Positions 1 through 64,000 of a stretch of DNA of 64,000 nt are shown here, one piece after another. The DNA lies in NCBI GenBank assembly GCA_000018565.1, contig CP000875.1, positions 4,169,199 through 4,233,198 on the forward strand. Reading direction: 5' to 3'. The notes beneath the pieces are model-generated. The model was not told where the DNA came from. It ran no database searches and saw only the letters and a list, made by a program, of their open reading frames with translations. Position 1 is the first letter of the stretch, and every line of letters begins with the position of its first letter. The translations under genes and the position numbers were made by a program. The stretch is from Herpetosiphon aurantiacus DSM 785 (lineage in GTDB: Bacteria; Chloroflexota; Chloroflexia; Chloroflexales; Herpetosiphonaceae).

Positions 1-201
1 ATTGGTCGCCATATGGGCGTGTTAGCGCCCGATGAAGTCTGCGTTTTCACTGGCAATCGCAACTTCCGCGGACGAATGGGCAGCCCAGGAGCCAATATCT
101 ACTTGGCCTCGCCTGAAGTTGCCGCCGCCACCGCCGTCACGGGCTACATCACCCACCCGCGCAATGTGCTCGATAGCACTGAGCAAGCAGTTTTCGCCTA
201 A
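1..201 (+). CDS. lysT: Homoaconitase large subunit, C-terminal fragment
   Basis: This is the last 66 codons of an aconitase/LeuC-superfamily large subunit; the gene begins outside the window. The motif [12 protein letters not shown] matches the conserved tail of LeuC/HacA proteins (TSNRNFEGRQG type), followed by an alanine-rich end with a GYITHPR stretch. The next genes (small subunit, homoisocitrate dehydrogenase, LysW set) make homoaconitase in the aminoadipate lysine pathway more likely than isopropylmalate dehydratase, but sequence alone cannot exclude LeuC. It forms a heterodimer with the product of the gene starting 28 bases downstream. Confidence 0.85.
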
Positions 202-229
202 TTTTTGCAATTGCACAGGAGTCAGCACT

Positions 230-727
230 ATGCCACGGATTTGGGTTTTTGGAAATGATGTCAACACCGACCAGATGGTTCCAGGCCGTTATGCTCCCTA
301 CATGCTCGGCGCAAACGATGATGTGCGACGCTATGCCTTTATCGAAGCGCGGCCCGATTTTGCCCCCAACGTTCAGCCAGGCGATTTAATTATTGCTGGG
401 CCAAACTTTGGCTGTGGCTCAAGCCGCGAGTATGCTCCCTTGGCCTTGAAGCGCTGCGGGGTTGGCGCAATTATCGCTCCGCTGTTTGCCCGCATTTTCT
501 TCCGCAACGCCTTGAACTTGGGCATTCCCTGTTTCACCGCCGATCTTCGCGAGCAAGTTGCTGATGGCGATTTTGTGGATTTTGATTTGGCTGCTGGCCT
601 GATCACCAACAATGCCAACCAAATTCAACTACCACCACCAGAAGGCTGGATGCGTGAAGTCTGGGCTGAAGGCGGAATCGTGCCATTCTACCGTCGCCAT
701 GGTCGCTTTCCCGCGACAGGAGCCTAA
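230..727 (+). CDS. lysU: Homoaconitase small subunit (LeuD/LysU-like)
   Basis: The 165-residue protein has the swivel-domain signature of aconitase small subunits: VNTDQMVPGRY near residues 11-21 (substrate-specificity loop) and GCGSSREYAPLALK at 61-74. With the large subunit it should convert homocitrate to homoisocitrate via homoaconitate in the cytoplasm. The ATG at 230 is chosen because CAGGAG lies about 8 bases upstream at 216-221, and residue 1 matches the usual family start; the frame is open further upstream but overlaps the previous gene. Family length is normal (about 160-170). An isopropylmalate isomerase role is possible but less likely in this context. Confidence 0.88.
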   Translation: MPRIWVFGNDVNTDQMVPGRYAPYMLGANDDVRRYAFIEARPDFAPNVQPGDLIIAGPNFGCGSSREYAPLALKRCGVGAIIAPLFARIFFRNALNLGIPCFTADLREQVADGDFVDFDLAAGLITNNANQIQLPPPEGWMREVWAEGGIVPFYRRHGRFPATGA

Positions 728-729
728 AC

Positions 730-1725
730 ATGACCAGGTTGTGTTTGATTGCTGGCGATGGGATTGGCCGCGAAGTGGTGCAAGCAGCCCGCCAAGTGCT
801 CGAAGCCTTAGCAGTTCCTGCCGAGTTTGTTGAGGCCGAGGCTGGTTGGGAAACCTTTCAGCGCACTGGCAACGCCTTGCCCGAACAAACTTTAGCGGCT
901 GTCCAAGCGGCCAATTCAACCTTGTTTGGCGCAGTTAGTTCGCCATCGCAGCGGGTCGCTGGCTATCGCAGTCCAATTGTTGGCATGCGCAAAGCCATTG
1001 ATTTATATGCCTGTGTGCGGCCAGTCCAAACGCCACCGCTGGCCAACGCCCGCGCTGGAGTCAATTTGGTGGTGGTACGCGAAAATACCGAGGGTTTGTA
1101 TAGCGGCCAAGAAACCCGCGAGGGCGATGAACGGGCTACGGCGCAACGAATTATCACCCGCCAAGCCAGCGAACGGATTGTGCAATGGGCAGTCCAATAT
1201 GCCCAACGCACTGGCCGCCGCAAAATCACGGTGGTACACAAAGCCAATGTGCTACGCGAAACCTGTGGTTTGTTCCGCGAAACTGCACTGCGCGTGCTAA
1301 GCGATGCGCCCGATTTACAAGTTGAAGAAATGTTAGTCGATAACGCTGCTTATCAATTGGCGCGTGCTCCCGAGCGCTTTGAAGTGTTGGTCACCACCAA
1401 TTTGTTTGGCGATATTCTCTCAGATGTAGCTAGCGTTTGGGGTGGCGGGCTTGGTTTGGCAGCATCGGCCAATTATGGCACGCGCACGGCGGTATTCGAG
1501 CCTGTGCATGGTAGCGCACCGGATATTGCCGGCCAAGGCATCGCCAATCCCTTGGCAACCTTGAGCGCTAGCGTGTTGATGCTCGAATTTGTGGGCTTGA
1601 ACAGCTACGCCGAGCGTTTGCAAACTGCGATTCAAGCGGTATTAGCCAATGGGCCATATACGCCCGATCTAGCTGGCGCGGCGACGACTGCCGAAGTAGT
1701 GCAAGCCGTGATTGACCAATTTTGA
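730..1725 (+). CDS. Homoisocitrate dehydrogenase (isocitrate/IPM dehydrogenase family)
   Basis: This 331-residue beta-decarboxylating dehydrogenase should oxidise homoisocitrate to 2-oxoadipate with NAD. The N-terminal AGDGIG (residues 8-13), VVRENTEGLYSGQE (about 115-128) and a NLFGDILSD metal-site motif are visible. The ENTEG form resembles homoisocitrate and isocitrate dehydrogenases; isopropylmalate dehydrogenases usually carry ELTGG there. The start follows the homoaconitase stop by two bases, so the genes are translationally close. Substrate choice among homoisocitrate, isocitrate and tartrate-like acids is inferred from the lysine-gene context. Confidence 0.85.
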   Translation: MTRLCLIAGDGIGREVVQAARQVLEALAVPAEFVEAEAGWETFQRTGNALPEQTLAAVQAANSTLFGAVSSPSQRVAGYRSPIVGMRKAIDLYACVRPVQTPPLANARAGVNLVVVRENTEGLYSGQETREGDERATAQRIITRQASERIVQWAVQYAQRTGRRKITVVHKANVLRETCGLFRETALRVLSDAPDLQVEEMLVDNAAYQLARAPERFEVLVTTNLFGDILSDVASVWGGGLGLAASANYGTRTAVFEPVHGSAPDIAGQGIANPLATLSASVLMLEFVGLNSYAERLQTAIQAVLANGPYTPDLAGAATTAEVVQAVIDQF

Positions 1726-1726
1726 T

Positions 1727-1931
1727 CCACGAAGCGCACGAAGGACACGAAGAGGGTACGAAACCGCGAAGGACGCGAAGAACACGAAAGGGCGAGGGTT
1801 CAGGGGTCAGAGATCAGAGGTCAGGGAGTTTTAACGCAGAGGCGCAGAGAGTAAGGCTATAGACCTTTGGCTATTGGAATAATTAACGCCCCTCGCCCGC
1901 CGCAGTGGGCGAGGGGTGGGGGGTGAGGGAA
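1727..1931. repeat. Mosaic of five intergenic repeat modules (B-F-G-E-A)
   Basis: The gap between the dehydrogenase and lysW is built from modules that recur elsewhere in the window. Module B is a 9-base unit of CACGAAGRN type (1727-1790). Module F has GGGGTCAG/GATCAG units (about 1798-1830). Module G is CGCAGAGGCGCAGAG-like (about 1833-1852). Module E is a TATAG/GGCTATTGG type (about 1854-1878). Module A is a palindromic CCCCTCGCCCGCC/GGGCGAGGGG element (1887-1931). No gene is seen. The cluster splits an otherwise continuous lysine gene set and may contain a hairpin able to affect readthrough into lysW. Confidence 0.8.
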
Positions 1932-1972
1932 ATTCTCAATCCCGACCCCTATTCAATAAAGGATTACAAACA

Positions 1973-2140
1973 ATGAGCGCACAATGCCCAGAATGTGAAG
2001 CAACGATCGCGTTGGCAGCCGATATTTTGGATGGCGAGATTGTGCCATGCCCTGATTGCGGCGCAGAACTCGAAGTTGTCAGCCTGAACCCAGTTGTCTT
2101 GGAATTAGCACCCGAAGTCGAAGAAGACTGGGGCGAGTAA
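1973..2140 (+). CDS. lysW: LysW amino-group carrier protein
   Basis: The 55-residue acidic protein has the LysW layout: an N-terminal zinc ribbon with CPEC (residues 5-8) and CPDC (about 26-29), and the C-terminal EDWGE tail whose final glutamate is the carrier attachment point in this family. Lysine intermediates are linked through their alpha-amino group to the gamma-carboxyl of that glutamate, protecting it during later steps. The start at 1973 removes an upstream in-frame extension that lies in repeat DNA. It lies just upstream of lysX, as is usual for this carrier. Confidence 0.95.
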
Positions 2141-2153
2141 GGGAGTTATGTCA

Positions 2154-3017
2154 ATGCGTGTAGGTATGTTATGTTCCCGAATTCGGGTTGAAGAAAAGCT
2201 GCTGATCACTGAGTTTGAGCGGCGCAATGTCCAATTTGAGCGGATTGATGATGATCAGACATGGTTTGATTTGAATGCTTTGCAAGCCAATCGCCAAGTG
2301 CGCGAACAATTTCCTGATGTGATTATTGAGCGTTCGTTGCACCATGGCCGAGCGTTGTACACACTCAAAACCTTGAACGATGCTGGCATTCCAACCGTCA
2401 ATAATTATGATGTGGCATTAACCTGTGGCGATAAATTTTTGACTACCCAAGCCTTATTATGCAACGGCGTGCCATCGCCCCGTTGTTTACTGGCTTACAC
2501 TCAAGATTCAGCGCTCGAAGCGATTGAAAGTTTGGGCTATCCGGTAGTGTTGAAGCCAGTAATTGGCTCGTGGGGGCGCTTGGTCTCAAAGATCAACGAT
2601 CGCGAAGCTGCCGAGGCGGTGCTTGAGCATCGCGATACCTTGGGCAATTATCAGCATGCCATTTTCTATATTCAAGAATATGTCAACAAACCAGGTGGTC
2701 GCGATATTCGGGCGTTTGTGGTTGGCGATGAGTGCATTGCGGCGATTTATCGCACCAGCGGACACTGGATCACCAATACGGCTCGCGGCGGCCAAGCATC
2801 AAACTGCCCAATCACGCCAGCCTTAGCCGATATTTGTATTGGCGCGGCCAATGCAGTTGGTGGCGGCGTAGTTGCAATCGATGTGTTCGAGACTGCCGAA
2901 GGTCGTTATTTGGTCAATGAAGTCAATTACACCATGGAATTTCGCAACAGCATCAGCACAACTGGAGTGAATATTCCCGAACGAATTGTTGATTATGTGC
3001 TAGCTCAAGCGCAATAG
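2154..3017 (+). CDS. lysX: LysX, LysW-aminoadipate ligase (ATP-grasp)
   Basis: This RimK-like ATP-grasp enzyme (287 residues) joins the alpha-amino group of 2-aminoadipate to the C-terminal glutamate of LysW. Visible features are the N-terminal [23 protein letters not shown] in the ATP-grasp core, and [13 protein letters not shown] near the C-terminus, the NEVN motif typical of LysX/ArgX. Two ATGs lie close together at 2148 and 2154. GGGAG at 2141-2145 is only two bases from the first but eight from the second, so 2154 is preferred. ArgX (glutamate) activity is an alternative, but lysine is favoured by the neighbouring homoisocitrate genes. Confidence 0.92.
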
Positions 3018-3046
3018 GCGGCGGGCTGTAGCCATTTGAGGTTGTT

Positions 3047-4081
3047 ATGCTTTCAGTTTCGATAGTTGGTGGCTCGGGCTATGTCGGTGGTGAATTGCTG
3101 CGTTTATTGTTGGGGCATCCCCACGTCGAGGTGCGTCAGGTCACCAGCGAACGCTTAGCAGGCCAATATGTCTACAGCACTCACCCCAATTTGCGTGGTC
3201 GCACGGATTTACGCTATAGCCCGCAAAGCACGTTGGAGCCTTGCGATGTGTTGATTTTGGCCTTGCCGCATGGCTCAGCCGCCAAAAAGATCGAGCATTA
3301 CGCTGGCCTTGGTCAAGCATTAATCGATTGTTCAGCCGATTTTCGTTTGCGCGACCCCGAAGCCTATAGCCGTTGGTATGGCGAACCTCACCCTGCCCCG
3401 CAATGGCTGGAGCGTTTTGTTTATGGTTTGCCCGAATTGTATCGCGAGCAAATTCGCGCAACCCGCTATATCAGCGGTGTGGGCTGTAATGCAACAGCGA
3501 TTAACTTGGCCTTATTGCCGTTGGTCAAGGCAGGCTTGATCGATCAAACCAAGCCTGTGGTGGCGGAAGTCAAGGTTGGTTCGTCTGAGGCGGGCGCGGT
3601 TGCCAACGATGGCAGCCATCATGCCGAACGCTCAGGTGTGGTGCGCTCGTTTGCCCCAGTTGGCCATCGCCACACCGCCGAAATTATGCAAGCCCATGGC
3701 CTTGAAAATGTGCATATTTCGATCACATCGGTGGAAATGGTGCGCGGCGCTTTGGCAACCTGCCATGTGTTTACTCAAGGCTCGGTCAACGAACGCGATC
3801 TGTGGCGAGCCTATCGCGCTGCCGCTACCGAACAACCGTTTCTGCGAATTGTGCATGATCGCAGTGGCTTGCACCGCCATCCTGAGCCAAAAATCTTGGC
3901 TGGCAGCAATTACGCCGATATTGGTTGGGCACTCGATGAGGCGACTGGTCGCGTGGTTGCGCTGTGTGCCCTCGATAACTTGACGAAGGGCGCAGCCGGA
4001 ACCGCCATCCAATGCTTAAATTTGATGCATGGCTTCGATGAACGCTTGGGGCTGGAGTTTACAGGCTTGCATCCAGTTTAG
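3047..4081 (+). CDS. lysY: LysY, LysW-aminoadipyl phosphate reductase (ArgC-like)
   Basis: The 344-residue NADPH-dependent reductase converts LysW-aminoadipyl phosphate to the semialdehyde. It has an N-terminal Rossmann motif GGSGYVGGELLRLL (residues 8-21) and the catalytic cysteine C147 within SGVGCNATA, as in ArgC. The length fits the family. It begins 29 bases after lysX and is followed by a repeat cluster before lysZ. It could also serve arginine synthesis, as LysY/ArgC bifunctionality is known in some organisms. Confidence 0.92.
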   Translation: MLSVSIVGGSGYVGGELLRLLLGHPHVEVRQVTSERLAGQYVYSTHPNLRGRTDLRYSPQSTLEPCDVLILALPHGSAAKKIEHYAGLGQALIDCSADFRLRDPEAYSRWYGEPHPAPQWLERFVYGLPELYREQIRATRYISGVGCNATAINLALLPLVKAGLIDQTKPVVAEVKVGSSEAGAVANDGSHHAERSGVVRSFAPVGHRHTAEIMQAHGLENVHISITSVEMVRGALATCHVFTQGSVNERDLWRAYRAAATEQPFLRIVHDRSGLHRHPEPKILAGSNYADIGWALDEATGRVVALCALDNLTKGAAGTAIQCLNLMHGFDERLGLEFTGLHPV

Positions 4082-4106
4082 GCTATGGGTTGATAGTCCA
4101 TTTCGT

Positions 4107-4257
4107 TCCCTCACCCCCAACTGCGGCGGGCGAGGGGAGCACTTCTGAAGCGGTTCCCCCTCGCCTCGCGGGCGGGAGAGGGGGTCAGGGGGTGAGGGAT
4201 AGTAACCATTACATATAACCTTAACCCCCATCCTTCGTGCTCTTCGTGGATCAAATA
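4107..4257. repeat. Type A palindromic element followed by a type B repeat
   Basis: The lysY-lysZ gap holds a full type A element at 4107-4199. Its ends are CCCTCACCCCC and GGGGGTGAGGG, and each half contains its own GC-rich hairpin. A type B tract (CTTCGTGCTCTTCGTGGATC type) follows at 4232-4253 and runs up to the lysZ ribosome-binding site. No gene is present. It is the second repeat insertion inside the lysine gene set. Confidence 0.85.
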
Positions 4258-4269
4258 AGGATCATACAC

Positions 4270-5073
4270 ATGCTTGTAATAAAAATTGGCGGGGCAGCGG
4301 GGATTGATTATAGCAATCTCTGCGCTGATATTGCCCGACTTGCCGCCCAAGGCCAGCCAATCGTGCTGTTTCATGGTGGCTCAGATGGAGCGAACACGCT
4401 TGGTGAGCAGCTTGGACATCCGCCTCGCTTCATTACCTCGCCATCAGGCCACACCAGCCGCCAAACTGATCGGCGCACGCTCGAAATTTTTATGATGGCG
4501 ACGGCCTTGCTCAATCGCCAATTTGTTGAGCGTTTGCGCGGTTTGGGAGTCAACGCCTTAGGCTTATCGGGCATCGATGGCGGCTTATTACAGGGCACAC
4601 GCAAAACCAATGTTCGTGCGGTCGAACATGGTCGGGTGCGCGTGATTCGCGATGATTGGACTGGCAGCATCGATCAGGTTAATCGGGGTTTGTTGCAAAC
4701 CTTGCTGAGCGCAGGCTATTTGCCAGTCATTGCTCCATTGGCGGTAAGCAACGTGGGCGAACCATTAAATATTGATGGTGATCGCGGTGCGGCCAGTGTA
4801 GCCGTAGCGCTAGAAGCCGAAACGCTCTTGCTATTGACCAATGTCAGTGGCTTGTATCGCAATTTTCCCAACGAAAGCAGTTTGATTGGTCGCTTGCCGC
4901 GAACCGAATTAGCCCAAGCCACCGAAAAACTAGCGCAAGGCCGCATGAAGAAAAAATTGCTGGGCGCACAAACTGCGCTCGACGGTGGCTTGCGCCGCGT
5001 CATCATTGGCGATGGCCGCCGTGACCAACCAATTAGCGATGCCCTTGCTGGCCAGGGAACGATCATCGAATAA
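4270..5073 (+). CDS. lysZ: LysZ, LysW-aminoadipate kinase (ArgB-like)
   Basis: This 267-residue amino acid kinase phosphorylates the side-chain carboxylate of LysW-bound aminoadipate. The N-terminal MLVIKIGGAAG is the ArgB/LysZ phosphate-binding start; a glycine-rich FHGGSDGAN follows, and the C-terminal half holds LTNVSGLYRN and a KLAQGRMKKK segment of the nucleotide site. The ATG at 4270 has AAGGA at 4257-4261. Longer in-frame starts fall within repeat DNA and lack the conserved beginning. The gene ends 26 bases before lysJ. Confidence 0.93.
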   Translation: MLVIKIGGAAGIDYSNLCADIARLAAQGQPIVLFHGGSDGANTLGEQLGHPPRFITSPSGHTSRQTDRRTLEIFMMATALLNRQFVERLRGLGVNALGLSGIDGGLLQGTRKTNVRAVEHGRVRVIRDDWTGSIDQVNRGLLQTLLSAGYLPVIAPLAVSNVGEPLNIDGDRGAASVAVALEAETLLLLTNVSGLYRNFPNESSLIGRLPRTELAQATEKLAQGRMKKKLLGAQTALDGGLRRVIIGDGRRDQPISDALAGQGTIIE

Positions 5074-5099
5074 ACGGCTGAGTTGCTAGGAACCAAACC

Positions 5100-6281
5100 A
5101 TGACTGAACAACAAGCATTTGCAGATTTAGAAGCTGCCCATAGCGCCGGAGTTTACGCCAAGCGTCCGATTACTTTGGTGCGTGGCAGCGGCGCAACCCT
5201 CTACGACGATCACGGCCAAGCTTATCTTGATTGTGGTTCAGGCATTGGGGTTGCCAACATCGGCCATTGTCACCCAACGGTGGTGCAGGCAATCGCCGAG
5301 CAGGCCGCAACCCTGACGGTTTGCCCCGAAGCCTTTCATAATGATCAACGGGCCTTATTGCAAGCCGAGTTGGTACAATTATTTCCAGCCGAATTTCAAC
5401 GGGTCTTTTTGTGCAACAGTGGCACGGAAGCAGTCGAAGCTGCTTTGAAATTTGCGCGCATGGCTACAGGCCGTACCGCGATTGTAGCAACCATGCGTGG
5501 CTTTCATGGTCGCACTTTTGGAGCTTTGAGCGCTACATGGGAGAGTCACTACCGCGAGCCATTTATGCCGCTTGTGCCCGATTTTAGCCATATTCCCTAC
5601 AATAATATCGAGCGTTTGCAAAACGCTATTACTGAGCAAACTGCTGCGTTGATTGTTGAAATTATCCAAGGCGAGGGCGGCATTCGCCCGGCAACCGCTG
5701 AATTTTTGCAAGCAGCCCAAACAATTTGCCGCGAACGCGGAGCTTTATTGATTCTCGATGAAGTCCAAACTGGCTTTGGCCGTACTGGGCGAATGTTTGC
5801 ATTTGAGCATTTTGACTTAGAGCCAGACTTCGTTTGTTTGGCCAAGGCCTTGGGCGGGGGCATGCCAATGGGCGCGGTGGTGATCAACCAGCGAGTTGGC
5901 GCATTGGCGACTGGCACGCATGGCTCGACCTTTGGCGGCAACCCTTTGGCGTGTGCAGCGGCGCGGGCTTCGCTGCGGGTAATTCGTGAAGAACAATTGG
6001 TCGATCAAACTGCCGAAAAAGGCGATTGGCTGCTCGCTCAATTACGTTCAATCAACTCGCCCAAAATTCGCGAGGTGCGCGGGTTAGGCTTGATGGTGGG
6101 CATTGAACTCAAGGAAAAAGTTGCGCCCTATCTACAAAAATTGATGAACCAGCATCAGATTATTGCGCTCAATTCGGGCAGCAATGTGTTGCGCTTGCTC
6201 CCGCCGTTGGTGATTAATTGGGCTGAATTAGAACGCTTAGTGGCAACCTTACGCAGCATCTTCGAGGAGCCAAGCGCATGA
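5100..6281 (+). CDS. lysJ: LysJ, LysW-aminoadipate semialdehyde transaminase
   Basis: A 393-residue class III PLP aminotransferase that converts the LysW-bound semialdehyde to LysW-lysine with glutamate as donor. The LDEVQTGFGRTG motif and the PLP lysine K249 in CLAKALGGGMPMGA are clear, and NSGTEAVEAALKFAR binds cofactor phosphate. Length matches ArgD/LysJ. Its stop overlaps the lysK start (ATGA), which indicates translational coupling. ArgD activity in arginine synthesis is a possible second role. Confidence 0.93.
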   Translation: MTEQQAFADLEAAHSAGVYAKRPITLVRGSGATLYDDHGQAYLDCGSGIGVANIGHCHPTVVQAIAEQAATLTVCPEAFHNDQRALLQAELVQLFPAEFQRVFLCNSGTEAVEAALKFARMATGRTAIVATMRGFHGRTFGALSATWESHYREPFMPLVPDFSHIPYNNIERLQNAITEQTAALIVEIIQGEGGIRPATAEFLQAAQTICRERGALLILDEVQTGFGRTGRMFAFEHFDLEPDFVCLAKALGGGMPMGAVVINQRVGALATGTHGSTFGGNPLACAAARASLRVIREEQLVDQTAEKGDWLLAQLRSINSPKIREVRGLGLMVGIELKEKVAPYLQKLMNQHQIIALNSGSNVLRLLPPLVINWAELERLVATLRSIFEEPSA

Positions 6282-7333
6282 ACGATCAACAAGCTTTGCA
6301 GTTAATTGAGGCCATGGTGGCAACACCCAGTGTTTCGGGCGACGAGGCCGCAATCGCCCAATTGTTGGTTGAGCAGATGAATCAACTTGGCTTCGATGCC
6401 CATATTGATGCGGTTGGCAATGCAGTTGGCGTGATTGGCGCTGCTGCTGAAACCGTCGTGTTGCTCGGACATATGGATACCGTGCCGGGCAATATTCCAG
6501 TCGAAGTGCGCGATGGCGAGCTATGGGGGCGCGGTGCTGTCGATGCTAAAGGCTCGTTAGCCACGTTTATCGCTGCCGCCGCCCGCGCTCATGCCGAACA
6601 ACGCCTAACCTATCGGGTAATTGTGGTTGGTTGCGTCGAAGAAGAAGTTGCTTCATCCAAAGGTGCGCATTTTGTAGCCCAAACCATGGCTGCGCCACTT
6701 TGGTGCATCGTGGGCGAACCAAGCGGCGCAGATCGGCTCACCTTAGGCTACAAAGGCAACTTGCGAGCGCAAATTCGCATCGAGCAAGATGCGGCCCATT
6801 CGGCCCACGCCAGCCACACCGCCGCCGAACATGGCTGTGAATTATGGCAAGCGATCGCCCAACATGCTTATTCGATCAACCAAGGTCGCGAACGAGCTTT
6901 CGATCAATTGCTGCCAAGTTTGGTAAAAATTGAATCAGGTGGCGATGGCTTGCGCGATTGGTGCGAATTGCTAGTCAATGTCCGTTTGCCGTTAGATCTT
7001 GATCCGGCGGCCTATACTGCGATGCTGCAACAACTGCTGCCCAATTATGCCCATTTAAAGGTAAGCGGCGCAACGCCCGCGTTTAGTAGCGAACGCACAT
7101 CAAGCATTGCGCGGCGCTTTGGGCGGGTGTTTCGCGCCAACGGCCAGCAACCGCGCTATGTGCAAAAAACTGGCACCGCCGACATGAATGTAGTTGGGCC
7201 AGCCTGGGGATGCCCAGTTGTCGCCTATGGTCCAGGCGATGCAGCGCTTGATCATACGCCCCAAGAGCGCTTGCCCTTGGCCGAATATTTACAAGCGATC
7301 GCGGTATTGACAGCAGTTTTGAGCAACGATTAA
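6278..7333 (+). CDS. lysK: LysK, LysW-lysine hydrolase (M20 family)
   Basis: The 351-residue M20 metallopeptidase-type enzyme releases free lysine from LysW. Metal and catalytic residues are visible: H65 and D67 in LGHMDTVPG, D89 in GRGAVDAKGS and the acidic CVEEEV catalytic region. It starts four bases inside lysJ and ends the lysine gene set; the convergent VOC gene abuts its stop codon directly with no terminator between them. The pathway from homocitrate to lysine in this window is complete apart from the homocitrate synthase, most of the homoaconitase large subunit and an aminoadipate aminotransferase, which would lie elsewhere. Confidence 0.92.
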   Translation: MNDQQALQLIEAMVATPSVSGDEAAIAQLLVEQMNQLGFDAHIDAVGNAVGVIGAAAETVVLLGHMDTVPGNIPVEVRDGELWGRGAVDAKGSLATFIAAAARAHAEQRLTYRVIVVGCVEEEVASSKGAHFVAQTMAAPLWCIVGEPSGADRLTLGYKGNLRAQIRIEQDAAHSAHASHTAAEHGCELWQAIAQHAYSINQGRERAFDQLLPSLVKIESGGDGLRDWCELLVNVRLPLDLDPAAYTAMLQQLLPNYAHLKVSGATPAFSSERTSSIARRFGRVFRANGQQPRYVQKTGTADMNVVGPAWGCPVVAYGPGDAALDHTPQERLPLAEYLQAIAVLTAVLSND

Positions 7334-7693
7334 TTATTCTTGAATTAACTCAAGGCTATTGCCATCGGGATCAGTCACGATTGCCGCTTTGATGCCGCCT
7401 GCGCTTGGTGGCGTGACGATCGTGCCGCCATGCTGCACCACTTTTTCGAGCGCTCGGGCTAAATCGGGCACACACACGTGAAATTGCAAGCGGCTTTGCT
7501 CAGCGACGACTCCTGCAATCGCATTCGGACAGAGCAATAAGGGAATATTGACCAAAAAACCTTCATACAGCGTGTGCTCGCCATGCTTAATCTTGCGAAA
7601 ATTAGTAAACAGCACTGAATTATAAAAGGCCGCCATTTGTTCGATATTCGTGGCAGCTAAGGTTAATTGGGTAAACGAAATTGGTGATTGCAT
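7334..7693 (-). CDS. VOC-family (glyoxalase/bleomycin-resistance fold) protein
   Basis: A 119-residue single-domain VOC protein with two beta-alpha-beta-beta-beta halves. An early FTQLTLAATNIEQMAAFY is the usual first strand and helix, and VTDPDGNSLELIQE is the typical last strand ending in a metal-ligand glutamate. The start at 7693 has GAGGAAG about 5 bases upstream; the in-frame extension further upstream has no such site. The substrate cannot be told from sequence. Its stop abuts that of lysK on the other strand. Confidence 0.85.
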   Translation of the reverse strand: MQSPISFTQLTLAATNIEQMAAFYNSVLFTNFRKIKHGEHTLYEGFLVNIPLLLCPNAIAGVVAEQSRLQFHVCVPDLARALEKVVQHGGTIVTPPSAGGIKAAIVTDPDGNSLELIQE

Positions 7694-7845
7694 CAGCTTC
7701 CTCACATAATTGTCTTTTGCTAGTGCCCATGCTACCATAGGCCAAGCCCAAACCACCGTTGGCAGCACCTCACTCTGGCTTCTGCACCCAGCAAGCCGCA
7801 TCGTACCCACCTGCATGTGGCTTAAATAATCGTTAATTTCACCGT

Positions 7846-7898
7846 AAAGCGTAGCTTTTAGACTACGCTTGTTTGCTCGATGGCCTAGAGTGGCCTAG
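7846..7898 (+). promoter_or_regulatory. Hairpin and 10-bp-spaced direct repeats ahead of mscL
   Basis: A perfect inverted repeat AAGCGTAG/CTACGCTT (7847-7854 and 7863-7870) is followed by two copies of TGGCCTAG at 7881-7888 and 7891-7898, one helical turn apart. They end four bases before the GGAGG ribosome site of mscL. No upstream plus-strand gene within 500 bases needs a terminator here, so the hairpin is more likely in the mscL leader or an operator. The role is inferred. Confidence 0.4.
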
Positions 7899-7914
7899 TA
7901 CCGGAGGATACGCG

Positions 7915-8298
7915 ATGTTTAAGGAGTTCAAGGAATTTGCCTTCAAAGGCAATGTTCTCGATTTGGCAATTGGGGTGATTATTGGGGCCGCTTTTGGCAA
8001 AATTGTCACAGCACTGGTTGATGTTGTGATTATGCCGATTATCAGCATCATTCTTAGCCTCATTCTCAATGATGTTAATATTGCAACATGGCAATTTTCG
8101 ATTGGGGCTACACCAATTATGATTGGGGTACTGATCAAAACCATTATTGAGTTCCTAATTATTGCGTTTGTGCTTTTCTTATTTGTCAAAGGCATCAACT
8201 CGACCCGCCGCAAGCAAGAAGTCGAAGCACCAGCCGCGCCACCACCAAGCGAAGAAGTGTTGTTGCTACGCGAAATTCGCGATAGCTTACAAAAGTAA
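7915..8298 (+). CDS. mscL: Large-conductance mechanosensitive channel MscL
   Basis: The 127-residue protein matches MscL closely: N-terminal [20 protein letters not shown] amphipathic helix, first membrane helix with the gly/ala-rich pore lining [12 protein letters not shown], a periplasmic loop with QFSIGATP, a second membrane helix and a charged C-terminal helix ending [14 protein letters not shown]. It opens under membrane tension to release solutes in osmotic downshock. The start at 7915 is set by GGAGG at 7903-7907. It appears monocistronic. Confidence 0.96.
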
Positions 8299-8323
8299 AA
8301 GCCCTCACCCCAATCCCTTTCCT

Positions 8324-8497
8324 TACAAGGGTAGGTTTCTGCTACGAACCACGGATAGGCTGGTTCATCGATGCATGGATGCCAGCCCTGATTGCCATTG
8401 AGGGGGTGCAGGGGGATTAAAGCCCCCTGCGTCTCCCGCCTTGAGGCGGGACGGAAGGGTGGTGATCACCCATGCGTATTAAAAACCTATCCTTGTA
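8324..8497. repeat. MITE-like element (type C), copy 1
   Basis: A 174-bp non-coding element bounded by inverted termini TACAAGGGTAGGTTT (8324-8338) and AAACCTATCCTTGTA (8483-8497) with one mismatch. Internally it carries a CCCGCC/GGCGGG hairpin and the palindrome GGTGATCACC. Related elements occur at 28573-28757 and, by termini, at 28376-28561. No reading frame was recognised, so mobilisation would need a transposase in trans. No clear target duplication is visible. Confidence 0.6.
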
Positions 8498-8572
8498 GGG
8501 ATTAAAGCCCCCTGCGTCTCCCGCCTTGAGGCGGGACGGAAGGGTGGTGATCACCCATGCGTATTAAAAACC
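8413..8572. repeat. 75-bp perfect direct repeat within and beside the type C element
   Basis: Positions 8413-8487 and 8498-8572 are identical by eye, at an 85-base period. The second copy therefore repeats the 3' half of the type C element just outside its right terminus. It suggests a local tandem duplication or replication slippage. The lipoprotein gene ends downstream at 8626. Confidence 0.8.
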
Positions 8573-8625
8573 CACCTTTGAAAGATAGTGGACTGGTGGG
8601 CGAAGAAATGAAAACTGATAGCGAA

Positions 8626-9723
8626 CTACTGCTCAAGCTGAATCTGCCAAATTGCCCCTTGATTGAGCAACAAAAACTGTGTTTGATCCAATGCTTGCAA
8701 ATCGTTGGCATAGCGTGGTTCGCCAGCAGAATCATTAATTGGATAGACTTGGGTTGGCGACCAATAGACCAGCGCATTGCGATCCAAGCTGCGAACGATA
8801 ATCCCATCATCAAGCCAAGCCAACGGCTCTACCCCCAAATTAGTCGCCTGAATCGTATTAAGGCTTGGTTCGTAAATCCGAAAATCATCGCCAAGGTAGT
8901 AGGCCAAGGCTCCACGGGCATTCCAAACCAAGCGCGGCGTATTCGTGCCACGTTGGCTTTGATCGAGCAACCGAATTTGGTTACTTGGCAGATCGAAAAG
9001 CTGCAATTCCAAAGCAGTTTGATCACGCACTTGCAGCAACAACGCCAACTGATCGCGATTTGGGCTAAGTTGTAATCCCCCAGCCAGCAATTGCCGCTTG
9101 GGCAGCCGAATAATCACCTGCTCCTGTGTATTACCACCCACTTGCATAATCCGCAAATCATCATCACCCGCCGCATAATACAGCGCACTGTTGGTCATCA
9201 AGGCGGCTTGAATCAAGCCATTGGTCGAGGTCAGTACCGTAGCCGATTGGCCGCTAAATGGCTCGATCGCTTGCAGCAAATCAGGCTGGGCTTGCGAACG
9301 CCACAAGAGCAACGCTCCATCACTCGACCAACCCAAAGCTTGGCCCTGATAACTGCGGCTCAGCGCTATAAAACTCAAGCCTGGCGCATGCAACTCGAAT
9401 TGCTCTTGAGTGATTGATTGCGTGATGAGCCATTGCTGGCTCGGCGATAATGGGCCAAATTGTGTCCGAACAACATCATTCTTGTCAACTAATAGCTGAT
9501 CGCTCGCACTTATAACCGTGTTAGTACCAACACTTGGCGTTGCCAAAGGCACAGTTGTTGGTTGATTGATGCTGGGAGTTGGGCGAACGGTAGCCAGCGC
9601 CAATAGCGTGGGCGTTGGGCGTAAATCCAAGGTCGGAATAACCACAACGGTTGGTTGTGGCTGATCGATATCACACCCAGACAGCAAACTAATTAGTACC
9701 AAAACAATATAGAATCGTTTCAT
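8626..9723 (-). CDS. Lipoprotein with predicted beta-propeller-like body
   Basis: The 365-residue product starts with a short signal peptide ending in the lipobox LLSGC (cysteine near residue 17), followed by a Thr/Pro-rich linker of about 60 residues. The rest has repeating blocks with SPNRDQLALLLQVRD and WSSDGALLLWRS, the style of TolB/WD-like propeller blades. It should be anchored at the outer face of the membrane. Start and lipobox agree. No specific family or ligand is recognised. It is divergent from the acetyltransferase gene with only 51 bases between start codons. Confidence 0.75.
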   Translation of the reverse strand: MKRFYIVLVLISLLSGCDIDQPQPTVVVIPTLDLRPTPTLLALATVRPTPSINQPTTVPLATPSVGTNTVISASDQLLVDKNDVVRTQFGPLSPSQQWLITQSITQEQFELHAPGLSFIALSRSYQGQALGWSSDGALLLWRSQAQPDLLQAIEPFSGQSATVLTSTNGLIQAALMTNSALYYAAGDDDLRIMQVGGNTQEQVIIRLPKRQLLAGGLQLSPNRDQLALLLQVRDQTALELQLFDLPSNQIRLLDQSQRGTNTPRLVWNARGALAYYLGDDFRIYEPSLNTIQATNLGVEPLAWLDDGIIVRSLDRNALVYWSPTQVYPINDSAGEPRYANDLQALDQTQFLLLNQGAIWQIQLEQ

Positions 9724-9730
9724 ATCACCA

Positions 9731-9739
9731 TGCTATAAT
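9731..9739 (+). promoter_or_regulatory. Extended -10 promoter for the GNAT gene
   Basis: TGCTATAAT is an extended -10 element with a consensus TATAAT at 9734-9739; no good -35 is visible. The predicted transcript starts near 9746, which rules out the in-frame ATG at 9742 and supports the ATG at 9775. The divergent lipoprotein promoter probably overlaps it. Confidence 0.6.
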
Positions 9740-9774
9740 AAATGTTGGAAACGGTTATCAACAACAGGCAGCCT

Positions 9775-10392
9775 ATGACGAATGATACAATCATTGCAAC
9801 CGCACCACGACTGGTAATTCGTCGCTGGCAACGGGCAGATTATCAAACCATGGATCGTTGGCCACCCTTCACCGAACCACTGAGCAGCATTTGGAACTTG
9901 CCCGATCGAGTGACGGTTGGCGGCGATTGGATGAACGACATTCGGCGAACCTATGCGATAGCGCTGCGTGATCATACCCTAGTTGGGCGAATTACGTTAC
10001 GCAATATTGATTCGGCTAGTGGCTCGGCGCGGCTTGGCATCACAATTGGCCCTCAATATGTGAGTCAAGGCTATGGCACCGAAGGCTTGGCCGCGTTTCT
10101 GCAAGCATTTTTCACCACCTTAGGCTTTCAAACCATGGTGCTTGATGTGGCCTCAGTCAATGAACGTGCGGTGCGCTGCTATCGCCGGCTTGGCTTTCAA
10201 TACAATGGTCATCATTGGCGCGATGCTGGCTGGCGTTTTATGCAAACGCTCGATCAAGCCACCCGCGAACGCATCGCCCCCTTTATCAAGGAAGGTCGCC
10301 ATGGGGTGTGGGTGCAATTTTACGACATGACGCTCGAACGGAGTGATTGGCAAGCGGCTCAACATCGGTCAGTTATCCACGTTAATCAATAA
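9775..10392 (+). CDS. GNAT-family N-acetyltransferase
   Basis: The 205-residue protein (from 9775) has the RimJ/RimL-like GNAT order: ATAPRLVIRRWQRADY at the start, then GRITLRNIDSASGSARLGI, the acetyl-CoA loop region GPQYVSQGYGTEGL, and NERAVRCYRRLGF near the end. This subgroup acetylates amino-terminal, polyamine or small amine substrates; the substrate here is unknown. The start was chosen from the -10 box at 9734-9739. A nucleotidyltransferase-fold gene follows after 14 bases, likely co-transcribed. Confidence 0.85.
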   Translation: MTNDTIIATAPRLVIRRWQRADYQTMDRWPPFTEPLSSIWNLPDRVTVGGDWMNDIRRTYAIALRDHTLVGRITLRNIDSASGSARLGITIGPQYVSQGYGTEGLAAFLQAFFTTLGFQTMVLDVASVNERAVRCYRRLGFQYNGHHWRDAGWRFMQTLDQATRERIAPFIKEGRHGVWVQFYDMTLERSDWQAAQHRSVIHVNQ

Positions 10393-10406
10393 GAAGGAAG
10401 CAGTGT

Positions 10407-10952
10407 ATGTCGCTGATTGCAGGAAACTTGGCGGTCGTTCAAAAGCTCCTCGACGGCGCAGCTATGTCGTGGGGCATTTATGGTGGAGCCGCTGCCCACT
10501 TCTATGGCAGCCGTCGGCCAATTAACGATATTGATATTATTGTGCCAGCCAATACCCTAAGCGAAATTGCCCGCTTGTTGCAACAAGGCCAAAAGGCTGT
10601 GCAATACGATGGCGGACGCATTTTATGGCGCGGGATTATTTTGCAAGAAGATTTGACAATTCGGCTAAATGGCAACATTTATCCATTTGTGCTTGATCCA
10701 CCGATGATCGAACGGTTGCAACGCAAACCATTGCTTGGCTCACGCGTGCTCTTTTTGGCTCCCGAAGATGTATTGGTGCATAAATTAATTTTGTATCGTG
10801 GGCCTGAGCAACAACGGTTTGATATTGTCGATTGCGAAGGCATTATCAAGCGTCACCAACTCGACCTTGAATATTTGCGCCAACGCTTGCAAACCAGCAA
10901 TGCAACCACCATCGTTACGCCACGCATTGCCGATATGGGCGTAACCCTGTAA
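10407..10952 (+). CDS. Nucleotidyltransferase-fold protein
   Basis: A 181-residue protein with a minimal nucleotidyltransferase signature: YGGAAAHFYGSRR followed by NDIDIIVPA, the GS...D-x-D pattern of the Pol-beta superfamily, and a later LAPEDVLVHKLILYRG segment typical of AbiEii/NTase-like domains. It could nucleotidylate a small molecule or protein, or be an antitoxin/toxin-type NTase, but no HEPN partner is adjacent. A good AAGGAAG site lies upstream. It follows the GNAT gene closely, and a hairpin with a T run follows its stop. Confidence 0.7.
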   Translation: MSLIAGNLAVVQKLLDGAAMSWGIYGGAAAHFYGSRRPINDIDIIVPANTLSEIARLLQQGQKAVQYDGGRILWRGIILQEDLTIRLNGNIYPFVLDPPMIERLQRKPLLGSRVLFLAPEDVLVHKLILYRGPEQQRFDIVDCEGIIKRHQLDLEYLRQRLQTSNATTIVTPRIADMGVTL

Positions 10953-10957
10953 GTTTT

Positions 10958-10993
10958 AAGGCATTATGGGCGCATTGCCTGTAGTGCCTTTTT
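10958..10993 (+). terminator. Probable intrinsic terminator after the NTase gene
   Basis: AAGGCA (10958-10963) pairs with TGCCTT (10985-10990) around a smaller GGC/GCC inner stem, and is followed by TTT. It lies six bases after the stop codon. Stem length is modest. Confidence 0.5.
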
Positions 10994-11016
10994 AATTGAT
11001 TAATGCTCGGTAGCGT

Positions 11017-11772
11017 ATGATGAAAACCACCCAACCAGCCCATCCTATCGCTTGGACACTCGGCAACCTGCTGCTCTTTTGTGGTATGTATTTGTTGCTG
11101 TATGTTGGTGGGATGTACGCTGATGATTTTTATAATCGCTTAGCGGCGCGTGGTGATAGCACGCTGCCAATTGCTGCGCCAATCATCGCCACCCCTGAGC
11201 CAGCAATAACGACATTTCAAGCCCCCACGCTCAATCAACAAACTGCCAGCGATCAACCACCAACGCTGGTTACCAGCGACCACTCCACGATCAGCCGGAT
11301 TCAAATTCCGCGTATCGAGGTTGATCAAAAGGTGATCGAGGTAGGTTGGGAATTGCAAGATGACGTAGCAACATGGCAGGTTGCTAAATATGCGGTTGGC
11401 CATCATCAAGGTAGCGCCAACCCTGGTGAACCAAGCAATATTGTGCTAGCAGGCCATGTTGGTGGCTCGGCTCCGGTCTTTGATCGTTTGATCGAGACCC
11501 AGCCAGGCGACCAAATTGTGCTCTATAGCAACGGCCAACAATATCTGTATGTGGTGCAATCCAACGAACGGGTGCAAGAAGTTGGCGTTTCGGAAGAACA
11601 ACGCCTAACCAATGCCGCCTACATGAACCCGACCTCCACCGAAACGATAACCCTGATCACCTGTTGGCCGCCAGCTGGCCCCAACGCCTTTGACCAGCGG
11701 ATTATTGTGCGAGCCGTGCCCTACACGATCGCCACCGAGCAACCTGCAGGCAGCAATTGGCAGATGCGCTAA
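11017..11772 (+). CDS. Sortase (class D/E-like transpeptidase)
   Basis: The 251-residue protein has an N-terminal membrane helix (about residues 12-32), a Thr/Pro linker and a C-terminal sortase barrel. The catalytic triad is apparent: H147 in LAGHVGG, C216 in LITCWPP and an arginine (R228 or the nearby R232) in FDQRIIVRA. Sortases cut LPXTG-like signals and join surface proteins to an acceptor. No obvious sorting-signal substrate is present in this window, so it is an orphan or housekeeping sortase. The two adjacent ATG codons at 11017 and 11020 are equivalent choices. Confidence 0.88.
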   Translation: MMKTTQPAHPIAWTLGNLLLFCGMYLLLYVGGMYADDFYNRLAARGDSTLPIAAPIIATPEPAITTFQAPTLNQQTASDQPPTLVTSDHSTISRIQIPRIEVDQKVIEVGWELQDDVATWQVAKYAVGHHQGSANPGEPSNIVLAGHVGGSAPVFDRLIETQPGDQIVLYSNGQQYLYVVQSNERVQEVGVSEEQRLTNAAYMNPTSTETITLITCWPPAGPNAFDQRIIVRAVPYTIATEQPAGSNWQMR

Positions 11773-11852
11773 ATCGATTGCAACAAATTATTATCCCCTG
11801 CCGTCAGATGAACAGCTATTGACAATCTTGGTCATCACAAAGGGGCAATAAT

Positions 11853-12371
11853 ATGACAAAACGAACTTTAGGCTTGCTTTTGATCGGCGCAGGGATCATT
11901 GCATTATTCAGCAATATAGGTAATGGCCTTTTTGGGCGCGACCGATATGAGTATGATCGCGAATGGAACTCAGAAGTGGCCTATGCTGTTTCTCAAGGCG
12001 GGGAAGATTTTCACGAAAACATGGCTGATTTTGAGGCTGAAATGAGCGATCTACAAGCTGAAATGCGCGATGTGCAAAGCGAAATCAATGAAACTGTTGG
12101 CTCAAACTTGCGCGACAGTGGCGCTGAATTCCGCGAAGAAATGGCCAACTTACGCGAAGAAATGCGCGATGTTCAAACTGAAATGCGCGATGCGATGCCA
12201 GCCGCACCATGGACCGAGCCACAACCACACTTCCAATATGAGTATCACCATCGTGATGGTTCACCCTTTGGCTTCTTGCTGTTTCCACTCTTACTCGGTG
12301 GTGGGATCTTCTTATTGGTTCGTCGTCGCCGCATGGTCGTTCGTCGTCACCAAGAAATTCATCACTTCTAA
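11853..12371 (+). CDS. Coiled-coil protein with two membrane segments, unknown function
   Basis: The 172-residue product has an N-terminal hydrophobic segment (residues 5-22), a central charged stretch (about 50-115) of repeated 7- and 11-residue units such as DLQAEMRDVQSEI and NLREEMRDVQTEM, and a C-terminal membrane segment (about 140-158) followed by RRRR and a His-rich tail. The layout predicts an extracytoplasmic coiled coil held at both ends in the membrane. AAAGGGG lies 7 bases before the start. No family is recognised. It is followed by a strong bidirectional terminator. Confidence 0.7.
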   Translation: MTKRTLGLLLIGAGIIALFSNIGNGLFGRDRYEYDREWNSEVAYAVSQGGEDFHENMADFEAEMSDLQAEMRDVQSEINETVGSNLRDSGAEFREEMANLREEMRDVQTEMRDAMPAAPWTEPQPHFQYEYHHRDGSPFGFLLFPLLLGGGIFLLVRRRRMVVRRHQEIHHF

Positions 12372-12390
12372 AAAACGTTTTATATAATCA

Positions 12391-12422
12391 AAAGCCCCGG
12401 CAATGACGGTTGCCGGGGCTTT
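12391..12422. terminator. Bidirectional intrinsic terminator
   Basis: A perfect 13-bp stem, AAAGCCCCGGCAA/TTGCCGGGGCTTT (12391-12403 and 12410-12422), with a six-base loop and A/T runs on both sides. It sits between two converging genes and can serve both. Confidence 0.92.
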
Positions 12423-12450
12423 ATTGCGCTTAGGAAGAGGCTTGGCAAAT

Positions 12451-13629
12451 TTAGCCCAGCACGCGATTGAGGTTCGTTTCGAGTTTTTGACGCAAATCGC
12501 GCCGTACTTGCTCGCCAGTAGCGGGTGTGGTCAACAATCCAGCCACAATCCCCAAAATAAACGAACGCAAGCCAGTGCGGGCACGCCGACCTTTACGGCC
12601 AACCTCAGTCGCAACTTCACCAGTTTTATGGGCTACAGCTTGGGCCGCATGCTGGGTAGTTTCACCAACCACATTCGCAGCATCTTTGGCGCGTTCACCC
12701 ACCACCGAAGCCGTTTCCTTGGCGCGTTCCCCAACCACATTGGCGGCATCTTTAGCTCGCTCACCAACGACAGAAGCCGTTTCCTTGGCGCGTTCCCCAA
12801 CTACTGAGGCAGCGCCAGCAACCGCTGGAATAACGCTGGCACTAACATCTTGGGCTTTGGCGCTGACGGTTTGAGCGACTGAGCGCAATGCATCAGGAGC
12901 GTGCTCACGCGCTTCTTTGGCGCGTTCAGTTGTGGTTGCCAAAAACTCTTGGACGATACCGCTCAAACGCTGAACCAAATCATTGGCTTGATCGCGGGCA
13001 TCGGCGCTTTTGCTGCTCGCCACATCGACCGCACGATGCCGCAAATCATCAGCTTGTTCAAGCACACTTTCGCTGGTGCTACTCAAGCGCTCGCGCACCT
13101 CGGCCACAATATTTTTGGCTTTATCTGCAAGCGTTTCGCCTTGATCCAGCGCTTGTTCACGAACATCGGCCAAACGACTTTTGGTTTGGTCGCCCAAATC
13201 GCTAGCCCGTTCGCGGCTGGCGGCAGCAACTGCAGCCAAACCAGCAGTCGCCGCCCCAAACAGCGCATTGCCTTTATCACGGCCATCAGCAACTTTTTTG
13301 CCCATTTGATCGACTGCCTGTCCAATTTGTTCGCGGCCAGTCTCCAAGCTAGCGTTTAAGCGTTGATTGGCCTGCTTGCCAGCTTTGCGCAGTTTCTTTT
13401 GTTCACGTTTCAACTCTTTGCGGGCTTGTTTATTCAGGCTGTGAAGATAACTATTGGCATCAGCGGCGCGATGTTCAACCTGATCCCGCAAATTTTCGGT
13501 TAGCAGGGCAACTTTTTCGCCCAAGGTTTTGGGGTGGTTACGGCGACTGCGTGCCCCTAATACACCACCAACAATACCTCCAGCAATCAAGGCAGCGGTT
13601 AGTAATGATTGTTGTTGTTGATCATTCAT
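12451..13629 (-). CDS. LEA-like / YtxH-type 11-mer repeat protein
   Basis: The 392-residue protein has a short N-terminal glycine-rich membrane segment (AALIAGGIVGGVLGARSRR, YtxH-like), then a long Lys/Ala/Asp/Glu-rich helical body. Near residues 270-330 it shows near-perfect 11-residue units of VVGERAKDAAN/VVGERAKETAS type, the pattern of group 3 LEA proteins that protect membranes or proteins during drying. A twin smaller protein occurs at 32879. ATG codons exist at 13632 and 13629; AAAGGAG spacing favours 13629. Function is inferred from composition only. Confidence 0.8.
   Translation of the reverse strand: MNDQQQQSLLTAALIAGGIVGGVLGARSRRNHPKTLGEKVALLTENLRDQVEHRAADANSYLHSLNKQARKELKREQKKLRKAGKQANQRLNASLETGREQIGQAVDQMGKKVADGRDKGNALFGAATAGLAAVAAASRERASDLGDQTKSRLADVREQALDQGETLADKAKNIVAEVRERLSSTSESVLEQADDLRHRAVDVASSKSADARDQANDLVQRLSGIVQEFLATTTERAKEAREHAPDALRSVAQTVSAKAQDVSASVIPAVAGAASVVGERAKETASVVGERAKDAANVVGERAKETASVVGERAKDAANVVGETTQHAAQAVAHKTGEVATEVGRKGRRARTGLRSFILGIVAGLLTTPATGEQVRRDLRQKLETNLNRVLG
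12663..12812 (-). repeat. 66-bp tandem repeats inside the LEA-like gene
   Basis: Blocks such as the one starting GAAGCCGTTTCC recur exactly 66 bases apart (12707 and 12773). Each 66-bp unit encodes two 11-residue LEA repeats. The identity at DNA level implies recent unit duplication, so copy number may vary between strains. Confidence 0.8.
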
Positions 13630-13708
13630 CATCAAACTCCTTTGCTCTAGGATTCGAGCAGCTATCTGCCAAACCTATAGCAAACCCTGTACCAAGGGAG
13701 TTGGACGT

Positions 13709-13908
13709 GTTGATCCACGAAGGACACAAAGGGCACGAAGAACGGGGCGTTTGGCTATCGGAGATTGGTTGAAATCGCATAAAACGTTCCGATAGCCGAG
13801 AGCCTTCAGCCTGTAGCCATGGTTGCTCTGCGCCGCTGCGTTAAAAAATGAGGATCGAGCTATCGCAAGCTCGATCCCTATGTTCTATGCTCTATGTTCT
13901 TTGCTCTT
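13709..13908. repeat. Mosaic of intergenic modules B, E, G and D
   Basis: The gap before the HEAT-repeat gene holds module B (CCACGAAGGACACAAAGG, 13714 onwards), E (GATAGCCGAGAGCCTTCAGCC type, about 13790-13818), G (CTCTGCGCCGCTGCGTTAAAA, about 13826-13846) and D (CTATGTTCTATGCTC units, 13878-13908). Module D touches the stop codon of the HEAT gene. No gene is seen at 13636-13907. Confidence 0.75.
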
Positions 13909-14873
13909 TAATTAGTAACCGTTGGCACAGGCCCACTTGGCGGGCCAAGCACACTTGAAGCCACCCAACCACGGCCAGTTCCATCGGGCAACTGTATTTC
14001 ATACCAATCGCCAGATTGACCAAGCACTTGCACACTATCGCCAGCTTTCAACTGGGCGATTGGGTCGTTATTGGTGTTTGGTGCTGGCCGAACATTAGCG
14101 GTTGGTGCAACCACTGTGGCAGTTGCCGGAGCCAAGGTTGGGGTCGCCGCCGGATCAACCGTGGGCGTTTCCTCAACCAAATCCTCTTCAGGATCATCTT
14201 CGCTACTGAGATCTTCGCTGACTGGGGTTGCGGTTGGCAAAATTGGCGTAACGGCAGTGCCCCAAACTACATGATTCGACTCGTTGATTGCGCCGCGGAC
14301 TGTTGTAATCCGATCATTTGCCCAAAACAAGGCAAAGAAGGCTACCGCAACCAACAAGGCAATCCGAATGGGATCGGAAAGTCGCAGGATTGTGCTGGTA
14401 CGTTGCATTTCGCGCAACGTTGCAGCAGCACTAGCAGCTACAGGCTCGCCCCAACTGGTGCGGCTACGATCATCGCGGGCAGTGCGGCGTAAGGCCAACA
14501 AGGCGCGACCATCACCAACTTTGCCCAAAGCTCGCACGGCAGCCCAGCGCACATTGCTGTTGGGATGATTTAAGGCTTGGCTCAAGGGACGACTGGCGCG
14601 GCCATCGCCAATTTGGCCGAGAGCTTCGGCAGCGCGATAGGCTCGTAACCATGGGTAACGTGGATCAAGCGCATCGATCAGCAAGGGCACAGCCTGCGCA
14701 CCCAAACGAATCAGATCATCCTCGGCCCGTTCATGATTGGGATCGTTGACGTTATCTAAAGCTACGACCAACTGACGTAATTGCGCATCGGCAACTTGTG
14801 GTGGGGCTGCTTCGGGCCGCGCCTGCGATGGTTGGGGTTGGCGTGGCTGGGTTGGTGGTAATTGATCAGTCAT
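13908..14873 (-). CDS. HEAT-repeat, single-membrane-span, SH3b-domain protein
   Basis: The 321-residue protein has a Pro/Gln-rich start, PBS-lyase-type HEAT repeats (about residues 45-150; motifs RAYRAAEALGQIGDGRA and VRWAAVRALGKVGDGRA), one membrane helix (about 170-188), a Thr/Pro/acidic linker and a C-terminal bacterial SH3 domain (about 255-313, with ANVRPAPN and GWVASSVLG). It probably links a cytoplasmic protein-binding domain to an outside cell-wall-binding domain. The start is supported by context only. No exact family is recognised. Confidence 0.8.
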   Translation of the reverse strand: MTDQLPPTQPRQPQPSQARPEAAPPQVADAQLRQLVVALDNVNDPNHERAEDDLIRLGAQAVPLLIDALDPRYPWLRAYRAAEALGQIGDGRASRPLSQALNHPNSNVRWAAVRALGKVGDGRALLALRRTARDDRSRTSWGEPVAASAAATLREMQRTSTILRLSDPIRIALLVAVAFFALFWANDRITTVRGAINESNHVVWGTAVTPILPTATPVSEDLSSEDDPEEDLVEETPTVDPAATPTLAPATATVVAPTANVRPAPNTNNDPIAQLKAGDSVQVLGQSGDWYEIQLPDGTGRGWVASSVLGPPSGPVPTVTN

Positions 14874-15055
14874 ATCATCTAATCTCGAATAAGCATATTA
14901 ATAAGGATGTGATTGCAATTGCTCAAGGCACTCGCAACCTTGGCATTGTACCAGAGAAAACAACATCAAATATCTACAGCAGGTTCGTGACCAGCAAATC
15001 TCGGCTGATCAGCTAAGGTTGGCAATTGAATCAAATGGGCTATCTAAAGCGAATA

Positions 15056-15112
15056 TGGTACAATTGATCTACATGCAGCTCGTTGTGGTGTTCGCAAACG
15101 GCTGTTTTTTTT
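15056..15112 (+). promoter_or_regulatory. recN promoter and attenuator-like hairpin
   Basis: TGGTACAAT at 15056-15064 is an extended -10 element. About 12 bases downstream a bulged 9-bp stem (15076-15085 with 15095-15104) is followed directly by eight T (15105-15112). A transcript from this promoter would meet the hairpin and T run before the recN start at 15132, the layout of transcriptional attenuation. No GAAC-N4-GTTC SOS-type box was seen here. Confidence 0.4.
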
Positions 15113-15131
15113 AGGGCAAACACGAGAGTCT

Positions 15132-16895
15132 ATGCTGCTAGAATTATTTATTGCCGATTTCGCAATTATTGACCAAGTACGCCTGCACTTTACCCCTGCC
15201 TTTAATGTGCTGACGGGTGAAACCGGAGCCGGTAAGTCAATTATGATTGATGCACTCGGCATGTTACGGGGCGAGCGGAGCGATCCCAGCTTTGTGCGAG
15301 CGGGAAGCAATCAAGCCCGGGTTGAAGGTATCTTCACCTTGGCTGATCGCCCTGATATTCTGCCTATTTTAGCCGAATATGGCCTTGATGGTGCTGATGA
15401 TGATCAGATTATTCTGACCCGTGAAATTCATGGAGCCAGCGGGCGTAGCGTTGCTCGAATTAATGGCCGCGCCGTGAGTAGTGCTGTGCTCCGTGATATT
15501 GGCGGGCGCTTGGTCGATATCCACGGCCAAAACGATAGCCAAACCTTGTTCAATGTACGCACCCACGCCGAAATGCTCGATCGCTATGCTGGAGTTGTCG
15601 CTGATCGCGAACAACTGAGTCAGCAGGTGATCGCGATTGAAGCCGTGCGCAGCCAAATTAGCACCTTGCGCAATGCCGAAGCGCGTCGCCTCGAACGGAT
15701 CGAAGAATTGACCTTTTTGGTTGAGGAATTGACCAACGCCAAGTTGATCGCTGGCGAAGAGGCTACGTTAACCAACGAACGCGGTTTATTACAAAATAGT
15801 GCTAAAATCACGGGCACGGTTGATACGATCTATCGTTTGTTGCGCACTGGCACGCCAGCCAGCGAACGGCGTTCAGCCACCCGTTCAATTGTCGATAGCC
15901 TTGATGATGTGGCTAATTTGTTGAGCGAATTGTTGCGGCTAGACCCAAGTTTGGCTGGATTGAACGAGCAAACCCTTGAAGTGCGCTATCGACTTGACGA
16001 TGTGATCGAAGGCGTGCGGGTCTATCGCGATCGGCTGGAGTTTGAGCCAGGCCGTCTCGAAGTGATCGAAGATCGTTTAGCTGAGTTGCGCGATTTAGCC
16101 AAAAAATACCGTGCTGCCGATGCTGCCGAATTGCTCGAACGCTTGACCAGTGCCAGCGATGAACTGGAAACCTTGCACTACAGCGCTGAACATATTGCCG
16201 AATTGGTGCAACAAGAACAGCAATTGTTGGCAAGCATTGGGCTAGCTGCCGCTGAACTGAGCCGCCGTCGTCGCCAAGCAGGCGATGAATTGGCTGGGCG
16301 GATTGCCGCTGCCATGAGCGATTTAGCCATGCCGCATGTTAAATTTCATGTGCAAGTATCGCAGCGCAGCGACCCACAAGGCGTATTGATCGATGATCAC
16401 TATCTCGCCTTTGATCGCACGGGAGTTGATCAGATTGAGTTTTTACTCAGCCCCAACCCTGGCGAGCCACTCAAACCGCTGGCCAAAATTGCCTCTGGTG
16501 GTGAATCGGCACGCTTGCTCTTGGCGATGAAATCAATTCTTTCAGCAGTTGATAGTGTGCCAACCTTGGTTTTTGATGAAGTTGATGTGGGAGTTGGGGG
16601 ACGGGCTGGCCATGTGGTCGGCGAAAAATTATGGGGCATTAGCGATGCCCATCAAGTGTTGTGTATTACCCACTTGCCTCAAGTTGCCGCTTTTGGTGAT
16701 TGCCATTTTGCGATTGCCAAGCAAGTTATTAACCAACGCACCCAAACCTTTGTGCAACCACTCAGCGAACAAGAACGCATCGAAGAACTAGCGGCGATGC
16801 TTGATGGAACACCAGTGAGCGAAGCGAGCCGTCGCTCGGCCAGCGCCATGCTCGAACGGGCTGCCAACTACAAACTGGCAACCAGCAACCCATAA
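15132..16895 (+). CDS. recN: DNA repair ATPase RecN
   Basis: A 587-residue SMC-like ATPase. The Walker A motif GETGAGKS lies at residues 29-36 after the typical MLLELFIADFAIID start; the central 150-350 region is coiled-coil; KIASGGESARLLLAMK is the ABC signature and VFDEVDVGVGG the Walker B with the RecN-specific continuation. RecN acts at double-strand breaks, bridging DNA for recombination. Length is normal. The upstream region carries an extended -10 box and a hairpin with a T run. The next gene starts 39 bases after its stop. Confidence 0.96.
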   Translation: MLLELFIADFAIIDQVRLHFTPAFNVLTGETGAGKSIMIDALGMLRGERSDPSFVRAGSNQARVEGIFTLADRPDILPILAEYGLDGADDDQIILTREIHGASGRSVARINGRAVSSAVLRDIGGRLVDIHGQNDSQTLFNVRTHAEMLDRYAGVVADREQLSQQVIAIEAVRSQISTLRNAEARRLERIEELTFLVEELTNAKLIAGEEATLTNERGLLQNSAKITGTVDTIYRLLRTGTPASERRSATRSIVDSLDDVANLLSELLRLDPSLAGLNEQTLEVRYRLDDVIEGVRVYRDRLEFEPGRLEVIEDRLAELRDLAKKYRAADAAELLERLTSASDELETLHYSAEHIAELVQQEQQLLASIGLAAAELSRRRRQAGDELAGRIAAAMSDLAMPHVKFHVQVSQRSDPQGVLIDDHYLAFDRTGVDQIEFLLSPNPGEPLKPLAKIASGGESARLLLAMKSILSAVDSVPTLVFDEVDVGVGGRAGHVVGEKLWGISDAHQVLCITHLPQVAAFGDCHFAIAKQVINQRTQTFVQPLSEQERIEELAAMLDGTPVSEASRRSASAMLERAANYKLATSNP

Positions 16896-16934
16896 CTTGA
16901 AATTCAGATACCCATGCCTTTGAAGGAGTCTGCC

Positions 16935-19900
16935 TTGGATTCACGCGAGACAACGATCAGCCTATGGTCGCGGCGGGTGATGGAAGCCTGCTGGCTATTG
17001 GCTTTAGCAATGATCCCGGTCTATTTTAGTTTGCTCAGTGACCGCCACTTTGAGCCAGATAAAGCGGTAGCCTTGCGCTCAATCGTGATGATCCTTGGCG
17101 GTGCGTGGATTATCAATTGGCTCGAACGTGGCCAAGTTTTTCGTTCATGGCCGCGTTGGCGCGATTGGTGGCGCTCGCCGTTGGTTGCTCCGGCTATCGT
17201 TTATGTTGGGGTCTTTTTCTTTACCACGCTCACCTCGGTGTTGGTGTTTACCAGCTTTTTTGGCGGCTATAATCGGCTTCAAGGCTTTTACACCAATTTC
17301 TCGTATGTCGTGGTGTTTGGGGCGATGCTGGCGCATGTGCGTCGCCGCGAGCAACTTGAGCGGATTATTACGGTGATTATTGCCACAACCTTGCCAACCT
17401 TGGGCTATGGTTGGGTGCAATATCAGCGCAGCGACCCCTTGCCGTGGGCTGGCGATACTGCGGCACGGGTTGCCTCAAGCATGGGCAACTCGATTTTTGT
17501 GGCAGCCTATTTGATTTTAACCCTGCCCTTTATGTTCTATCGCTTGATTACCAGCGTGATGGCTACCAAACGTGCTGAGAGCGAAGCTACAAACTCGGTT
17601 GGCTTAGATGCAGCGTGGTTTGTTACCTTGGGCTTGATTCCGCTTGGTCAATTAAGCCTCTTGTATGCCACCCTCAAGTTGGGAGCATTGCTGCAAGCGC
17701 CCTTGTTGGGCATCGGCCATTGGTGGATTTTCCCAATGTCGGTGATTGTAGTAGGCAGTACCTTGCCCTTAATTTCGTGGGTAACCAGCACCCGCAGTCG
17801 CAGCGATTGGCGCTTATATCTGCCCGGCGGCTTGATTTTGCTGTATATGCTGAGTTTAGTGTTGGGTGGGTATTTAACTGCCGACCAATGCCAAGGCACA
17901 ATTAGCGAAACCTGCTACAACCTTGATATGGCAACTGCTAAGCGTGCTAGCGACTTTCGTACCTGGTTCTTGTTGGCGATGGCGGCCTATTTTGGTTTTT
18001 ATGGCTTAGTGCTAGCCTTGCCGCGCCGCAGCGAAGCAGCAGCCCATGCAATTGTGCAATGGCTCAGTGCTGCAATCTATGCTGGGTTAAGCCTGTTCAC
18101 GATTGTCATTATCTTCTTTACCCAAAGCCGTGGCCCACAAATCGGCATGTTCGTAAGCATTTTCGTCTTCTTCACCCTCTTTTTGTTGCAAGGCCTACGC
18201 AGCACCAGCTTCAAACGCATTTTTGGCGCGGCGCTGAGTGCATGGGTTGTGCTGGCCTTAGCAGGAGCCGCCTTCTTGGTGGTGCTTAATACAGACTCAA
18301 GCAGTTTTAGTGGGCTACGCCAAAGCAACCGCTATATCAGCCGTTTGGGCAACTTGCTTGAAACTGATGGCGGCACTGGTTTGGTACGGGTGTTGATTTG
18401 GCGTGGCGATGAGCATACCCAAGGCGCAGTTGGTTTGGCCTTGAGCGATCCGTTACGCACAGTAATTGGTTGGGGGCCAGAATCGATGTTTGTGGCCTAC
18501 AACCCATTTTATCCACCACGGTTGGCCAATTATGAATCGCGCGGGGCTTCGCCCGACCGTTCGCACCAAGCCTTGTTGGATGAATTGGTGACCAAAGGCG
18601 CGATTGGCTTGTTTAGCCATTTATTCTTATTTGGCTCATTCTTAATTATTATGCTGCGGCTACTGTGCATTCCACGACTGATCAATTTAGGCCTAACCAG
18701 CCTTTTGATGCTTGGAATTGGCATCTTCTTTGCCGTCTTTTTGAAGAGCCTCGCACTTGGTTTGATCGCTGGTAGTGTGGGTTTGTTGGTGGTTGGCCTC
18801 GCCACGTGGTTGGGCTATGCCAAGCCGCTCGAAGCATCGCTGAGCTTTACCTGGCAATTGTTGATTATCACGGTGCTTTCGGCGGTTGCCGCCAATTTTG
18901 TCGAAAACCTGTTTGGGATTCCAATTGTTTCGTCGTTACTCTATACCTGGGTGATTATGGCGGTTGGCATACTTGCCGGGGCACACGCTGGAGCCTATCA
19001 ACTTGGCACAAAGCCAGTGGTTGTGGCAGCACCAGTTGTCGAAGAAGCCGCCGAATCAACCCCAGCCAAAGCTGGCACCAAACGCCAAGCAGCCCAAAAT
19101 GCTCGTCGCACCCCTGCTGGCCGTGGTCGTACCAGCAGCGGCGTAACTGGCGCTGCACCTGCTCGCATTTTGTATGCAGTCGTTGTGCCAATTGTCTTGC
19201 TGTTGGTCTGGTTCCTCAACCTCGATAATATTTTTGCTGATATGCGCTATTTGCAGGGCAAACAATTTATCGACCAAGGCCAAGGCCTTGATCAACATCT
19301 TTTGGGCTTTGCCGCGATTCAGGATGCAGTTGAGCATGCACCCAACGAAGATTTATATTTCTTGATGTATGGTCGGGCCTTGATGACCTTGGCAACTGAT
19401 TTGAGCATTGAACAAAACAAATTGGTTAGCGAAAATCAAAATGCGGCGATTGCCCAAGTACTGAATAGTCGCCCACGGCCTGATGCTGAACTCGCCGATT
19501 TGCCCGATGCTGAATATAGCGTGGCTGGTTTGCAAACCGTTGCCCGCGATTTCTTGACCAAGTTTGGGCCATTGCAAGTGCTCGATTATGCCCGCTTGGC
19601 CTTGGAAGAAGCCCAGCGGCTCAATCCCCAGAACAAAGATCATCCGGCTAACTTAGGCCGTTTGCATTCATCATGGTTCCGTAACACCGAGCAAAGCGAC
19701 CCTGAAGGCGCACGGATGCACCTTGATGCCGCGATTGAGGCCTACAAACAAGCGCACACGGTCGCGCCCCAAGATGTTGAGTTGACTGGTCAATGGGCTA
19801 TGTTGTATTTGTATCGCCAAGAATACGATACAGCGATTGCCGAATTGACCAAAGCGACTACGCTTGATCCATTATGGTCGCTCAATTTCATTCGCTTGGG

Positions 19901-20339
19901 CGAGGCCTACCGCCGCAAGGGCGATTTGCCCAACGCAGCTTTAGCCTTTGCCAATGCCTTGGCGCTTGATCCACGGGCGCTCAGCAGCAGTGGCTTGGTT
20001 GACGTAGCCGAATTGCCAGCCGAACGCACAGCCCGTGTCCAAGCAACCTTTGCCTCGATGCAAAGCGATCCTGCGGTGTTTGATAGCTTCTTGACAGGCT
20101 TTGAGCGAGCGATTGCCAGCAAGCCAGGCGATATGTCGTATCGCCAGATTTACACCCAAGTGTTGAGCGATAGCCAACGCTATGATGCAGGCTTGACCCA
20201 AGTCCAACTAGCTTTGGCCGAAATGGACAAAATGGGTGCAGCTGATCCGACATTCAACACCACCTATGCTGATACCCGAACGGCCTTTGAAAAGCTAGTT
20301 AGCTTTTTTCAAAGCCAACTCGGCCAAAGTAAACCATAA
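16935..20339 (+). CDS. Wzy/O-antigen-ligase-like membrane protein with TPR domain
   Basis: A large protein (about 1134 residues) with many membrane helices over the first ~770 residues and a C-terminal TPR domain. The Wzy_C-type region holds FTQSRGPQIGMF and, after a long outer loop, SPDRSHQALLDELVTKGAIG, the conserved pattern of O-antigen ligases/polymerases. TPR units appear at about 930-1010 (EYDTAIAELTKATTLDPLWS, then GDLPNAALAFANALALDP). It should polymerise or ligate a lipid-linked glycan. GAAGGAG at 16922-16927 lies 7 bases before a TTG at 16935, which is preferred; an ATG at 16914 has no ribosome site and is the alternative start. A WecA-type gene follows. Confidence 0.82.
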   Translation: MDSRETTISLWSRRVMEACWLLALAMIPVYFSLLSDRHFEPDKAVALRSIVMILGGAWIINWLERGQVFRSWPRWRDWWRSPLVAPAIVYVGVFFFTTLTSVLVFTSFFGGYNRLQGFYTNFSYVVVFGAMLAHVRRREQLERIITVIIATTLPTLGYGWVQYQRSDPLPWAGDTAARVASSMGNSIFVAAYLILTLPFMFYRLITSVMATKRAESEATNSVGLDAAWFVTLGLIPLGQLSLLYATLKLGALLQAPLLGIGHWWIFPMSVIVVGSTLPLISWVTSTRSRSDWRLYLPGGLILLYMLSLVLGGYLTADQCQGTISETCYNLDMATAKRASDFRTWFLLAMAAYFGFYGLVLALPRRSEAAAHAIVQWLSAAIYAGLSLFTIVIIFFTQSRGPQIGMFVSIFVFFTLFLLQGLRSTSFKRIFGAALSAWVVLALAGAAFLVVLNTDSSSFSGLRQSNRYISRLGNLLETDGGTGLVRVLIWRGDEHTQGAVGLALSDPLRTVIGWGPESMFVAYNPFYPPRLANYESRGASPDRSHQALLDELVTKGAIGLFSHLFLFGSFLIIMLRLLCIPRLINLGLTSLLMLGIGIFFAVFLKSLALGLIAGSVGLLVVGLATWLGYAKPLEASLSFTWQLLIITVLSAVAANFVENLFGIPIVSSLLYTWVIMAVGILAGAHAGAYQLGTKPVVVAAPVVEEAAESTPAKAGTKRQAAQNARRTPAGRGRTSSGVTGAAPARILYAVVVPIVLLLVWFLNLDNIFADMRYLQGKQFIDQGQGLDQHLLGFAAIQDAVEHAPNEDLYFLMYGRALMTLATDLSIEQNKLVSENQNAAIAQVLNSRPRPDAELADLPDAEYSVAGLQTVARDFLTKFGPLQVLDYARLALEEAQRLNPQNKDHPANLGRLHSSWFRNTEQSDPEGARMHLDAAIEAYKQAHTVAPQDVELTGQWAMLYLYRQEYDTAIAELTKATTLDPLWSLNFIRLGEAYRRKGDLPNAALAFANALALDPRALSSSGLVDVAELPAERTARVQATFASMQSDPAVFDSFLTGFERAIASKPGDMSYRQIYTQVLSDSQRYDAGLTQVQLALAEMDKMGAADPTFNTTYADTRTAFEKLVSFFQSQLGQSKP

Positions 20340-20343
20340 TTTA

Positions 20344-20439
20344 GCCCCTAGCCCACTCTCCCGCCCAGCAGGCGAGGGGGAACCACCAAACCAAAAGCCC
20401 CTCGCCTACCACAGTGGGCGAGGGGTCGGGGGTGAGGGC
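20344..20439. repeat. Type A palindromic repeat element
   Basis: A two-part GC-rich element between the Wzy-like and WecA-like genes. CCCACTCTCCCGCCCAGCAG is the left half and GCAGTGGGCGAGGGG-like sequence the right half, joined by an A-rich centre. It is one of six related copies in the window. Confidence 0.85.
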
Positions 20440-20476
20440 ACTTAGGCCATGCTTAATTTTCATCAAGAGAATCCAT

Positions 20477-21499
20477 ATGAGTGTTTCGCTAGCCCAAATT
20501 TTTCTCATCTTTCTTTCGGCGCTCACCATGTCGATTGTCAGCACGCCCTTAGTTCGCCGCTTGGCGATCGCGGTTGGAATTATTGATCAACCTAATGCCC
20601 GCAAAGTGCATACCAACCCTGTGCCGTTGCTAGGTGGCTTGGCAATTTATGGCGGGGTCGTGGTTACGTTGCTCATTTGGGATGACCAATTTATTCTGCG
20701 TGAATTGGCGGCGATCTTGGGCGGCGCGACGATTGTGGTTGTCTGTGGCATGCTCGATGATAAATGGGGCTTATCGGCCTCATTGAAGTTGCTGGGCCAA
20801 ATTATTGCCTGTTTTGTGCTGATTTATGCTGGCATTCAGGTGCAATTATTTGCCTCGCCATGGCTCAACGCCCTGATCACAATTGCTTGGGTCGCGGGTA
20901 TCTCGAATGCGATTAATTTTTTGGATAACATGGATGGCTTGTCGGCAGGCTTGACCGCCGTTGCTTCGGCGTTCTTCTTGCAACTAGCCGTTTTGAATGG
21001 CCAGTTTTTGGTCGCAGCTCTATCGGCGGCAACCATGGGCGCGTGTATCGGCTTTTTACGCCATAACTTTGTGCCAACCAAAATCTTTATGGGCGATACG
21101 GGCAGCCTGTTTTTGGGCTTTATTTTGGCAGTGCTCGGCATCAAACTGCGCTTTCCGAGCAACAGCATCATCGTTACTTGGATGATTCCGATTGTGGTGC
21201 TGGGCGTGCCAATTTTCGATACCTCGATGGTGATTGTGGCTCGTTTGCGGCGGCGGGTCAATCCCTTCAATACCCCTGGCAAAGACCACATTTCACATCG
21301 CTTTGTGGCGCTGGGGTCGTCGCGGCGCGAAGCTGTATTGATTTGCTATATGCTGGGCGTTGGCTGTGGCATTACCGCGACCATGTTGAGCAAAGCCGAT
21401 GTCCAAGAAGCCTATGCCTTGGCGGCCTTGTTGATTGGGATTGCGTTGGTGGGAATTTGGCTGTTTGAACGCTATGCGCGGTATAACCCGCCGAAGTGA
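20477..21499 (+). CDS. WecA/MraY-family undecaprenyl-phosphate sugar-1-phosphate transferase
   Basis: The 340-residue polytopic protein transfers a sugar-1-phosphate (probably GlcNAc-1-P) from a UDP-sugar to undecaprenyl phosphate, starting lipid-linked glycan synthesis. Family motifs are visible: DDKWGLSASLK, NFLDNMDGLSAGL, FMGDTGSLFLGF and the late GKDHISHRFVALG, the His-containing loop typical of WecA/TagO rather than MraY. The start at 20477 follows AAGAGA; the upstream in-frame part lies in a repeat. A strong terminator follows. It could serve teichoic-type, O-antigen or exopolysaccharide synthesis with the Wzy-like neighbour. Confidence 0.9.
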   Translation: MSVSLAQIFLIFLSALTMSIVSTPLVRRLAIAVGIIDQPNARKVHTNPVPLLGGLAIYGGVVVTLLIWDDQFILRELAAILGGATIVVVCGMLDDKWGLSASLKLLGQIIACFVLIYAGIQVQLFASPWLNALITIAWVAGISNAINFLDNMDGLSAGLTAVASAFFLQLAVLNGQFLVAALSAATMGACIGFLRHNFVPTKIFMGDTGSLFLGFILAVLGIKLRFPSNSIIVTWMIPIVVLGVPIFDTSMVIVARLRRRVNPFNTPGKDHISHRFVALGSSRREAVLICYMLGVGCGITATMLSKADVQEAYALAALLIGIALVGIWLFERYARYNPPK

Positions 21500-21510
21500 A
21501 CTCGCACAAC

Positions 21511-21556
21511 AAAGCCCATGGTTTCTGCTCCCGCAGCGGTAACCATGGGCTTTTTA
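21511..21556. terminator. Intrinsic terminator between converging genes
   Basis: A 13-bp perfect stem AAAGCCCATGGTT/AACCATGGGCTTT (21511-21523 and 21541-21553) with a 17-base loop and flanking T/A runs. It closes the WecA-like gene and can also serve the minus-strand zinc-ribbon gene. Confidence 0.9.
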
Positions 21557-21558
21557 AA

Positions 21559-21762
21559 TTAAGCAGCGACCTTATGTGATTCCCAAGGCAACTCAAGAGC
21601 TAAACGGGGGGCGGTGATTGAAGCAGGCTTGAGCAACAGCTTAGGACCATAAGCCATCCAAACACTTTCATCTGCGACGCAGCGATACGAGCCATCATCA
21701 ACAAGTTCCAATCGAGCACCGCAATCGGGGCAGCGGCGTTCTTCGAGCGAACGATTTTCCAT
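21559..21762 (-). CDS. Small zinc-ribbon protein
   Basis: A 67-residue protein with RRCPDCGARLELVDDGSYRC, one CxxC knuckle plus a third cysteine, suggesting a minimal or incomplete zinc ribbon, followed by a proline-containing tail without motifs. AAGGAGG lies 5 bases upstream of the ATG at 21762, a strong start. No family is recognised. Confidence 0.65.
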   Translation of the reverse strand: MENRSLEERRCPDCGARLELVDDGSYRCVADESVWMAYGPKLLLKPASITAPRLALELPWESHKVAA

Positions 21763-21978
21763 GACGGGCCTCCTTGTGTGGGTGGTGTGTCCGGAAGTGG
21801 CGGAATTAAAAAATCCCACCCCCGGTTAGAGGAGTAGGCGATCATTGCCCTGTCGTATGGCCACGCTGCCATGTGTTACGCTGTAGTATACATGGTTTTG
21901 GCAAATTGACAATCGGGCTGTAGCCCTAGAATAACCAACCTGAGGATTGTCCTTGTTCTAGTTTAGGAGCACGTTGCG

Positions 21979-22776
21979 ATGTATTGTTTACACTGTCGGC
22001 AGCGTTTAGAGTTACGCCTACGCGGCGGTCGCGAGCGTTTGATCTGCCCTGAATGTGGTTGGGTGCATTTTACCAGTGCTCCGGCTGGCGTGGCCGCCGT
22101 CATTCAAAATGATTTTGGCGAGGTGCTGTTGGTGCGGCGAGCTGGCACGTTTCGCCCAGGTTTATGGTGTTTGCCCTGTGGCTACCTTGAGCACGATGAA
22201 GAAATGCGCCAAGGCTTAGCCCGCGAGGTGCTGGAAGAAACTGGCTTGCAAGCCGAGATTGGCGAAGTTATTGCTGTTCATTCCAATCTTGATCGCGAGC
22301 CACCCTACCCGCTGGGGGTGTGGCTACGGGCAACGGTCAGTGGTGGCAATTTGCAAGCGGGCGGCGATGCTGATTTGGCTCAATTTTTCGCGCTCGATCA
22401 ACTGCCACCACTGGCTTTCAACCACGATGCCTTAGTTTTAGCCCAACTTCAACAGCCCGCCGATGCCAGTGTGGCCGCGTTAACCCAAGAGATGCATGCA
22501 TTTGTGCGCTCCAAGGGTTGGTACGAGGCCAATTCAAAACGCCCACAAACTCCCCGCAACTTAGCGATTTCGCTGACGCTTGAAGCGGCTGAAGTGCTTG
22601 AACACCTGCAATGGCGTGAGGAAATTGTCGATCAAACTGAATGGCAGGGCGAGTTGGCCGATGTATTGCTCTATTTGGTGCAATTAGCTGATACCACGAA
22701 CGTTAATTTGGTTGAAGCTGTGCGAGCCAAATTACGCAAAAACGCTACTCGCGTGTGGGATCAGCCAGCTCAATAA
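21979..22776 (+). CDS. Nudix hydrolase fused to a MazG-like domain
   Basis: The 265-residue protein joins three parts: an N-terminal zinc ribbon (CLHC and CPEC, residues 3-26) as in NudC-like Nudix enzymes, a Nudix domain with the full box GYLEHDEEMRQGLAREVLEE (68-87), and a C-terminal MazG/dCTPase-like all-alpha domain (about 185-255) with SLTLEAAEVLEHLQW and GELADVLLYLVQLAD, the EExxE...ExxD metal pattern. Both halves hydrolyse nucleotide pyrophosphate bonds, so the fusion may clean up damaged or unwanted nucleotides in two steps. The substrate is unknown. A 128-base gap with a strong promoter separates it from the next gene. Confidence 0.85.
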   Translation: MYCLHCRQRLELRLRGGRERLICPECGWVHFTSAPAGVAAVIQNDFGEVLLVRRAGTFRPGLWCLPCGYLEHDEEMRQGLAREVLEETGLQAEIGEVIAVHSNLDREPPYPLGVWLRATVSGGNLQAGGDADLAQFFALDQLPPLAFNHDALVLAQLQQPADASVAALTQEMHAFVRSKGWYEANSKRPQTPRNLAISLTLEAAEVLEHLQWREEIVDQTEWQGELADVLLYLVQLADTTNVNLVEAVRAKLRKNATRVWDQPAQ

Positions 22777-22817
22777 GTGGCTAAAATGAGAGAATTAAAA
22801 CTATTTAATGTCGTTGA

Positions 22818-22866
22818 TTGACAGCTAGCCGCAATATCCGCTATAGTTAAACAGAACTTGTGTTCT
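22818..22866 (+). promoter_or_regulatory. Strong sigma-70 promoter with LexA-like operator
   Basis: TTGACA (22818-22823), an 18-base spacer and TATAGT (22842-22847) form a near-consensus promoter. AGAAC-TTGT-GTTCT (22853-22866) is a perfect 5-4-5 palindrome over the expected start site and contains GAAC-N4-GTTC, the core of Gram-positive-type LexA boxes. A second, larger inverted repeat (CAGAACTTGT 22852-22861 with ACAAGTTCTG 22876-22885) shares its left arm. LexA control is inferred. Confidence 0.6.
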
Positions 22867-22904
22867 ATATCAAATACAAGTTCTGGATGAAGGAGGTATT
22901 GCGA

Positions 22905-23087
22905 ATGAGTCAACAACCTGATCAACAACAGCAGAACCGGCCATTGCGGCTGATGTTTATGCTGACGATGGTAATTATGTGTATCACCGTGACAGTTTTA
23001 GTTGTGCTTGGGCGCGATGTTGCCCAATTGGTTAGCGTTGTGGCAGCATTTGCCGCGCTGGGCGCATTGCTCTGGCCAAAACATTAA
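22905..23087 (+). CDS. Small two-helix membrane protein
   Basis: The 60-residue product has a polar Gln-rich N-terminus, a first membrane helix (about residues 16-35, LMFMLTMVIMCITVTVLVVL) and a second short helix (about 40-55) before the C-terminal WPKH. AAGGAGG at 22890-22896 gives an ideal start at 22905. It is transcribed from the LexA-like-controlled promoter, and its terminal hairpin is broken by the insertion sequence. The function is unknown; an SOS-induced membrane or division effector is a speculation based only on the operator. Confidence 0.7.
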   Translation: MSQQPDQQQQNRPLRLMFMLTMVIMCITVTVLVVLGRDVAQLVSVVAAFAALGALLWPKH

Positions 23088-23088
23088 C

Positions 23089-23104
23089 CAAGCCTTGCTG
23101 TGAG
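23089..23104 (+). terminator. Left half of a terminal hairpin interrupted by the insertion sequence
   Basis: CAAGCCTTGCTG (23089-23100) is complementary to CAGCAAGGCTTG at 25080-25091, on the other side of the element. Removing the element and one copy of the 8-bp duplication restores a 12-bp stem with a 16-base loop, beginning two bases after the small membrane-protein gene. The element therefore entered the loop of that gene's likely terminator. Confidence 0.7.
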
Positions 23105-23112
23105 GGTTGCAC
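23105..23112. repeat. Target-site duplication (left), GGTTGCAC
   Basis: GGTTGCAC at 23105-23112 is repeated exactly at 25068-25075, directly outside both inverted repeats. The perfect 8-bp copy indicates insertion by transposition and little later change. Confidence 0.85.
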
Positions 23113-23161
23113 GACACTGTGCCACATCATGCTTGACGCGGGCGTTCACTTCCCATTGCAG
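23113..23161. repeat. Left terminal inverted repeat of the insertion sequence
   Basis: The 49 bases match the complement of 25019-25067 except at one position (A versus G, 43 bases in from the end). Such long terminal repeats probably hold more than one transposase-binding site. Confidence 0.88.
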
Positions 23162-23186
23162 AAACGCTGCCTAACACGGGCATCAC

Positions 23187-24923
23187 TCATCCCGCCTGAT
23201 CAAGGGGGAAGAGCAACTGTTCACATGGAGGGGTAACGGGAGTGGATGACGAGCGTGGGGTCAAAACCACCCGAAACGCATAGCGCCAGATTGGATCGTT
23301 GTGTTCCCAAAAGCGAATTTGGGGTGACCCATACCCATGGGGATAAAACTGCGGCTCGGCAATCCGAGAAAAATGATGACCATCCGGCTGGTAGGTCACG
23401 GGATAGTCGGCCATCGGTTCATCGTGATAGGCAATCGTCAGCGTTTCATCCAGCAACCAAACAGCCGTGCGAATCCCTGCAAGCCCTTCTTCCGCATAGA
23501 TCCGCCACGCGCGATACTGGATAAACCCATGGCGATTAATCCGGCGTTGGCTCCGCACCGCATGAAACACCAGCCGCAGATCGGCCTCGGTATACACCGT
23601 TCCATACGCCCGATCAAGCACCTGCATTGGCGTACCCTGACCATCCGGTCGCGCTTGATGCGCCCAATGCTCTTGATGGTTGTAATTCATCACCCATTGG
23701 TCGTGCGCATCGCGGATATCCGTCCACGTTTGGGCTTGCTCAAAGTGGTAGTCGGCCATGCGGCGTTGGATGTTAAACATCGTTTCGATGTAATTTTGCC
23801 AGGGTTGGCGACGGGCGATCACCCGTTTGGTAATGCCCAACATGCGATAAATGGTTTGTGCTCGCTGTGCCCGAAAAACCGCCCCGCTATCACTCACCAA
23901 ACACTGCGGAACCCCATAGTTGCGCACGGCGATAAACAACACTTGCAAATACGCATTGAGATCTTGCCGCGGACTGACGGCACTGGCGAGGACGGCGCGA
24001 CTGTAGTTATCCAAAATGGTGATGGCATACAGCATCCCAGCCCCAATATCTTGCATATCGAGATAGCGGATGTCCACGCTCCAGACCGCGTGCGCGGTTG
24101 CTGCCGCAAAGGGCATGGGCTGGGCTGGGGTCGTTGGCGGTTTGGCTGGCGGTGGGTCCAGCGCCCGAAGGCGTGCTAAGACGCGATTAATCGTGCGGCG
24201 GCTATAGACAATGCCCTGCTGCTGTTTCAACGCCGCGCGAATGCGAAAGGCCCCGAGGCGCGGATTCGCGCGAAGCTGTTGAATGGCGGCAACGCCCTCG
24301 GTCGTCACGACCCGTGCGCCAGGTTTGCGAGCACGCGAACGGGGATACAGCATGGCCAAGTCTTCGCTGCGAAAGCGGGTCACGATGGTATGGACGGTTT
24401 GCCGACTGGTCTGGAGGTAGGCGGCAATGCGCTTGGTTGGCCATCCTTCGAGATGCAACCGTAGCACCGCCGACCGCCGTGTTTGGTGATCCATGGAATG
24501 AAATACCGGAAAACGCCGGACAACGGCAGGCGCAGGCGGGGTTTCCCGGAGGATGCGTTGAATGGTGGTGTGGTGTGGGCGGTAGGCAAGTTGGACTTCA
24601 CAGATGCGACCGAGTTCATGGGGCGTAAAGTCAGGATAGTCCGCAATGAGGCGGCGGATGAGCCGTGGGACTTCGGCAGGCAAACGGGCAGCATGGGGGG
24701 CTTCGGCTTCCAACAAGCCCTTGATGCCCTGACGATCAAACTGTTTGACGCGATGATAGAGGGTGCGGATGGGGGTTCCGGTTCGCCGTGCTTGATGTTC
24801 TGCGGCATCGCCAAAGAGCACAATGGGGCGAATGGTCTCATAGCGGCGTTGTTCAGGCCAGACCAGCCGAAATGAGAGCTGTTCCCACTGGTCGGTTGCC
24901 GGAGCGGCGGTGGATCGAGCCAT
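23187..24923 (-). CDS. Transposase with DDE integrase core
   Basis: The 578-residue protein has an N-terminal HTH region (about residues 40-75), a second HTH (about 155-185, SWAP-like GWPTKRIAAYLQTSRQTVHT), and an rve integrase core. The catalytic triad is D284 (VWSVDIRYLD), D345 (VSDSGAVF) and E380 (QNYIETMF), with 34 residues between the second D and E. The length is greater than most IS481 or IS3 transposases. No frameshift is needed. A long open frame on the opposite strand is only a shadow of its GC-rich codons. Confidence 0.9.
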   Translation of the reverse strand: MARSTAAPATDQWEQLSFRLVWPEQRRYETIRPIVLFGDAAEHQARRTGTPIRTLYHRVKQFDRQGIKGLLEAEAPHAARLPAEVPRLIRRLIADYPDFTPHELGRICEVQLAYRPHHTTIQRILRETPPAPAVVRRFPVFHSMDHQTRRSAVLRLHLEGWPTKRIAAYLQTSRQTVHTIVTRFRSEDLAMLYPRSRARKPGARVVTTEGVAAIQQLRANPRLGAFRIRAALKQQQGIVYSRRTINRVLARLRALDPPPAKPPTTPAQPMPFAAATAHAVWSVDIRYLDMQDIGAGMLYAITILDNYSRAVLASAVSPRQDLNAYLQVLFIAVRNYGVPQCLVSDSGAVFRAQRAQTIYRMLGITKRVIARRQPWQNYIETMFNIQRRMADYHFEQAQTWTDIRDAHDQWVMNYNHQEHWAHQARPDGQGTPMQVLDRAYGTVYTEADLRLVFHAVRSQRRINRHGFIQYRAWRIYAEEGLAGIRTAVWLLDETLTIAYHDEPMADYPVTYQPDGHHFSRIAEPQFYPHGYGSPQIRFWEHNDPIWRYAFRVVLTPRSSSTPVTPPCEQLLFPLDQAG

Positions 24924-25018
24924 CTGGACACCCCCATGGTTGGATCGTTGTCATCCCATAGGGCATCATAGCGAGTTCCAAATGGATACACAAGCAGAAC
25001 ATCTGCACCACATCATGG

Positions 25019-25067
25019 CTGCAACGGGAAGTGAACGCCCGCGTCAAGCATGATGTGGCACAGTGTC
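25019..25067. repeat. Right terminal inverted repeat of the insertion sequence
   Basis: Mirror of 23113-23161 with one mismatch. Just inside, CCACATCATG (25009-25018) is complementary to CATGATGTGG within the repeat, so an additional internal binding site is possible. The right 8-bp duplication follows at 25068-25075. Confidence 0.88.
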
Positions 25068-25158
25068 GGTTGCACCTTGCAGCAAGGCTTGTTGGCGTTA
25101 AACCAATAGTCCTCAATTTGCAATACCTTCGATTGGTTCGTGGCCGATTAATTCACCC

Positions 25159-25187
25159 TTGGCAGTTACTAGGCGATTGCGTATACT
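25159..25187 (+). promoter_or_regulatory. Sigma-70-type promoter for the 25237 gene
   Basis: TTGGCA (25159-25164), a 17-base spacer and TATACT (25182-25187). It lies outside the insertion sequence, so the downstream gene keeps its own promoter. The predicted start near 25194 supports the ATG at 25237 over an earlier one at 25159. Confidence 0.65.
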
Positions 25188-25236
25188 CAGGAATAGATTT
25201 CGCCAAAAGCAGCTTGCCTCAAGAAAGGGTTTCCAC

Positions 25237-25914
25237 ATGAAGCCACGATTTTTTGCGTTTGGCAGCCAACAACTGCATAGCGATGCACCGCAGCATCATT
25301 CATTAACCCGCCGCATGATCGGCTGGATCGGCCTGTTTGTAGCTTGTTTGTTGCTGATTCTGTATAGTTTTAGCCAACTCGATCATATTCCCCTGAGCAC
25401 GCTCACCCGTGATCCTGCCGATATTACCGGAATGCCGTTCTATTTTGGCATTCTCTCGACCTTGGGAGTAATGCTATGGTCGGCAACGACCGGTGTTTGC
25501 GGGGTTGGCTGGTTGTTGCTTGAGTCCAGCCATCAACAGCGGCGCTTTTTAGGCGCATCAGCCCTCTTATCCTTGATTTTGGCGCTTGACGATGCCATTT
25601 TGCTGCACGAACGAGTTTTTCCGAAGCATCTGCATATTCCCGAAAATCTGGTGTTGGCAGGCTATTTAGGCTTGGGGATGGCCTATCTTTTTTATTTTTT
25701 GCCACGAATGTTAAGCACAGATTATGGTTTGTTTATGCTGGCAGTTGGATTTATGGCTTTATCGATGATTTTCGATGTGATTATGCCGTTTCATGAGCTA
25801 GCAACCTTTACCGAAGATAGCCTCAAATTTGTTGGGATTGTCTTTTGGCTCAGCTATTTTGGGCGAACTGTTCAAACTATTTTAGCCCAAGCCAAACTGC
25901 AACGTTTAGCTTAA
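25237..25914 (+). CDS. Polytopic membrane protein, unknown function
   Basis: The 225-residue product has about six hydrophobic segments, the first near residues 25-43 after a polar, His-rich start. Conserved-looking features are a DDAILLHERVFPKHL loop between helices and VIMPFHELATFTEDSLKF near the end, both with Asp/His/Glu residues that might bind a metal. No family is recognised. The start is set by AAGAAAGG and the upstream promoter. A clear terminator follows. Confidence 0.7.
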   Translation: MKPRFFAFGSQQLHSDAPQHHSLTRRMIGWIGLFVACLLLILYSFSQLDHIPLSTLTRDPADITGMPFYFGILSTLGVMLWSATTGVCGVGWLLLESSHQQRRFLGASALLSLILALDDAILLHERVFPKHLHIPENLVLAGYLGLGMAYLFYFLPRMLSTDYGLFMLAVGFMALSMIFDVIMPFHELATFTEDSLKFVGIVFWLSYFGRTVQTILAQAKLQRLA

Positions 25915-25928
25915 CCCCACATTCTGCT

Positions 25929-25962
25929 AAAAGCGCCGTTAATAACGAATGACGGCGCTTTT
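25929..25962 (+). terminator. Intrinsic terminator
   Basis: AAAAGCGCCGT (25929-25939) pairs with ACGGCGCTTTT (25952-25962) around a 12-base loop; the stem ends in the T run. It follows the membrane-protein stop by 14 bases. Confidence 0.88.
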
Positions 25963-26068
25963 GGTTGCCTGCCACTTCTGCAAGGAACTGATTATAATAA
26001 GCAAGCATTAATTGAAACGACGCACAGTGGTAGCTTGGTTGCTGCGTCGCTGACAGATAAGGATTAGC

Positions 26069-26617
26069 ATGGCAAACAAACCGCAACCTCAATCTGGCAT
26101 TGTTGAAGGGTTAACAGGGCGCTTACCCTTTTTAATTGGAAGTTTAGTTAGTTTTTTTAGCTTCGTCTTGTTGATGCGCATTCGAACTCTGATCCATGGA
26201 ACGTTCGAGAACTTGGATTTTGAAGGGATTCAAGTTTGGTTGATGCTTGATGCAATGATCATTGTGATTCTTGCCCCGCTCAGCCATACAATCAGTCATA
26301 GCCTAGGCTTGATGCTCCAAAAACAGCCATGGCAAGCGCAACGCCGTTTGATCTATCCACGAGTCCGCCCTCGCCAAGCACTTACCCGTCGCCAGGTTAT
26401 TGGCTACTTGCTGGCCCCATTGGCACTGAATGGAGTATTGTTGCTTGGGATTATCATTAAGCCATTTTCAGCCTATTTAGCTTTATGGGGCGCGGTCAAT
26501 CTTGGTTTAACCAGCAACGATCTTTGGAAAGTTTTAGGCGTTTGGCGCTTCCCTGAATCAACGAGCTTTGTAGTCCACCAAAATCATCTTGAGCGAACGG
26601 AGGCTGGGCATGGCTAA
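26069..26617 (+). CDS. DUF3267-like membrane protein lacking the catalytic glutamate
   Basis: A 182-residue membrane protein with about four hydrophobic segments. HTISH at residues 73-77 sits where DUF3267/zincin-like membrane proteins carry HExxH; both histidines are kept but Glu is replaced by Thr. The C-terminal NLGLTSNDLWKVLGVWRFPE also resembles that family's conserved NxxxSxxD segment. If the relation is right, this is a non-peptidase member. Its stop lies 8 bases inside the following permease gene, so the two are coupled. Confidence 0.6.
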   Translation: MANKPQPQSGIVEGLTGRLPFLIGSLVSFFSFVLLMRIRTLIHGTFENLDFEGIQVWLMLDAMIIVILAPLSHTISHSLGLMLQKQPWQAQRRLIYPRVRPRQALTRRQVIGYLLAPLALNGVLLLGIIIKPFSAYLALWGAVNLGLTSNDLWKVLGVWRFPESTSFVVHQNHLERTEAGHG

Positions 26618-27845
26618 AATGTGGTTTGTTGCTCGACGCGATTTGATGTACCATCTGCGCAAAAAAGATTTTTATTGGTCAACCTTGGGCGTGCCCTTGC
26701 TCATTGGCGCGATCTATCTGTTTGCCCAAGTGTTTGGCGGCGATCCGTCGGGCCAGGCCACGGCTAATCTTTTTTTACCCAGCACCGATCGGGCGCATAG
26801 CATCGGTGTCGTTGACCAATCGGCGGTGCTCAAACAACATTTCGAGGTTATTTCACCAACAACCCTCTTGCAATTTGATGATCGCAACGTGGCTGAACAA
26901 GCGTTACGCCAAGCAACAATTGAAACCTTGTTCATTATTCCAGCAGATTATCATCAATCGGGAATAGTCACCCGTACCACCCGCACAGCAAGTGTGTTTG
27001 ATCAAGCTGATACCAACGCCTTGCGTAGCTTGTTAGCAGCCAATCAACTGCGCTCTCCGCACATTGATTTTGTGCCGCTGCTCTTCGAACCAATTAGCCT
27101 GAGCAAAGCTGAAGCAATTGGCCAAAATGTCCGGGTTGCTGGCAACTTAAGCCAAAATTTTGCTGGCTCGATGGTGCCAATCGGCTTTGCAATGGCGATT
27201 TACATTTCGATTTTTATGGGCGCAAGTTTGTTGATGCAAGGAATTTTGGAGGAGAAAGAAAATCGCACGCTTGAAGTATTGCTCACCTCGATCTCGCCAC
27301 GCCAATTATTAACTGGCAAAATGCTGGGTTTAGGCATCGTAGCCTTTATTCAATTGGGATTTTGGGCAGCACTGGCCTTAGGGGTGTTGCGCGGGCAAGC
27401 CATTCGTGAAGCGCTCAATCAAGTTCAAATCGATTCAGTCACTTGGATGTTGCTCGGGATCTTTTTTCTGCTCGGCTACCTATTTTACGCTAGCCTAACC
27501 GCTGGAATTGGGGCAATCAGCCCATCAATGCGCGAATTATCGCAATTAATTATTTTGGTGAGTGTGCCAGCGATGATTCCGCTGATGTTTATTACCTCGT
27601 TGCTGAGCAAACCCAACGGCGCTTTAGCCCTCATCCTCAGCATAATCCCCTTTACCGCTCCATCAACGATGATGCTTCGTTCAGTCATGACGGTTGTGCC
27701 ACCTTGGCAAATAGGATTAAGTATTGGTTTGCTAGCGTTAGCTGTCGTAGCAACTCTCAGTGTTACTGCCCGCTTATTTCGCGCCACTATTTTGTTACGC
27801 GGCAGTAAATTTTCGTTACGCGGGTTATGGCAGGCGTTGCGCTAG
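26610..27845 (+). CDS. ABC-2 type permease (NatB/YhaP-like)
   Basis: A 411-residue permease: one N-terminal membrane helix, a large extracytoplasmic region (about residues 45-185) and five or six C-terminal helices. MQGILEEKENRTLEVLLTSI (about 205-225) is the hallmark of NatB-like exporters. CGGAGG at 26598-26603 sets the start at 26610. No ABC ATPase is adjacent in either direction, so the ATPase partner must lie elsewhere; usual relatives form an operon with it. The gene ends 14 bases before a Nudix gene. Confidence 0.85.
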   Translation: MAKMWFVARRDLMYHLRKKDFYWSTLGVPLLIGAIYLFAQVFGGDPSGQATANLFLPSTDRAHSIGVVDQSAVLKQHFEVISPTTLLQFDDRNVAEQALRQATIETLFIIPADYHQSGIVTRTTRTASVFDQADTNALRSLLAANQLRSPHIDFVPLLFEPISLSKAEAIGQNVRVAGNLSQNFAGSMVPIGFAMAIYISIFMGASLLMQGILEEKENRTLEVLLTSISPRQLLTGKMLGLGIVAFIQLGFWAALALGVLRGQAIREALNQVQIDSVTWMLLGIFFLLGYLFYASLTAGIGAISPSMRELSQLIILVSVPAMIPLMFITSLLSKPNGALALILSIIPFTAPSTMMLRSVMTVVPPWQIGLSIGLLALAVVATLSVTARLFRATILLRGSKFSLRGLWQALR

Positions 27846-27859
27846 CCCACGGAGGCAGT

Positions 27860-28342
27860 ATGGAATCAATTGTGCATATTGTTCTAGCCCTGTTGCGGCG
27901 TGAAAATCAGGTGTTATTGGTGCGTCAACAAGGCCAAAATGGCAGTTATTGGGGTATTCCTGGCGGCAAAGTTGAGCTTGGCGAGCATTGGCTTGAAGCC
28001 TTTGCCCGTGAGGTGCGCGAGGAAACTGGCTTGGTGGCTGCTGCTAATACCCTTGCTTACATGTCGCAAGTTTATTTGGTCGGCAAAGAGCAAACTGTGG
28101 TTTTTTGCGCCTTCGAAGGCACAACCGAGGGCGAAATCGCAATCAACGACCCCGATAATGAGATTGAAGAGTGTGCGTGGTTTGATCTCCACGAAATTCC
28201 TAAAATGATTCAATCGCTGCGCTGGCCGAGCACGCGTCTGCCCTTGCTCGATTATTTGGCAGGCAATGTCGAGGCCGGGCGGGTTTGGGCTTTCCGCTCC
28301 AACGAGGATAATAGCGAACAATATCTGCTGCAAGCAATCTGA
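27860..28342 (+). CDS. Nudix hydrolase
   Basis: A 160-residue MutT-like protein. The Nudix box GGKVELGEHWLEAFAREVRE and following ETGL are intact (residues about 34-57), so metal-dependent pyrophosphate hydrolysis is expected. It should act on a nucleoside diphosphate derivative, identity unknown. GGAGG lies 5 bases before the ATG at 27860. Its proximity to the permease stop suggests one transcript. Confidence 0.9.
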   Translation: MESIVHIVLALLRRENQVLLVRQQGQNGSYWGIPGGKVELGEHWLEAFAREVREETGLVAAANTLAYMSQVYLVGKEQTVVFCAFEGTTEGEIAINDPDNEIEECAWFDLHEIPKMIQSLRWPSTRLPLLDYLAGNVEAGRVWAFRSNEDNSEQYLLQAI

Positions 28343-28375
28343 TAACCGTTGCTCACATCCCCAACCCTTCTTACT

Positions 28376-28561
28376 TACAAAGGTAGGTTTTGAACAACCA
28401 TAGGGGATTCATTGTTGATTGCATGCCCTCACCCCCTAGCCCCCTCTCCCGCCCAGCAGGCGAGGGGGAAACCCTTTGATCAGGATCACGGGATCGCCCC
28501 TCGCCCGCCGCAGTGGGAGAGGGGTTGGGGGTGAGGGGTCGTAAAACCTACCCTTGAAAGC
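28376..28561. repeat. Type C-ended element containing a type A repeat
   Basis: The sequence begins with TACAAAGGTAGGTTTT (28376) and ends with AAAACCTACCCTTGAAAG (28544-28561), inverted relatives of the type C termini. Between them lies a complete type A element (28426-28539). It looks like one repeat family nested in another. Confidence 0.6.
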
Positions 28562-28572
28562 ACCCACTCGCC

Positions 28573-28757
28573 CTCCTTTCAAGGGTCAATTTTCGCTGCG
28601 AACCAGGGATAGGCTGGTTCATCGGTGGATGAATGACTGCCGATCCATGCCCTTGAGGGGGTGCAGGAGGATTAAAGCCCCCTGCGTCTCCCGCCTTGAG
28701 GCGGGACGGAAGGGTGGTGAGTCACCATGATTGTAAAAAACCTACCCTTGAAAGGAG
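28573..28757. repeat. MITE-like element (type C), copy 2
   Basis: Perfect 14-bp termini CTCCTTTCAAGGGT (28573-28586) and ACCCTTGAAAGGAG (28744-28757) enclose about 157 bp similar to the element at 8324-8497, including the CGAACCA..GGATAGGCTGG block and the CCCGCC/GGCGGG hairpin. No gene is present in this gap (28343-28786). Confidence 0.65.
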
Positions 28758-28786
28758 AGGAATCGTGGGTGAGGGCAACACTTCCG

Positions 28787-29569
28787 CTAGCCGCGCAATA
28801 ACGATTGGCCACCATCGATCCAGATTTCCGTGCCCGTGATATGGCTGGCTGCATCGGAAGCCAAAAAGCCGACTAATTGCGCCACTTGTTCGGCTGTGCC
28901 TGGTTGACCATGGGTCAGGGGAATATCGCCCTCAGGAAATTCGGCGGGCACGGCCACCGTTTCAATTGCCCGTTTTTCAGTGCTTTCGTCGATGCTGGTT
29001 TCAATCGCCCCTGGGCAAATAACGTTCACGCGAATCTTAAATTGGGCTAGTTCTAAGGCCAGCATTTTGGCCATAGCCACTTGACCAGCCTTGGTGGTCG
29101 AGTAGGCGGTCGCACCCACATTGCTAAATGTACGAGTTCCATTGATCGATGAGGTAATGATAATTGCGCCACCCTGCTTTTTGAGCGCCGGTACTGTTGT
29201 TTGCAGCGTTAAGAAGGTACCAGTTAAATTAATGTTTAACGTGTTCTGCCATTCTTCCAAGCTCAATTGCTCAATTGGTGCCCAAACGCCGTTAATCCCA
29301 GCATTGGCAAAGACACAATTGAGCTTGCCCCATGTTTCGAGCATTTGATCAACAGCAGCTTGCAGCTCATCGGGCTGCGTAATATCGGCAATTAAGGCCA
29401 ATGCGTCGCCGCCCGCCCGCTGAATCGTCTCAACAGTTTCGGTCAATTCATCTTCAGTCCGCCCAAGTGCGGCAACGTTTGCACCATGCGCCGCTAAATA
29501 TAAGGCCGTGGCCTTGCCAATGCCCGAGCCAGCCCCAGTGATTAAGGCCACAGTATTACGCAAATTCAT
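28787..29569 (-). CDS. Short-chain dehydrogenase/reductase
   Basis: A 260-residue classical SDR. The N-terminal ALITGAGSGIGKATAL binds NAD(P); NAGINGV, the catalytic serine in IITSSINGT and the YSTTKAG active-site Tyr/Lys are all present. It ends with the usual GTEIWIDGGQS. GAAGGAGC upstream fixes the start at 29569. The substrate is unknown. It is divergent from the arsenic operon, with 172 bases between starts, and a role in arsenic metabolism is not indicated. Confidence 0.93.
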   Translation of the reverse strand: MNLRNTVALITGAGSGIGKATALYLAAHGANVAALGRTEDELTETVETIQRAGGDALALIADITQPDELQAAVDQMLETWGKLNCVFANAGINGVWAPIEQLSLEEWQNTLNINLTGTFLTLQTTVPALKKQGGAIIITSSINGTRTFSNVGATAYSTTKAGQVAMAKMLALELAQFKIRVNVICPGAIETSIDESTEKRAIETVAVPAEFPEGDIPLTHGQPGTAEQVAQLVGFLASDAASHITGTEIWIDGGQSLLRG

Positions 29570-29674
29570 GCGAATGCTCCTTCCTTCAGTTCACAATCCT
29601 TGCAATCAGCCAATGCAAGTTGTGTGCTCAGAATCAAGAAAAATCGATGCGCCAGCATCCATCAACATTCATAC

Positions 29675-29718
29675 TTGCTTTTTTGCAATATCGCCAATAT
29701 ACTTCAAAATAATTTGAA
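29675..29718 (+). promoter_or_regulatory. Arsenic operon promoter with candidate ArsR operator
   Basis: TTGCTT (29675-29680), 17 bases, TATACT (29698-29703) is a fair promoter. TTCAAA-ATAA-TTTGAA (29703-29718) is a 6-4-6 inverted repeat overlapping the end of the -10 and the start site, where an ArsR repressor would block transcription. The binding itself is inferred from position and the encoded ArsR domain. Confidence 0.5.
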
Positions 29719-29741
29719 ACAATTTAATTTGGAGTGTTTTT

Positions 29742-30515
29742 ATGCAAAGTCTTGGGCTTGAACCACCTGTTGTGCTCAAATTGCTATCGCACGATCTCCG
29801 TTGGCGCTTGTTACAACTTTTAGTCCATAGTGATTATCGGGTGCATGAATGTGTGGCGGCCTTGCAAGCACCAATGAATGTGGTTTCCTATCATTTACGG
29901 CTACTACGCGAAGCCGCCTTGGTGATCGAACGCCGCAGCGAAGCCGATGGCCGTGATGTCTATTACCATCTCGATTTGCCAAGCTTGCAAACCGCCTACC
30001 AAGCGAGTGCCCAAGCCCTGCACCCTGATCTTGATCCATTTGCCGCCAAAACCACCAGCCAAGCCTATCAACTTAGCAAACCAGTGCGGATTTTATATTT
30101 GTGCACCCACAACAGTGCTCGCTCACAGTTGGCCGAGGCAATTACCCGCCATCTCGGTGGCTCCATGCTTGATGTAGTGAGCGCCGGAACCCAACCTGCC
30201 GAGGTGAATCCTTTGGTCTTAGCTACTTTGGAAGAAAAAAAGATTTCGAGTGCTGGCCTGTATTCCAAGACACTCCAGCCTTACCTTGAGCAAGATTTCG
30301 ATTATGTGATTACGGTCTGCGATCGCGCTCGTGAACAATGCCCAACGCTTGCTGGCCATCCCACCAGCATGCACTGGAGTTTTGCCGACCCGCTGCGTGA
30401 AACCAGCGAACTAGCCCAAGCTGCCACAATTGAAACCACCGCCCAGCAACTGATGACGCGCATTCGCTTTTTGCTGACCACAATCGAGCGCCAACAACGT
30501 GAAGGGAGCAAATAA
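29742..30515 (+). CDS. ArsR regulator fused to thioredoxin-type arsenate reductase (ArsC)
   Basis: The 257-residue protein has an ArsR winged helix (about residues 8-95) and a low-molecular-weight-phosphatase ArsC domain (115-250). The reductase shows the C121-x5-R127 loop (LCTHNSARS) and the resolving pair C193 and C200 ([13 protein letters not shown]), the full triad of thioredoxin-coupled ArsC, which turns arsenate to arsenite. The ArsR helix 3, normally ELCVCDL, reads HECVAAL with one cysteine. It should repress its own operon. The stop overlaps the next start (TAATG). Confidence 0.88.
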
Positions 30516-31528
30516 TGGCTTTACGAATTGGCATTAATGGCTTTGGGCGCATGGGGCGGCTCGCATTACGGGCTGGCTGGAATCGCCCAGGATTTGAATG
30601 GGTGCATATCAACGAACTCAAAGGCGATGCTGCAACCGCCGCCCATTTACTGGCTTTTGATTCAGTTCATGGCCGCTGGAATCATGGAGTCTCATCGCAA
30701 GAGCAAGCCCTGATGATCGAGCAACAACGCCTGAGTTATAGCAATCATTCAACAATTGAAGCAACCGATTGGGCTAGCCATGAGGTTGATCTGGTGCTGG
30801 AATGCTCAGGCAAATTTCGTAGCCCAGAGCAACTAGCTGGCTATTTTGCGGCTGGAGTTAAAACCGTGATCGTTGCCGCACCCGTAAAACAGGGTGCACT
30901 CAACATCGTGATGGGAGTTAATGATCAGCTTTATGATCCGCAGCAGCATCGTTTATTAACTGCCGCCTCGTGCACCACCAATTGTTTAGCGCCCATTGTC
31001 AAAGTTGTGCATGAACAATTCGGCATTAAGCATGGCATGATCACCACAATTCACGATATGACCAATACCCAAAATCTGATCGATGCACCGCACAAAGATT
31101 TACGCCGTGCCCGCGCCGCCAGCCAATCGCTGATTCCTACCAGCACAGGCTCAGCCAGCGCAATTGGCATGATCTTTCCAGAATTAGCAGGTCGTTTGGA
31201 TGGTGTGGCGATTCGCGTGCCTTTGTTGAATGCCTCGCTGACCGATTGTGTCTTTGAATTGGCCCAACCAACCACCAGTGAAGCGGTTAATCGGGCTTTG
31301 GCGGAGGCTAGTCGCGGAGCGCTCAAAGACATTTTGGGCTATGAAGAACGGCCCTTAGTTTCAGTCGATTACAAGGGCGATCCACGTTCGGCGATTATCG
31401 ATGCAGCGCTGACGACCGTTACCAACCAAACTCAATTGAAAATTATGGCTTGGTACGACAACGAAATTGGCTATGTGAATCGAATGTTGGAGCTAGCCGC
31501 TAAGGTCGCCCAACTTCAGGCGGGCTAG
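30515..31528 (+). CDS. ArsJ-associated glyceraldehyde-3-phosphate dehydrogenase
   Basis: A 337-residue GAPDH. The Rossmann motif INGFGRMGR, active-site cysteine C153 in [11 protein letters not shown] and [12 protein letters not shown] are visible. Its place between an ArsC fusion and ArsJ is typical of the arsenate pathway in which this enzyme forms unstable 1-arseno-3-phosphoglycerate from glyceraldehyde-3-phosphate and arsenate for export. A glycolytic duty cannot be excluded but is unlikely here. It overlaps the ArsR-ArsC stop by one base and lies nine bases before arsJ. Confidence 0.92.
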
Positions 31529-31537
31529 GAGCCGACT

Positions 31538-32773
31538 ATGCAGCAACAATTCAAAGAGTATGCGATTGTTACCGCCGCTTATTGGGCCTTTACATTGACC
31601 GATGGCGCGTTGCGTATGTTGGTCTTGTTTCATTTTCATCAACTTGGCTATAGTGCCTTGGCGGTGGCGGCGCTCTTTATTTTCTATGAAGTATTTGGGG
31701 TGATTACCAATTTGTTTGGTGGCTGGCTGGGCGCACGCTTTGGCCTGAATCGCACCTTACATGCTGGCTTGGTGTTACAAGTTATCGCTTTGGGCATGAT
31801 GGTTGTGCCCAGTGCTTGGCTCAGCGTGACATATGTGATGCTAGCGCAAGCTGGCTCGGGCATCGCCAAAGATCTGACCAAAATGAGTGCCAAGAGCAGC
31901 ATCAAAATGTTGGTGGCTGAAGATGCTCAATCAACTTTGTTCAAATGGGTAGCTATTTTGACTGGCTCGAAAAATGCGCTCAAAGGTGTGGGCTTTTTCT
32001 TGGGCAGCCTATTGCTGAGCACCATTGGCTTTCGCAGTGCCTTCGCTGTGCTTGCGAGTTTGATTGCCGTAGCTGCCATTGGCACATTCAGCTTTTTGCA
32101 ACACGATTTGGGGCGTAGCAAAGCCAAGCCGAAGTGGCAACAACTATTTGCCAAAAGCCGCGCGATCAATCTGCTTTCAGCAGCGCGTTGTTTTTTGTTT
32201 GCAGCGCGGGATGTCTGGTTTGTGGTCGGCTTGCCAGTTTTTCTGAGTGAAGTGCTTGGCTGGTCGTTTTGGCAGGCTGGCGGCTATTTGGCCTTATGGG
32301 TGATTGGCTATGGCCTGATTCAAGCGCTTGCGCCAGCGATTACCCGCCGCTGGCAAGCCACGCCCAACGGCTGGGCTGCAACAATTTTGGCTGGCTTGTT
32401 GATGCTGATTATGGCTGCGATTGCCAGTGTTGTGCAAATCAACCAACAATCGGCTATCGTGGTTGTGGTCGGCTTAATTGGCTTTGGATTTATTTTTGCG
32501 CTGAATTCGGCAGTCCACTCCTACCTGATTTTAGCCTACACTGACCAAGCCGATGTGGCTTTGAATGTAGGTTTTTACTATATGGCCAACGCCTTGGGCC
32601 GCCTGCTTGGCACAATTCTTTCGGGTCTGCTGTATCAAAGCTATGGGTTGGCAGGCTGTTTATGGGCAGCGGCCTTACTGAGCGCAATCACAGCCGTGAT
32701 CTCGTTGAGCTTGCCGCGTGTGCCAAACCAACCGCTGTTGGGCGAACAGCAGGCCAAAGCTAGCTCGATCTGA
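31538..32773 (+). CDS. arsJ: ArsJ, MFS organoarsenical efflux permease
   Basis: The 411-residue, 12-helix MFS protein starts with FKEYAIVTAAYWAFTLTDGA, the ArsJ-like N-terminal signature, and GWLGARFGLN corresponds to the MFS loop 2-3 motif. It exports 1-arseno-3-phosphoglycerate made by the preceding GAPDH. The three-gene order matches known arsenate-resistance operons. No methyltransferase or arsenite pump (ArsB/Acr3) is adjacent, so arsenite made by the ArsC domain needs an exporter elsewhere. Confidence 0.9.
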   Translation: MQQQFKEYAIVTAAYWAFTLTDGALRMLVLFHFHQLGYSALAVAALFIFYEVFGVITNLFGGWLGARFGLNRTLHAGLVLQVIALGMMVVPSAWLSVTYVMLAQAGSGIAKDLTKMSAKSSIKMLVAEDAQSTLFKWVAILTGSKNALKGVGFFLGSLLLSTIGFRSAFAVLASLIAVAAIGTFSFLQHDLGRSKAKPKWQQLFAKSRAINLLSAARCFLFAARDVWFVVGLPVFLSEVLGWSFWQAGGYLALWVIGYGLIQALAPAITRRWQATPNGWAATILAGLLMLIMAAIASVVQINQQSAIVVVVGLIGFGFIFALNSAVHSYLILAYTDQADVALNVGFYYMANALGRLLGTILSGLLYQSYGLAGCLWAAALLSAITAVISLSLPRVPNQPLLGEQQAKASSI

Positions 32774-32796
32774 GCAGAATGGAACCAAATTGCTAC

Positions 32797-32857
32797 TTGT
32801 AAGTTGGCCTGAATCTACTACAATAGAGCTAAGCAAGCGATCGTGGTAGATACCACG
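32797..32857 (+). promoter_or_regulatory. Promoter and downstream palindrome for the small LEA-like gene
   Basis: TTGTAA (32797-32802), 16 bases, TACAAT (32819-32824). A perfect inverted repeat CGTGGTA-GA-TACCACG (32842-32857) lies about ten bases after the predicted start site and just before the CGGAGGA ribosome site. It may be an operator or an mRNA hairpin. Confidence 0.55.
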
Positions 32858-32878
32858 TGGCATTTCGGAGGAAACCCC

Positions 32879-33118
32879 ATGACTGATAATGAACCAGGGT
32901 TTTTCGAAAATTTGGTTGATAAAGCCAAGGATGTCGCCGAGTCGGTTGGTGAATTTATCGGCGATGCCGCTGAAAAAGCGGGCGATCTAGCCGAACAAGC
33001 TGCCGAAAAAATTAGTGATGTTGCCGAAGTCGTCGGCGATAAAGCCAGCGATGTGTATGAAGCCGCCAAAGATAAATTGGGCATCGACGGCGACGAAGCT
33101 CCTCCGCCAGCCGCCTAG
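32879..33118 (+). CDS. Small LEA-like amphipathic helix protein
   Basis: A 79-residue, strongly acidic protein with repeated 11-residue units in the middle (KAKDVAESVGE, KAGDLAEQAAE, KISDVAEVVGD, KASDVYEAAKD), predicting one long amphipathic helix. Composition matches the larger LEA-like protein at 12451, without its membrane segment. CGGAGGA fixes the start at 32879. A protective role under stress is inferred. It stands alone between its own promoter and a clear terminator. Confidence 0.75.
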   Translation: MTDNEPGFFENLVDKAKDVAESVGEFIGDAAEKAGDLAEQAAEKISDVAEVVGDKASDVYEAAKDKLGIDGDEAPPPAA

Positions 33119-33140
33119 TTGCACGAATTGCTAAAAATTC

Positions 33141-33174
33141 AACACCCTCAGCATGGTTCGGTGCTGAGGGTGTT
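33141..33174 (+). terminator. Intrinsic terminator
   Basis: A 13-bp stem AACACCCTCAGCA/TGCTGAGGGTGTT (33141-33153 and 33162-33174) with an eight-base loop, 22 bases after the small LEA-like gene. The following T run is weak (GTTGGTTT). Confidence 0.85.
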
Positions 33175-33180
33175 GTTGGT

Positions 33181-33310
33181 TTAGGGATCAGCTGTCAGGG
33201 GCTAGGGATCAGGTTGAAACCGCCTTCATCCTTATCAAGACTCTGCGCCTCTGCGTTAACATTACTTCTAGCTTTTTCTGGACTCTGACAACTAGCCCCT
33301 GACCCCTAAA
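33181..33310. repeat. Intergenic modules F-G-F
   Basis: Module F (AGGGATCAG..TCAGGGG) at 33181-33213, module G (CTCTGCGCCTCTGCGTTAAC) at 33240-33259, and an inverted F (CTAGCCCCTGACCCCT) at 33291-33306 that nearly meets the cysK stop codon. No gene is seen. Confidence 0.7.
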
Positions 33311-33312
33311 TT

Positions 33313-34242
33313 CTACTCAGCATCAAACAATGGCGTGCTCAGGTAGCGTTCGCCGTTGCTTGGCACAATAAAGACAATCGTTTTGCCAGCATTTTCAGGG
33401 CGGGCTGCTACTTGCAAGGCGGCCCATGCGGCGGCCCCTGAGCTAATTCCCACCATCAAGCCTTCTTCGTGAGCCAATTTGCGTGCCCATTCAAAGGCAT
33501 GTTCGTTGGTAACTTGAATAATTTCATCAATTACGCTGGTATCAAGCACGTCGGGCACAAAGCCAGCACCGATCCCTTGGATTTTGTGCGGCCCCATTTT
33601 GCCCCCAGAAAGGACTGGCGAGGCAGTTGGCTCGACCGCAATTGCCTTAAAGCCTGGCTTGCGTTCTTTGAGCACCGAAGCAACCCCAGTGATTGTGCCA
33701 CCAGTCCCAACCCCGGCCACCAAAATATCGACAGCGCCATCGGTATCATTCCAAATTTCTTCAGCGGTGGTGCGTTGGTGAACCGCTGGGTTGGCTTTAT
33801 TTTTGAATTGTTGCGGAATAAAGCTGCCTGGATTTTCGGCGGCCAATTCTTCGGCACGACGAATTGCCCCAGGCATGCCCTCGGAGCCTGGAGTCAAAAC
33901 TAATTCGGCTCCAAAGCCTTTGAGTAATTTGCGCCGTTCCAAGCTCATGGTTTCGGGCATGGTCAGCACAATGCGGTAGCCTTTCGCGGCAGCCACAAAT
34001 GCGAGGCCAATCCCCGTATTGCCACTGGTTGGCTCGATAATCGTGGTATCGTTTGGATTGATCAGACCGGCGGCCTCCGCTGCCTCGATCATCGCCAAGC
34101 CAATCCGATCTTTGACGCTGCTGGCTGGGTTGAAGAACTCAAGCTTAGCTAATACCGTCGCCCCCGTGGTATTAACTTTGCCCAAGCGCACCAGCGGCGT
34201 GTTGCCGATAAGTTGGGTAATGTTGTCATAAATCCGCGCCAT
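33313..34242 (-). CDS. cysK: Cysteine synthase A
   Basis: A 309-residue PLP enzyme that makes cysteine from O-acetylserine and sulfide. K44 in [12 protein letters not shown] binds [13 protein letters not shown] and [10 protein letters not shown] bind substrate and cofactor phosphate. AAAGGA upstream sets the start at 34242; longer in-frame starts lie in the promoter region. It is divergent from a cation antiporter gene, and the shared 105-base region has several palindromes. Confidence 0.95.
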
Positions 34243-34258
34243 GGTTTGGGTCCTTTTG

Positions 34259-34319
34259 TTAACTAAGTTAAACGACAAACCTAACAATAATAGCATAACA
34301 TAGCTTAGGTTTGTGTCAA
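34259..34319 (-). promoter_or_regulatory. cysK promoter and flanking palindromes
   Basis: On the minus strand TTGACA (34319-34314), 16 bases and TATGCT form a fair promoter. ACAAACCTAA (34275-34284) and TTAGGTTTGT (34305-34314) are perfect 10-bp inverted arms 20 bases apart, one overlapping the -35 and the other past the start. TTAACT-A-AGTTAA (34259-34271) is a second palindrome in the leader. A sulfur-responsive repressor is possible; none is encoded nearby. Confidence 0.55.
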
Positions 34320-34347
34320 TGTGGCAAGGCGCACAGAAAGGAGTTGT

Positions 34348-36210
34348 ATGGATGCACATAGTTTGTTGTTGATGGCGGGGATGGTGATTTGTTTTGGGAT
34401 TGCCACCTTCGTGCTGGCCGAACGAATTGGCATCCCGTCGATTGTATTGTTGCTGTTGGTGGGAGTGCTGGTTGGCCCCGAAGTTTTCGGCTTGGTTGAT
34501 CCATCGGCCTTAGGGGTTGGGCTGCGGGTGTTGATTCCGCTGTTTGTGGCGATTATTGTGTTTGAAGGTGGTTTGGTGCTCGATATCAACGATTTGCGCC
34601 GTTTATCCTACCCATTGCAAATGTTGATGAGTGTTGGAGCCTTGGTGACATGGGGCAGTGCAACCCTGGTAGCACATTTTGTGGCGGGATTATCGTGGCC
34701 ACTGGCAACCCTGTTTGGAGCATTAATGAGCGTGACTGGGCCAACCGTGATCACGCCTTTGATGCGGTGTAGCAATGCCAAAGAACGCTTAAAAGTGTTG
34801 TTACAAGCGGAAGGCGTATTGGTTGATGCGGTTGGGGCAATTTTGGCGGTGGTTGTGCTCGATGTTTTGCTTACCAGCGGCACAACGATTAGTGGAGCCT
34901 TCGATTGGGCCGAACGCTTATTGATTGGCTCGTTAATTGGCTTGATTGGCGGCATTGGCTTAGCCTATGCGTTGCGCTTTATTGGCTCGAAACTTAATGC
35001 TGAAACCACCCGTTTGAGCGCGTTGGGTGGCGCAATCGCGATCTTTATTATTGCCGAAGCAATTTCGCATGAGGCTGGCATTGCGGCAGCAGCAGTTTCG
35101 GGGATTGTCGTTGGCAATATCGATTTTCCCCACGAAGAAGAAGTTGTGTTGTTCAAGGGCGACTTAACCATGCTGGCAATTACGATTATTTTTATTTTGC
35201 TGGCAGCTCGTTTGAAATTTGCCGATTTGGCCGCGCTTGGCTGGTGGGGTGTGTTAGCGGTTGTATTGATGATTGTGGTGGTGCGGCCATTGTGTGTCTT
35301 TGCTTCGACGCTTGGCTCAACCTTAACTTGGCGCGAACGAGCATTTATTGCTGCGGTTTGCCCACGCGGAGTTGTCGCCGCTTCAGTTGCCACCTTTGCC
35401 GCGATCTCATTGGAAGAAGCCGGATTTGCTGGGGGCAATTTGTTGATTGGCTTGGTCTTTATGACCGTGATTGGCACAGTTGTGTTGCAAAGCTTCACCA
35501 CCCCATTGTTTGCCCGTTTGTTAGGAGTTGAACCGATGACCACTTTAGTTATTGGCGCGAATGATTTGGGCCAGCTGTTTGCCCGCCAACTGCATAGCCA
35601 ACATCACGATGTAGTCGTAATCGATACCGATCAGCAGTTGATCGATCGAGTGCGCCAGCATGGCATTAGCACAATCACTGGTGATGCGACTGATCTGCAA
35701 GTGTTGCGTAAAGCTGGCGTTGAACGGGACAAAGCGGTTGTAGCCTTGACCCCGAGTGATAAACTCAATCTGTTGGTGAGCCAAGTTGTGCGTTCGCATT
35801 TCAAGGTTACAACAATTGTGGCTCAGGCTGAAAATGAGAGTACCAGCAGTGTTTTGCGCGATCTTGGCATTACGGTTTTGAATCCCTTACAAGCATCGGT
35901 TGATGCTTTAACCCAATTGGTTCAAGGCCCATCAGCCATGAGCATGCTCTTAAGTCATCAAGCCGACCAAAGCATTTACGAAGTTGAAGTATCCAATCCG
36001 CGGGTGGTGGGTAAGCCGTTGAAACAGCTTAATTTGCCAAATAATGTCTTGATTGTGGCAATTCGGCGGGCGGGCAACTTATTTGTGCCCGATGGTCAAA
36101 CCCAATTGCAAGCAGCCGATCAACTAACCTTGATTGGCACAGCCAGCACAATTCAACAGGCTGATCAACAACTGCGTGAGGGAGCGAGCGAGGCAATGTA
36201 TCAAGCATGA
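34348..36210 (+). CDS. Cation/proton antiporter with TrkA-N and TrkA-C domains (KefB-like)
   Basis: The 620-residue protein has about 12 membrane helices (CPA family, residues 5-385), an RCK/TrkA-N nucleotide-binding domain (about 395-510; [18 protein letters not shown]) and a TrkA-C domain (about 530-612). It should exchange K+ or Na+ for H+ under nucleotide control. AAAGGAG at 34337-34343 sets the ATG at 34348 over an earlier GTG. The next gene, another RCK protein, overlaps its stop by four bases. Confidence 0.88.
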
Positions 36211-37286
36211 AACCAGCCAAAACCCCTAGTCGCAAAGCGCGTTGGCGAAGACTGATCGCGGCCTCGTTGCGCGATGGTTGGATTGTGTTTCGCGATTCGG
36301 GAATTTGGCTGGGTTTATGGCTTTTGTTGTGGTTGGGGTTTACCCTGGCAATTTGGGCAGGCACGCGCCCAGTTTTAGCTTTTAACCAAGCGCTCTATCA
36401 AGCATTTAGCCAAATGACCCTCAACCCCGTGCCACTGCCTGAGCCATGGTGGCTGCAAGTATTGTTTTATCTCGCTCCAGCCTTGAATATTATTTTGCTG
36501 GCGCGAGGTGCGCTCAATATGGGTATTTTGCTGTTCGATAAACGCAATCGGCGGGAGGCTTGGCAAATGGCGTTAGCATCAACCTATCGTGATCATATTA
36601 TTGTGTGTGGTTTGGGCAAAATTGGCTATCGGGTGGTTGGGCAATTGCTGGCCAGCGGCTGCGATGTGGTGGTAATTGATGCTCACAACGATGGGCCGTT
36701 TCACGAATTGGTGATGGGTCAGCATGTGCCAGTGATTATTGGCGATGCTCGTCAGCCTGAGCTGCTGCACGAAGCAGGTTTGCGCCATGCCACCTCGCTC
36801 ACTGTGGTTACTGGCGACGATTTGACCAACCTCGATATTGCCTTGACCGCCCGCGAATTGCATCCTGATATTCATATTGTGATGCGGGTTTTTAACGATT
36901 CATTGGCGAGCAAACTTAGCTCAGCCTTTCATATTCAGACCGCATTTAGCACCTCGGCGCTGGCCGCCCCAACTCTTGCCGCTGCGGCCTTGGGTCGCGG
37001 CATTACCAACGCCTTGTATGTGGCAGGCAAGTTGCTCTCGACGGTGGAAATTACGGTAGCCCGCGATGGCATTTTTGATGGACGCTTGATCCAGACGGTT
37101 GAAAATCAGCACGATATTTCGGTGCTTTATCGGCGTGGGCGCAATGGCGAAGATTTACGCCCACGCGGCGATGAACGTTTGAGCAGCGGCGATCAATTGG
37201 TGATTATCGGGCCGTTGGCAGCGATTAATCAGATTCAAACGCTGAATAAACCGAATGCCGCGCCGCATGCGCCCTATCGACTTTGA
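36207..37286 (+). CDS. RCK (TrkA-N/TrkA-C) protein with a filterless channel-like N-terminus
   Basis: A 359-residue protein built like a two-helix potassium channel: TM1 (about 32-52), a re-entrant-like loop (60-79), TM2 (83-108), then TrkA-N (IIVCGLGKIGYRVVGQLL, from 131) and TrkA-C. In the loop, ALYQAFSQMTLNPVPLPE occurs where channels have TVGYG; the filter is absent. It may be a regulatory or sensor subunit for the antiporter with which it is translationally coupled (ATGA overlap). Its end overlaps the convergent lipoprotein gene by 13 bases. Confidence 0.75.
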   Translation: MKPAKTPSRKARWRRLIAASLRDGWIVFRDSGIWLGLWLLLWLGFTLAIWAGTRPVLAFNQALYQAFSQMTLNPVPLPEPWWLQVLFYLAPALNIILLARGALNMGILLFDKRNRREAWQMALASTYRDHIIVCGLGKIGYRVVGQLLASGCDVVVIDAHNDGPFHELVMGQHVPVIIGDARQPELLHEAGLRHATSLTVVTGDDLTNLDIALTARELHPDIHIVMRVFNDSLASKLSSAFHIQTAFSTSALAAPTLAAAALGRGITNALYVAGKLLSTVEITVARDGIFDGRLIQTVENQHDISVLYRRGRNGEDLRPRGDERLSSGDQLVIIGPLAAINQIQTLNKPNAAPHAPYRL

Positions 37287-38389
37287 GCATCATCGTTGGA
37301 ATCTTGCCAACTTCCCAGCGAACGAGTTGGCGTGCGGCCACCAAATTCAGTTGGAGCTGAGCCAAATGCGGTTGGCTGCTCGTAGCTATTGCTGGCTTGA
37401 GCTGAGGTTATTGTCGCTTGATAACTAGCAGGTTTTGGTACATACGGCGAAATGCTATCGCTTGGTTGGTAGCTCTCAGGTTTAGGCTGATAGGCGGCAA
37501 CCTGATCATTTGGTTGGTAGCTTTCAGGCTTGGGCTGATAGCTGGGTGTTGCTAAGGGGGTGGTTTGGCTGCCAGGTTGGTAGGCTGGCTCGCCATTACT
37601 TGGGCCAGCAGGCACCAAATCATAAGGCTGGGTATTGGTTTTGCGCCGACTCAAAATAAAGCCGATGCCGACCAAGATTAACCCAACCCCAACCAAACCA
37701 CCAACGCCCCACAAGGCCCATTGCGGCACACCAGCGCTCAGCGTCCCCACAATTTCAAGCTGATAATCGCGGCTCAAAGGATAGGGAAAATCATAGGTGA
37801 TGCTGGTTTGCTGCTCGTTGAGCGTGGCAATTTCGCGCTCGTTCCAGCTGCTAATCGCTTCGGGGAAGCGAATTGTCCAGCTGGTGGTGGGGCTAGCAAC
37901 CAAGCCTGAGCCAAACAGCTCGCCTGATTCTGTACTTCCCAACATTGAATTTTCACCATTTTTGACCGTTGCCTTGAGCTGAACCTCATTGCCATTTTGC
38001 TCGATTGCTACATCCTCAAAGCGCACCAAACTATAAAGTTCGTTTAATTCGCTGCTGGTCAATTGATCTTTGAGCATGGCCAGATCGCGAAATTGCATGC
38101 GAATTAATGTGCCCCGATATTGACCATCTTCACTGGTCCAATTTTCGTTGCTGGCTTGCCATTCAGCGGGCAGCAAATCGGCGATTGAGCCTAATTCACT
38201 GAGCGCATCATCGAGCACATCGGTGCTTGCGCCACTTCCGCCCATCTCAGCAAAATCGAGAAATTGTTGCGAAAACCCTAGTCGAATTTCATAAACACCG
38301 CTGGCATCGGCATTAAATTCAGTTTGTTGTTGCTGACTCACACAACCACTCAACAACACCAGCCCGAGAAGCAACAACCAATAACGCAT
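37274..38389 (-). CDS. Membrane lipoprotein with a tyrosine/proline repeat tail (paralogue 1)
   Basis: The 371-residue protein has a lipobox (VLLSGC), an extracytoplasmic body of about 200 residues, a membrane helix (about 233-253) and a cytoplasmic-side tail with repeats of YQPKPESYQP type. It shares plan and stretches (DASGVYEIRLGF versus DGSGTNTFKVGM; PLSRDYQLEIVGTLS versus PVDKTAQYTLKAVST) with its neighbour at 38506. GGAGG fixes the start at 38389. The family resembles DUF3153-type lipoproteins; function unknown. Confidence 0.75.
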   Translation of the reverse strand: MRYWLLLLGLVLLSGCVSQQQQTEFNADASGVYEIRLGFSQQFLDFAEMGGSGASTDVLDDALSELGSIADLLPAEWQASNENWTSEDGQYRGTLIRMQFRDLAMLKDQLTSSELNELYSLVRFEDVAIEQNGNEVQLKATVKNGENSMLGSTESGELFGSGLVASPTTSWTIRFPEAISSWNEREIATLNEQQTSITYDFPYPLSRDYQLEIVGTLSAGVPQWALWGVGGLVGVGLILVGIGFILSRRKTNTQPYDLVPAGPSNGEPAYQPGSQTTPLATPSYQPKPESYQPNDQVAAYQPKPESYQPSDSISPYVPKPASYQATITSAQASNSYEQPTAFGSAPTEFGGRTPTRSLGSWQDSNDDAQSR

Positions 38390-38452
38390 ACAGCAGCCTC
38401 CGTTGATCAAAAATCGCTCACTATCATCGTACCGCAATTTGTTAGCTAAAAC

Positions 38453-38485
38453 GCCAACACTCCGCCGTAAAGACGGAGCGTTGGC
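38453..38485 (-). terminator. Intrinsic terminator between the lipoprotein paralogues
   Basis: GCCAAC-A-CTCCG (38453-38464) pairs with CGGAG-C-GTTGGC (38474-38485) with one mismatch; on the minus strand the stem is followed by GTTTT. It closes the 38506 gene, so the downstream paralogue probably has its own promoter. Confidence 0.7.
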
Positions 38486-38505
38486 TCAAAAGGTTTCAAA
38501 TTGGC

Positions 38506-39393
38506 TTATTGTTTGCGGTTAGGGTCGTTGTTTGGGTCGTAATAGCCTTGTTGTTGATTTTGTTGGGCATTGGGGTCGTAGGTTTGACCACCATATTGTT
38601 GATAACCAGCGGCAACTGGAGCAGCTTTGCGGCGGCTCATCACGAAGAAGCCAACGCCTGCCAAGACTACCAACAAGCCAACGCCACCAAGGATCAATGG
38701 CAAATTACTGCCGCCAGCGCCACCACTCTTGGTTGAAACGGCCTTAAGGGTATATTGAGCAGTTTTATCAACTGGAATTTTCCAAGTAACGGTGCTGCCG
38801 TTGACGGTTGCAATATCGGCTGGCTCAACGCTGCTCACTTCACCTGGCAAAGTTACTTGCCAAACGATCACAGCCTTTTTCAACGAATCGCCCATGCCAG
38901 GCATGCCAGCGCCTTCGCTCTCGGCAGCCGCAGCCAAATCGGTGGCCATGGCATTGCCAGATACAGTGAAGGTTTCGCCATCATCGGTTACTTTAAGATT
39001 CGATAGCGCTTGACCAGTTGGGCTATCGCTGCTGCCTGAGTCAGTCAAAAATTGGCTCAACTGCTCGTTCAAGGTTGCAAGATTAGCAAATTTCATGTTG
39101 ATCTGCACGCCTTGGAACTCGGTTTCGCCAAGCTTTTCTTTCCAATCGCTGGTGGTTGCGCTCCACTCAGCTGGATAACCTGAAACATCATCTTTGGTTT
39201 GTTTAAAGGGATCTTCGCCCTCAGTGCCACCCATGCTTGCCATCATGGCCATTGTTTCGGCATCCATACCTACTTTAAACGTATTTGTGCCACTGCCATC
39301 ACCGCTGATTGTGGTTTCGACTTGTGAGGCAACACAACCGCTCAAGGCAATTGCTAATACGCCCAACAACATCCGACTCATCCACTGTTTCAT
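38506..39393 (-). CDS. Membrane lipoprotein with Gln/Asn/Tyr-rich tail (paralogue 2)
   Basis: A 295-residue protein: lipobox IALSGC near residue 20, a Met-rich extracytoplasmic body, a membrane helix (about 230-250, LPLILGGVGLLVVLAGVGFF) followed by RRK, and a low-complexity tail with YQQYGGQTYDPNAQQNQ. AAGGAG sets the start at 39393. It is the tandem paralogue of 37274-38389. The dual anchor (lipid plus helix) and a disordered inner tail suggest a scaffold or sensor; function unknown. Its promoter has a palindrome in the spacer. Confidence 0.75.
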   Translation of the reverse strand: MKQWMSRMLLGVLAIALSGCVASQVETTISGDGSGTNTFKVGMDAETMAMMASMGGTEGEDPFKQTKDDVSGYPAEWSATTSDWKEKLGETEFQGVQINMKFANLATLNEQLSQFLTDSGSSDSPTGQALSNLKVTDDGETFTVSGNAMATDLAAAAESEGAGMPGMGDSLKKAVIVWQVTLPGEVSSVEPADIATVNGSTVTWKIPVDKTAQYTLKAVSTKSGGAGGSNLPLILGGVGLLVVLAGVGFFVMSRRKAAPVAAGYQQYGGQTYDPNAQQNQQQGYYDPNNDPNRKQ

Positions 39394-39436
39394 GGGCTTC
39401 GCTCCTTCAATAAACTGGCTAACGGAGGATACTGCG

Positions 39437-39492
39437 ATTATAGATGGCAATATATGCCATGTCTACCAAGGTTCTGTGCTATCCTGATAGCA
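39437..39492. promoter_or_regulatory. Divergent promoter region with two palindromes
   Basis: For the minus-strand lipoprotein, TAGACA (39465-39460), 17 bases and TATAAT (39442-39437) form a strong promoter. ATGGCA-ATATA-TGCCAT (39444-39460) fills the spacer exactly. A second perfect palindrome, TGCTATC-CT-GATAGCA (39477-39492), lies closer to the plus-strand peptidase start. Both are good candidates for regulator binding. Confidence 0.6.
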
Positions 39493-39514
39493 AAATTGCG
39501 ATAAGGATAATGGT

Positions 39515-41377
39515 ATGCGTCGCTGGCGAATCTGCCTTTTGCTGTGGATGTTGGTGGGTTGTAGCGCAACCGCACCGACAACCAGCACCCAAATTCCAAT
39601 TCAACCAAGCTTGCCAACTCCAGCTCAAACTCTCAGCCCGACTCAAGCATTGGCCACAAGCATCCCAATAATTGCCGATGAAGCGGCGGTGGAACGAGCC
39701 AGCCAACAAGGGCTTGAGCGCGATTTAGCCCAACTTGCCGTTGATTGGCGCTTGATTAGCGAAAAACCTCAACCACTGCGTTTGGAAATGCCCCCACCAT
39801 ACGAGCGCCGTAGCTTTTGGGTTACCGATTTAACCAGCAATCAACAGCGCAATATCAGTGCCACCCTTCAACTCAGCACCACCCACTTATTAATTTATGT
39901 CGCCGATGATTTGCCGGTTGAGCAACAAGCGCTGATTAATGCTGCTCAGCAATTTGAACAGGTTGGTTGGCCGTTGCTAGCCAAATGGTATCCGCAACAG
40001 GCTTGGCCCCAAGTACCTGTAACCGTCTTGAATGCTGCGGTCAACGGGGCGGGCGGCTATTACGCCAGCGATAACGAATTACCCCAAGCGATCAATCCAT
40101 ATTCCAACGAACGCGAGATGTTGGTGATTAACGCTGCGGCCATGCCACCCAGCGATTTTGGCTATGTCGCCACGTTAATTCACGAAATGCAGCATCTGTT
40201 GCATCGGAATGTGCTGAGCCACCCCGCCACTTGGCTCAACGAAGGCGCTTCGATGTTGAGCGAAGATCGTTCAGGCTATAGCAACGATAGCTTGGCACTC
40301 GATTTTCTGGCCTCGCCGGATACCCAACTCAATGCGTGGGCCAGCAGCCCTGGCACTGCGCTCAAACATTATGGCGCGGCTCAGCTGTTCCTCAGTTACC
40401 TTGATCAGCAACTCGACGGCTTGCCGATGGGAACCTTGGCGGCGGCTGATGCTGGCGATAATTTGACCAGCATTACCAGTTTGATGACCACCCGCTATCC
40501 CGATTTAACCAGCTTTGATCAGCTGTTTGCGGCGTGGGCAGTCGCCAATTGGGTGAATGATCCAACGGTGGCTGATGGCCGTTATGGCTACGATCTGCCC
40601 CGCGCTGTGTTGCCAGAGCAGGCCCAGAGCAGCGAACAAAACCTGAGCATTCGGCAATTTGGCAGCGATTATTTGGCCTTTGAGAACGCCAGTAGCGAAC
40701 GAACGCTCGAATGGCAGGGCAACAACACAGTGCCTATTTTCGCCGCCGATGTGACAAGTAGCGCCACATGGTGGAGCGGGCGTGGCGATGCGCGGGTCAG
40801 CACGCTCACCACAGCAATTCAAGTGCCTAGCGCGGGCGGCAGCCTGATTTATCGACGGTGGTTTGATTTAGAGCAAGATTACGATTATGCCTATCTCAGT
40901 CTTTCGCAAGATAACGGCCAAACCTGGCAAGCAATTGCGACCCAAGCCAGTACTGGAGCCAATCCGGTTGGCTTGAATATTGGGGCTGGCTGGACAGGCC
41001 AACAAACCACGTGGCAAGCAGAAAGCGTTGATCTCACGCCGTGGGCAGGCCAACAGATTCAATTGCGATTTTGGGTGATCAACGATGAAGCGTATAATGC
41101 TGCTGGTTTAGCCTTGAGCGATCTGACAATCGATGGGGTAACGGCTGAATGGGTTGGGACTGGCTTTGTGCCAGTTCGTAATCAATTGGCACAGCGTTGG
41201 GTGCTCACGGCGGTGCTCTATGATCAAGCTGGGGTTGCGGAAGTTGTCTCAATTCCAACCGATAATGGCCAAGCGCGTTGGCTGATTCCGGCCAATCGGC
41301 GAGCGGTTTTGGTGGTCAATGCCACAACTCAAGGCACCACCGAAGCAGCCAATTACAGCTATAACGTCACACCGTAG
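39515..41377 (+). CDS. Secreted lipoprotein metallopeptidase, M6/immune-inhibitor-like
   Basis: A 620-residue protein with signal and lipobox (MLVGC, cysteine near residue 16), a Thr-rich linker, a metallopeptidase domain and a C-terminal beta-sandwich. The zinc motif H223-E224-M-Q-H227 is followed by E243 in WLNEGASM, consistent with a gluzincin-like site. The C-terminal part (SLSQDNGQTWQAI, then LRFWVINDEAYNAAG and DLTIDGV) resembles the immune-inhibitor-A domain of M6 peptidases. AAGGA sets the start. It is probably exported and involved in predation or nutrition, which is inference. Confidence 0.82.
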   Translation: MRRWRICLLLWMLVGCSATAPTTSTQIPIQPSLPTPAQTLSPTQALATSIPIIADEAAVERASQQGLERDLAQLAVDWRLISEKPQPLRLEMPPPYERRSFWVTDLTSNQQRNISATLQLSTTHLLIYVADDLPVEQQALINAAQQFEQVGWPLLAKWYPQQAWPQVPVTVLNAAVNGAGGYYASDNELPQAINPYSNEREMLVINAAAMPPSDFGYVATLIHEMQHLLHRNVLSHPATWLNEGASMLSEDRSGYSNDSLALDFLASPDTQLNAWASSPGTALKHYGAAQLFLSYLDQQLDGLPMGTLAAADAGDNLTSITSLMTTRYPDLTSFDQLFAAWAVANWVNDPTVADGRYGYDLPRAVLPEQAQSSEQNLSIRQFGSDYLAFENASSERTLEWQGNNTVPIFAADVTSSATWWSGRGDARVSTLTTAIQVPSAGGSLIYRRWFDLEQDYDYAYLSLSQDNGQTWQAIATQASTGANPVGLNIGAGWTGQQTTWQAESVDLTPWAGQQIQLRFWVINDEAYNAAGLALSDLTIDGVTAEWVGTGFVPVRNQLAQRWVLTAVLYDQAGVAEVVSIPTDNGQARWLIPANRRAVLVVNATTQGTTEAANYSYNVTP

Positions 41378-41383
41378 TATAAT
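41378..41383 (+). promoter_or_regulatory. Candidate -10 box for the histidine kinase gene
   Basis: A consensus TATAAT begins right after the peptidase stop codon, about 38 bases before the kinase start. No good -35 is visible. Confidence 0.35.
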
Positions 41384-41420
41384 TGGGCAGCCCTAGCTTA
41401 GATGGATTGAGGATTGGCTC

Positions 41421-43094
41421 ATGACTGAAAGCGTCGCAATGACTGAGCAGCCTAGTCAAACAGCTGCGATAACTCTCCCACGTTCGCCCTTAAGTCGGTT
41501 GTTGTTGCCAATTGCCTTGGTGGTGTTGGCGCTTGGTGCTGGGCTGGCAGCGTGGAGCGGATTTAATTTTGGCCCACAAACGATGCTGATCGGGGCGATT
41601 GCAGGCGGAGTTGGCGCACTGGCCGCTTTGGTTGGCCTGATTGCTGGCTTGCGTCGGCGCTTGCCCTTGAGTGGTTGGGCCTTGATTGTGGGTACGCTCA
41701 GCATCGCTTTGGGTGCAACCATGGTCTTCCCTGAACAACGCGAATTGGCGATTATCAGCGCCGCCCTGCCGGTTTTGTGTGCCGCGCTGACCTTGCGCCC
41801 CTTGCACACTGCTATTGTTACGGTTGTTAGTTTAGCGAGTTTATGGGCGGCGGCCTATTTTGCTGCCGCCGAGCCAAGCACTAATCAGTTAATTCAATGG
41901 AGCTTGCTCAGTGCCTTTGTGCTCGTGATCAGCATTTTTGCCTTGGTTTGTAGCGCAGCGCTCCGTGCTTTTGATCGCCAGCAAACTGTCGGACATGAAT
42001 CAACCACCCAACTCAATAAGCAACTTGGCGAAGAGCAAGAACGGGTCGAACGCGCCGCCCAATTGTTGGTGCAAGAGCGTGATCGACTGGCGGCGGTGCT
42101 GGGCGCAGCGAGCGATGGCGTGGTGTTGGCCGATAGCAATGGCATCATTTTGCAGGCCAATGCTGCTGCCCGCCAACTGTTGAATGAAGCGTTTGGCGGC
42201 ACGCTCGAAGGCCAAGCACTCAACCAGTGGAGCCAAGAAAACACGGGCCGTTTGCGGGTAATTAGCAACGAACGCGAAGGCGAACGCCAACGGGTGGTTT
42301 TTGAGCAACAACAAGGCACGCGCAAACCCGTAATTGGCCTTAACCAAGTGCCAATTCGCAGTAGCGCCGGCAGTGTCTTGGGCTATGTTGGGGTTTTCCA
42401 CGATAAAACCACCGAATTAGAAGTTGAAGAAATGCGTTCGCAATTACTCGATTTCCTCGTGCAAGATATGCATGATCCGCTCAACTCGGTGTTGGCAGCC
42501 CAAGATACCTTGTTGGCTGGCGATTTAGGCGATGGCAATGAGCGGGTTTTATCGACCGCCCGCCGCACAACCTCGCGCTTGGTTGAGCTAACCAATACCT
42601 TGATGGAAATGAGCCGTTTGCATGGCGACCCCAATAGCCTGCATCGTTTGGCCAACCCATTGCGCCCATTGATCGAAGGCAGCATCGCCCAATCAACACC
42701 ACAAGCCCAACAACGGGCAATCAACTTGGTGTTGGAGTATGGCGCAGATAGTGGTGGCCTCGCCTTCGATGCTGATAAGATGCGGCGGGTGATGAGCCAC
42801 TTGCTTGATAATGCTTTGCGTCGCAGCCCAGCCTATAGCACGGTGCGGGTGCAAGTGAGCAACACGGGCGGAAATGCCCAAGTACGGATCGCCGACCAAG
42901 GCCCAAGTATTCCGGTGGAACTCGCAGGCCGCATTTTTGATCGCTTCAGCAAACAGGTTGGCGAACAACGGATCGGCGGGGTTGGCCTAGCCTATTGCAA
43001 ACAGGTGATTGAGGCTCATGGTGGCCGAATTTGGGTCGATAGCACGCCTGGCAAAGGCAGTACCTTTATCTTTAGCATGCCCTCAGCAGCATAA
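41421..43094 (+). CDS. Membrane PAS sensor histidine kinase
   Basis: The 557-residue kinase has about five or six N-terminal membrane helices (residues 25-182), a coiled linker, a PAS domain (about 222-330), a dimerisation helix with the phospho-acceptor H351 in LVQDMHDPLNSV, and an ATPase domain with DKMRRVMSHLLDNALRRS, RIADQGPSIP and GVGLAYCKQVIEAHGGR. The H-box differs from the usual SHELRTPL. No response regulator gene is adjacent, so it is an orphan kinase. A SEC-C protein gene follows after 15 bases. Confidence 0.9.
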   Translation: MTESVAMTEQPSQTAAITLPRSPLSRLLLPIALVVLALGAGLAAWSGFNFGPQTMLIGAIAGGVGALAALVGLIAGLRRRLPLSGWALIVGTLSIALGATMVFPEQRELAIISAALPVLCAALTLRPLHTAIVTVVSLASLWAAAYFAAAEPSTNQLIQWSLLSAFVLVISIFALVCSAALRAFDRQQTVGHESTTQLNKQLGEEQERVERAAQLLVQERDRLAAVLGAASDGVVLADSNGIILQANAAARQLLNEAFGGTLEGQALNQWSQENTGRLRVISNEREGERQRVVFEQQQGTRKPVIGLNQVPIRSSAGSVLGYVGVFHDKTTELEVEEMRSQLLDFLVQDMHDPLNSVLAAQDTLLAGDLGDGNERVLSTARRTTSRLVELTNTLMEMSRLHGDPNSLHRLANPLRPLIEGSIAQSTPQAQQRAINLVLEYGADSGGLAFDADKMRRVMSHLLDNALRRSPAYSTVRVQVSNTGGNAQVRIADQGPSIPVELAGRIFDRFSKQVGEQRIGGVGLAYCKQVIEAHGGRIWVDSTPGKGSTFIFSMPSAA

Positions 43095-43109
43095 TCTAGG
43101 AGTAGTTCC

Positions 43110-44087
43110 ATGGCAAAAGTAGGCCGCAACGACCCCTGCCCATGTGGCAGTGGCAAAAAATATAAGCAATGTCATGAAGCAGCTGACCGTGCGCAGGAAG
43201 ACCAGTTGCGCTTATTACGCCGTGCCCAAGATCGCTTGTTTCCTAAATTAATTGACGCGACCCAAAGTGATGAATTGGCGCTCAGTATGCCTACATTATT
43301 TGAGCAATATTGGGGTGGGCGCTACACTGCCGCCGATATGAGCGAGCTTGATGAGCTGGAAGATCGCGGCTCAGAGCGCTTTTTGACCTGGCTGGCCTTC
43401 GATGCTCAAAGTGGCGACGATGGCTCAACCTTGGTCGAACGAATCGCCGCCAATCCGCCAGCTGAGCTTGAGCTTGACGAACATGAGCTGAATTTGCTGC
43501 CAACTTGGGCTGGCATTCGTTTGCGCCCTTATCTGATTACAGAAATTATCAAGGGCAAAGGCGCGTTGATTCAAGAGGTTTTGACCAAAGAAACCTTTAC
43601 CTTGCGCGACCATGCTGCCGCCAAGCGCTTGGAAGAAAACGAGCTGATTTTTGCCCACCTTGTGCCAGTTGGTGAAGAATACTACATTGCTGGTGCAGCG
43701 GCTCAAACCACGCCCGACACGGTAGAGAAACTCAGTGAATTCTTGGCAGTTAGCTTGGAAGCTTGGCAATTGCGCAATCCTGAGGCCGATCTGAATCAGT
43801 TTGTGCGTGAAAATAGCTATCTCTTCAATCATTTTATCTCAGTGTTGCCACGCGAAGCCAAAGAACCATCACGCTTCGACGACTTGATGCTCCGTGGCCG
43901 CACCGCCTTGCTGATGACCAAACAATCGTTGGGGATTGGCAATGACGATGATGACGATGACGATGAATTCGATGATCAGGCTGATGATGATCAAGTTGAT
44001 GATGACGATGATCAGGCTGATAATGATCAACCTGATGATGATCAACCTGAAACGCTAACCGATTCAGACCAACAGCCAAGCAAATAA
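43110..44087 (+). CDS. SEC-C motif protein with acidic tail
   Basis: A 325-residue protein with an N-terminal SEC-C zinc motif, [18 protein letters not shown] (residues 5-22), of the kind found at the SecA C-terminus; it is predicted to bind zinc and perhaps ribosomes or SecB-like partners. The middle is helical without recognised domains, and the last 50 residues are nearly all Asp with some Gln. AGGAGT precedes the start. Its role is unknown; the acidic tail might chelate metal or mimic nucleic acid. Confidence 0.8.
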
Positions 44088-44103
44088 CCCTATAGCATCA
44101 TTT

Positions 44104-44147
44104 AATCAGGGGTAGGAATGAGCCTAGGCCACATTCCGCCCCTGATT
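44104..44147 (+). terminator. Hairpin after the SEC-C gene
   Basis: AATCAGGGG and GGAATG on the left pair with CATTCC and CCCCTGATT on the right (44104-44147) around a small internal mismatch and an 11-base loop. There is no full T run, so termination is likely but not certain. Confidence 0.55.
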
Positions 44148-44160
44148 GTTGATTAAACCT

Positions 44161-44189
44161 TTGACTTTGCTGCGGCGTTCAGCTACCAT
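44161..44189 (+). promoter_or_regulatory. Promoter for the LuxR-Kelch gene
   Basis: TTGACT (44161-44166), a 17-base spacer and TACCAT (44184-44189). A transcript would start near 44196, which excludes an in-frame ATG at 44193 and supports 44226. Confidence 0.6.
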
Positions 44190-44225
44190 GCAATGGATGG
44201 AGAATTGGCTCAGGAATTGAGGAAT

Positions 44226-45611
44226 ATGTCTGATCAATCACCACTCAGCGAGCGTGAAATCGAGGTCTTGCGCCAGCTCGCGCTGGGGGCAAGCAATAAC
44301 GAAATTGCCAATACGCTGGTCATCAGCCCCAACACAGTCAAAGTGCATATTCGCAATATCTACGCTAAGCTGGGGGTATTATCACGGGCTGAGGCGACGC
44401 TTGAGGCTGTGCGGCGCGGCCTGATCGAGGTTTTGAATACTCCAAATTCAGTGCCCGAGCCTGAGCGCATTCCTGAGAGCGAGCCGCTCGTCAGTATTCC
44501 AATTGATGAGCCAATCGCGCCTGAACCAATGCAGATACCTAGCACGACTCAGCCGATCACAACTCCAGCACCCGATCCGATTACCCCAGTGATCACCCAA
44601 CCAACCAATCAAATTACAATTCCCCGAGCCTATGCATTGGCGATTTTGGGTGTGCTATTTGGGCTGATTGTGGCAGTGGTGGCAATTGGCTGGTTTGTGG
44701 TACGCGGCAACATCACGCCAACCACCCAGCCTGCGACAACGCTTGTGAGCAATGTTTGGCAACCACTGACCGCACTGCCCGAGCCAACCTACCAACATGC
44801 CGGGGTTTTTCTAGCCGATAGTTTGATTGTGATTGGCGGCAACACTGATACTGGCGTGGTGGCGCATACCCGTCAATTGAATTTGGCAACCGGGGCGTGG
44901 CGTGAACTGGCTAGCAAGCCAACGGCGGTGGCCTCTAGCGGCGCAGTGCAGATTGCTGGCCAAATTTATGTAGCAGGTGGCCGCGATAAAAATGGTGCGG
45001 CTAGTAATATTTTAGAGATTTTTGACCTAGCCCAAAATCGTTGGCAAACTGGCCCAGCCATGCCTGCCCCACGCGCCAATGCCATGATTGCCGCTATCGA
45101 TGGCAAAGTTTATGTGTTTGGCGGCGAGAATGAGGGGATCATCGCCGATACCAGCTTTATTTATAGCCCCGATACCCAAAGCTGGAGCCAAGGCCCGGCC
45201 ATGCCATTGGCCTTACGTGATGCAGCCATTGCCCAAAGTGGCGGCGATGTTGTATTGATCGGCGGCCAAACCTCAACTGGCCCCAGCCTTGGAACCTGGC
45301 GTTTACAAACTGGCACATGGCAAAAAATAACCGATCTGCCAGCCCCACGAGTTGACGCTGGCGCGGTTTATATCACCAATCAGATCTATTTGGTGGGTGG
45401 AGCTGAGGGCGACCAAGCTATTTTGGTGTTGCAAAACAATATCTGGAATGCAACCGATTTGCGCACCGGCCATGCAATCAGCGAACACCTCGTGCTTTCA
45501 AATGCTCGGGATATTTATAGCATTGGTGGTTGGAACGGCACGAATGCGCTCGCTGAAACCCGTAGTTGGACTCCGATTACCAATATCTTCTTGCCAAGTG
45601 TGGGCAAATAG
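44226..45611 (+). CDS. LuxR-type HTH protein with a membrane helix and an outer Kelch propeller
   Basis: The 461-residue protein starts with a LuxR/GerE HTH (about residues 5-65; LSEREIEVLRQLALGASNN and IRNIYAKLG), without a receiver domain. A Pro/Glu/Ile-rich linker (70-132), a membrane helix (about 137-158) and six Kelch repeats (about 175-455; motifs VYVFGGENEG, VVLIGGQTSTG, IYLVGGAEG) follow. This is the architecture of a one-component membrane transcription factor with an outside sensor. The start was chosen from the promoter position. Its stop directly abuts the convergent phosphoesterase gene. Confidence 0.85.
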   Translation: MSDQSPLSEREIEVLRQLALGASNNEIANTLVISPNTVKVHIRNIYAKLGVLSRAEATLEAVRRGLIEVLNTPNSVPEPERIPESEPLVSIPIDEPIAPEPMQIPSTTQPITTPAPDPITPVITQPTNQITIPRAYALAILGVLFGLIVAVVAIGWFVVRGNITPTTQPATTLVSNVWQPLTALPEPTYQHAGVFLADSLIVIGGNTDTGVVAHTRQLNLATGAWRELASKPTAVASSGAVQIAGQIYVAGGRDKNGAASNILEIFDLAQNRWQTGPAMPAPRANAMIAAIDGKVYVFGGENEGIIADTSFIYSPDTQSWSQGPAMPLALRDAAIAQSGGDVVLIGGQTSTGPSLGTWRLQTGTWQKITDLPAPRVDAGAVYITNQIYLVGGAEGDQAILVLQNNIWNATDLRTGHAISEHLVLSNARDIYSIGGWNGTNALAETRSWTPITNIFLPSVGK

Positions 45612-46346
45612 CTACATGCCAAAACTCAAACGGGCTGCCAAAATATTGGGCAAGCCATGTTCGAGCATCAAGGTTTGGGTGCGCCGAATATTGTAAGTTG
45701 TGCGATGGAAGCTGACCGTTTGTTGCTCATCGTCATAAATTGCCCAACCTGAACGGGCATCACCATCGCGGGGTTGACCAACCCCACCAGCATTGATGAT
45801 ATAGCGCTTATCAGGTTGCAGCTTGAGCACCAATTGGTCGGTTGGAATCGTCGCAGTGCAATGATCGCCAAGCATATCAGCGGTAAAAATTACAGGCTGA
45901 TGGGTATGGCCCACAAAGCAAATCGGTGTGCTAAAATGATCGAAGGAATAGGTTGCCCCGACAGTATCGAGTAAATATTCCCAAACAGGGTCGCGTGGGC
46001 TACCGTGCGCCAAGGTAACCATATCATTAACCTGTTGCATTGGGCTTAGGCTCAGCAAAAACTCGCGATGCTCCTCGGTTAATTGCAAGCCATTCCATTC
46101 ATTGGCAATCCGAGCATCACGATTAAAATTGGTCAAGGGAATTGTGCCAAGGCAACCAAGGTCGTGATTGCCGACCAACATCGCTTGCTGGCGTTCACGC
46201 ATGAGCGCAACACATTCATTTGGTTGAGGCCCATAACCAACCGTATCACCCAAACACCAAACCGAATCGACCTCGCCTGCTGCTCCAAGAACAGCTTCCA
46301 GTGCGGCTAAGTTAGCATGAATATCAGCAAGAACCAGAACCCGCAT
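45612..46346 (-). CDS. Calcineurin-like metallophosphoesterase (YfcE-type)
   Basis: A 244-residue phosphoesterase. The di-metal motifs are complete: DIHAN (residues 8-12), GDTVGYGPQP, GNHD (about 59-62), LAHGSPRD and GHTHQPV. It should hydrolyse a phosphodiester or phosphomonoester, possibly a cyclic or dinucleotide; the substrate is unknown. A site with AAAGG lies upstream of the ATG at 46346. It is divergent from the GerMN gene, with 97 bases between starts. Confidence 0.9.
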   Translation of the reverse strand: MRVLVLADIHANLAALEAVLGAAGEVDSVWCLGDTVGYGPQPNECVALMRERQQAMLVGNHDLGCLGTIPLTNFNRDARIANEWNGLQLTEEHREFLLSLSPMQQVNDMVTLAHGSPRDPVWEYLLDTVGATYSFDHFSTPICFVGHTHQPVIFTADMLGDHCTATIPTDQLVLKLQPDKRYIINAGGVGQPRDGDARSGWAIYDDEQQTVSFHRTTYNIRRTQTLMLEHGLPNILAARLSFGM

Positions 46347-46397
46347 GTGTTACCTTTCTGCAATCAAGCGCTGTTTCTGTGGCAAGGGTTGGTAGAG

Positions 46398-46403
46398 TAT
46401 AAT
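46398..46403 (+). promoter_or_regulatory. Candidate -10 box for the GerMN gene
   Basis: A consensus TATAAT about 40 bases before the GTG start at 46444. The -35 region (TTCTGT, 46375-46380) is weak. Confidence 0.4.
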
Positions 46404-46443
46404 GGCGGTCAGAAGCCTTTGTTGAGCTTGAACGAGGAACGTC

Positions 46444-48078
46444 GTGGAACCAGTGCATCACTGCCCATATGTGGGCCTTAAACAAAATCGTGCGATTCGT
46501 TTCGCGAGTCCTACGCCGGAGCACCGCTGCTACATGACGGGTGAGGCTCACGACATCCCAGTGCCCCAAGCCTCGTTTTGTCTAAGTAGCAACCATGTGC
46601 GTTGCCCATTATATGCAGGTGAAGATCTGCCGGTTGCGCAGGTTATCAGCACGCCTACGCCAGTTGCGGTGGGTGGTTGGCGCGGCTGGCTGGCTGGTTT
46701 ATCGACCCGCGATCGCCGCATTTATGCCACCTTGGTGGGCCTACTTGGCTTAATTATTGTGGCCTATGCGATTAGCGGCGTTGTTTTATTTAGCAACCCC
46801 GATAACCCTGCCACGCCTAGCGCTACCTCGCAAGTGCTTCAGCCAACATCCGATAGCCCAACATTAACGGTTTCACCATCGCCAAATGCCTTTGCCACAG
46901 CAGCGGTTCGTCAAACTCAAACAGCCGAAGTTATTGCTCAAACCACTACCGTCACTCCCTCGGTCTCTGCTACGTCATCGGCTTCTGCAACCACTCAGGT
47001 GATTCTTGCATCGCCAACCTTTGTTATTGTACCGCCAACTGAAGATGTGATTGTCGCCTCTGCTACTCCTAGCATTCCGTTTGCCACCGATCTCCCAACC
47101 TTTGAGCCAACGTTATCGCCAATTGCGACAACTGCCGTGCCAACGCTTGAACCAACCGCAGAACCGACTGTTGAACCAACTCTTGAGCCAACGCTCGAAC
47201 CAACAGTTGAGCCGACTGTCGAGCCAACGCCTGAACCGATCCCTGAGCCAACTGCTCAGCCGACCGAGGAAACTGGCGGTCGCGAGGTTAATCAATTAAC
47301 CTTGTTTTTTGCCGATAGCACTGGCCAAGTGTTAGTGCCAGTCTCGCGCCAGATTGCGGCAACTCGTCAGTCACGGACTGCCGCAATCCAACAGTTAATT
47401 CAAGGTGCACGCAGCGATTTGCGTAGTTTGTTGCCCAGCGATACCCAATTACTTGGGCTACGCTTGAATAATGGCATTGCTACCGCTAATTTTAACCGTA
47501 TCCCGACGTTTGGCAATTCAAGCCTCGAAGATTTGGGTTTGCGTTCGATTGTGTTGGCCTTGACTGAGCAACCAGAGGTTAAGCAGGTGCAAATTCAAGT
47601 CCAAGGCCAAAATTTAGGTGGCCTGCGCTATCGTCCCAATGTCAACCCCGATAATCCGCAGGGTTTAAATGGTCAGTTTAACACAACTTCGTTCTTGCCG
47701 TTATATTTTCAGCAAAGTAGTGGCCGTTGGGTGCGGGTGATGCGGCTTGTGCCAAGCACCAAAACCGAGGCCCGCGCTACCGTCAATGAGCTGATTCGCG
47801 GAGCTGGCCGTTATAGTCATGTTGTTAGTAGTGCCATCCCGAGCGCCAGCCAAGTACGGCGTTTGGTGATTGTTGATGGGGTTGCTCAACTTGATCTTAG
47901 CGCTGAATTCAGCCAAACCAGCAATCCGCAGGCGGCGGTTGATGCCTTGGTCTTGGCGTTAACTTCGTTCAGTAGTGTGCAACAGGTACAGATTACCGTC
48001 GAAGGCCAATCGCTCAGCAGCATTTGGGGCGCAACATTCAGCAATCCTTTCGTTCGCCCACAACTTAACCCTGAATAG
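46444..48078 (+). CDS. Membrane protein with Cys/His domain and two GerMN domains
   Basis: The 544-residue protein begins with a Cys/His domain (residues 1-58; CPYVGLKQN, SPTPEHRCYM, FCLSSNHVRCPLY) that I associate with Chloroflexi membrane proteins, probably zinc-binding. A membrane helix follows (about 95-116), then a Thr/Pro/Glu linker with tandem EPTxEPT units (about 235-275), and two GerMN domains (about 285-400 and 420-540), named for spore germination proteins but common in cell-envelope proteins. The GTG start at 46444 has GAGGAA upstream. A role in the cell envelope is likely; no exact function. Confidence 0.82.
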   Translation: MEPVHHCPYVGLKQNRAIRFASPTPEHRCYMTGEAHDIPVPQASFCLSSNHVRCPLYAGEDLPVAQVISTPTPVAVGGWRGWLAGLSTRDRRIYATLVGLLGLIIVAYAISGVVLFSNPDNPATPSATSQVLQPTSDSPTLTVSPSPNAFATAAVRQTQTAEVIAQTTTVTPSVSATSSASATTQVILASPTFVIVPPTEDVIVASATPSIPFATDLPTFEPTLSPIATTAVPTLEPTAEPTVEPTLEPTLEPTVEPTVEPTPEPIPEPTAQPTEETGGREVNQLTLFFADSTGQVLVPVSRQIAATRQSRTAAIQQLIQGARSDLRSLLPSDTQLLGLRLNNGIATANFNRIPTFGNSSLEDLGLRSIVLALTEQPEVKQVQIQVQGQNLGGLRYRPNVNPDNPQGLNGQFNTTSFLPLYFQQSSGRWVRVMRLVPSTKTEARATVNELIRGAGRYSHVVSSAIPSASQVRRLVIVDGVAQLDLSAEFSQTSNPQAAVDALVLALTSFSSVQQVQITVEGQSLSSIWGATFSNPFVRPQLNPE

Positions 48079-48086
48079 CATTAATT

Positions 48087-48361
48087 GGGGATCGGTTGTT
48101 GGGGGTTGGGGATCGGGACGTAGGGCTATTGGCTTTTGGCTATGGAATGGTGTATTGGATTACCATTCCCTCACCCCTGGCCCCTCTCCCACTGCGGCGG
48201 GCGAGGGGTATTCCACCCTTCATGATACGGTGTTTCCCCCTCGCCTCGCTCTGCGGGAGAGGGGGTCAGGGGGTGAGGGATAGACATCATTGCTAATCCA
48301 ATACACCATTACAGATAGCCTATAGCCTTCTCCCCTTCGTGCTCTTCGTGTCCTTCGTCGT
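48087..48361. repeat. Mosaic of modules F-E-A-E-B
   Basis: F-like GGGGATCGG units (48087-48118), E (about 48119-48140), a full type A element (48167-48280), E again (about 48312-48328) and B (CCTTCGTGCTCTTCGTGTCC, 48333-48359). The order resembles the cluster at 1727-1931 in reverse. No gene is seen at 48079-48403. Confidence 0.75.
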
Positions 48362-48403
48362 TTCAACATTCAACATATTCGTTTAGCTAGATTGAGAATT
48401 TCC

Positions 48404-50524
48404 ATGGATTATGCCCATTTAATTGCCAAAGGCTTGACGGTGCGTGCCGAGCAAGTTACCGCTGCGATTCAATTATTCGATGCAGGCAATACTTTGCCGT
48501 TCGTCGCTCGTTATCGTAAAGAGCAAACTGGTGGCTTGGATGAAGAACAATTACGCAGCATTCAAAGCCAAATTGCCCGTTTACGTGAGCTTGACGAGCG
48601 GCGCGAGGCGATTTTGAGTGCTCTGCGCGAGCAAGGCAATTTGAGTGATGAATTGGCCCAAGCCTTGGCCGCCGCTACTGATAAAACCACCCTCGAAGAT
48701 TTGTATGCGCCGTTCAAGCCCAAACGCCGTACCCGCGCCAGCATAGCCCGCGAACGTGGCCTCGAAGGCTTGGCTGAAATTATTCAAATGCAGCCGAATG
48801 ATCCGATTGATGCTACCGCTCGCCAGTTTCTCAACGAACAGGTTGCCAGCATTGAAGAGGCCTTGGCTGGAGCACGCGATATTGTAGCCGAGCAAATCAG
48901 CGATCATCCTGAGGTGCGCCGTCAAACTCGCGAACGCGCTTTGCGTTGGGGCGTGGTTCGCAGCGAGTTAATCGCCGATGCCGAGGATAGCAAGGGCGTA
49001 TATCAAACCTACTATCAATTTGAGAGCACGGCCAGCCGCCTCAAGCCTTACCAAGTGTTGGCGCTCAACCGTGGTGAAACCGAACATATTTTGCGTTTTA
49101 AAATTCAGATGGATCAACGTGATTGGTTTGATGTGGTTGCCAAGTATTTTCCGCTTGATCAACGTTCAGCTTGGGCCGAGCAACTGCGCTTGGCGATCCA
49201 CGATGGCGCTGAGCGATTGCTCTTGCCAGCAATTGAACGCGATGTGCGCCGCGCCTTGACTGAGCAAGCCGAAAGCCATGCGATCACCGTCTTTGCCAAG
49301 AATGTGCATTCGTTGTTGCTGCAAGCGCCAATCGCCAATAATGTGGTGCTCGGGCTTGATCCAGGCTACCGCACTGGTTGCAAAGTGGCGATTATCGGCC
49401 AAACTGGCAATGTGCTCACGACTGCCACGATTTATCCTCACAGCGGCGCGGCAGCGCGTGAACGGGCGTTTCAAGAATTGCAAAGCTTGATCAAACGCTA
49501 TGCTGTGAGTTTGATTGCCATTGGCAATGGCACGGCCTCGCGCGAAACTGAGCAATTAGTCGCCGATGTGATTCGCCACCAAACTGGTTTGCACTATTTG
49601 ATTGTCAGCGAAGCAGGAGCCAGTGTTTACAGTGCTAGTACGCTTGCCCGCAGCGAATTGCCTGATCTCGATGTCAGCTTGCGCGGCGCGGTTTCGATTG
49701 CACGGCGGGTGCAAGATCCCTTGGCCGAGTTGGTCAAAATCGAGCCAAAAGCGATTGGCGTAGGCATGTATCAACACGATGTTGATCAATCGGCCTTGGG
49801 CAATGCGCTTGATGGCGTGGTTGAGAGCGCAGTTAATAATGTTGGGGTTGATGTCAACACCGCTTCGCCTGCGCTTTTACGCTATGTTGCCGGGATTGGC
49901 CCCAAACTTTCGGCTCAAATTGTCAGCCATCGCGAGGAACATGGCCCATTTCGTTCGCGGGTTGCACTCAAAAAGGTCAAAGGGCTTGGGCCAAAAGCCT
50001 TTGAACAGGCCGCCGGATTTTTGCGAATTCGCGATGGCGATGAAGCCTTGGATGCCAGCGCAATTCACCCCGAAAGTTATACGGTTACCCGTAATTTGTT
50101 GGACAAGCTGAATATTAACGCCAAAACAGGCCGCAACGAACGAATCAAACGCTTGGAAGATTTGAAAAATCAGCCATTGCATAGCCTTGCGGCGGAATTG
50201 GGCACAGGCGTACCAACCCTGAGTGATATTATTGACCAACTGCTGCGGCCAGGTCGCGACCCCCGCGAGGATGTGCCAGCACCAATTTTGCGCAGCGATG
50301 TGCTGGCTTTTGAAGATTTGCAGCCGGGCATGCAGCTCAAAGGCACAGTGCGCAATGTCGTCGATTGGGGCGCATTTATCGATTTGGGGGTTAAGCACGA
50401 TGGCTTATTGCACCGTTCGCAAATTCCCCGTGGCCTGAGTTTGAGTGTTGGCGATATTGTCGATGTTAGCATTCAATCGATCGACCCAGATCGCAAACGG
50501 ATTGCCTTAGTTTTAGCACAATAA
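48404..50524 (+). CDS. tex: Tex-family RNA-binding transcription accessory protein
   Basis: The 706-residue protein has the Tex order: N-terminal helical region (RYRKEQTGGLDEEQL), YqgF-like RNase-H fold (about 320-450; GLDPGYRTGCKVAII), helix-hairpin-helix repeats (about 490-560; YVAGIGPKLSAQIV), and a C-terminal S1 domain (about 640-705; GMQLKGTVRNVVDWGAFIDL). Tex binds nucleic acid and affects transcription and RNA turnover. The ATG at 48404 is preferred to a TTG upstream. It lies directly behind a repeat cluster. Length is about 70 residues shorter than in enterobacteria. Confidence 0.93.
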   Translation: MDYAHLIAKGLTVRAEQVTAAIQLFDAGNTLPFVARYRKEQTGGLDEEQLRSIQSQIARLRELDERREAILSALREQGNLSDELAQALAAATDKTTLEDLYAPFKPKRRTRASIARERGLEGLAEIIQMQPNDPIDATARQFLNEQVASIEEALAGARDIVAEQISDHPEVRRQTRERALRWGVVRSELIADAEDSKGVYQTYYQFESTASRLKPYQVLALNRGETEHILRFKIQMDQRDWFDVVAKYFPLDQRSAWAEQLRLAIHDGAERLLLPAIERDVRRALTEQAESHAITVFAKNVHSLLLQAPIANNVVLGLDPGYRTGCKVAIIGQTGNVLTTATIYPHSGAAARERAFQELQSLIKRYAVSLIAIGNGTASRETEQLVADVIRHQTGLHYLIVSEAGASVYSASTLARSELPDLDVSLRGAVSIARRVQDPLAELVKIEPKAIGVGMYQHDVDQSALGNALDGVVESAVNNVGVDVNTASPALLRYVAGIGPKLSAQIVSHREEHGPFRSRVALKKVKGLGPKAFEQAAGFLRIRDGDEALDASAIHPESYTVTRNLLDKLNINAKTGRNERIKRLEDLKNQPLHSLAAELGTGVPTLSDIIDQLLRPGRDPREDVPAPILRSDVLAFEDLQPGMQLKGTVRNVVDWGAFIDLGVKHDGLLHRSQIPRGLSLSVGDIVDVSIQSIDPDRKRIALVLAQ

Positions 50525-50607
50525 GCCTCAGCCTGCGGTACAATAGACGGCGGCGCTGGCTCGATCTAGCGCCTTAAGATTTGCTTTATCAACAAAAGAG
50601 GTAGCTT

Positions 50608-51585
50608 GTGAGCACGACTCCTATCAGCGATTTTTTGCGCCATAACTTTCGCCACTTCAACGCGGCAGCCATGATCGATGCCAGCGATGCCTATGTGCGC
50701 CACCTTGAAAACAACGGCAAAATGATGATTACCCTTGCTGGTGCGATGAGCACCGCCGAATTGGGAATCTCGTTGGCCGAAATGATTCGCCAAGATAAAG
50801 TGCAGATTATTTCGTGTACCGGAGCCAACCTCGAAGAAGATTTATTCAATTTAGTGGCTCACGATTACTACGAACGGGTGCCGCATTATCGCGATTTAAC
50901 GCCCGATGATGAAGCTGCGCTGTTGGTTCGCCATATGAATCGGGTCACTGACACCTGTATTCCCGAAGAAGAAGCCATGCGCCGCTTGGAACGCGCCTTG
51001 GTCGATGAATGGACTGCGGCTGATGCAGCGGGCGAACGCTATTTCCCCCACGAATTTCTCTATCGAATTTTGCGCAAAGGCGTTTTAGAAGAATATTTCC
51101 AAATCGATATTAAAGATTCGTGGATGTACGCCGCGATGGAGAAAAACCTGCCAATCATCGTGCCAGGCTGGGAAGATTCAACGACTGGCAATATGTATGC
51201 AGCTCACTGTATCCAAGGCGAAATCAAGAATATTCATACAGTGCGAACTGGGATCGAATACATGGCCTATTTGGCCGAATGGTATATCGAAATCAGCAAA
51301 ACTCATTCAATTGGCTTCTATCAAATTGGCGGCGGCATTGCTGGCGACTTCCCAATTTGTGTTGTGCCAATGTTGCACCAAGATATGCAAATGGGCAACG
51401 TACCAGTGTGGGGCTATTTCTGCCAAATCAGCGATTCAACGACCAGCTATGGCTCGTATTCGGGTGCAGTGCCCAACGAAAAAATCACCTGGGGCAAATT
51501 AGAGCCAACCACGCCTAAATTTATTGTCGAATCCGATGCTTCAATTGTTGCACCATTGATGTTTGCCTTGATTTTGGGGCAGTAA
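50608..51585 (+). CDS. Deoxyhypusine-synthase-family protein
   Basis: A 325-residue protein matching the DHS family: GAMSTAELGISLAEMIRQ, the NAD-site ISCTGANLEED, and the active-site segment ending ITWGKL with K297, equivalent to the catalytic lysine of deoxyhypusine synthase, followed by VESDASIVAPLMFALIL. The GTG start at 50608 has AAGAGGT upstream. Bacteria lack eIF5A, so related bacterial enzymes are thought to make homospermidine or other polyamines; the actual product is not known here. It lies 83 bases after tex and before a long non-coding region. Confidence 0.85.
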   Translation: MSTTPISDFLRHNFRHFNAAAMIDASDAYVRHLENNGKMMITLAGAMSTAELGISLAEMIRQDKVQIISCTGANLEEDLFNLVAHDYYERVPHYRDLTPDDEAALLVRHMNRVTDTCIPEEEAMRRLERALVDEWTAADAAGERYFPHEFLYRILRKGVLEEYFQIDIKDSWMYAAMEKNLPIIVPGWEDSTTGNMYAAHCIQGEIKNIHTVRTGIEYMAYLAEWYIEISKTHSIGFYQIGGGIAGDFPICVVPMLHQDMQMGNVPVWGYFCQISDSTTSYGSYSGAVPNEKITWGKLEPTTPKFIVESDASIVAPLMFALILGQ

Positions 51586-51587
51586 AC

Positions 51588-51758
51588 AGAACATAGAACA
51601 TAGAGCATAGAACATACGTTATTAACCGCGAAGAACTCGAAGATCGCTAAGTTTGATATCTACCAATAGTTTGAACTTCATGCTGCTTCGTGCTCTTCGT
51701 GGTTAAATATAGCCCCTAATCCCAGTTTCGTGCTGCTTCGTGTCCTTCGTGGATCAAA
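51588..51758. repeat. Modules D and three B units
   Basis: Module D (AGAACATAGAGCATAG units, 51588-51616) is followed by three module B tracts (about 51624-51650, 51683-51707 and 51729-51757, the last two inverted), separated by short unique stretches. No gene is seen. Confidence 0.75.
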
Positions 51759-51779
51759 TTTGGCCCCTAAGCCTAAATT

Positions 51780-52287
51780 CCCCTCGTTAGTAGCCTAAAA
51801 CTCTTAATCATACATACATAGCCATGGATCGATATTTGCTTGCTTCGATCGAGGTGATAGCGATCGTTGGCAAGCTAACCATTATGCTTGGGGCGAATCG
51901 TCGCTAGCGTGTTGGCAATGTTATTCCAAAAGCTCTCACCGTTGCCAACATTGTGCCAAGTGCCTGCAATGTGCGAGGCAGTGGTTGATCTGCCCCAAAG
52001 AAAATAATTGGGAAAGTGCGGCATAGATTTATCCTTGGCATGGTTGACGTTAGCCTAGACCAACCAGTAACTACTGTTAGCGCAATGTTAAAGAGTAGCT
52101 TAAAGAATATTTTCTAGGAACGTTGGCCATTACCAAAACGTTCTACTTACAACGAAACAGATTGGGTAAATTAGTTGGTTAACTTGAAATTGTACTCTAA
52201 AACCATAGTCCTTCTGGTTGAGAAAACGTTTCCAACCATCAGGGGAGTAAAGGTGAATAGCACTCACGAAAGGGTAGTAGTAAACAA
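51780..52287 (+). other. 500-bp non-coding leader with several inverted repeats
   Basis: No reading frame is supported here. TGTTGGCAA/TTGCCAACA (51910-51918 and 51942-51950) forms a perfect 9-bp stem; TGCCT/AGGCA follows it at about 51962-51981. Near 52221-52234 AGAAAACGTTTCCA matches a LacI/CcpA-type operator except for its first base, flanked by GGTTG/CAACC arms. It may be a long 5' leader of the following small gene or a small RNA gene; neither is proven. Confidence 0.4.
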
Positions 52288-52512
52288 ATGAGCATGGTCA
52301 TTGAAACTCAAACATATACAATCAAAATTTCGCCTAATACCGATGAGCATAGCATCTCGATTGTGCGCTCGGATGGGATTGAGGCTACCTGTTATCAACT
52401 AAACGAGGTTATTACGGTTGTCGAAGTGCTGGGTGGGCGTGGCTGGTGGCAGCAACATCAAACCCAAGTTCGTAGCCTCCTCGAAGCATGTTTTGGGGAA
52501 ACAGTCTGTTAA
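52288..52512 (+). CDS. Small orphan protein, unknown function
   Basis: A 74-residue protein starting MSMVIETQTYTIKISPN with alternating beta-type pattern, a GGRGWWQQHQ turn and two late cysteines. No motif is recognised. The frame is supported by AAAGGG upstream (somewhat distant), by ending 18 bases before a perfect terminator, and by the absence of overlap with other genes. It lies behind a 500-bp non-coding region. Confidence 0.55.
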   Translation: MSMVIETQTYTIKISPNTDEHSISIVRSDGIEATCYQLNEVITVVEVLGGRGWWQQHQTQVRSLLEACFGETVC

Positions 52513-52530
52513 ACCCCAATTAATAGATCA

Positions 52531-52562
52531 ACAGGGCGGATGAAACATCCGCCCTGTTTTTG
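52531..52562. terminator. Bidirectional intrinsic terminator
   Basis: A perfect 11-bp stem ACAGGGCGGAT/ATCCGCCCTGT (52531-52541 and 52547-52557) with the loop GAAAC, then TTTTTG. It serves the small orphan gene and probably the convergent ligase gene. Confidence 0.93.
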
Positions 52563-52567
52563 TTTAA

Positions 52568-54196
52568 TTAGCCTAATTCACCATTGGCATAGCGGGCACG
52601 TAGCACTTTTTTATCGAATTTGCCCACGCTGGTTTTGGGAATTTCGCTTACAAACACAACTCGTTCAGGTAGCCAGAATTTGGCCACCAACGGCTCAAGA
52701 TACTCCAAGAGTTCACTCGGCTCAACCTCGCCTGCATCTTTGGTCAGCACCACACAGGCCAACGGGCGCTCGCTCCAACGCTCATCGGGAATCGCGATCA
52801 CCGCCGCCTCAGTGACCTTGGCATGGCCCATCAAGGTATTTTCCAGCTCAACCGATGAGATCCATTCGCCGCCGCTCTTAACCAAATCTTTGGTGCGGTC
52901 GGTAATTCCCAAATAGCCTTCGTGGTTGATTGTAGCCACGTCGCCAGTGCGAAACCAACCATCGGCGGTAAAATGCTCGGCGGTTGGCTCAACTTTGTAA
53001 TAGCCAGCGGTAACCCACGGGCCACGCGCCTGCAACTCGCCAACCGTTGTACCATCCCACGGCAATTCCTCGCCAGCATCATTGACGATCCGCAATTCGA
53101 CTCCGCCGATTGGATAACCCTGTTTGGCACGTAAATCCCAGCGTTCGTGGTCGCTTAGTTGGCGATGTTGCGGTTGCAAGCTTGAAATTGTGCCCAAGGG
53201 CGAAAGCTCGGTCATGCCCCAAGCATGCAACACAGGCACGCCGAAATCGCGTTCGTAGGCTTCGATCAAGCCGCGTGGCATAGCTGCACCACCAACTGCC
53301 AAACAGCGCACATGCGAAAAATCGCGGGGATTGGCGCGTAATTCTTGATACATCGCCGTCCAAATGGTCGGCACACCAGCGGGGAAGGTGATTTTTTCGT
53401 CGGCAATCAAATCGGCCAAGGCCACTGGATTCAAGTGCAAGCCAGGCATCACCAAATCTGCGCCAGCAAACATGGCCGAGTAGGGCAATCCCCACGCCAT
53501 CGCATGAAACTGAGGCACGACGGGCATCACAATATCATCGGGAGTAAAGGCTAAGGCTGTGGCTTGATTTTCGCCCATCGTGTGCAAATAGAGCGAACGA
53601 TGGCTATATAACACGCCTTTGGGATTGCCGGTTGTGCCGCTGGTGTAGCACAAGCCCATCGCTTGGCGCTCGTCAGTGACAGGCCAGTCGAATTCAGCCT
53701 CGACTTGGGCCATCAAATCTTCGTAATGCAACACATTCGGGAAGGGTGTTTCGATGCCAGGTTGGGCATTGATCAAAACGATGGTTTCGACCGCAGGAAT
53801 ATTATCGGCAAGCTTGGAGAACAATGGCAACAAGGTTGCATCAACAAAAATCACCTTATCTTCGGCATGATTGATGATATAGGCCAGTTGCTCGGTTGAA
53901 AGCCGAATATTCAAGGTATGACAAACCGCGCCAGCACAAGGAATTGCATAGTAGAGTTCAAGATGTTGGTAATTGTTCCAAGCAAACGTGCCGACGCGAT
54001 CGCCTTGGTTGATGCCAAGTTTGTGCAGCACATTGCCTAAGCGCTTCACACGGTGGTAGAGATCGGCGAACGAATAGCGGTGGATTGAGCCATCAGGTTG
54101 CTTGGTTGTCACGCGTTTGTGGGGGTAGAGTTTATAAGCGTGGTCGAGCAACCGATCAACGGTCAGCGGATAGTCCATCATCAGGCCACGTAGCAT
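52568..54196 (-). CDS. Fatty-acid-CoA ligase (AMP-binding superfamily)
   Basis: A 542-residue acyl-CoA synthetase that activates a fatty acid via acyl-[23 protein letters not shown] is the AMP-binding P-loop; [24 protein letters not shown] and [12 protein letters not shown] are the later core motifs, and the C-terminal lysine lies in GKFDKKVLR. The sequence style is of the AlkK-like medium- or long-chain group; chain length is not determined. AAGGAGG sets the start at 54196. It is probably monocistronic. Confidence 0.93.
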
Positions 54197-54288
54197 TGCA
54201 ATGCCTCCTTGCACTCCAAAACGGGGGCTGGCTCTCAGCTATCGATTTGCGCCATCATACCATAGAGCAGAAAGGATGAAGGATGAAA

Positions 54289-54488
54289 TTTAACGCAGCG
54301 GCGCAGAGAGATGCGAGACTAGTTCCCTCACCCCTCTCCCGTCCGGCAGGCGAGGGGGAACCATCAAACCAAACGCCCCTCGTCCGCCGCAGTGGGCGAG
54401 GGGTCGGGGGTGAGGGAACGAAAACTGGCTGTTAACCCAATGAACCATTACAAATAGCCTATAGCCTATAGCCACATGCTTCGTTGCT
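54289..54488. repeat. Mosaic of modules G-A-E-D
   Basis: G (TTAACGCAGCGGCGCAGAG, 54291-54309), a type A element (54324-54418), E (about 54450-54472) and D/B sequence that runs into the end of the MFS gene. The final codons of that gene are therefore repeat-derived. Confidence 0.75.
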
Positions 54489-55814
54489 CTATGCTCTACG
54501 TTCTTCGTGGATACGTGGCTCAGGCAAGCGGCGCGAGAGCAACAAACCAATAAAGGCGCTGGCCGCACTAATCCAAAACAAGGGTAAATAGCCGAATTGG
54601 GCCAATAACACCCCACCCAGCACCGGAAAAAAGGTCGCGATGCCCATCAAGGTATTACAAACACCGACATAGACTGGACGTTGCTCGGCTGGTGCTAACT
54701 CCATCACATAGGTTAAACTAGCAGTGTTCGAGCCATCGACACTTAGGCCGATCAACAAGAAAATTACGCCAAAAAACCAACCCAAGGCTTCTGGCCCCAA
54801 AATACTGGCAAATGGCATCACCAACAAAGCCCACGTTGGCACGGTGATGATCAACGCACCAGTTAAGACAATCAACAAACGATTGCCCCGTTGATCGCCA
54901 ACCCGCGACCAAAAGAGGTTCGATAGTGCTGCCGAGAACACTCGTACCGCCAAATAGACCCCAATCATGCGTGGTGGCACATTCAATACTTCACGGGCAT
55001 ACAAAATATAAAAAGGGTCAGCCAAGCCACCCAAACGGGTGACCATGCGCGAAAGCACATATTGGCGAAAATTGCGGTCACTCTTGAGCAACACCGGAAT
55101 TTTCGCAAACATCTGCTTGGTCGAAATCGCCGCAGGCGGATTGGTTGTCGGCGGCTCGGCAAATAGGCTAAACGAAATAATCCCAAAGCCAATCAACACA
55201 AACGAAATAAACAGCAAAACCCCATAATTGTGGGGAAATAGCAAAGGACTGGAACGGCTCAGCAACCAACCAACCAAAGGGCTAACCAAGGCAAACGAGA
55301 GCAAACCGCCGATTAAATTGCGTGCTCCGAAAAATTTGCCGCGCTGACGGGCAGGAATCGTTTTGGCCACAACTTCCTGAAAAGCCACCGAGCCAGATCC
55401 ACCCGTAAAATTGTAGAGCGCATAGCCTAGCAAAAACAGCGGCAACAGCACCCAAACTGGCAAACTAGTTGCATTCCAGACTACCAAAACCATCGCCAGC
55501 CAAATAAAAAAGCGCACAATTCCGACTTGGCGATAGACTGGCAATTTGTAGGTCATGCCTTGCAAACGGCCAGCACTCAACAATTGTGGTAGCAGCCAGC
55601 CGCCCGATTTGAGCGATGGCAACAAGCCAACTACCCACGGCGCAGCGCCCAGCTCGCGTACAAATACCGTCAGAACCAAATTCGCATCGCTAAATGCGTC
55701 GGCTAAAATAAATAAAACTCCATTGGCCACTCCTAAGCGCATGTTACGGCGCAAAGTTTCTTCATTGCTCGCACGCGGAGCAATAGGCCGATGAAGTGCT
55801 AATTTCCATTGCAT
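54489..55814 (-). CDS. MFS transporter
   Basis: A 441-residue major facilitator with 12 predicted helices. It begins with a polar stretch before NMRLGVANGVLFILADAFSD, has a central charged loop (FAEPPTTNPPAAISTKQMF) and GLSVDGSNTASLTYVMELAP in the second half. The substrate is unknown. An ATG at 55814 is chosen; an in-frame extension upstream lacks similarity. The last six residues (HEERRA) and the stop codon are encoded by repeat modules B and D. Confidence 0.85.
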   Translation of the reverse strand: MQWKLALHRPIAPRASNEETLRRNMRLGVANGVLFILADAFSDANLVLTVFVRELGAAPWVVGLLPSLKSGGWLLPQLLSAGRLQGMTYKLPVYRQVGIVRFFIWLAMVLVVWNATSLPVWVLLPLFLLGYALYNFTGGSGSVAFQEVVAKTIPARQRGKFFGARNLIGGLLSFALVSPLVGWLLSRSSPLLFPHNYGVLLFISFVLIGFGIISFSLFAEPPTTNPPAAISTKQMFAKIPVLLKSDRNFRQYVLSRMVTRLGGLADPFYILYAREVLNVPPRMIGVYLAVRVFSAALSNLFWSRVGDQRGNRLLIVLTGALIITVPTWALLVMPFASILGPEALGWFFGVIFLLIGLSVDGSNTASLTYVMELAPAEQRPVYVGVCNTLMGIATFFPVLGGVLLAQFGYLPLFWISAASAFIGLLLSRRLPEPRIHEERRA

Positions 55815-55984
55815 AGCACATTTGTCCTTGGCAACAGGCCGTTTCCTGCTGCCTACAAAAAACGTCCAAGAACCCAACGTTCCCGAACATTTGCTTAATG
55901 TACGGAGCCTGCCGTACCAGATTCAATTAGTGCTCATTCTACTGCGATGTGCTGTGCTATGCAAGTATGCGAAAATCACGATAT

Positions 55985-56158
55985 TGATCCACGAAAGGCA
56001 CCAAGAGCACGAAAAACGAAACCACGAAGAGCACGAAGGACGCGAAGGCTTGTTTTTAGCCACAGATGAGCACAGATTTTGATGATTATTCTGCTATTCT
56101 CACTATGTATACTGGATTTTAGCTGCCCGTTCTGACCCCTGAATCCTGATCCCTAGCT
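55985..56158. repeat. Modules B and F upstream of the ABC-F leader
   Basis: Module B (CCACGAAAGGCACCAAGAGC and CCACGAAGAGCACGAAGG, 55988-56049) and F (CTGACCCCTGAATCCTGATC, 56133-56152). The rest of 55815-56280 has a short GTACGG/CCGTAC inverted repeat (55900-55917) and no gene. Confidence 0.7.
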
Positions 56159-56280
56159 TCTACTATTTTGCCTTTTGATTTCTGCCTTTTGATTTTATAT
56201 TCCTCCTTCTTTTGTCTGATGTTGGGTAGTTGCCACTCATGCTAAGCTTGAGTTATTGATTATTTTAGGGAGTTATACCA

Positions 56281-56424
56281 ATGGAAATCAACTGTTTGAT
56301 GATCGAAAACCAACGTTTAGGCACTATAAATCAAGCTAGGAGATCATCGAACATATGTTATTGCAGATTAACAACCTCAACAAAGCCTATGGCCCACAGC
56401 AAATCCTCAGCGATATCGCGTTAA
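56281..56424 (+). CDS. Candidate leader peptide ORF overlapping the ABC-F start
   Basis: An ATG at 56281 with TAGGGAG eight bases upstream opens a 47-codon frame (starting MEINCLMIENQRLG) that runs through the ABC-F ribosome site and start and ends at 56424 inside that gene in another frame. Its codons 6-8 form the left arm of a hairpin whose right arm covers the region just after the ABC-F Shine-Dalgarno. This is the plan of translational attenuators that control resistance genes. No homologue is known to me; expression is unproven. Confidence 0.4.
   Translation: MEINCLMIENQRLGTINQARRSSNICYCRLTTSTKPMAHSKSSAISR
56296..56350 (+). promoter_or_regulatory. Hairpin masking the ABC-F translation start region
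   Basis: TTGATGATC (56296-56304) pairs with GATCATCGA (56342-56350) with one G-U pair. The right arm begins at the last base of the AGGAG site (56338-56342) and covers the spacer before the ATG at 56355. A ribosome paused on leader codons 5-9 would open it. A weak promoter (TTGCCA 56230-56235, TATTGA 56254-56259) lies upstream. Confidence 0.45.
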
Positions 56425-57998
56425 TTATCAATCGTGGCGAACGAATTGGCCTCGTTGGCCCAAATGGCGTTGGTAAATCGACCTTATTGCGCTTAATTAT
56501 TGGTCAAGAGCAAGCCGATGCTGGCACAATTCGCTGGGGCGAGGGCTGTGAATATGGCTATTTAACTCAGCAATTAATCACCCCTAGCGAGCTGAATGTT
56601 GAGCAATTACTGGCAGCTAGCCAACAACAACTCAGCCAACTCGGCCAACAGCTTGAGCAATTAAGCAACCAAATGGCCCATGCCGACCCCGATCAACTTG
56701 CCGATCTTTTAGAACGTTATGGCGATGTGGCCGAGCGCTTTGAGTTGCGTGGTGGCTACGAACTGGATTACCGAATTGATCAGGTGCTTGCGGGCTTGGG
56801 CTTAAGCCATGTGCCCCGAGAACGCTCAGTCCAAGCGCTATCGGGCGGCGAGAAAACCCGACTTGGTTTGGCCGCGCTGCTAATTAGCAACCCCGATGTG
56901 TTATTGCTCGATGAACCAACCAATCACCTTGATCATCAGGCTAGTGCATGGCTTGAAACGTGGCTCCAAGCCCATAACGGGGCAATCTTGGTGGTTTCAC
57001 ACGATCGAGCGTTTCTTGATCAAGTGGCAACCACAATTATTGAGCTTGATGAACATACCCATCAACTCAAAACGTATCCTGGTAACTACAGCGCCTATTT
57101 TGCCGCCAAGCAAGCTGAACGCGAACGCTGGGAAGCTGATTATCAACGGCAGCAGGTCGAAATTCGCCAATTACAAATGCGAGCCAAAGCCCAAAATCAA
57201 CAAGTTGCCCATAATCGAGCGCCGCGTGATAACGATGGTTTTATTTATCATTCCAAGGGCGAAAATGTGGCGGCGGCGGTTTCACGTAATCTGCGTTCAG
57301 CCCAACAAGCGCTTGAGCGCATTTTGGCAGATCCAATTCCTGAGCCACCCAAACCACTGGCGATCAACCCAACCTTTAATCCCAGCCCCGATGGTAGCCA
57401 ACAAATGCTGTCGATCGAAGGCGTGAGCTATCAGCGTGAGCAACAGCCAATCCTCGAACAGATCGATTTGGAATTACGGCCCCGCCAACGCATCCTGATT
57501 ACGGGAGCCAATGGCAGCGGCAAAACCACCTTGCTAGACCTGATTGCCGGCGATTTGCAACCAAGCACAGGCCAAATTCGCTATGGCCCAAACCTACAAA
57601 TTGGCTATTTACGCCAAGAATATCAGCGCCCCAAGCCTGAGCAAAGCCTATTTGAAGCCTATCGCGAAGGTTTGCTGGGCTTTAATAAAGATCTGATCAA
57701 CGAGCTAGTTTGGTCAGGCTTATTCCGCTATGCTGAAGTCAATCGGGCGGTTGGCAGCATTAGCACAGGTCAGTTGCATAAGTTACAATTAGCCCGACTG
57801 ATTGCCGCACGCGCTAATTTGTTGTTGCTTGATGAACCAACCAACCACTTAAGTTTTGATGTTTTAGAGCAATTCGAGGCTGCGCTCAATCAGTTTGCTG
57901 GGCCAATCATTGCGGTTTCGCATGATCGGCGCTTTATTCAGCAATTTGCTGGCGAGATTTGGCATTTACAACAGGGACGGTTAACGCGCCTATGCTGA
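56355..57998 (+). CDS. ABC-F family ATPase (ribosome-associated)
   Basis: A 547-residue protein with two ABC domains and no membrane part. Domain 1 has GPNGVGKSTLLRL, LSGGEKTRLGLA and LLLDEPTNHLDHQ; domain 2 has GANGSGKTTLLDL, a divergent signature SISTGQLHKLQLA and LLLDEPTNHLSFD. The inter-domain linker (about residues 245-335) has many Gln/Arg residues, typical of ABC-F proteins that enter the ribosome E site. It may protect ribosomes from antibiotics or act in translation; the leader ORF favours the former. TAGGAGAT sets the start. It overlaps birA by seven bases. Confidence 0.9.
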   Translation: MLLQINNLNKAYGPQQILSDIALIINRGERIGLVGPNGVGKSTLLRLIIGQEQADAGTIRWGEGCEYGYLTQQLITPSELNVEQLLAASQQQLSQLGQQLEQLSNQMAHADPDQLADLLERYGDVAERFELRGGYELDYRIDQVLAGLGLSHVPRERSVQALSGGEKTRLGLAALLISNPDVLLLDEPTNHLDHQASAWLETWLQAHNGAILVVSHDRAFLDQVATTIIELDEHTHQLKTYPGNYSAYFAAKQAERERWEADYQRQQVEIRQLQMRAKAQNQQVAHNRAPRDNDGFIYHSKGENVAAAVSRNLRSAQQALERILADPIPEPPKPLAINPTFNPSPDGSQQMLSIEGVSYQREQQPILEQIDLELRPRQRILITGANGSGKTTLLDLIAGDLQPSTGQIRYGPNLQIGYLRQEYQRPKPEQSLFEAYREGLLGFNKDLINELVWSGLFRYAEVNRAVGSISTGQLHKLQLARLIAARANLLLLDEPTNHLSFDVLEQFEAALNQFAGPIIAVSHDRRFIQQFAGEIWHLQQGRLTRLC

Positions 57999-58810
57999 CA
58001 TCATTTGAACAAACAATTATCGAACCAGCCCGTTATCAGCTAGAAACTTTGATTATTGGCCAAGAATTGCTTGGACTCGAACAAACTGCCTCAACCAACA
58101 GCCTCATTCGTGAACGTGCTTTTGCAGGAGTCTCCGAGGGCTTGGTGATTGTGGCCAACGAACAAACCGCTGGCCGTGGGCGACGCGGACGCACTTGGAG
58201 CGCTCCAGCTGGCAGCAGTTTGTTGCTTTCGCTACTGTTACGCCCAACCTGGCTCTTGCCAAGCGAAAGCTTTTTATTGACCATGCTGGCGGCGGTGGCA
58301 ATTAGCGAAGCAATCGAACGCGAAACCAATTGCAAGGTCGAGCTAAAATGGCCCAACGATCTGTTAATTAATGGGCGGAAATTGGCGGGCATTTTGGTTG
58401 AGCTAGAAACGGCTGGCCCCGAACGGCTACGCTGGGCCGTGATTGGGAGCGGTATCAACGTCAATTGGCAGCCAACCGAAGATCCAAGCATCAACCAAGC
58501 GGCTACATCGCTGGCCTTGGAATGTGGCAAGGATGTTGATCGGGCGGCCTTGTTACGGGCAATTTTACAAAGTTACGATCGCCAGTATCTGAGCTTACGC
58601 AGTGGCCGCCGCGAAGCCTTACGCCAAGCCTGGCTCAGCCGTTTAACCACGCTCGGCCAAACCGTCGAAGTTGAGTTGAGCAGCCACAATTTCACTGGCG
58701 TGGCCGAATCGGTCGATCAGCATGGCGGGTTGCAAGTGCGCAGCAGCGATGGTCAACTACATACGGTTTACGCGGGCGATGTTAAAGTTCGCCCAGTAGT
58801 ACAAGCATAA
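57992..58810 (+). CDS. birA: Biotin-[acetyl-CoA carboxylase] ligase BirA
   Basis: A 272-residue biotin-protein ligase without the N-terminal DNA-binding domain, so a class I enzyme that is not a repressor. TASTNSLIRERA, the biotinyl-AMP loop QTAGRGRRGRTW and KWPNDLLINGRKLAGIL are all intact, and an SH3-like C-terminal domain ends VYAGDVKVRP. It attaches biotin to carboxylase carrier proteins. The start at 57992 overlaps the ABC-F stop, so the genes are likely coupled. Confidence 0.93.
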   Translation: MLTSFEQTIIEPARYQLETLIIGQELLGLEQTASTNSLIRERAFAGVSEGLVIVANEQTAGRGRRGRTWSAPAGSSLLLSLLLRPTWLLPSESFLLTMLAAVAISEAIERETNCKVELKWPNDLLINGRKLAGILVELETAGPERLRWAVIGSGINVNWQPTEDPSINQAATSLALECGKDVDRAALLRAILQSYDRQYLSLRSGRREALRQAWLSRLTTLGQTVEVELSSHNFTGVAESVDQHGGLQVRSSDGQLHTVYAGDVKVRPVVQA

Positions 58811-58824
58811 TTTGGCAATCAAGG

Positions 58825-58908
58825 CAATAGCCTAGCGCAACTCAAGCCCCAAGGTTTGACAGCGTTTTAGGCTATTGTTATACTCGCCACGTTGTGACAC
58901 CTGTCACA
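58825..58908 (+). promoter_or_regulatory. Consensus promoter with CRP/FNR-type palindrome
   Basis: TTGACA (58856-58861), 17 bases, TATACT (58879-58884) with an extended -10 TG at 58876-58877. The perfect palindrome TGTGACA-CC-TGTCACA (58893-58908) matches the CRP consensus TGTGA-N6-TCACA and lies at about +2 to +17, a repressing position. CAATAGCCT (58825-58833) and AGGCTATTG (58869-58877) form a further inverted repeat whose right arm is inside the spacer. Confidence 0.65.
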
Positions 58909-58928
58909 TGAATTAAAGGCCACAATGC

Positions 58929-60977
58929 ATGCAGATCGATTCCCAGCATTTAACCCAAGCCAATCAATCAACTTGGCAACGCTATCAAACGGTTATCGCC
59001 AGCCTTAGTGCAGGGGTAGCCATCCTGCTTGCATTGTTCAGCTTTGGCCTTGCTGCAAGCTTCGACTGGCTCGTAGCTAATGCTCAACCAATTATTGGCT
59101 TTGGTAGCTTTGTGCTTTTGGTGATTGGGCTACCTGGCTGGGCTACAATTCGCTGGCTTACCCCGCAGCATGTGCTCACTCGCAGCGAGCGTTGGGCTTT
59201 GAGCTGGGCCGTGGGCATTGCCTTACCACCAATTTTATTCAATCTCTTTCACATCGTAGGCCTATCAATTAATCGTTGGGTTGTGGTTGGCTATGCGTTG
59301 CTTGGGCTATTGTTGACAATCTGGCCTGAGCCACGGTCAGCTTGGAATACCCGCCTTGCCCAACTCAAACAAATCCGCATCAGCAGCCATGCCTGGATCT
59401 TGCTGAGCATCACGCTAGTCAGTATCCTTCAGCGTTTGTTGGCTGTACGCGAATTGAGCGTAGCCCAGTGGAACGATGCCTATCACCATACGATCATCAC
59501 CCAACTTTTTTTAGATCATGGTGGTATTTTTGAGACATGGCAGCCCTATGCTGATTTAAACACCTTCAGCTACCACTATGGGTTTCATGCCAATAGCGCC
59601 TTTTTGGCATGGTGGAGCCAACTGCCCGCCACCACTAGCGTGCTCTACACAGGTCAACTGCTGGGCATTGCCACCGGCGTGATGGCCTATTTACTGGGCC
59701 GTCGCTTGAGCAATCGGCCAAGTGTGGGCTTAATCGCCTTTGGCTTGACCAGCTTCTACAACCTCATGCCCGCATATTATGTCAATTGGAGCCGTTTTAC
59801 CCAATTGATTGGCCAAGTTATTTTAGTAGGCTTGGTGGTCATTTGGCTGCTAGTGTTGGAATATCCACAGTTTAGTTGGAAATTGGTTGGTCTCGCCAGC
59901 GTGCTAACGACAAGTTTGCTGCTGACTCATTATTTAGTCACGATATTTGCGGTGGTTATGGTTGGTTTCGGCATTTTAGCCTTATTAGCCCGCCAGCCAA
60001 GCTTAACCAATTTGAAGCAAATCAGCTTACGTGCAACAGCAATTAGCCTTGCAAGCGCTCTGATCGCAGCACCATGGCTGTATACCATTATTCAAAGTAA
60101 ACTTACGGCGATTGCCCGTAACTATGTGACTGGTTATAGCGTTGGCTATGCCACAACGGTAGCAACCCTCGACCAAATTGTGCCAACCTATATTAAAGCT
60201 CCAATTATGCTGTTGGCCGTTGTCGGGATTTGGTTGGCTTGTGCCCAACGGGCTTGGCGTATGCTGTTACTGGTGGTTTGGAGCCTTGGGCTTCAGATTT
60301 TGGCAGTGCCCTATGTCTTTAACTTACCAATTAGCGGCATTATTAGCGGATTCGCCGTTTCAATTATGCTCTATCTGACGCTGATTCCATTAGCAGCCTA
60401 TCCCTTGGGCCTTGTGCTGGAGCGCTTTAACCAGCAATGGTATGTCAAAGGCTTGGCTCTGATCGGCTTATATGGGCTGATTGTGTGGTCTACACCATGG
60501 CAAACTGCGATTGTCAACGAGCAAAATCGTTTATTGACACGGGCTGATGAGCAAGCGATGCACTGGATTCGCACTACAACTGAGTCAGAAGCTCGCTTTC
60601 TGATTAATGGACTTTTTAGCTATGGCGATGCATTAATTATTGCCGATGATGGTGGCATGTGGATTCCCTTCCTGACTGGTCGCCAAACTACCATTCCACC
60701 ACTGACCTATGGCTCGGAAAAAGCGATTAATCCGCAACTTGATCGCGAAGTCTACGCCTTATACGATGCATTACGCACCACCAACCTAGAGACTGCCGCA
60801 GGCCTTGCCTTGCTGCAACAGCATCAGGTTGATTATATTTATACTGGGCCGCATATGGGCAAAAATGCTCAAAAAATTCAACTCAACACCCAAGCACTCC
60901 GCTATCGTCCTGAACAATTTCCAATTGTCTACGAGCGCGATGGAGTGGTGATTTTTGCAGTAAAGGCGCAACAATGA
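58929..60977 (+). CDS. GT-C-like polytopic membrane protein
   Basis: A 682-residue protein with about 13-14 membrane helices and a C-terminal soluble domain of about 150 residues. An early outer loop has QWNDAYHHTIITQLFLDHGG (Asp and His residues as in GT-C glycosyltransferases) followed by TFSYHYGFHANS. It probably uses a polyprenyl-linked sugar. The ATG at 58929 has AAAGG nine bases upstream. It is the first gene of the operon; the next gene overlaps its stop by four bases. Confidence 0.75.
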   Translation: MQIDSQHLTQANQSTWQRYQTVIASLSAGVAILLALFSFGLAASFDWLVANAQPIIGFGSFVLLVIGLPGWATIRWLTPQHVLTRSERWALSWAVGIALPPILFNLFHIVGLSINRWVVVGYALLGLLLTIWPEPRSAWNTRLAQLKQIRISSHAWILLSITLVSILQRLLAVRELSVAQWNDAYHHTIITQLFLDHGGIFETWQPYADLNTFSYHYGFHANSAFLAWWSQLPATTSVLYTGQLLGIATGVMAYLLGRRLSNRPSVGLIAFGLTSFYNLMPAYYVNWSRFTQLIGQVILVGLVVIWLLVLEYPQFSWKLVGLASVLTTSLLLTHYLVTIFAVVMVGFGILALLARQPSLTNLKQISLRATAISLASALIAAPWLYTIIQSKLTAIARNYVTGYSVGYATTVATLDQIVPTYIKAPIMLLAVVGIWLACAQRAWRMLLLVVWSLGLQILAVPYVFNLPISGIISGFAVSIMLYLTLIPLAAYPLGLVLERFNQQWYVKGLALIGLYGLIVWSTPWQTAIVNEQNRLLTRADEQAMHWIRTTTESEARFLINGLFSYGDALIIADDGGMWIPFLTGRQTTIPPLTYGSEKAINPQLDREVYALYDALRTTNLETAAGLALLQQHQVDYIYTGPHMGKNAQKIQLNTQALRYRPEQFPIVYERDGVVIFAVKAQQ

Positions 60978-62119
60978 AACTATGTGTGGTTGGACCAACC
61001 TATCCCTACCGTGGGGGGATTGCTCATTACACCACGCTGTTGGTCAAACATTTGCGCGAAGTTGGCCATCATGTACGATTTTATTCGTATACCCGCCAAT
61101 ATCCGCGCTGGCTTTTCCCTGGTAAAACCGATAAAGACCCCAGTGCTACGCCGTTGCGGGTCGAATGCGAATATGTGCTTGACCCTACCAACCCAATTAC
61201 CTGGTGGCGCTTGTGCCGCAAAATTCGCGCCGATAATCCAGATTTGGTGGTATTGCAATGGTGGGTTCCCTACTGGACACCTTCGCTCAGCTATATTTCG
61301 CGCTGGCTGAAAAAACACACCAAAGCCAAAATTGTCTATATTTGCCACAATGTCATGCCCCACGATGGCGGTGGCTTTTTGGATCGGCGCATGGCTTCAA
61401 CGGTGCTCAAACAGGGCGATGCCTTGATTGTGCATAGCGACCAAGATTTGCATCGTGCCCAAGCATTGTTGCCGCAAGCAGCTGTGCTTAAATCGCAACT
61501 GCCAACCTTTGAAGAAGTTGCCAAGCATACCGATTCGGCGGCAATTGAGCGCTTGCGTGGCCAACTTGGCATCTCCAGCGATCACGATATTTTGCTATTT
61601 TTTGGCTTTATACGGCCTTACAAAGGCTTAGAATATTTGATTCAAGCCTTGCCGTTGGTGGTGCAAGAGCGGCCTGTGCATTTGCTGGTGGTTGGCGAGT
61701 TTTGGGCTTCGCCAGAGTTTTATCAGCGCTATACCCGCGAATATGGGGTTGAAGCCAATGTCACCTTTGTCAATCGCTATGTGCCCAACGAAGAGCTTGG
61801 CCCCTATTTCGATTTAGCCGATGTGGTCGTGCTACCGTACATTTCGGCGACCCAAAGCGCGGTCGTGCAATTGGCCTTTGGGCTAGGCAAGCCGGTCATC
61901 ACCACGCGGGTTGGCGGTTTGCACGAAGTTGTGCGCGATGGCGTGAATGGCTTAGTCGTGCCGCCACAGGATGAAGTTGCCCTAGCCAAAGCGATTCTGC
62001 GCTATTTTCAGGCTGAATTAAAAGCCCCGATGACTGCCGCCGTCCACGCTGAACGCGGCCAACAATTGCATGGCTGGGAACATCTGATCAATTGCCTTGA
62101 ACGAATTGGGGCCAAATAA
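60974..62119 (+). CDS. Glycosyltransferase family 4 (first)
   Basis: The 381-residue GT4 enzyme starts KLCVVGPTYPYRGGIAHYT, a GT-B N-terminal domain with the glycine-rich acceptor loop. The C-terminal domain has LLFFGFIRPYKGLEYLIQAL and ADVVVLPYISATQSAVVQLA, with the E/S-rich donor-binding segment shifted to an SATQSAV form. It adds a sugar to a lipid-linked glycan; donor unknown. It overlaps the previous stop (ATGA) and the next start (TAATG). Confidence 0.9.
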   Translation: MKLCVVGPTYPYRGGIAHYTTLLVKHLREVGHHVRFYSYTRQYPRWLFPGKTDKDPSATPLRVECEYVLDPTNPITWWRLCRKIRADNPDLVVLQWWVPYWTPSLSYISRWLKKHTKAKIVYICHNVMPHDGGGFLDRRMASTVLKQGDALIVHSDQDLHRAQALLPQAAVLKSQLPTFEEVAKHTDSAAIERLRGQLGISSDHDILLFFGFIRPYKGLEYLIQALPLVVQERPVHLLVVGEFWASPEFYQRYTREYGVEANVTFVNRYVPNEELGPYFDLADVVVLPYISATQSAVVQLAFGLGKPVITTRVGGLHEVVRDGVNGLVVPPQDEVALAKAILRYFQAELKAPMTAAVHAERGQQLHGWEHLINCLERIGAK

Positions 62120-63348
62120 TGCGGCGGGTCGTTTTTCTGATCACGATGGGTATTGAACGACCTTCGGGTCAGCGCTACTTTAATCTGGCCAAGGAATTGG
62201 TGCGCCAAGGCGATCAGGTACGCATCTTGGCCTTGCACCCCGATTTAGAACAATGTCAACAACGCCGCTTTGTGCAGGATGGAGTTGAAATTTGGTATGT
62301 TGGCCAGATGCACTCGCGCAAACGCCATGGCGAGGTACTGCCATTTTCACCCTTGCAGTTGCTAGCGGTCTTGATTCGTGCCACATTAGGCATGCTGTGG
62401 GCCATTCTCTGCTCGCCCGCTGAGATTTACCACCTTGGCAAACCACAACCTGTCAATGGTTTGGCGGCGATTTTGGGGGTGTTGTTGGGGCGTGGTCAAC
62501 GCTTTTGGGTCGATTGCGACGATGATGAAGTTGGTAGCAATCGCCTGACCAACCAAGCGCAGCGTATGGTGTTTGGCTTTTGGCAATGGCTCTTGCCGCG
62601 TTTAGCCCAAGGCGTAACCGTCAATACCCAAGCCTTAGCGGCGCGAATGCTTGCTGCGCGGGTTGCCAACATTGTCTATGTGCCCAACGGCGTTGATTTG
62701 AGCTTGTTCCAAGCGCCAGAGCCAGCAGTTTTGGCAGGCTTGCGCACAAGTTTAGGTTTGGATGGAATGCAGGTGATCGCCTATGTTGGCACAATCGCCC
62801 TGCACAACCACCCAATCAACCTTTTGCTCGAAGCCTTTGATCAACAATTAAAGCATGATCCTCTGATTCGACTGGTGCTCGTTGGTGGCGGCGAAGATCT
62901 GGGTTATGTTCAAACTTGGATTCGCGACCATGGCTACCACGATCGCATCTTCTGTCTTGGGCATCAAGATCGGCGCAGCATTCCCATGTGGATGGCGCTT
63001 GCCAATGTGACGGTTGATCCAGTGTATGATGATATGGTGGCACAAGCCCGTTCGCCCTTGAAGCTGTTTGAAAGCTTGGCCTTGGGAATTCCCCCAGTTA
63101 CTGGCGATGTTGGCGATCGGCGGCTTGTCTTGAATTTTGCTGCTGATCGGTTGATCGCTCCGGCTGGTGATGCATTGGCGTTAGCTCAAACCCTGCAAGC
63201 TGTGCTAGCAACCTGGAGTACAACTAATCGCCAAGCCTGCTTTGAACGAGCGACTGACTATGCATGGTCGGCGTTGGCGCTACGTTGGCGAGCAGGCTAC
63301 GAGGAATCTTATGCGAACCAGGCACTTGACTCAACCTCAACCAAATAG
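62119..63348 (+). CDS. Glycosyltransferase family 4 (second)
   Basis: A 409-residue GT-B enzyme beginning RRVVFLITMGIERPSGQRY. It has a hydrophobic middle (RATLGMLWAILCSPAEIYHLG), VYVPNGVDLSLF before the second domain, and AYVGTIALHNHPINLLLEAF; the late segment SPLKLFESLALGIPPVTGDVGD is the donor-binding ExxxxGxP region. Donor and acceptor are unknown. It starts one base inside the previous stop and ends 11 bases before the flippase gene. Confidence 0.9.
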   Translation: MRRVVFLITMGIERPSGQRYFNLAKELVRQGDQVRILALHPDLEQCQQRRFVQDGVEIWYVGQMHSRKRHGEVLPFSPLQLLAVLIRATLGMLWAILCSPAEIYHLGKPQPVNGLAAILGVLLGRGQRFWVDCDDDEVGSNRLTNQAQRMVFGFWQWLLPRLAQGVTVNTQALAARMLAARVANIVYVPNGVDLSLFQAPEPAVLAGLRTSLGLDGMQVIAYVGTIALHNHPINLLLEAFDQQLKHDPLIRLVLVGGGEDLGYVQTWIRDHGYHDRIFCLGHQDRRSIPMWMALANVTVDPVYDDMVAQARSPLKLFESLALGIPPVTGDVGDRRLVLNFAADRLIAPAGDALALAQTLQAVLATWSTTNRQACFERATDYAWSALALRWRAGYEESYANQALDSTSTK

Positions 63349-63359
63349 CGAGTTTGGCA

Positions 63360-64000
63360 ATGATTAAGGAATCTACGCCAACGCAAGCCAGTGTGGCCGA
63401 AGCCCCTGCCCCTGCCAAATTGCCACGCGCTCGGCTTTTTCAGATCAGCTTTGGGGTTGGCGGGGTCATGCTGGCGCGGGTGTTGGGGATTTTCACCCAA
63501 ATTATTTTGGCACGACGCTTGGGTGCTGAGCAATATGGCTTGTTTAACTCGCTGTATGCCTTGCTCAACCCACTGATTATTTTAGCCAACCTAGGCTTGG
63601 ATAATTGGCTATTGCGTCAAAGCACGGATCGTACAAAGCTCAACAAATCGGTAAGTCGGGTGTTTGCCTTACGGGGGTTTGTGCTGGCAGGCCTGTTATT
63701 GGCCGCTGCACCATTTGTCAGTATGCGCAGCCCTGAATTTACCCCGCACCTCATTGCCTTGGCTTGTGCCGGAATTATTGGCGATTTATTGGTAGGCACC
63801 GCTGATACCGCCTTGCGAGCCTCAATTCAAGTGCTCAAAGCCTCAAGTTTGCAAATTGTGGTTGCGCTAAGTTTGTTTGTGCCGATTTGGTTTACCCCCA
63901 ACTTGCCATTTTCCACCGTGGTGATCTATCGTTGTATCGCGGTAGCCTTGGGCTTTGGCCTGAGTGTCTACTACTTGCATGGCATTTTGCGCTGGGTTTG
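63360..64000 (+). CDS. Polysaccharide flippase (Wzx/MATE-like), N-terminal part
   Basis: An open frame runs from the ATG at 63360 off the end of the window. After an Ala/Pro-rich start it has SFGVGGVMLARVLGIFTQII and ARRLGAEQYGLFNSLYALLN, the usual first helices of oligosaccharide flippases, then further helices near residues 105-120 and 160-200. It should carry the lipid-linked glycan across the membrane. It is the fourth gene of the polysaccharide operon. No strong ribosome site is visible, so translation may be coupled to the preceding gene. Confidence 0.85.
   Translation, partial: MIKESTPTQASVAEAPAPAKLPRARLFQISFGVGGVMLARVLGIFTQIILARRLGAEQYGLFNSLYALLNPLIILANLGLDNWLLRQSTDRTKLNKSVSRVFALRGFVLAGLLLAAAPFVSMRSPEFTPHLIALACAGIIGDLLVGTADTALRASIQVLKASSLQIVVALSLFVPIWFTPNLPFSTVVIYRCIAVALGFGLSVYYLHGILRWV

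Follow-up and report, generated by a model that had tools for sequence, protein, structure and literature searches.

Three tightly packed genes occupy positions 29742–32773, on the + strand, of the stretch of DNA analyzed here (64 kb from the soil bacterium Herpetosiphon aurantiacus DSM 785; this whole stretch is hereafter called the window). A check of the open reading frames (ORFs) gave the order ArsR-ArsC fusion, ArsJ-associated glyceraldehyde-3-phosphate dehydrogenase (GAPDH) and ArsJ, with exactly the ORF positions of the initial annotation. The GAPDH ATG overlaps the stop codon of the fusion by one base, and a gap of 9 bases separates GAPDH from ArsJ. The features are:

29703–29718, no strand assigned: putative ArsR-type operator, palindrome TTCAAAATAATTTGAA, 23 bp ahead of the fusion ATG
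29742–30515, + strand: ArsR-ArsC fusion, 257 aa; winged helix (residues ~10–93), linker, ArsC domain of LMW-PTP fold (residues ~115–257)
30515–31528, + strand: ArsJ-associated GAPDH, 337 aa; predicted maker of 1-arseno-3-phosphoglycerate; NF033735
31538–32773, + strand: ArsJ, MFS exporter, 411 aa; NF033734

The two downstream proteins scored above their curated cut-offs: 547.8 bits for GAPDH against NF033735 (“ArsJ-associated GAPDH”; cut-off 450) and 577.7 bits for ArsJ against NF033734 (cut-off 400). By both family cut-offs, the operon is a member of the GAPDH-ArsJ arsenate efflux pair, and a function in arsenate resistance is predicted. The GAPDH is one of two in the genome (the other is at C1:6004951); it contains the motif SCTTNC, which we take to be that of the active site. 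Modules for arsenate reduction and arsenate export had been proposed to share this operon, and both are indeed encoded together. The further proposal, that the two routes compete for arsenate, is weaker, as it presupposes a reductase active in vivo.

Comparisons relied on two collections of fusions. The Chloroflexota set comprises, among the matches listed, those with at least 200 query residues; of 80 stretches fetched, eight hold ArsJ without a fusion (L137–L144), and the others together with the window make up 73 loci containing 80 fusions. The named-genome set consists of the best 80 loci, and 12 of its 73 fusions duplicate proteins of the Chloroflexota set. Clusters of neighboring genes were characterized by a Pfam scan on one representative each.

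The palindrome TTCAA-N6-TTGAA occurs only once in the 64-kb window (0.14 copies expected; at least one copy in 13 of 100 shuffles). Exact TCAA-N6-TTGA was present at −250 to +100 of 29 of the 80 fusions among the matches listed, compared to means of 0.3 in mononucleotide shuffles and 0.5 in Markov-1 resamples (maximum 3 in each); these distances are approximate because some ORF starts were called too far upstream. The same motif was found in 16 of 1957 control stretches, the window's own operon being among the controls. Six fetched GAPDH-ArsJ pairs without an adjoining fusion had the operator exactly (two) or with one mismatch (four). From its position and conservation, we infer that the fusion binds this candidate palindrome at its own promoter; a counterpoint is that the exact form accompanies just 29 of the 80 listed fusions. 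A promoter scan of 29560–33000 returned 3 sites (3.7 expected), none of them ahead of the fusion, and the same region held 10 terminator-like sites (4.5 expected, sd 2.3).

Domains of the fusion and the missing arsenite site of its ArsR part

In Pfam, an HTH_5 winged helix was matched at residues 20–61 (24.9 bits; cut-off 22) and LMWPc at residues 117–221 (50.9 bits; cut-off 23.2). The metalloregulator model NF033788 scored 49.5 bits, under its cut-off of 55, and the NCBIfam model arsC_pI258 (TIGR02691) scored 78.8 bits, under its equivalog cut-off of 174.3; the domain is thus filed as ArsC-like only. An AlphaFold2 model of the fusion had a pLDDT of 93.5 and a pTM of 0.90, and its best Foldseek match was D. 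indicus ArsC2 (8p5n; 40% identity). The initial annotation had placed C121, C193 and C200 correctly in the ArsC domain. Their spacing (72 and 7) equals that of the D. indicus ArsC2 cysteines, which lie at 15, 87 and 94 (PMC10483234). The catalytic loop, CTHNSARS, includes the P-loop arginine, R127. The genome encodes two further members of the LMW-phosphatase family (141.9 and 33.2 bits); the fusion protein matched neither of them at E ≤ 1e-3.

Is this center retained in other fusions? Among the matches listed for the Chloroflexota set, N124, S125, R127 and S128 are kept in 80/80 fusions, as in active ArsC, and the cysteine triad is intact in 79/80, the window's included. In the 17 fusions accompanied by a separate ArsC gene at most 3 kb away, the triad is kept without exception. 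In tandem pairs of fusions, the copy with the intact recognition helix keeps it (6/6), while the helix of the partner copy is degenerate. The window's fusion bears the recognition-helix signature SYHL, as do 67 of the 80 Chloroflexota-set fusions among the matches listed. In the named-genome set (best 80 loci), 65 of 73 fusions have the triad; the third cysteine is absent from eight, all from Actinomycetota. Both Arthrobacter-type plasmid fusions also have no third cysteine.

The ArsR part was correctly read at the outset as having HECVAAL in place of ELCVCDL; its single cysteine is C37. Each of the four named types of ArsR arsenite site takes three cysteines of the ArsR part (PMC11868830), and no three-cysteine site of the types described there is found in the window's ArsR part. 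That this part is altered was thus upheld, and the alteration is family-wide: among the matches listed for the Chloroflexota set, C-x-C occurs in 0/80 fusions, the ArsR core has zero, one or two cysteines in 52, 27 and 1 of them (at most one in 79/80), and residue 37 is a cysteine in just four. C-x-C was likewise found in 0/73 fusions of the named-genome set (best 80 loci). In Chloroflexota and Actinomycetota fusions, the thiols are also lost beside Acr3 and aquaglyceroporins, independently of ArsJ; the loss thus goes with the fusion, not with the exporter. The notion that ArsR cysteine loss tracks ArsJ was rejected for the Chloroflexota set, in which C-x-C is gone beside every kind of exit. 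A separate ArsR ahead of Acr3 in locus L247 has three scattered cysteines and no recognizable arsenite site, so this locus offers no internal contrast.

Recurrence of the layout, related systems and arsenite exits

Uniqueness of the operon was considered and rejected: it is also found in other Chloroflexales, and versions with an independently formed fusion exist in Rhodobacterales and other Alphaproteobacteria. Of the 32 phylum genomes whose ArsJ exceeds the cut-off, at least 15 have the fusion next to ArsJ (some of these 32 loci were fetched); so do one further genome (G134), with an ArsJ under the cut-off, and 13 of the 23 plasmid loci opened. Plasmid locus L228, where ArsC is not annotated, was excluded. 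The Chloroflexota-type fusion was also found without an adjoining GAPDH, and within the genus and family the exit is swapped, with the fusion lying beside either ArsJ or an aquaglyceroporin.

Thirteen plasmid loci, including C. sphaeroides 2.4.1 pDE, carry a fused “ArsR/SmtB”, GAPDH and ArsJ in the same order. The Rhodobacterales operons share all three genes and their order with that of Herpetosiphon, but their fusion is 33% identical to it, has an ArsC domain of separate origin and has an ArsR of the C-terminal CC..C type. A single origin of all fused ArsC domains was rejected by an AU test on 62 such domains (p-AU 9.6e-48). In the alphaproteobacterial comparison, the triad is intact in 15/15 fused proteins. 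The CC..C arsenite site is lost in 7 of 13 ArsJ-linked alphaproteobacterial plasmid fusions and kept in 6; unfused alpha- and betaproteobacterial relatives keep it (4/4). A second alphaproteobacterial set comprised the 20 near-full-length loci of 30 fetched, with 1.5-kb flanks, so that “without ArsJ” means none within 1.5 kb. No fused ORF was parsed in six of the 20, which went uncounted; three of these (L279, L280 and L282) have GAPDH and ArsJ in view. With any place present in both sets counted once and the two Arthrobacter-type fusions left out, the site is lost in 9 of 20 ArsJ-linked fusions and in 0 of 8 others (Fisher p = 0.029, kinship ignored). The nine losses probably trace to few events, and the association of cysteine loss with ArsJ holds among Alphaproteobacteria alone, as a trend only. 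That ArsR and ArsC became fused more than once, independently, ahead of GAPDH-ArsJ suggests that the physical coupling of a repressor to an arsenate-binding enzyme has been selected.

ArsR-ArsC fusions and GAPDH/ArsJ are each already known. GAPDH and ArsJ are adjacent in P. aeruginosa DK2 and Halomonas GFAJ-1 (mfs2-gapdh), as in Herpetosiphon; unlike those pairs, the Herpetosiphon operon is headed by the fusion. Halomonas GFAJ-1 is reported to possess no genes for arsenate reduction (PMC5930303). The V. cholerae var operon (arsR-varG-varH-arsJ) resembles the present one in having an ArsR with an altered arsenite motif, GAPDH, ArsJ and no in-operon arsenite exporter, but it encodes VarH, a dual-specificity-type phosphatase, where Herpetosiphon has the fused ArsC; ArsC of V. 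cholerae is inactive and encoded away from that operon, and the ArsR of its ArsJ operon has been suggested to be an arsenate sensor (PMC9601151). No VarH equivalent lies within the Herpetosiphon operon, in which GAPDH and ArsJ nearly abut. The fusions of Leptospirillum, Microbacterium, Sinorhizobium and Actinobacteria join the same two proteins; the portions of those papers available to us discuss neither a link to ArsJ nor a missing arsenite site (PMC6205960; PMC6514093). TtSmtB of Thermus thermophilus is an ArsR-family repressor with one of the three arsenite cysteines, for which arsenate is the better effector; it is a stand-alone protein with no fused ArsC, and its targets are an unlinked ArsC gene and a gene for efflux (PMC5658604). 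In the open-access literature, we found no published report of an ArsR-ArsC fusion with ArsJ or of ArsC as a sensor.

The initial statement that no arsenite exporter adjoins the operon was borne out, and the Acr3 search that it recommended gave no match anywhere in the genome. A whole-genome search for aquaglyceroporins also gave zero matches. One divergent ArsB-like protein is encoded 1.6 Mb from the operon, amid unrelated genes; it falls far under the ArsB cut-offs (257 vs. 457 bits), and its gene is present in 6/6 Herpetosiphon genomes searched. Of three other ArsJ-bearing Herpetosiphon genomes, one (G078) has an Acr3 gene away from the operon. Given these two candidates, an arsenite exit may exist. 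In Hydrogenophaga sp. BPS33, GAPDH, ArsJ, ArsR, ArsC and Acr3 are encoded in one row, and both routes coexist.

A proposed arsenate sensor and its alternatives

The ArsR proteins studied in most depth respond to arsenite, a compound whose formation is dispensable for a cell with arsenate export through ArsJ. Even in V. cholerae, how an ArsJ operon detects arsenate has been described as an open question (PMC9601151). We tentatively propose, with a confidence just short of even, an autoregulated arsenate-efflux operon whose repressor reads arsenic through its own ArsC domain. The fusion, seated at the palindrome, would repress itself, GAPDH and ArsJ. Incoming arsenate would be converted by GAPDH to 1-arseno-3-phosphoglycerate, which ArsJ would export; both activities are established for the respective families. 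Arsenate bound at C121, or a C193-C200 disulfide formed after one turnover, could alter the ArsR dimer such that DNA is released. Because the ArsR part has no thiol arsenite site, derepression would most likely proceed via the ArsC domain; the initial suggestion of possible sensing through the reductase domain fits the comparative data. The ArsC domain may also reduce arsenate. Relatives with the fusion next to an aquaglyceroporin or Acr3 would depend on this reaction for their pathway; in the present genome, where the searches turned up just the unlinked ArsB-like protein as a candidate way out for arsenite, reductase chemistry may serve chiefly in sensing. We are more doubtful of the general form of this proposal, in which the ArsC active site, by arsenate binding or by the C193-C200 redox state, would set the DNA binding of the fused ArsR. 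Such an arsenate sensor, gated by an enzyme, would have arisen repeatedly and could drive ArsJ, aquaglyceroporin or Acr3 exits. Fusions with an intact reductase center and no arsenite site make the sensing question approachable by point mutation, and they are a possible natural arsenate biosensor.

Several observations run counter to sensing through ArsC: conservation of the triad is equally expected of an enzyme, the triad is incomplete in some fusions (those of Actinomycetota and of the Arthrobacter type noted above), thiol loss goes with the fusion whatever the exporter, and nearly half (6/13) of the ArsJ-linked alphaproteobacterial plasmid fusions retain their arsenite site. Moreover, the Thermus and Vibrio ArsRs seem to sense arsenate with no ArsC domain; arsenate binding directly to the ArsR part would suffice equally well. 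Conceivably, then, the fusion is plainly bifunctional, although we incline against this: the ArsC domain would be an enzyme only, the ArsR part would sense arsenate or another ligand directly, the two arsenate routes would run in parallel, and arsenite would leave via the ArsB-like protein. The active-ArsC residues (triad 79/80, the four loop residues 80/80, among the matches listed), the cysteine spacing shared with D. indicus ArsC2 (15/87/94; PMC10483234), the preference of TtSmtB for arsenate (PMC5658604), the ArsB-like gene in 6/6 Herpetosiphon genomes searched and the paired routes of Hydrogenophaga sp. BPS33 all agree with such an arrangement. However, an enzyme-only role would be redundant in the 17/17 fusions with a neighboring ArsC and in the intact-helix tandem copies, all of which keep the triad, and the proposed exit is the poorly scoring ArsB-like protein (257 vs. 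457 bits) amid unrelated genes.

Could the phosphatase fold of the ArsC domain instead point to a role like that of VarH, namely splitting 1-arseno-3-phosphoglycerate or managing the GAPDH product with no arsenate reduction? VarH is a cysteine phosphatase encoded with ArsR, GAPDH and ArsJ, and it lowers 1As3PG; however, it is of the dual-specificity type and is called rather exclusive to Vibrionaceae (PMC9601151). C193/C200, a redox pair for which a phosphatase would have no need, is conserved, and the same fusion exists with no GAPDH alongside; we regard this role as improbable. Equally unlikely in our estimation is derepression as in an ordinary ArsR, with ArsC-made arsenite held by C37 together with ArsC or other thiols. 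C37 does lie in the HECVAAL stretch, where R773 ArsR has its type-1 site (PMC11868830), and a solved ArsC-arsenite complex exists (1lju). Yet the named arsenite sites take three cysteines of the ArsR part (PMC11868830), and position 37 is a cysteine in just 4 of the 80 fusions among the matches listed.

Gene content and cysteine inventory of the operon

The window sits in contig C1 of a genome of 6,785,430 bases in three contigs. Three consecutive genes lie on its plus strand:

29742-32773, plus strand: ArsR-ArsC fusion (29742-30515), ArsJ-associated GAPDH (30515-31528) and ArsJ (31538-32773)

The GAPDH start overlaps the fusion's stop by one base and nine bases separate GAPDH from ArsJ; given this spacing, the three genes very probably form an operon. 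The initial annotation had placed genes for ArsC-type reduction and GAPDH/ArsJ export in a single operon, and this row of genes bears it out. The analysis shows the operon's gene content, tight spacing, conservation, missing arsenite thiol site and recurrence in two phyla. Judging by their families, GAPDH and ArsJ would mediate export. A small protein encoded at 32843-33118 is weakly YtxH-like (22 bits, below cut-off); its relatives come after ArsJ at each of the four Herpetosiphon loci that bear ArsJ.

Two samples were used to survey the cysteines. In the Chloroflexota set (80 fusions at 73 loci, the window's included, from matches listed with at least 200 query residues), the ArsC-domain triad C121/C193/C200 was complete in 79 proteins, the exception (L145) having no C200, and loop residues N124, S125, R127 and S128 were present in all 80. 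The named-genome set comprised 73 fusions from the best 80 loci of a second scan (38 Actinomycetota, 27 Chloroflexota, 6 Pseudomonadota, 2 Dormiibacterota) and shared 12 proteins with the first set. Among these best 80 loci, the triad was complete in 65 of 73 fusions, all eight exceptions being actinomycetotal; two Arthrobacter-type plasmid fusions were missing the third cysteine as well. The initial annotation had noted HECVAAL in place of ELCVCDL in the fused ArsR. The C-x-C motif occurred in the ArsR part of none of the 80 Chloroflexota-set fusions and none of the 73 from the best 80 named-genome loci. The ArsR core held no cysteine in 52 of the 80, one in 27 and two in 1. One lone cysteine, aligned with residue 82, was present in 33 of 38 Actinomycetota fusions vs. 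2 of 35 others (L146-L225, among the best 80 loci). C-x-C was present (C34, C36) in an unfused Deinococcus neighbor ArsR, and each of the four arsenite-site types in the passages of PMC11868830 has three ArsR-part cysteines.

An AlphaFold2 model of the fusion monomer (40 aligned fusions) had a pLDDT of 93.5 and a pTM of 0.90. Among solved structures, the closest was that of arsenate-bound Deinococcus indicus ArsC2 (8p5n, 40% identity), whose cysteines, C15/C87/C94 in the passages of PMC10483234, are spaced equally to C121/C193/C200.

Passages of earlier papers already describe ArsR-ArsC fusions (PMC6205960, PMC6514093), the GAPDH-ArsJ pair (PMC5930303), an ArsJ operon whose ArsR is altered (PMC9601151) and an ArsR preferring arsenate (PMC5658604); those of PMC13171826 name the Roseiflexus sp. 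RS-1 ArsJ without the fusion. In the largely open-access literature, we found no paper combining the fusion with ArsJ or treating the reductase domain as a sensor.

Candidate operator and possible sensing domain

One palindrome stands before the operon:

23 bases 5' of the fusion ATG: perfect palindrome TTCAAAATAATTTGAA, the sole TTCAA-N6-TTGAA within 64 kb (expected count 0.14; observed 1)

The exact shorter motif, TCAA-N6-TTGA, was found between -250 and +100 of 29 of the 80 fusion genes and not found there in 51. It averaged 0.3 in 200 mononucleotide shuffles and 0.5 in 200 Markov-1 resamples (maximum 3 in each), and occurred in 16 of the 1957 stretches drawn from those loci as controls. 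At six fetched GAPDH-ArsJ loci with no adjoining fusion (L138-L143), the motif preceded GAPDH, exactly in two and with one mismatch, by itself weak evidence, in four. The excess over controls, together with the motif before fusion-free GAPDH-ArsJ pairs, makes the palindrome a plausible candidate ArsR-family site, through which repression would presumably act.

The ArsC domain may be the fusion's arsenic sensor. Wherever a separate ArsC gene lay within 3 kb of a fusion (17 of 17 fusions), the triad was kept. At six loci of family f3 (L101, L102, L106, L110, L111, L117), two tandem fusions stand 5' of GAPDH-ArsJ. At every one of these loci the recognition helix is degenerate in the copy nearer GAPDH, the upstream copy has the SYHL signature, and both have the triad. 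Thus, the copy capable of binding DNA retains a full catalytic center beside a second complete one. This pattern fits sensing; gene dosage could also produce it. Sensing via the ArsC domain and competition between the reduction and export routes are both inferred. L118 also has two fusions, in divergent orientation, the GAPDH-proximal one likewise degenerate in its DNA-recognition helix.

Exit genes in Chloroflexota

ArsJ scored above cut-off in 32 of 400 genomes of the phylum, every one in the window's order. Within 6 kb of the fetched fusions, 16 of 73 loci had ArsJ, 3 had Acr3 and 54 had neither; the fusion was upstream of GAPDH/ArsJ on the same strand at 12 ArsJ loci and merely divergent at 4. 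Fifteen loci, including two Herpetosiphon and one Ktedonobacter, have a gene cluster whose one scanned representative, located directly 3' of its fusion, is an aquaglyceroporin. A profile search (PF00230) found no aquaglyceroporin in the genus's four ArsJ genomes (G000, G274, G078, G043), the window's among them. In G034, G102 and G070, a relative from the same family, an aquaglyceroporin directly adjoins the fusion; these three are without ArsJ. Among close relatives, the choice between these alternatives is sharp.

In G043 (Herpetosiphon llansteffanensis), whose fusion is an identical protein in the named-genome set, GAPDH is deleted at L068: just its first bases (L068:6831-6915) remain between the fusion and an intact ArsJ. 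That genome has a single GAPDH match, and ArsJ may work there with the housekeeping GAPDH. A calcineurin-like phosphoesterase gene recurs near aquaglyceroporin- or Acr3-linked fusions (L070:6865-7590, L071, L072, L073, L083). A chromate-transporter family gene directly 3' of the fusion at L086:6776-8026 hints at another oxyanion exit. At L145:3525-6504 (G134), the divergent fusion without C200 neighbors an ArsJ-like gene (353.6 vs. the 400-bit ArsJ cut-off); this copy is perhaps decaying or redirected.

The initial annotation's statement that no arsenite exporter adjoins the operon holds. It had also proposed looking for Acr3 elsewhere: a whole-genome TIGR00832 search, positive in 7 of 14 control genomes, found none here, and the candidate that did emerge outside the operon is of another family:

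C1:5792693-5793907: PF02040 protein, ArsB-like, 180.8 bits

It falls below the ArsB cut-offs (PRK15445, 257 vs. 457; TIGR00935, 224 vs. 415), and the genes around it encode an esterase, an Asp23-like protein and products without arsenic links. The gene was found in all six Herpetosiphon genomes searched, ArsJ-bearing or not, and not in G070. The protein could be an arsenite exporter. Acr3 is encoded on another contig in G078, one of the genus's three ArsJ genomes besides the window's.

Alphaproteobacterial counterparts and fusion origins

Searching plasmids with the fusion as query, we retrieved the same three genes on Cereibacter sphaeroides 2.4.1 pDE. We opened 23 plasmid loci (13 of 40 matches listed, plus 10 of 60 in a second listing). 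Fused ArsR-ArsC, GAPDH and ArsJ occurred in 13, from Cereibacter, Rhodobacter (2), Paracoccus (3), Pseudooceanicola, Aliiroseovarius, Leisingera, Ruegeria, Phaeobacter, Pseudosulfitobacter and Tistrella; four had a fusion but no ArsJ in view, five were unfused and one was not used. Acr3 was in view before or after ArsJ in three of the 13 and behind its own ArsR in one more.

In a tree of 62 ArsC domains (45 fused, 17 unfused), a single clade of fused domains was rejected (p-AU 9.6e-48), and the alphaproteobacterial fused domains clustered with unfused arsR-arsC pairs. On this phylogeny, we conclude that the fusion arose, or was reversed, several times.

The triad was complete in all 15 fused proteins of the alphaproteobacterial table. 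The C-terminal CC..C site was kept at all four alpha- and betaproteobacterial loci with unfused ArsR beside ArsC and Acr3, one of which (Hydrogenophaga) also has ArsJ. Among the 13 fused, ArsJ-linked plasmid proteins it was kept in six and lost in seven (one cysteine left in two of these). A second sample (385 genomes of the class; 20 loci examined, 14 parsed as fused) had eight fused loci with GAPDH/ArsJ in view (lost in three, partial in one, kept in four) and six without (kept in all). Pooled, with the Tistrella plasmid loss common to both samples counted once, the losses were 9 of 20 ArsJ-linked vs. 0 of 8 others (Fisher p 0.029, kinship ignored), and they probably represent few events.
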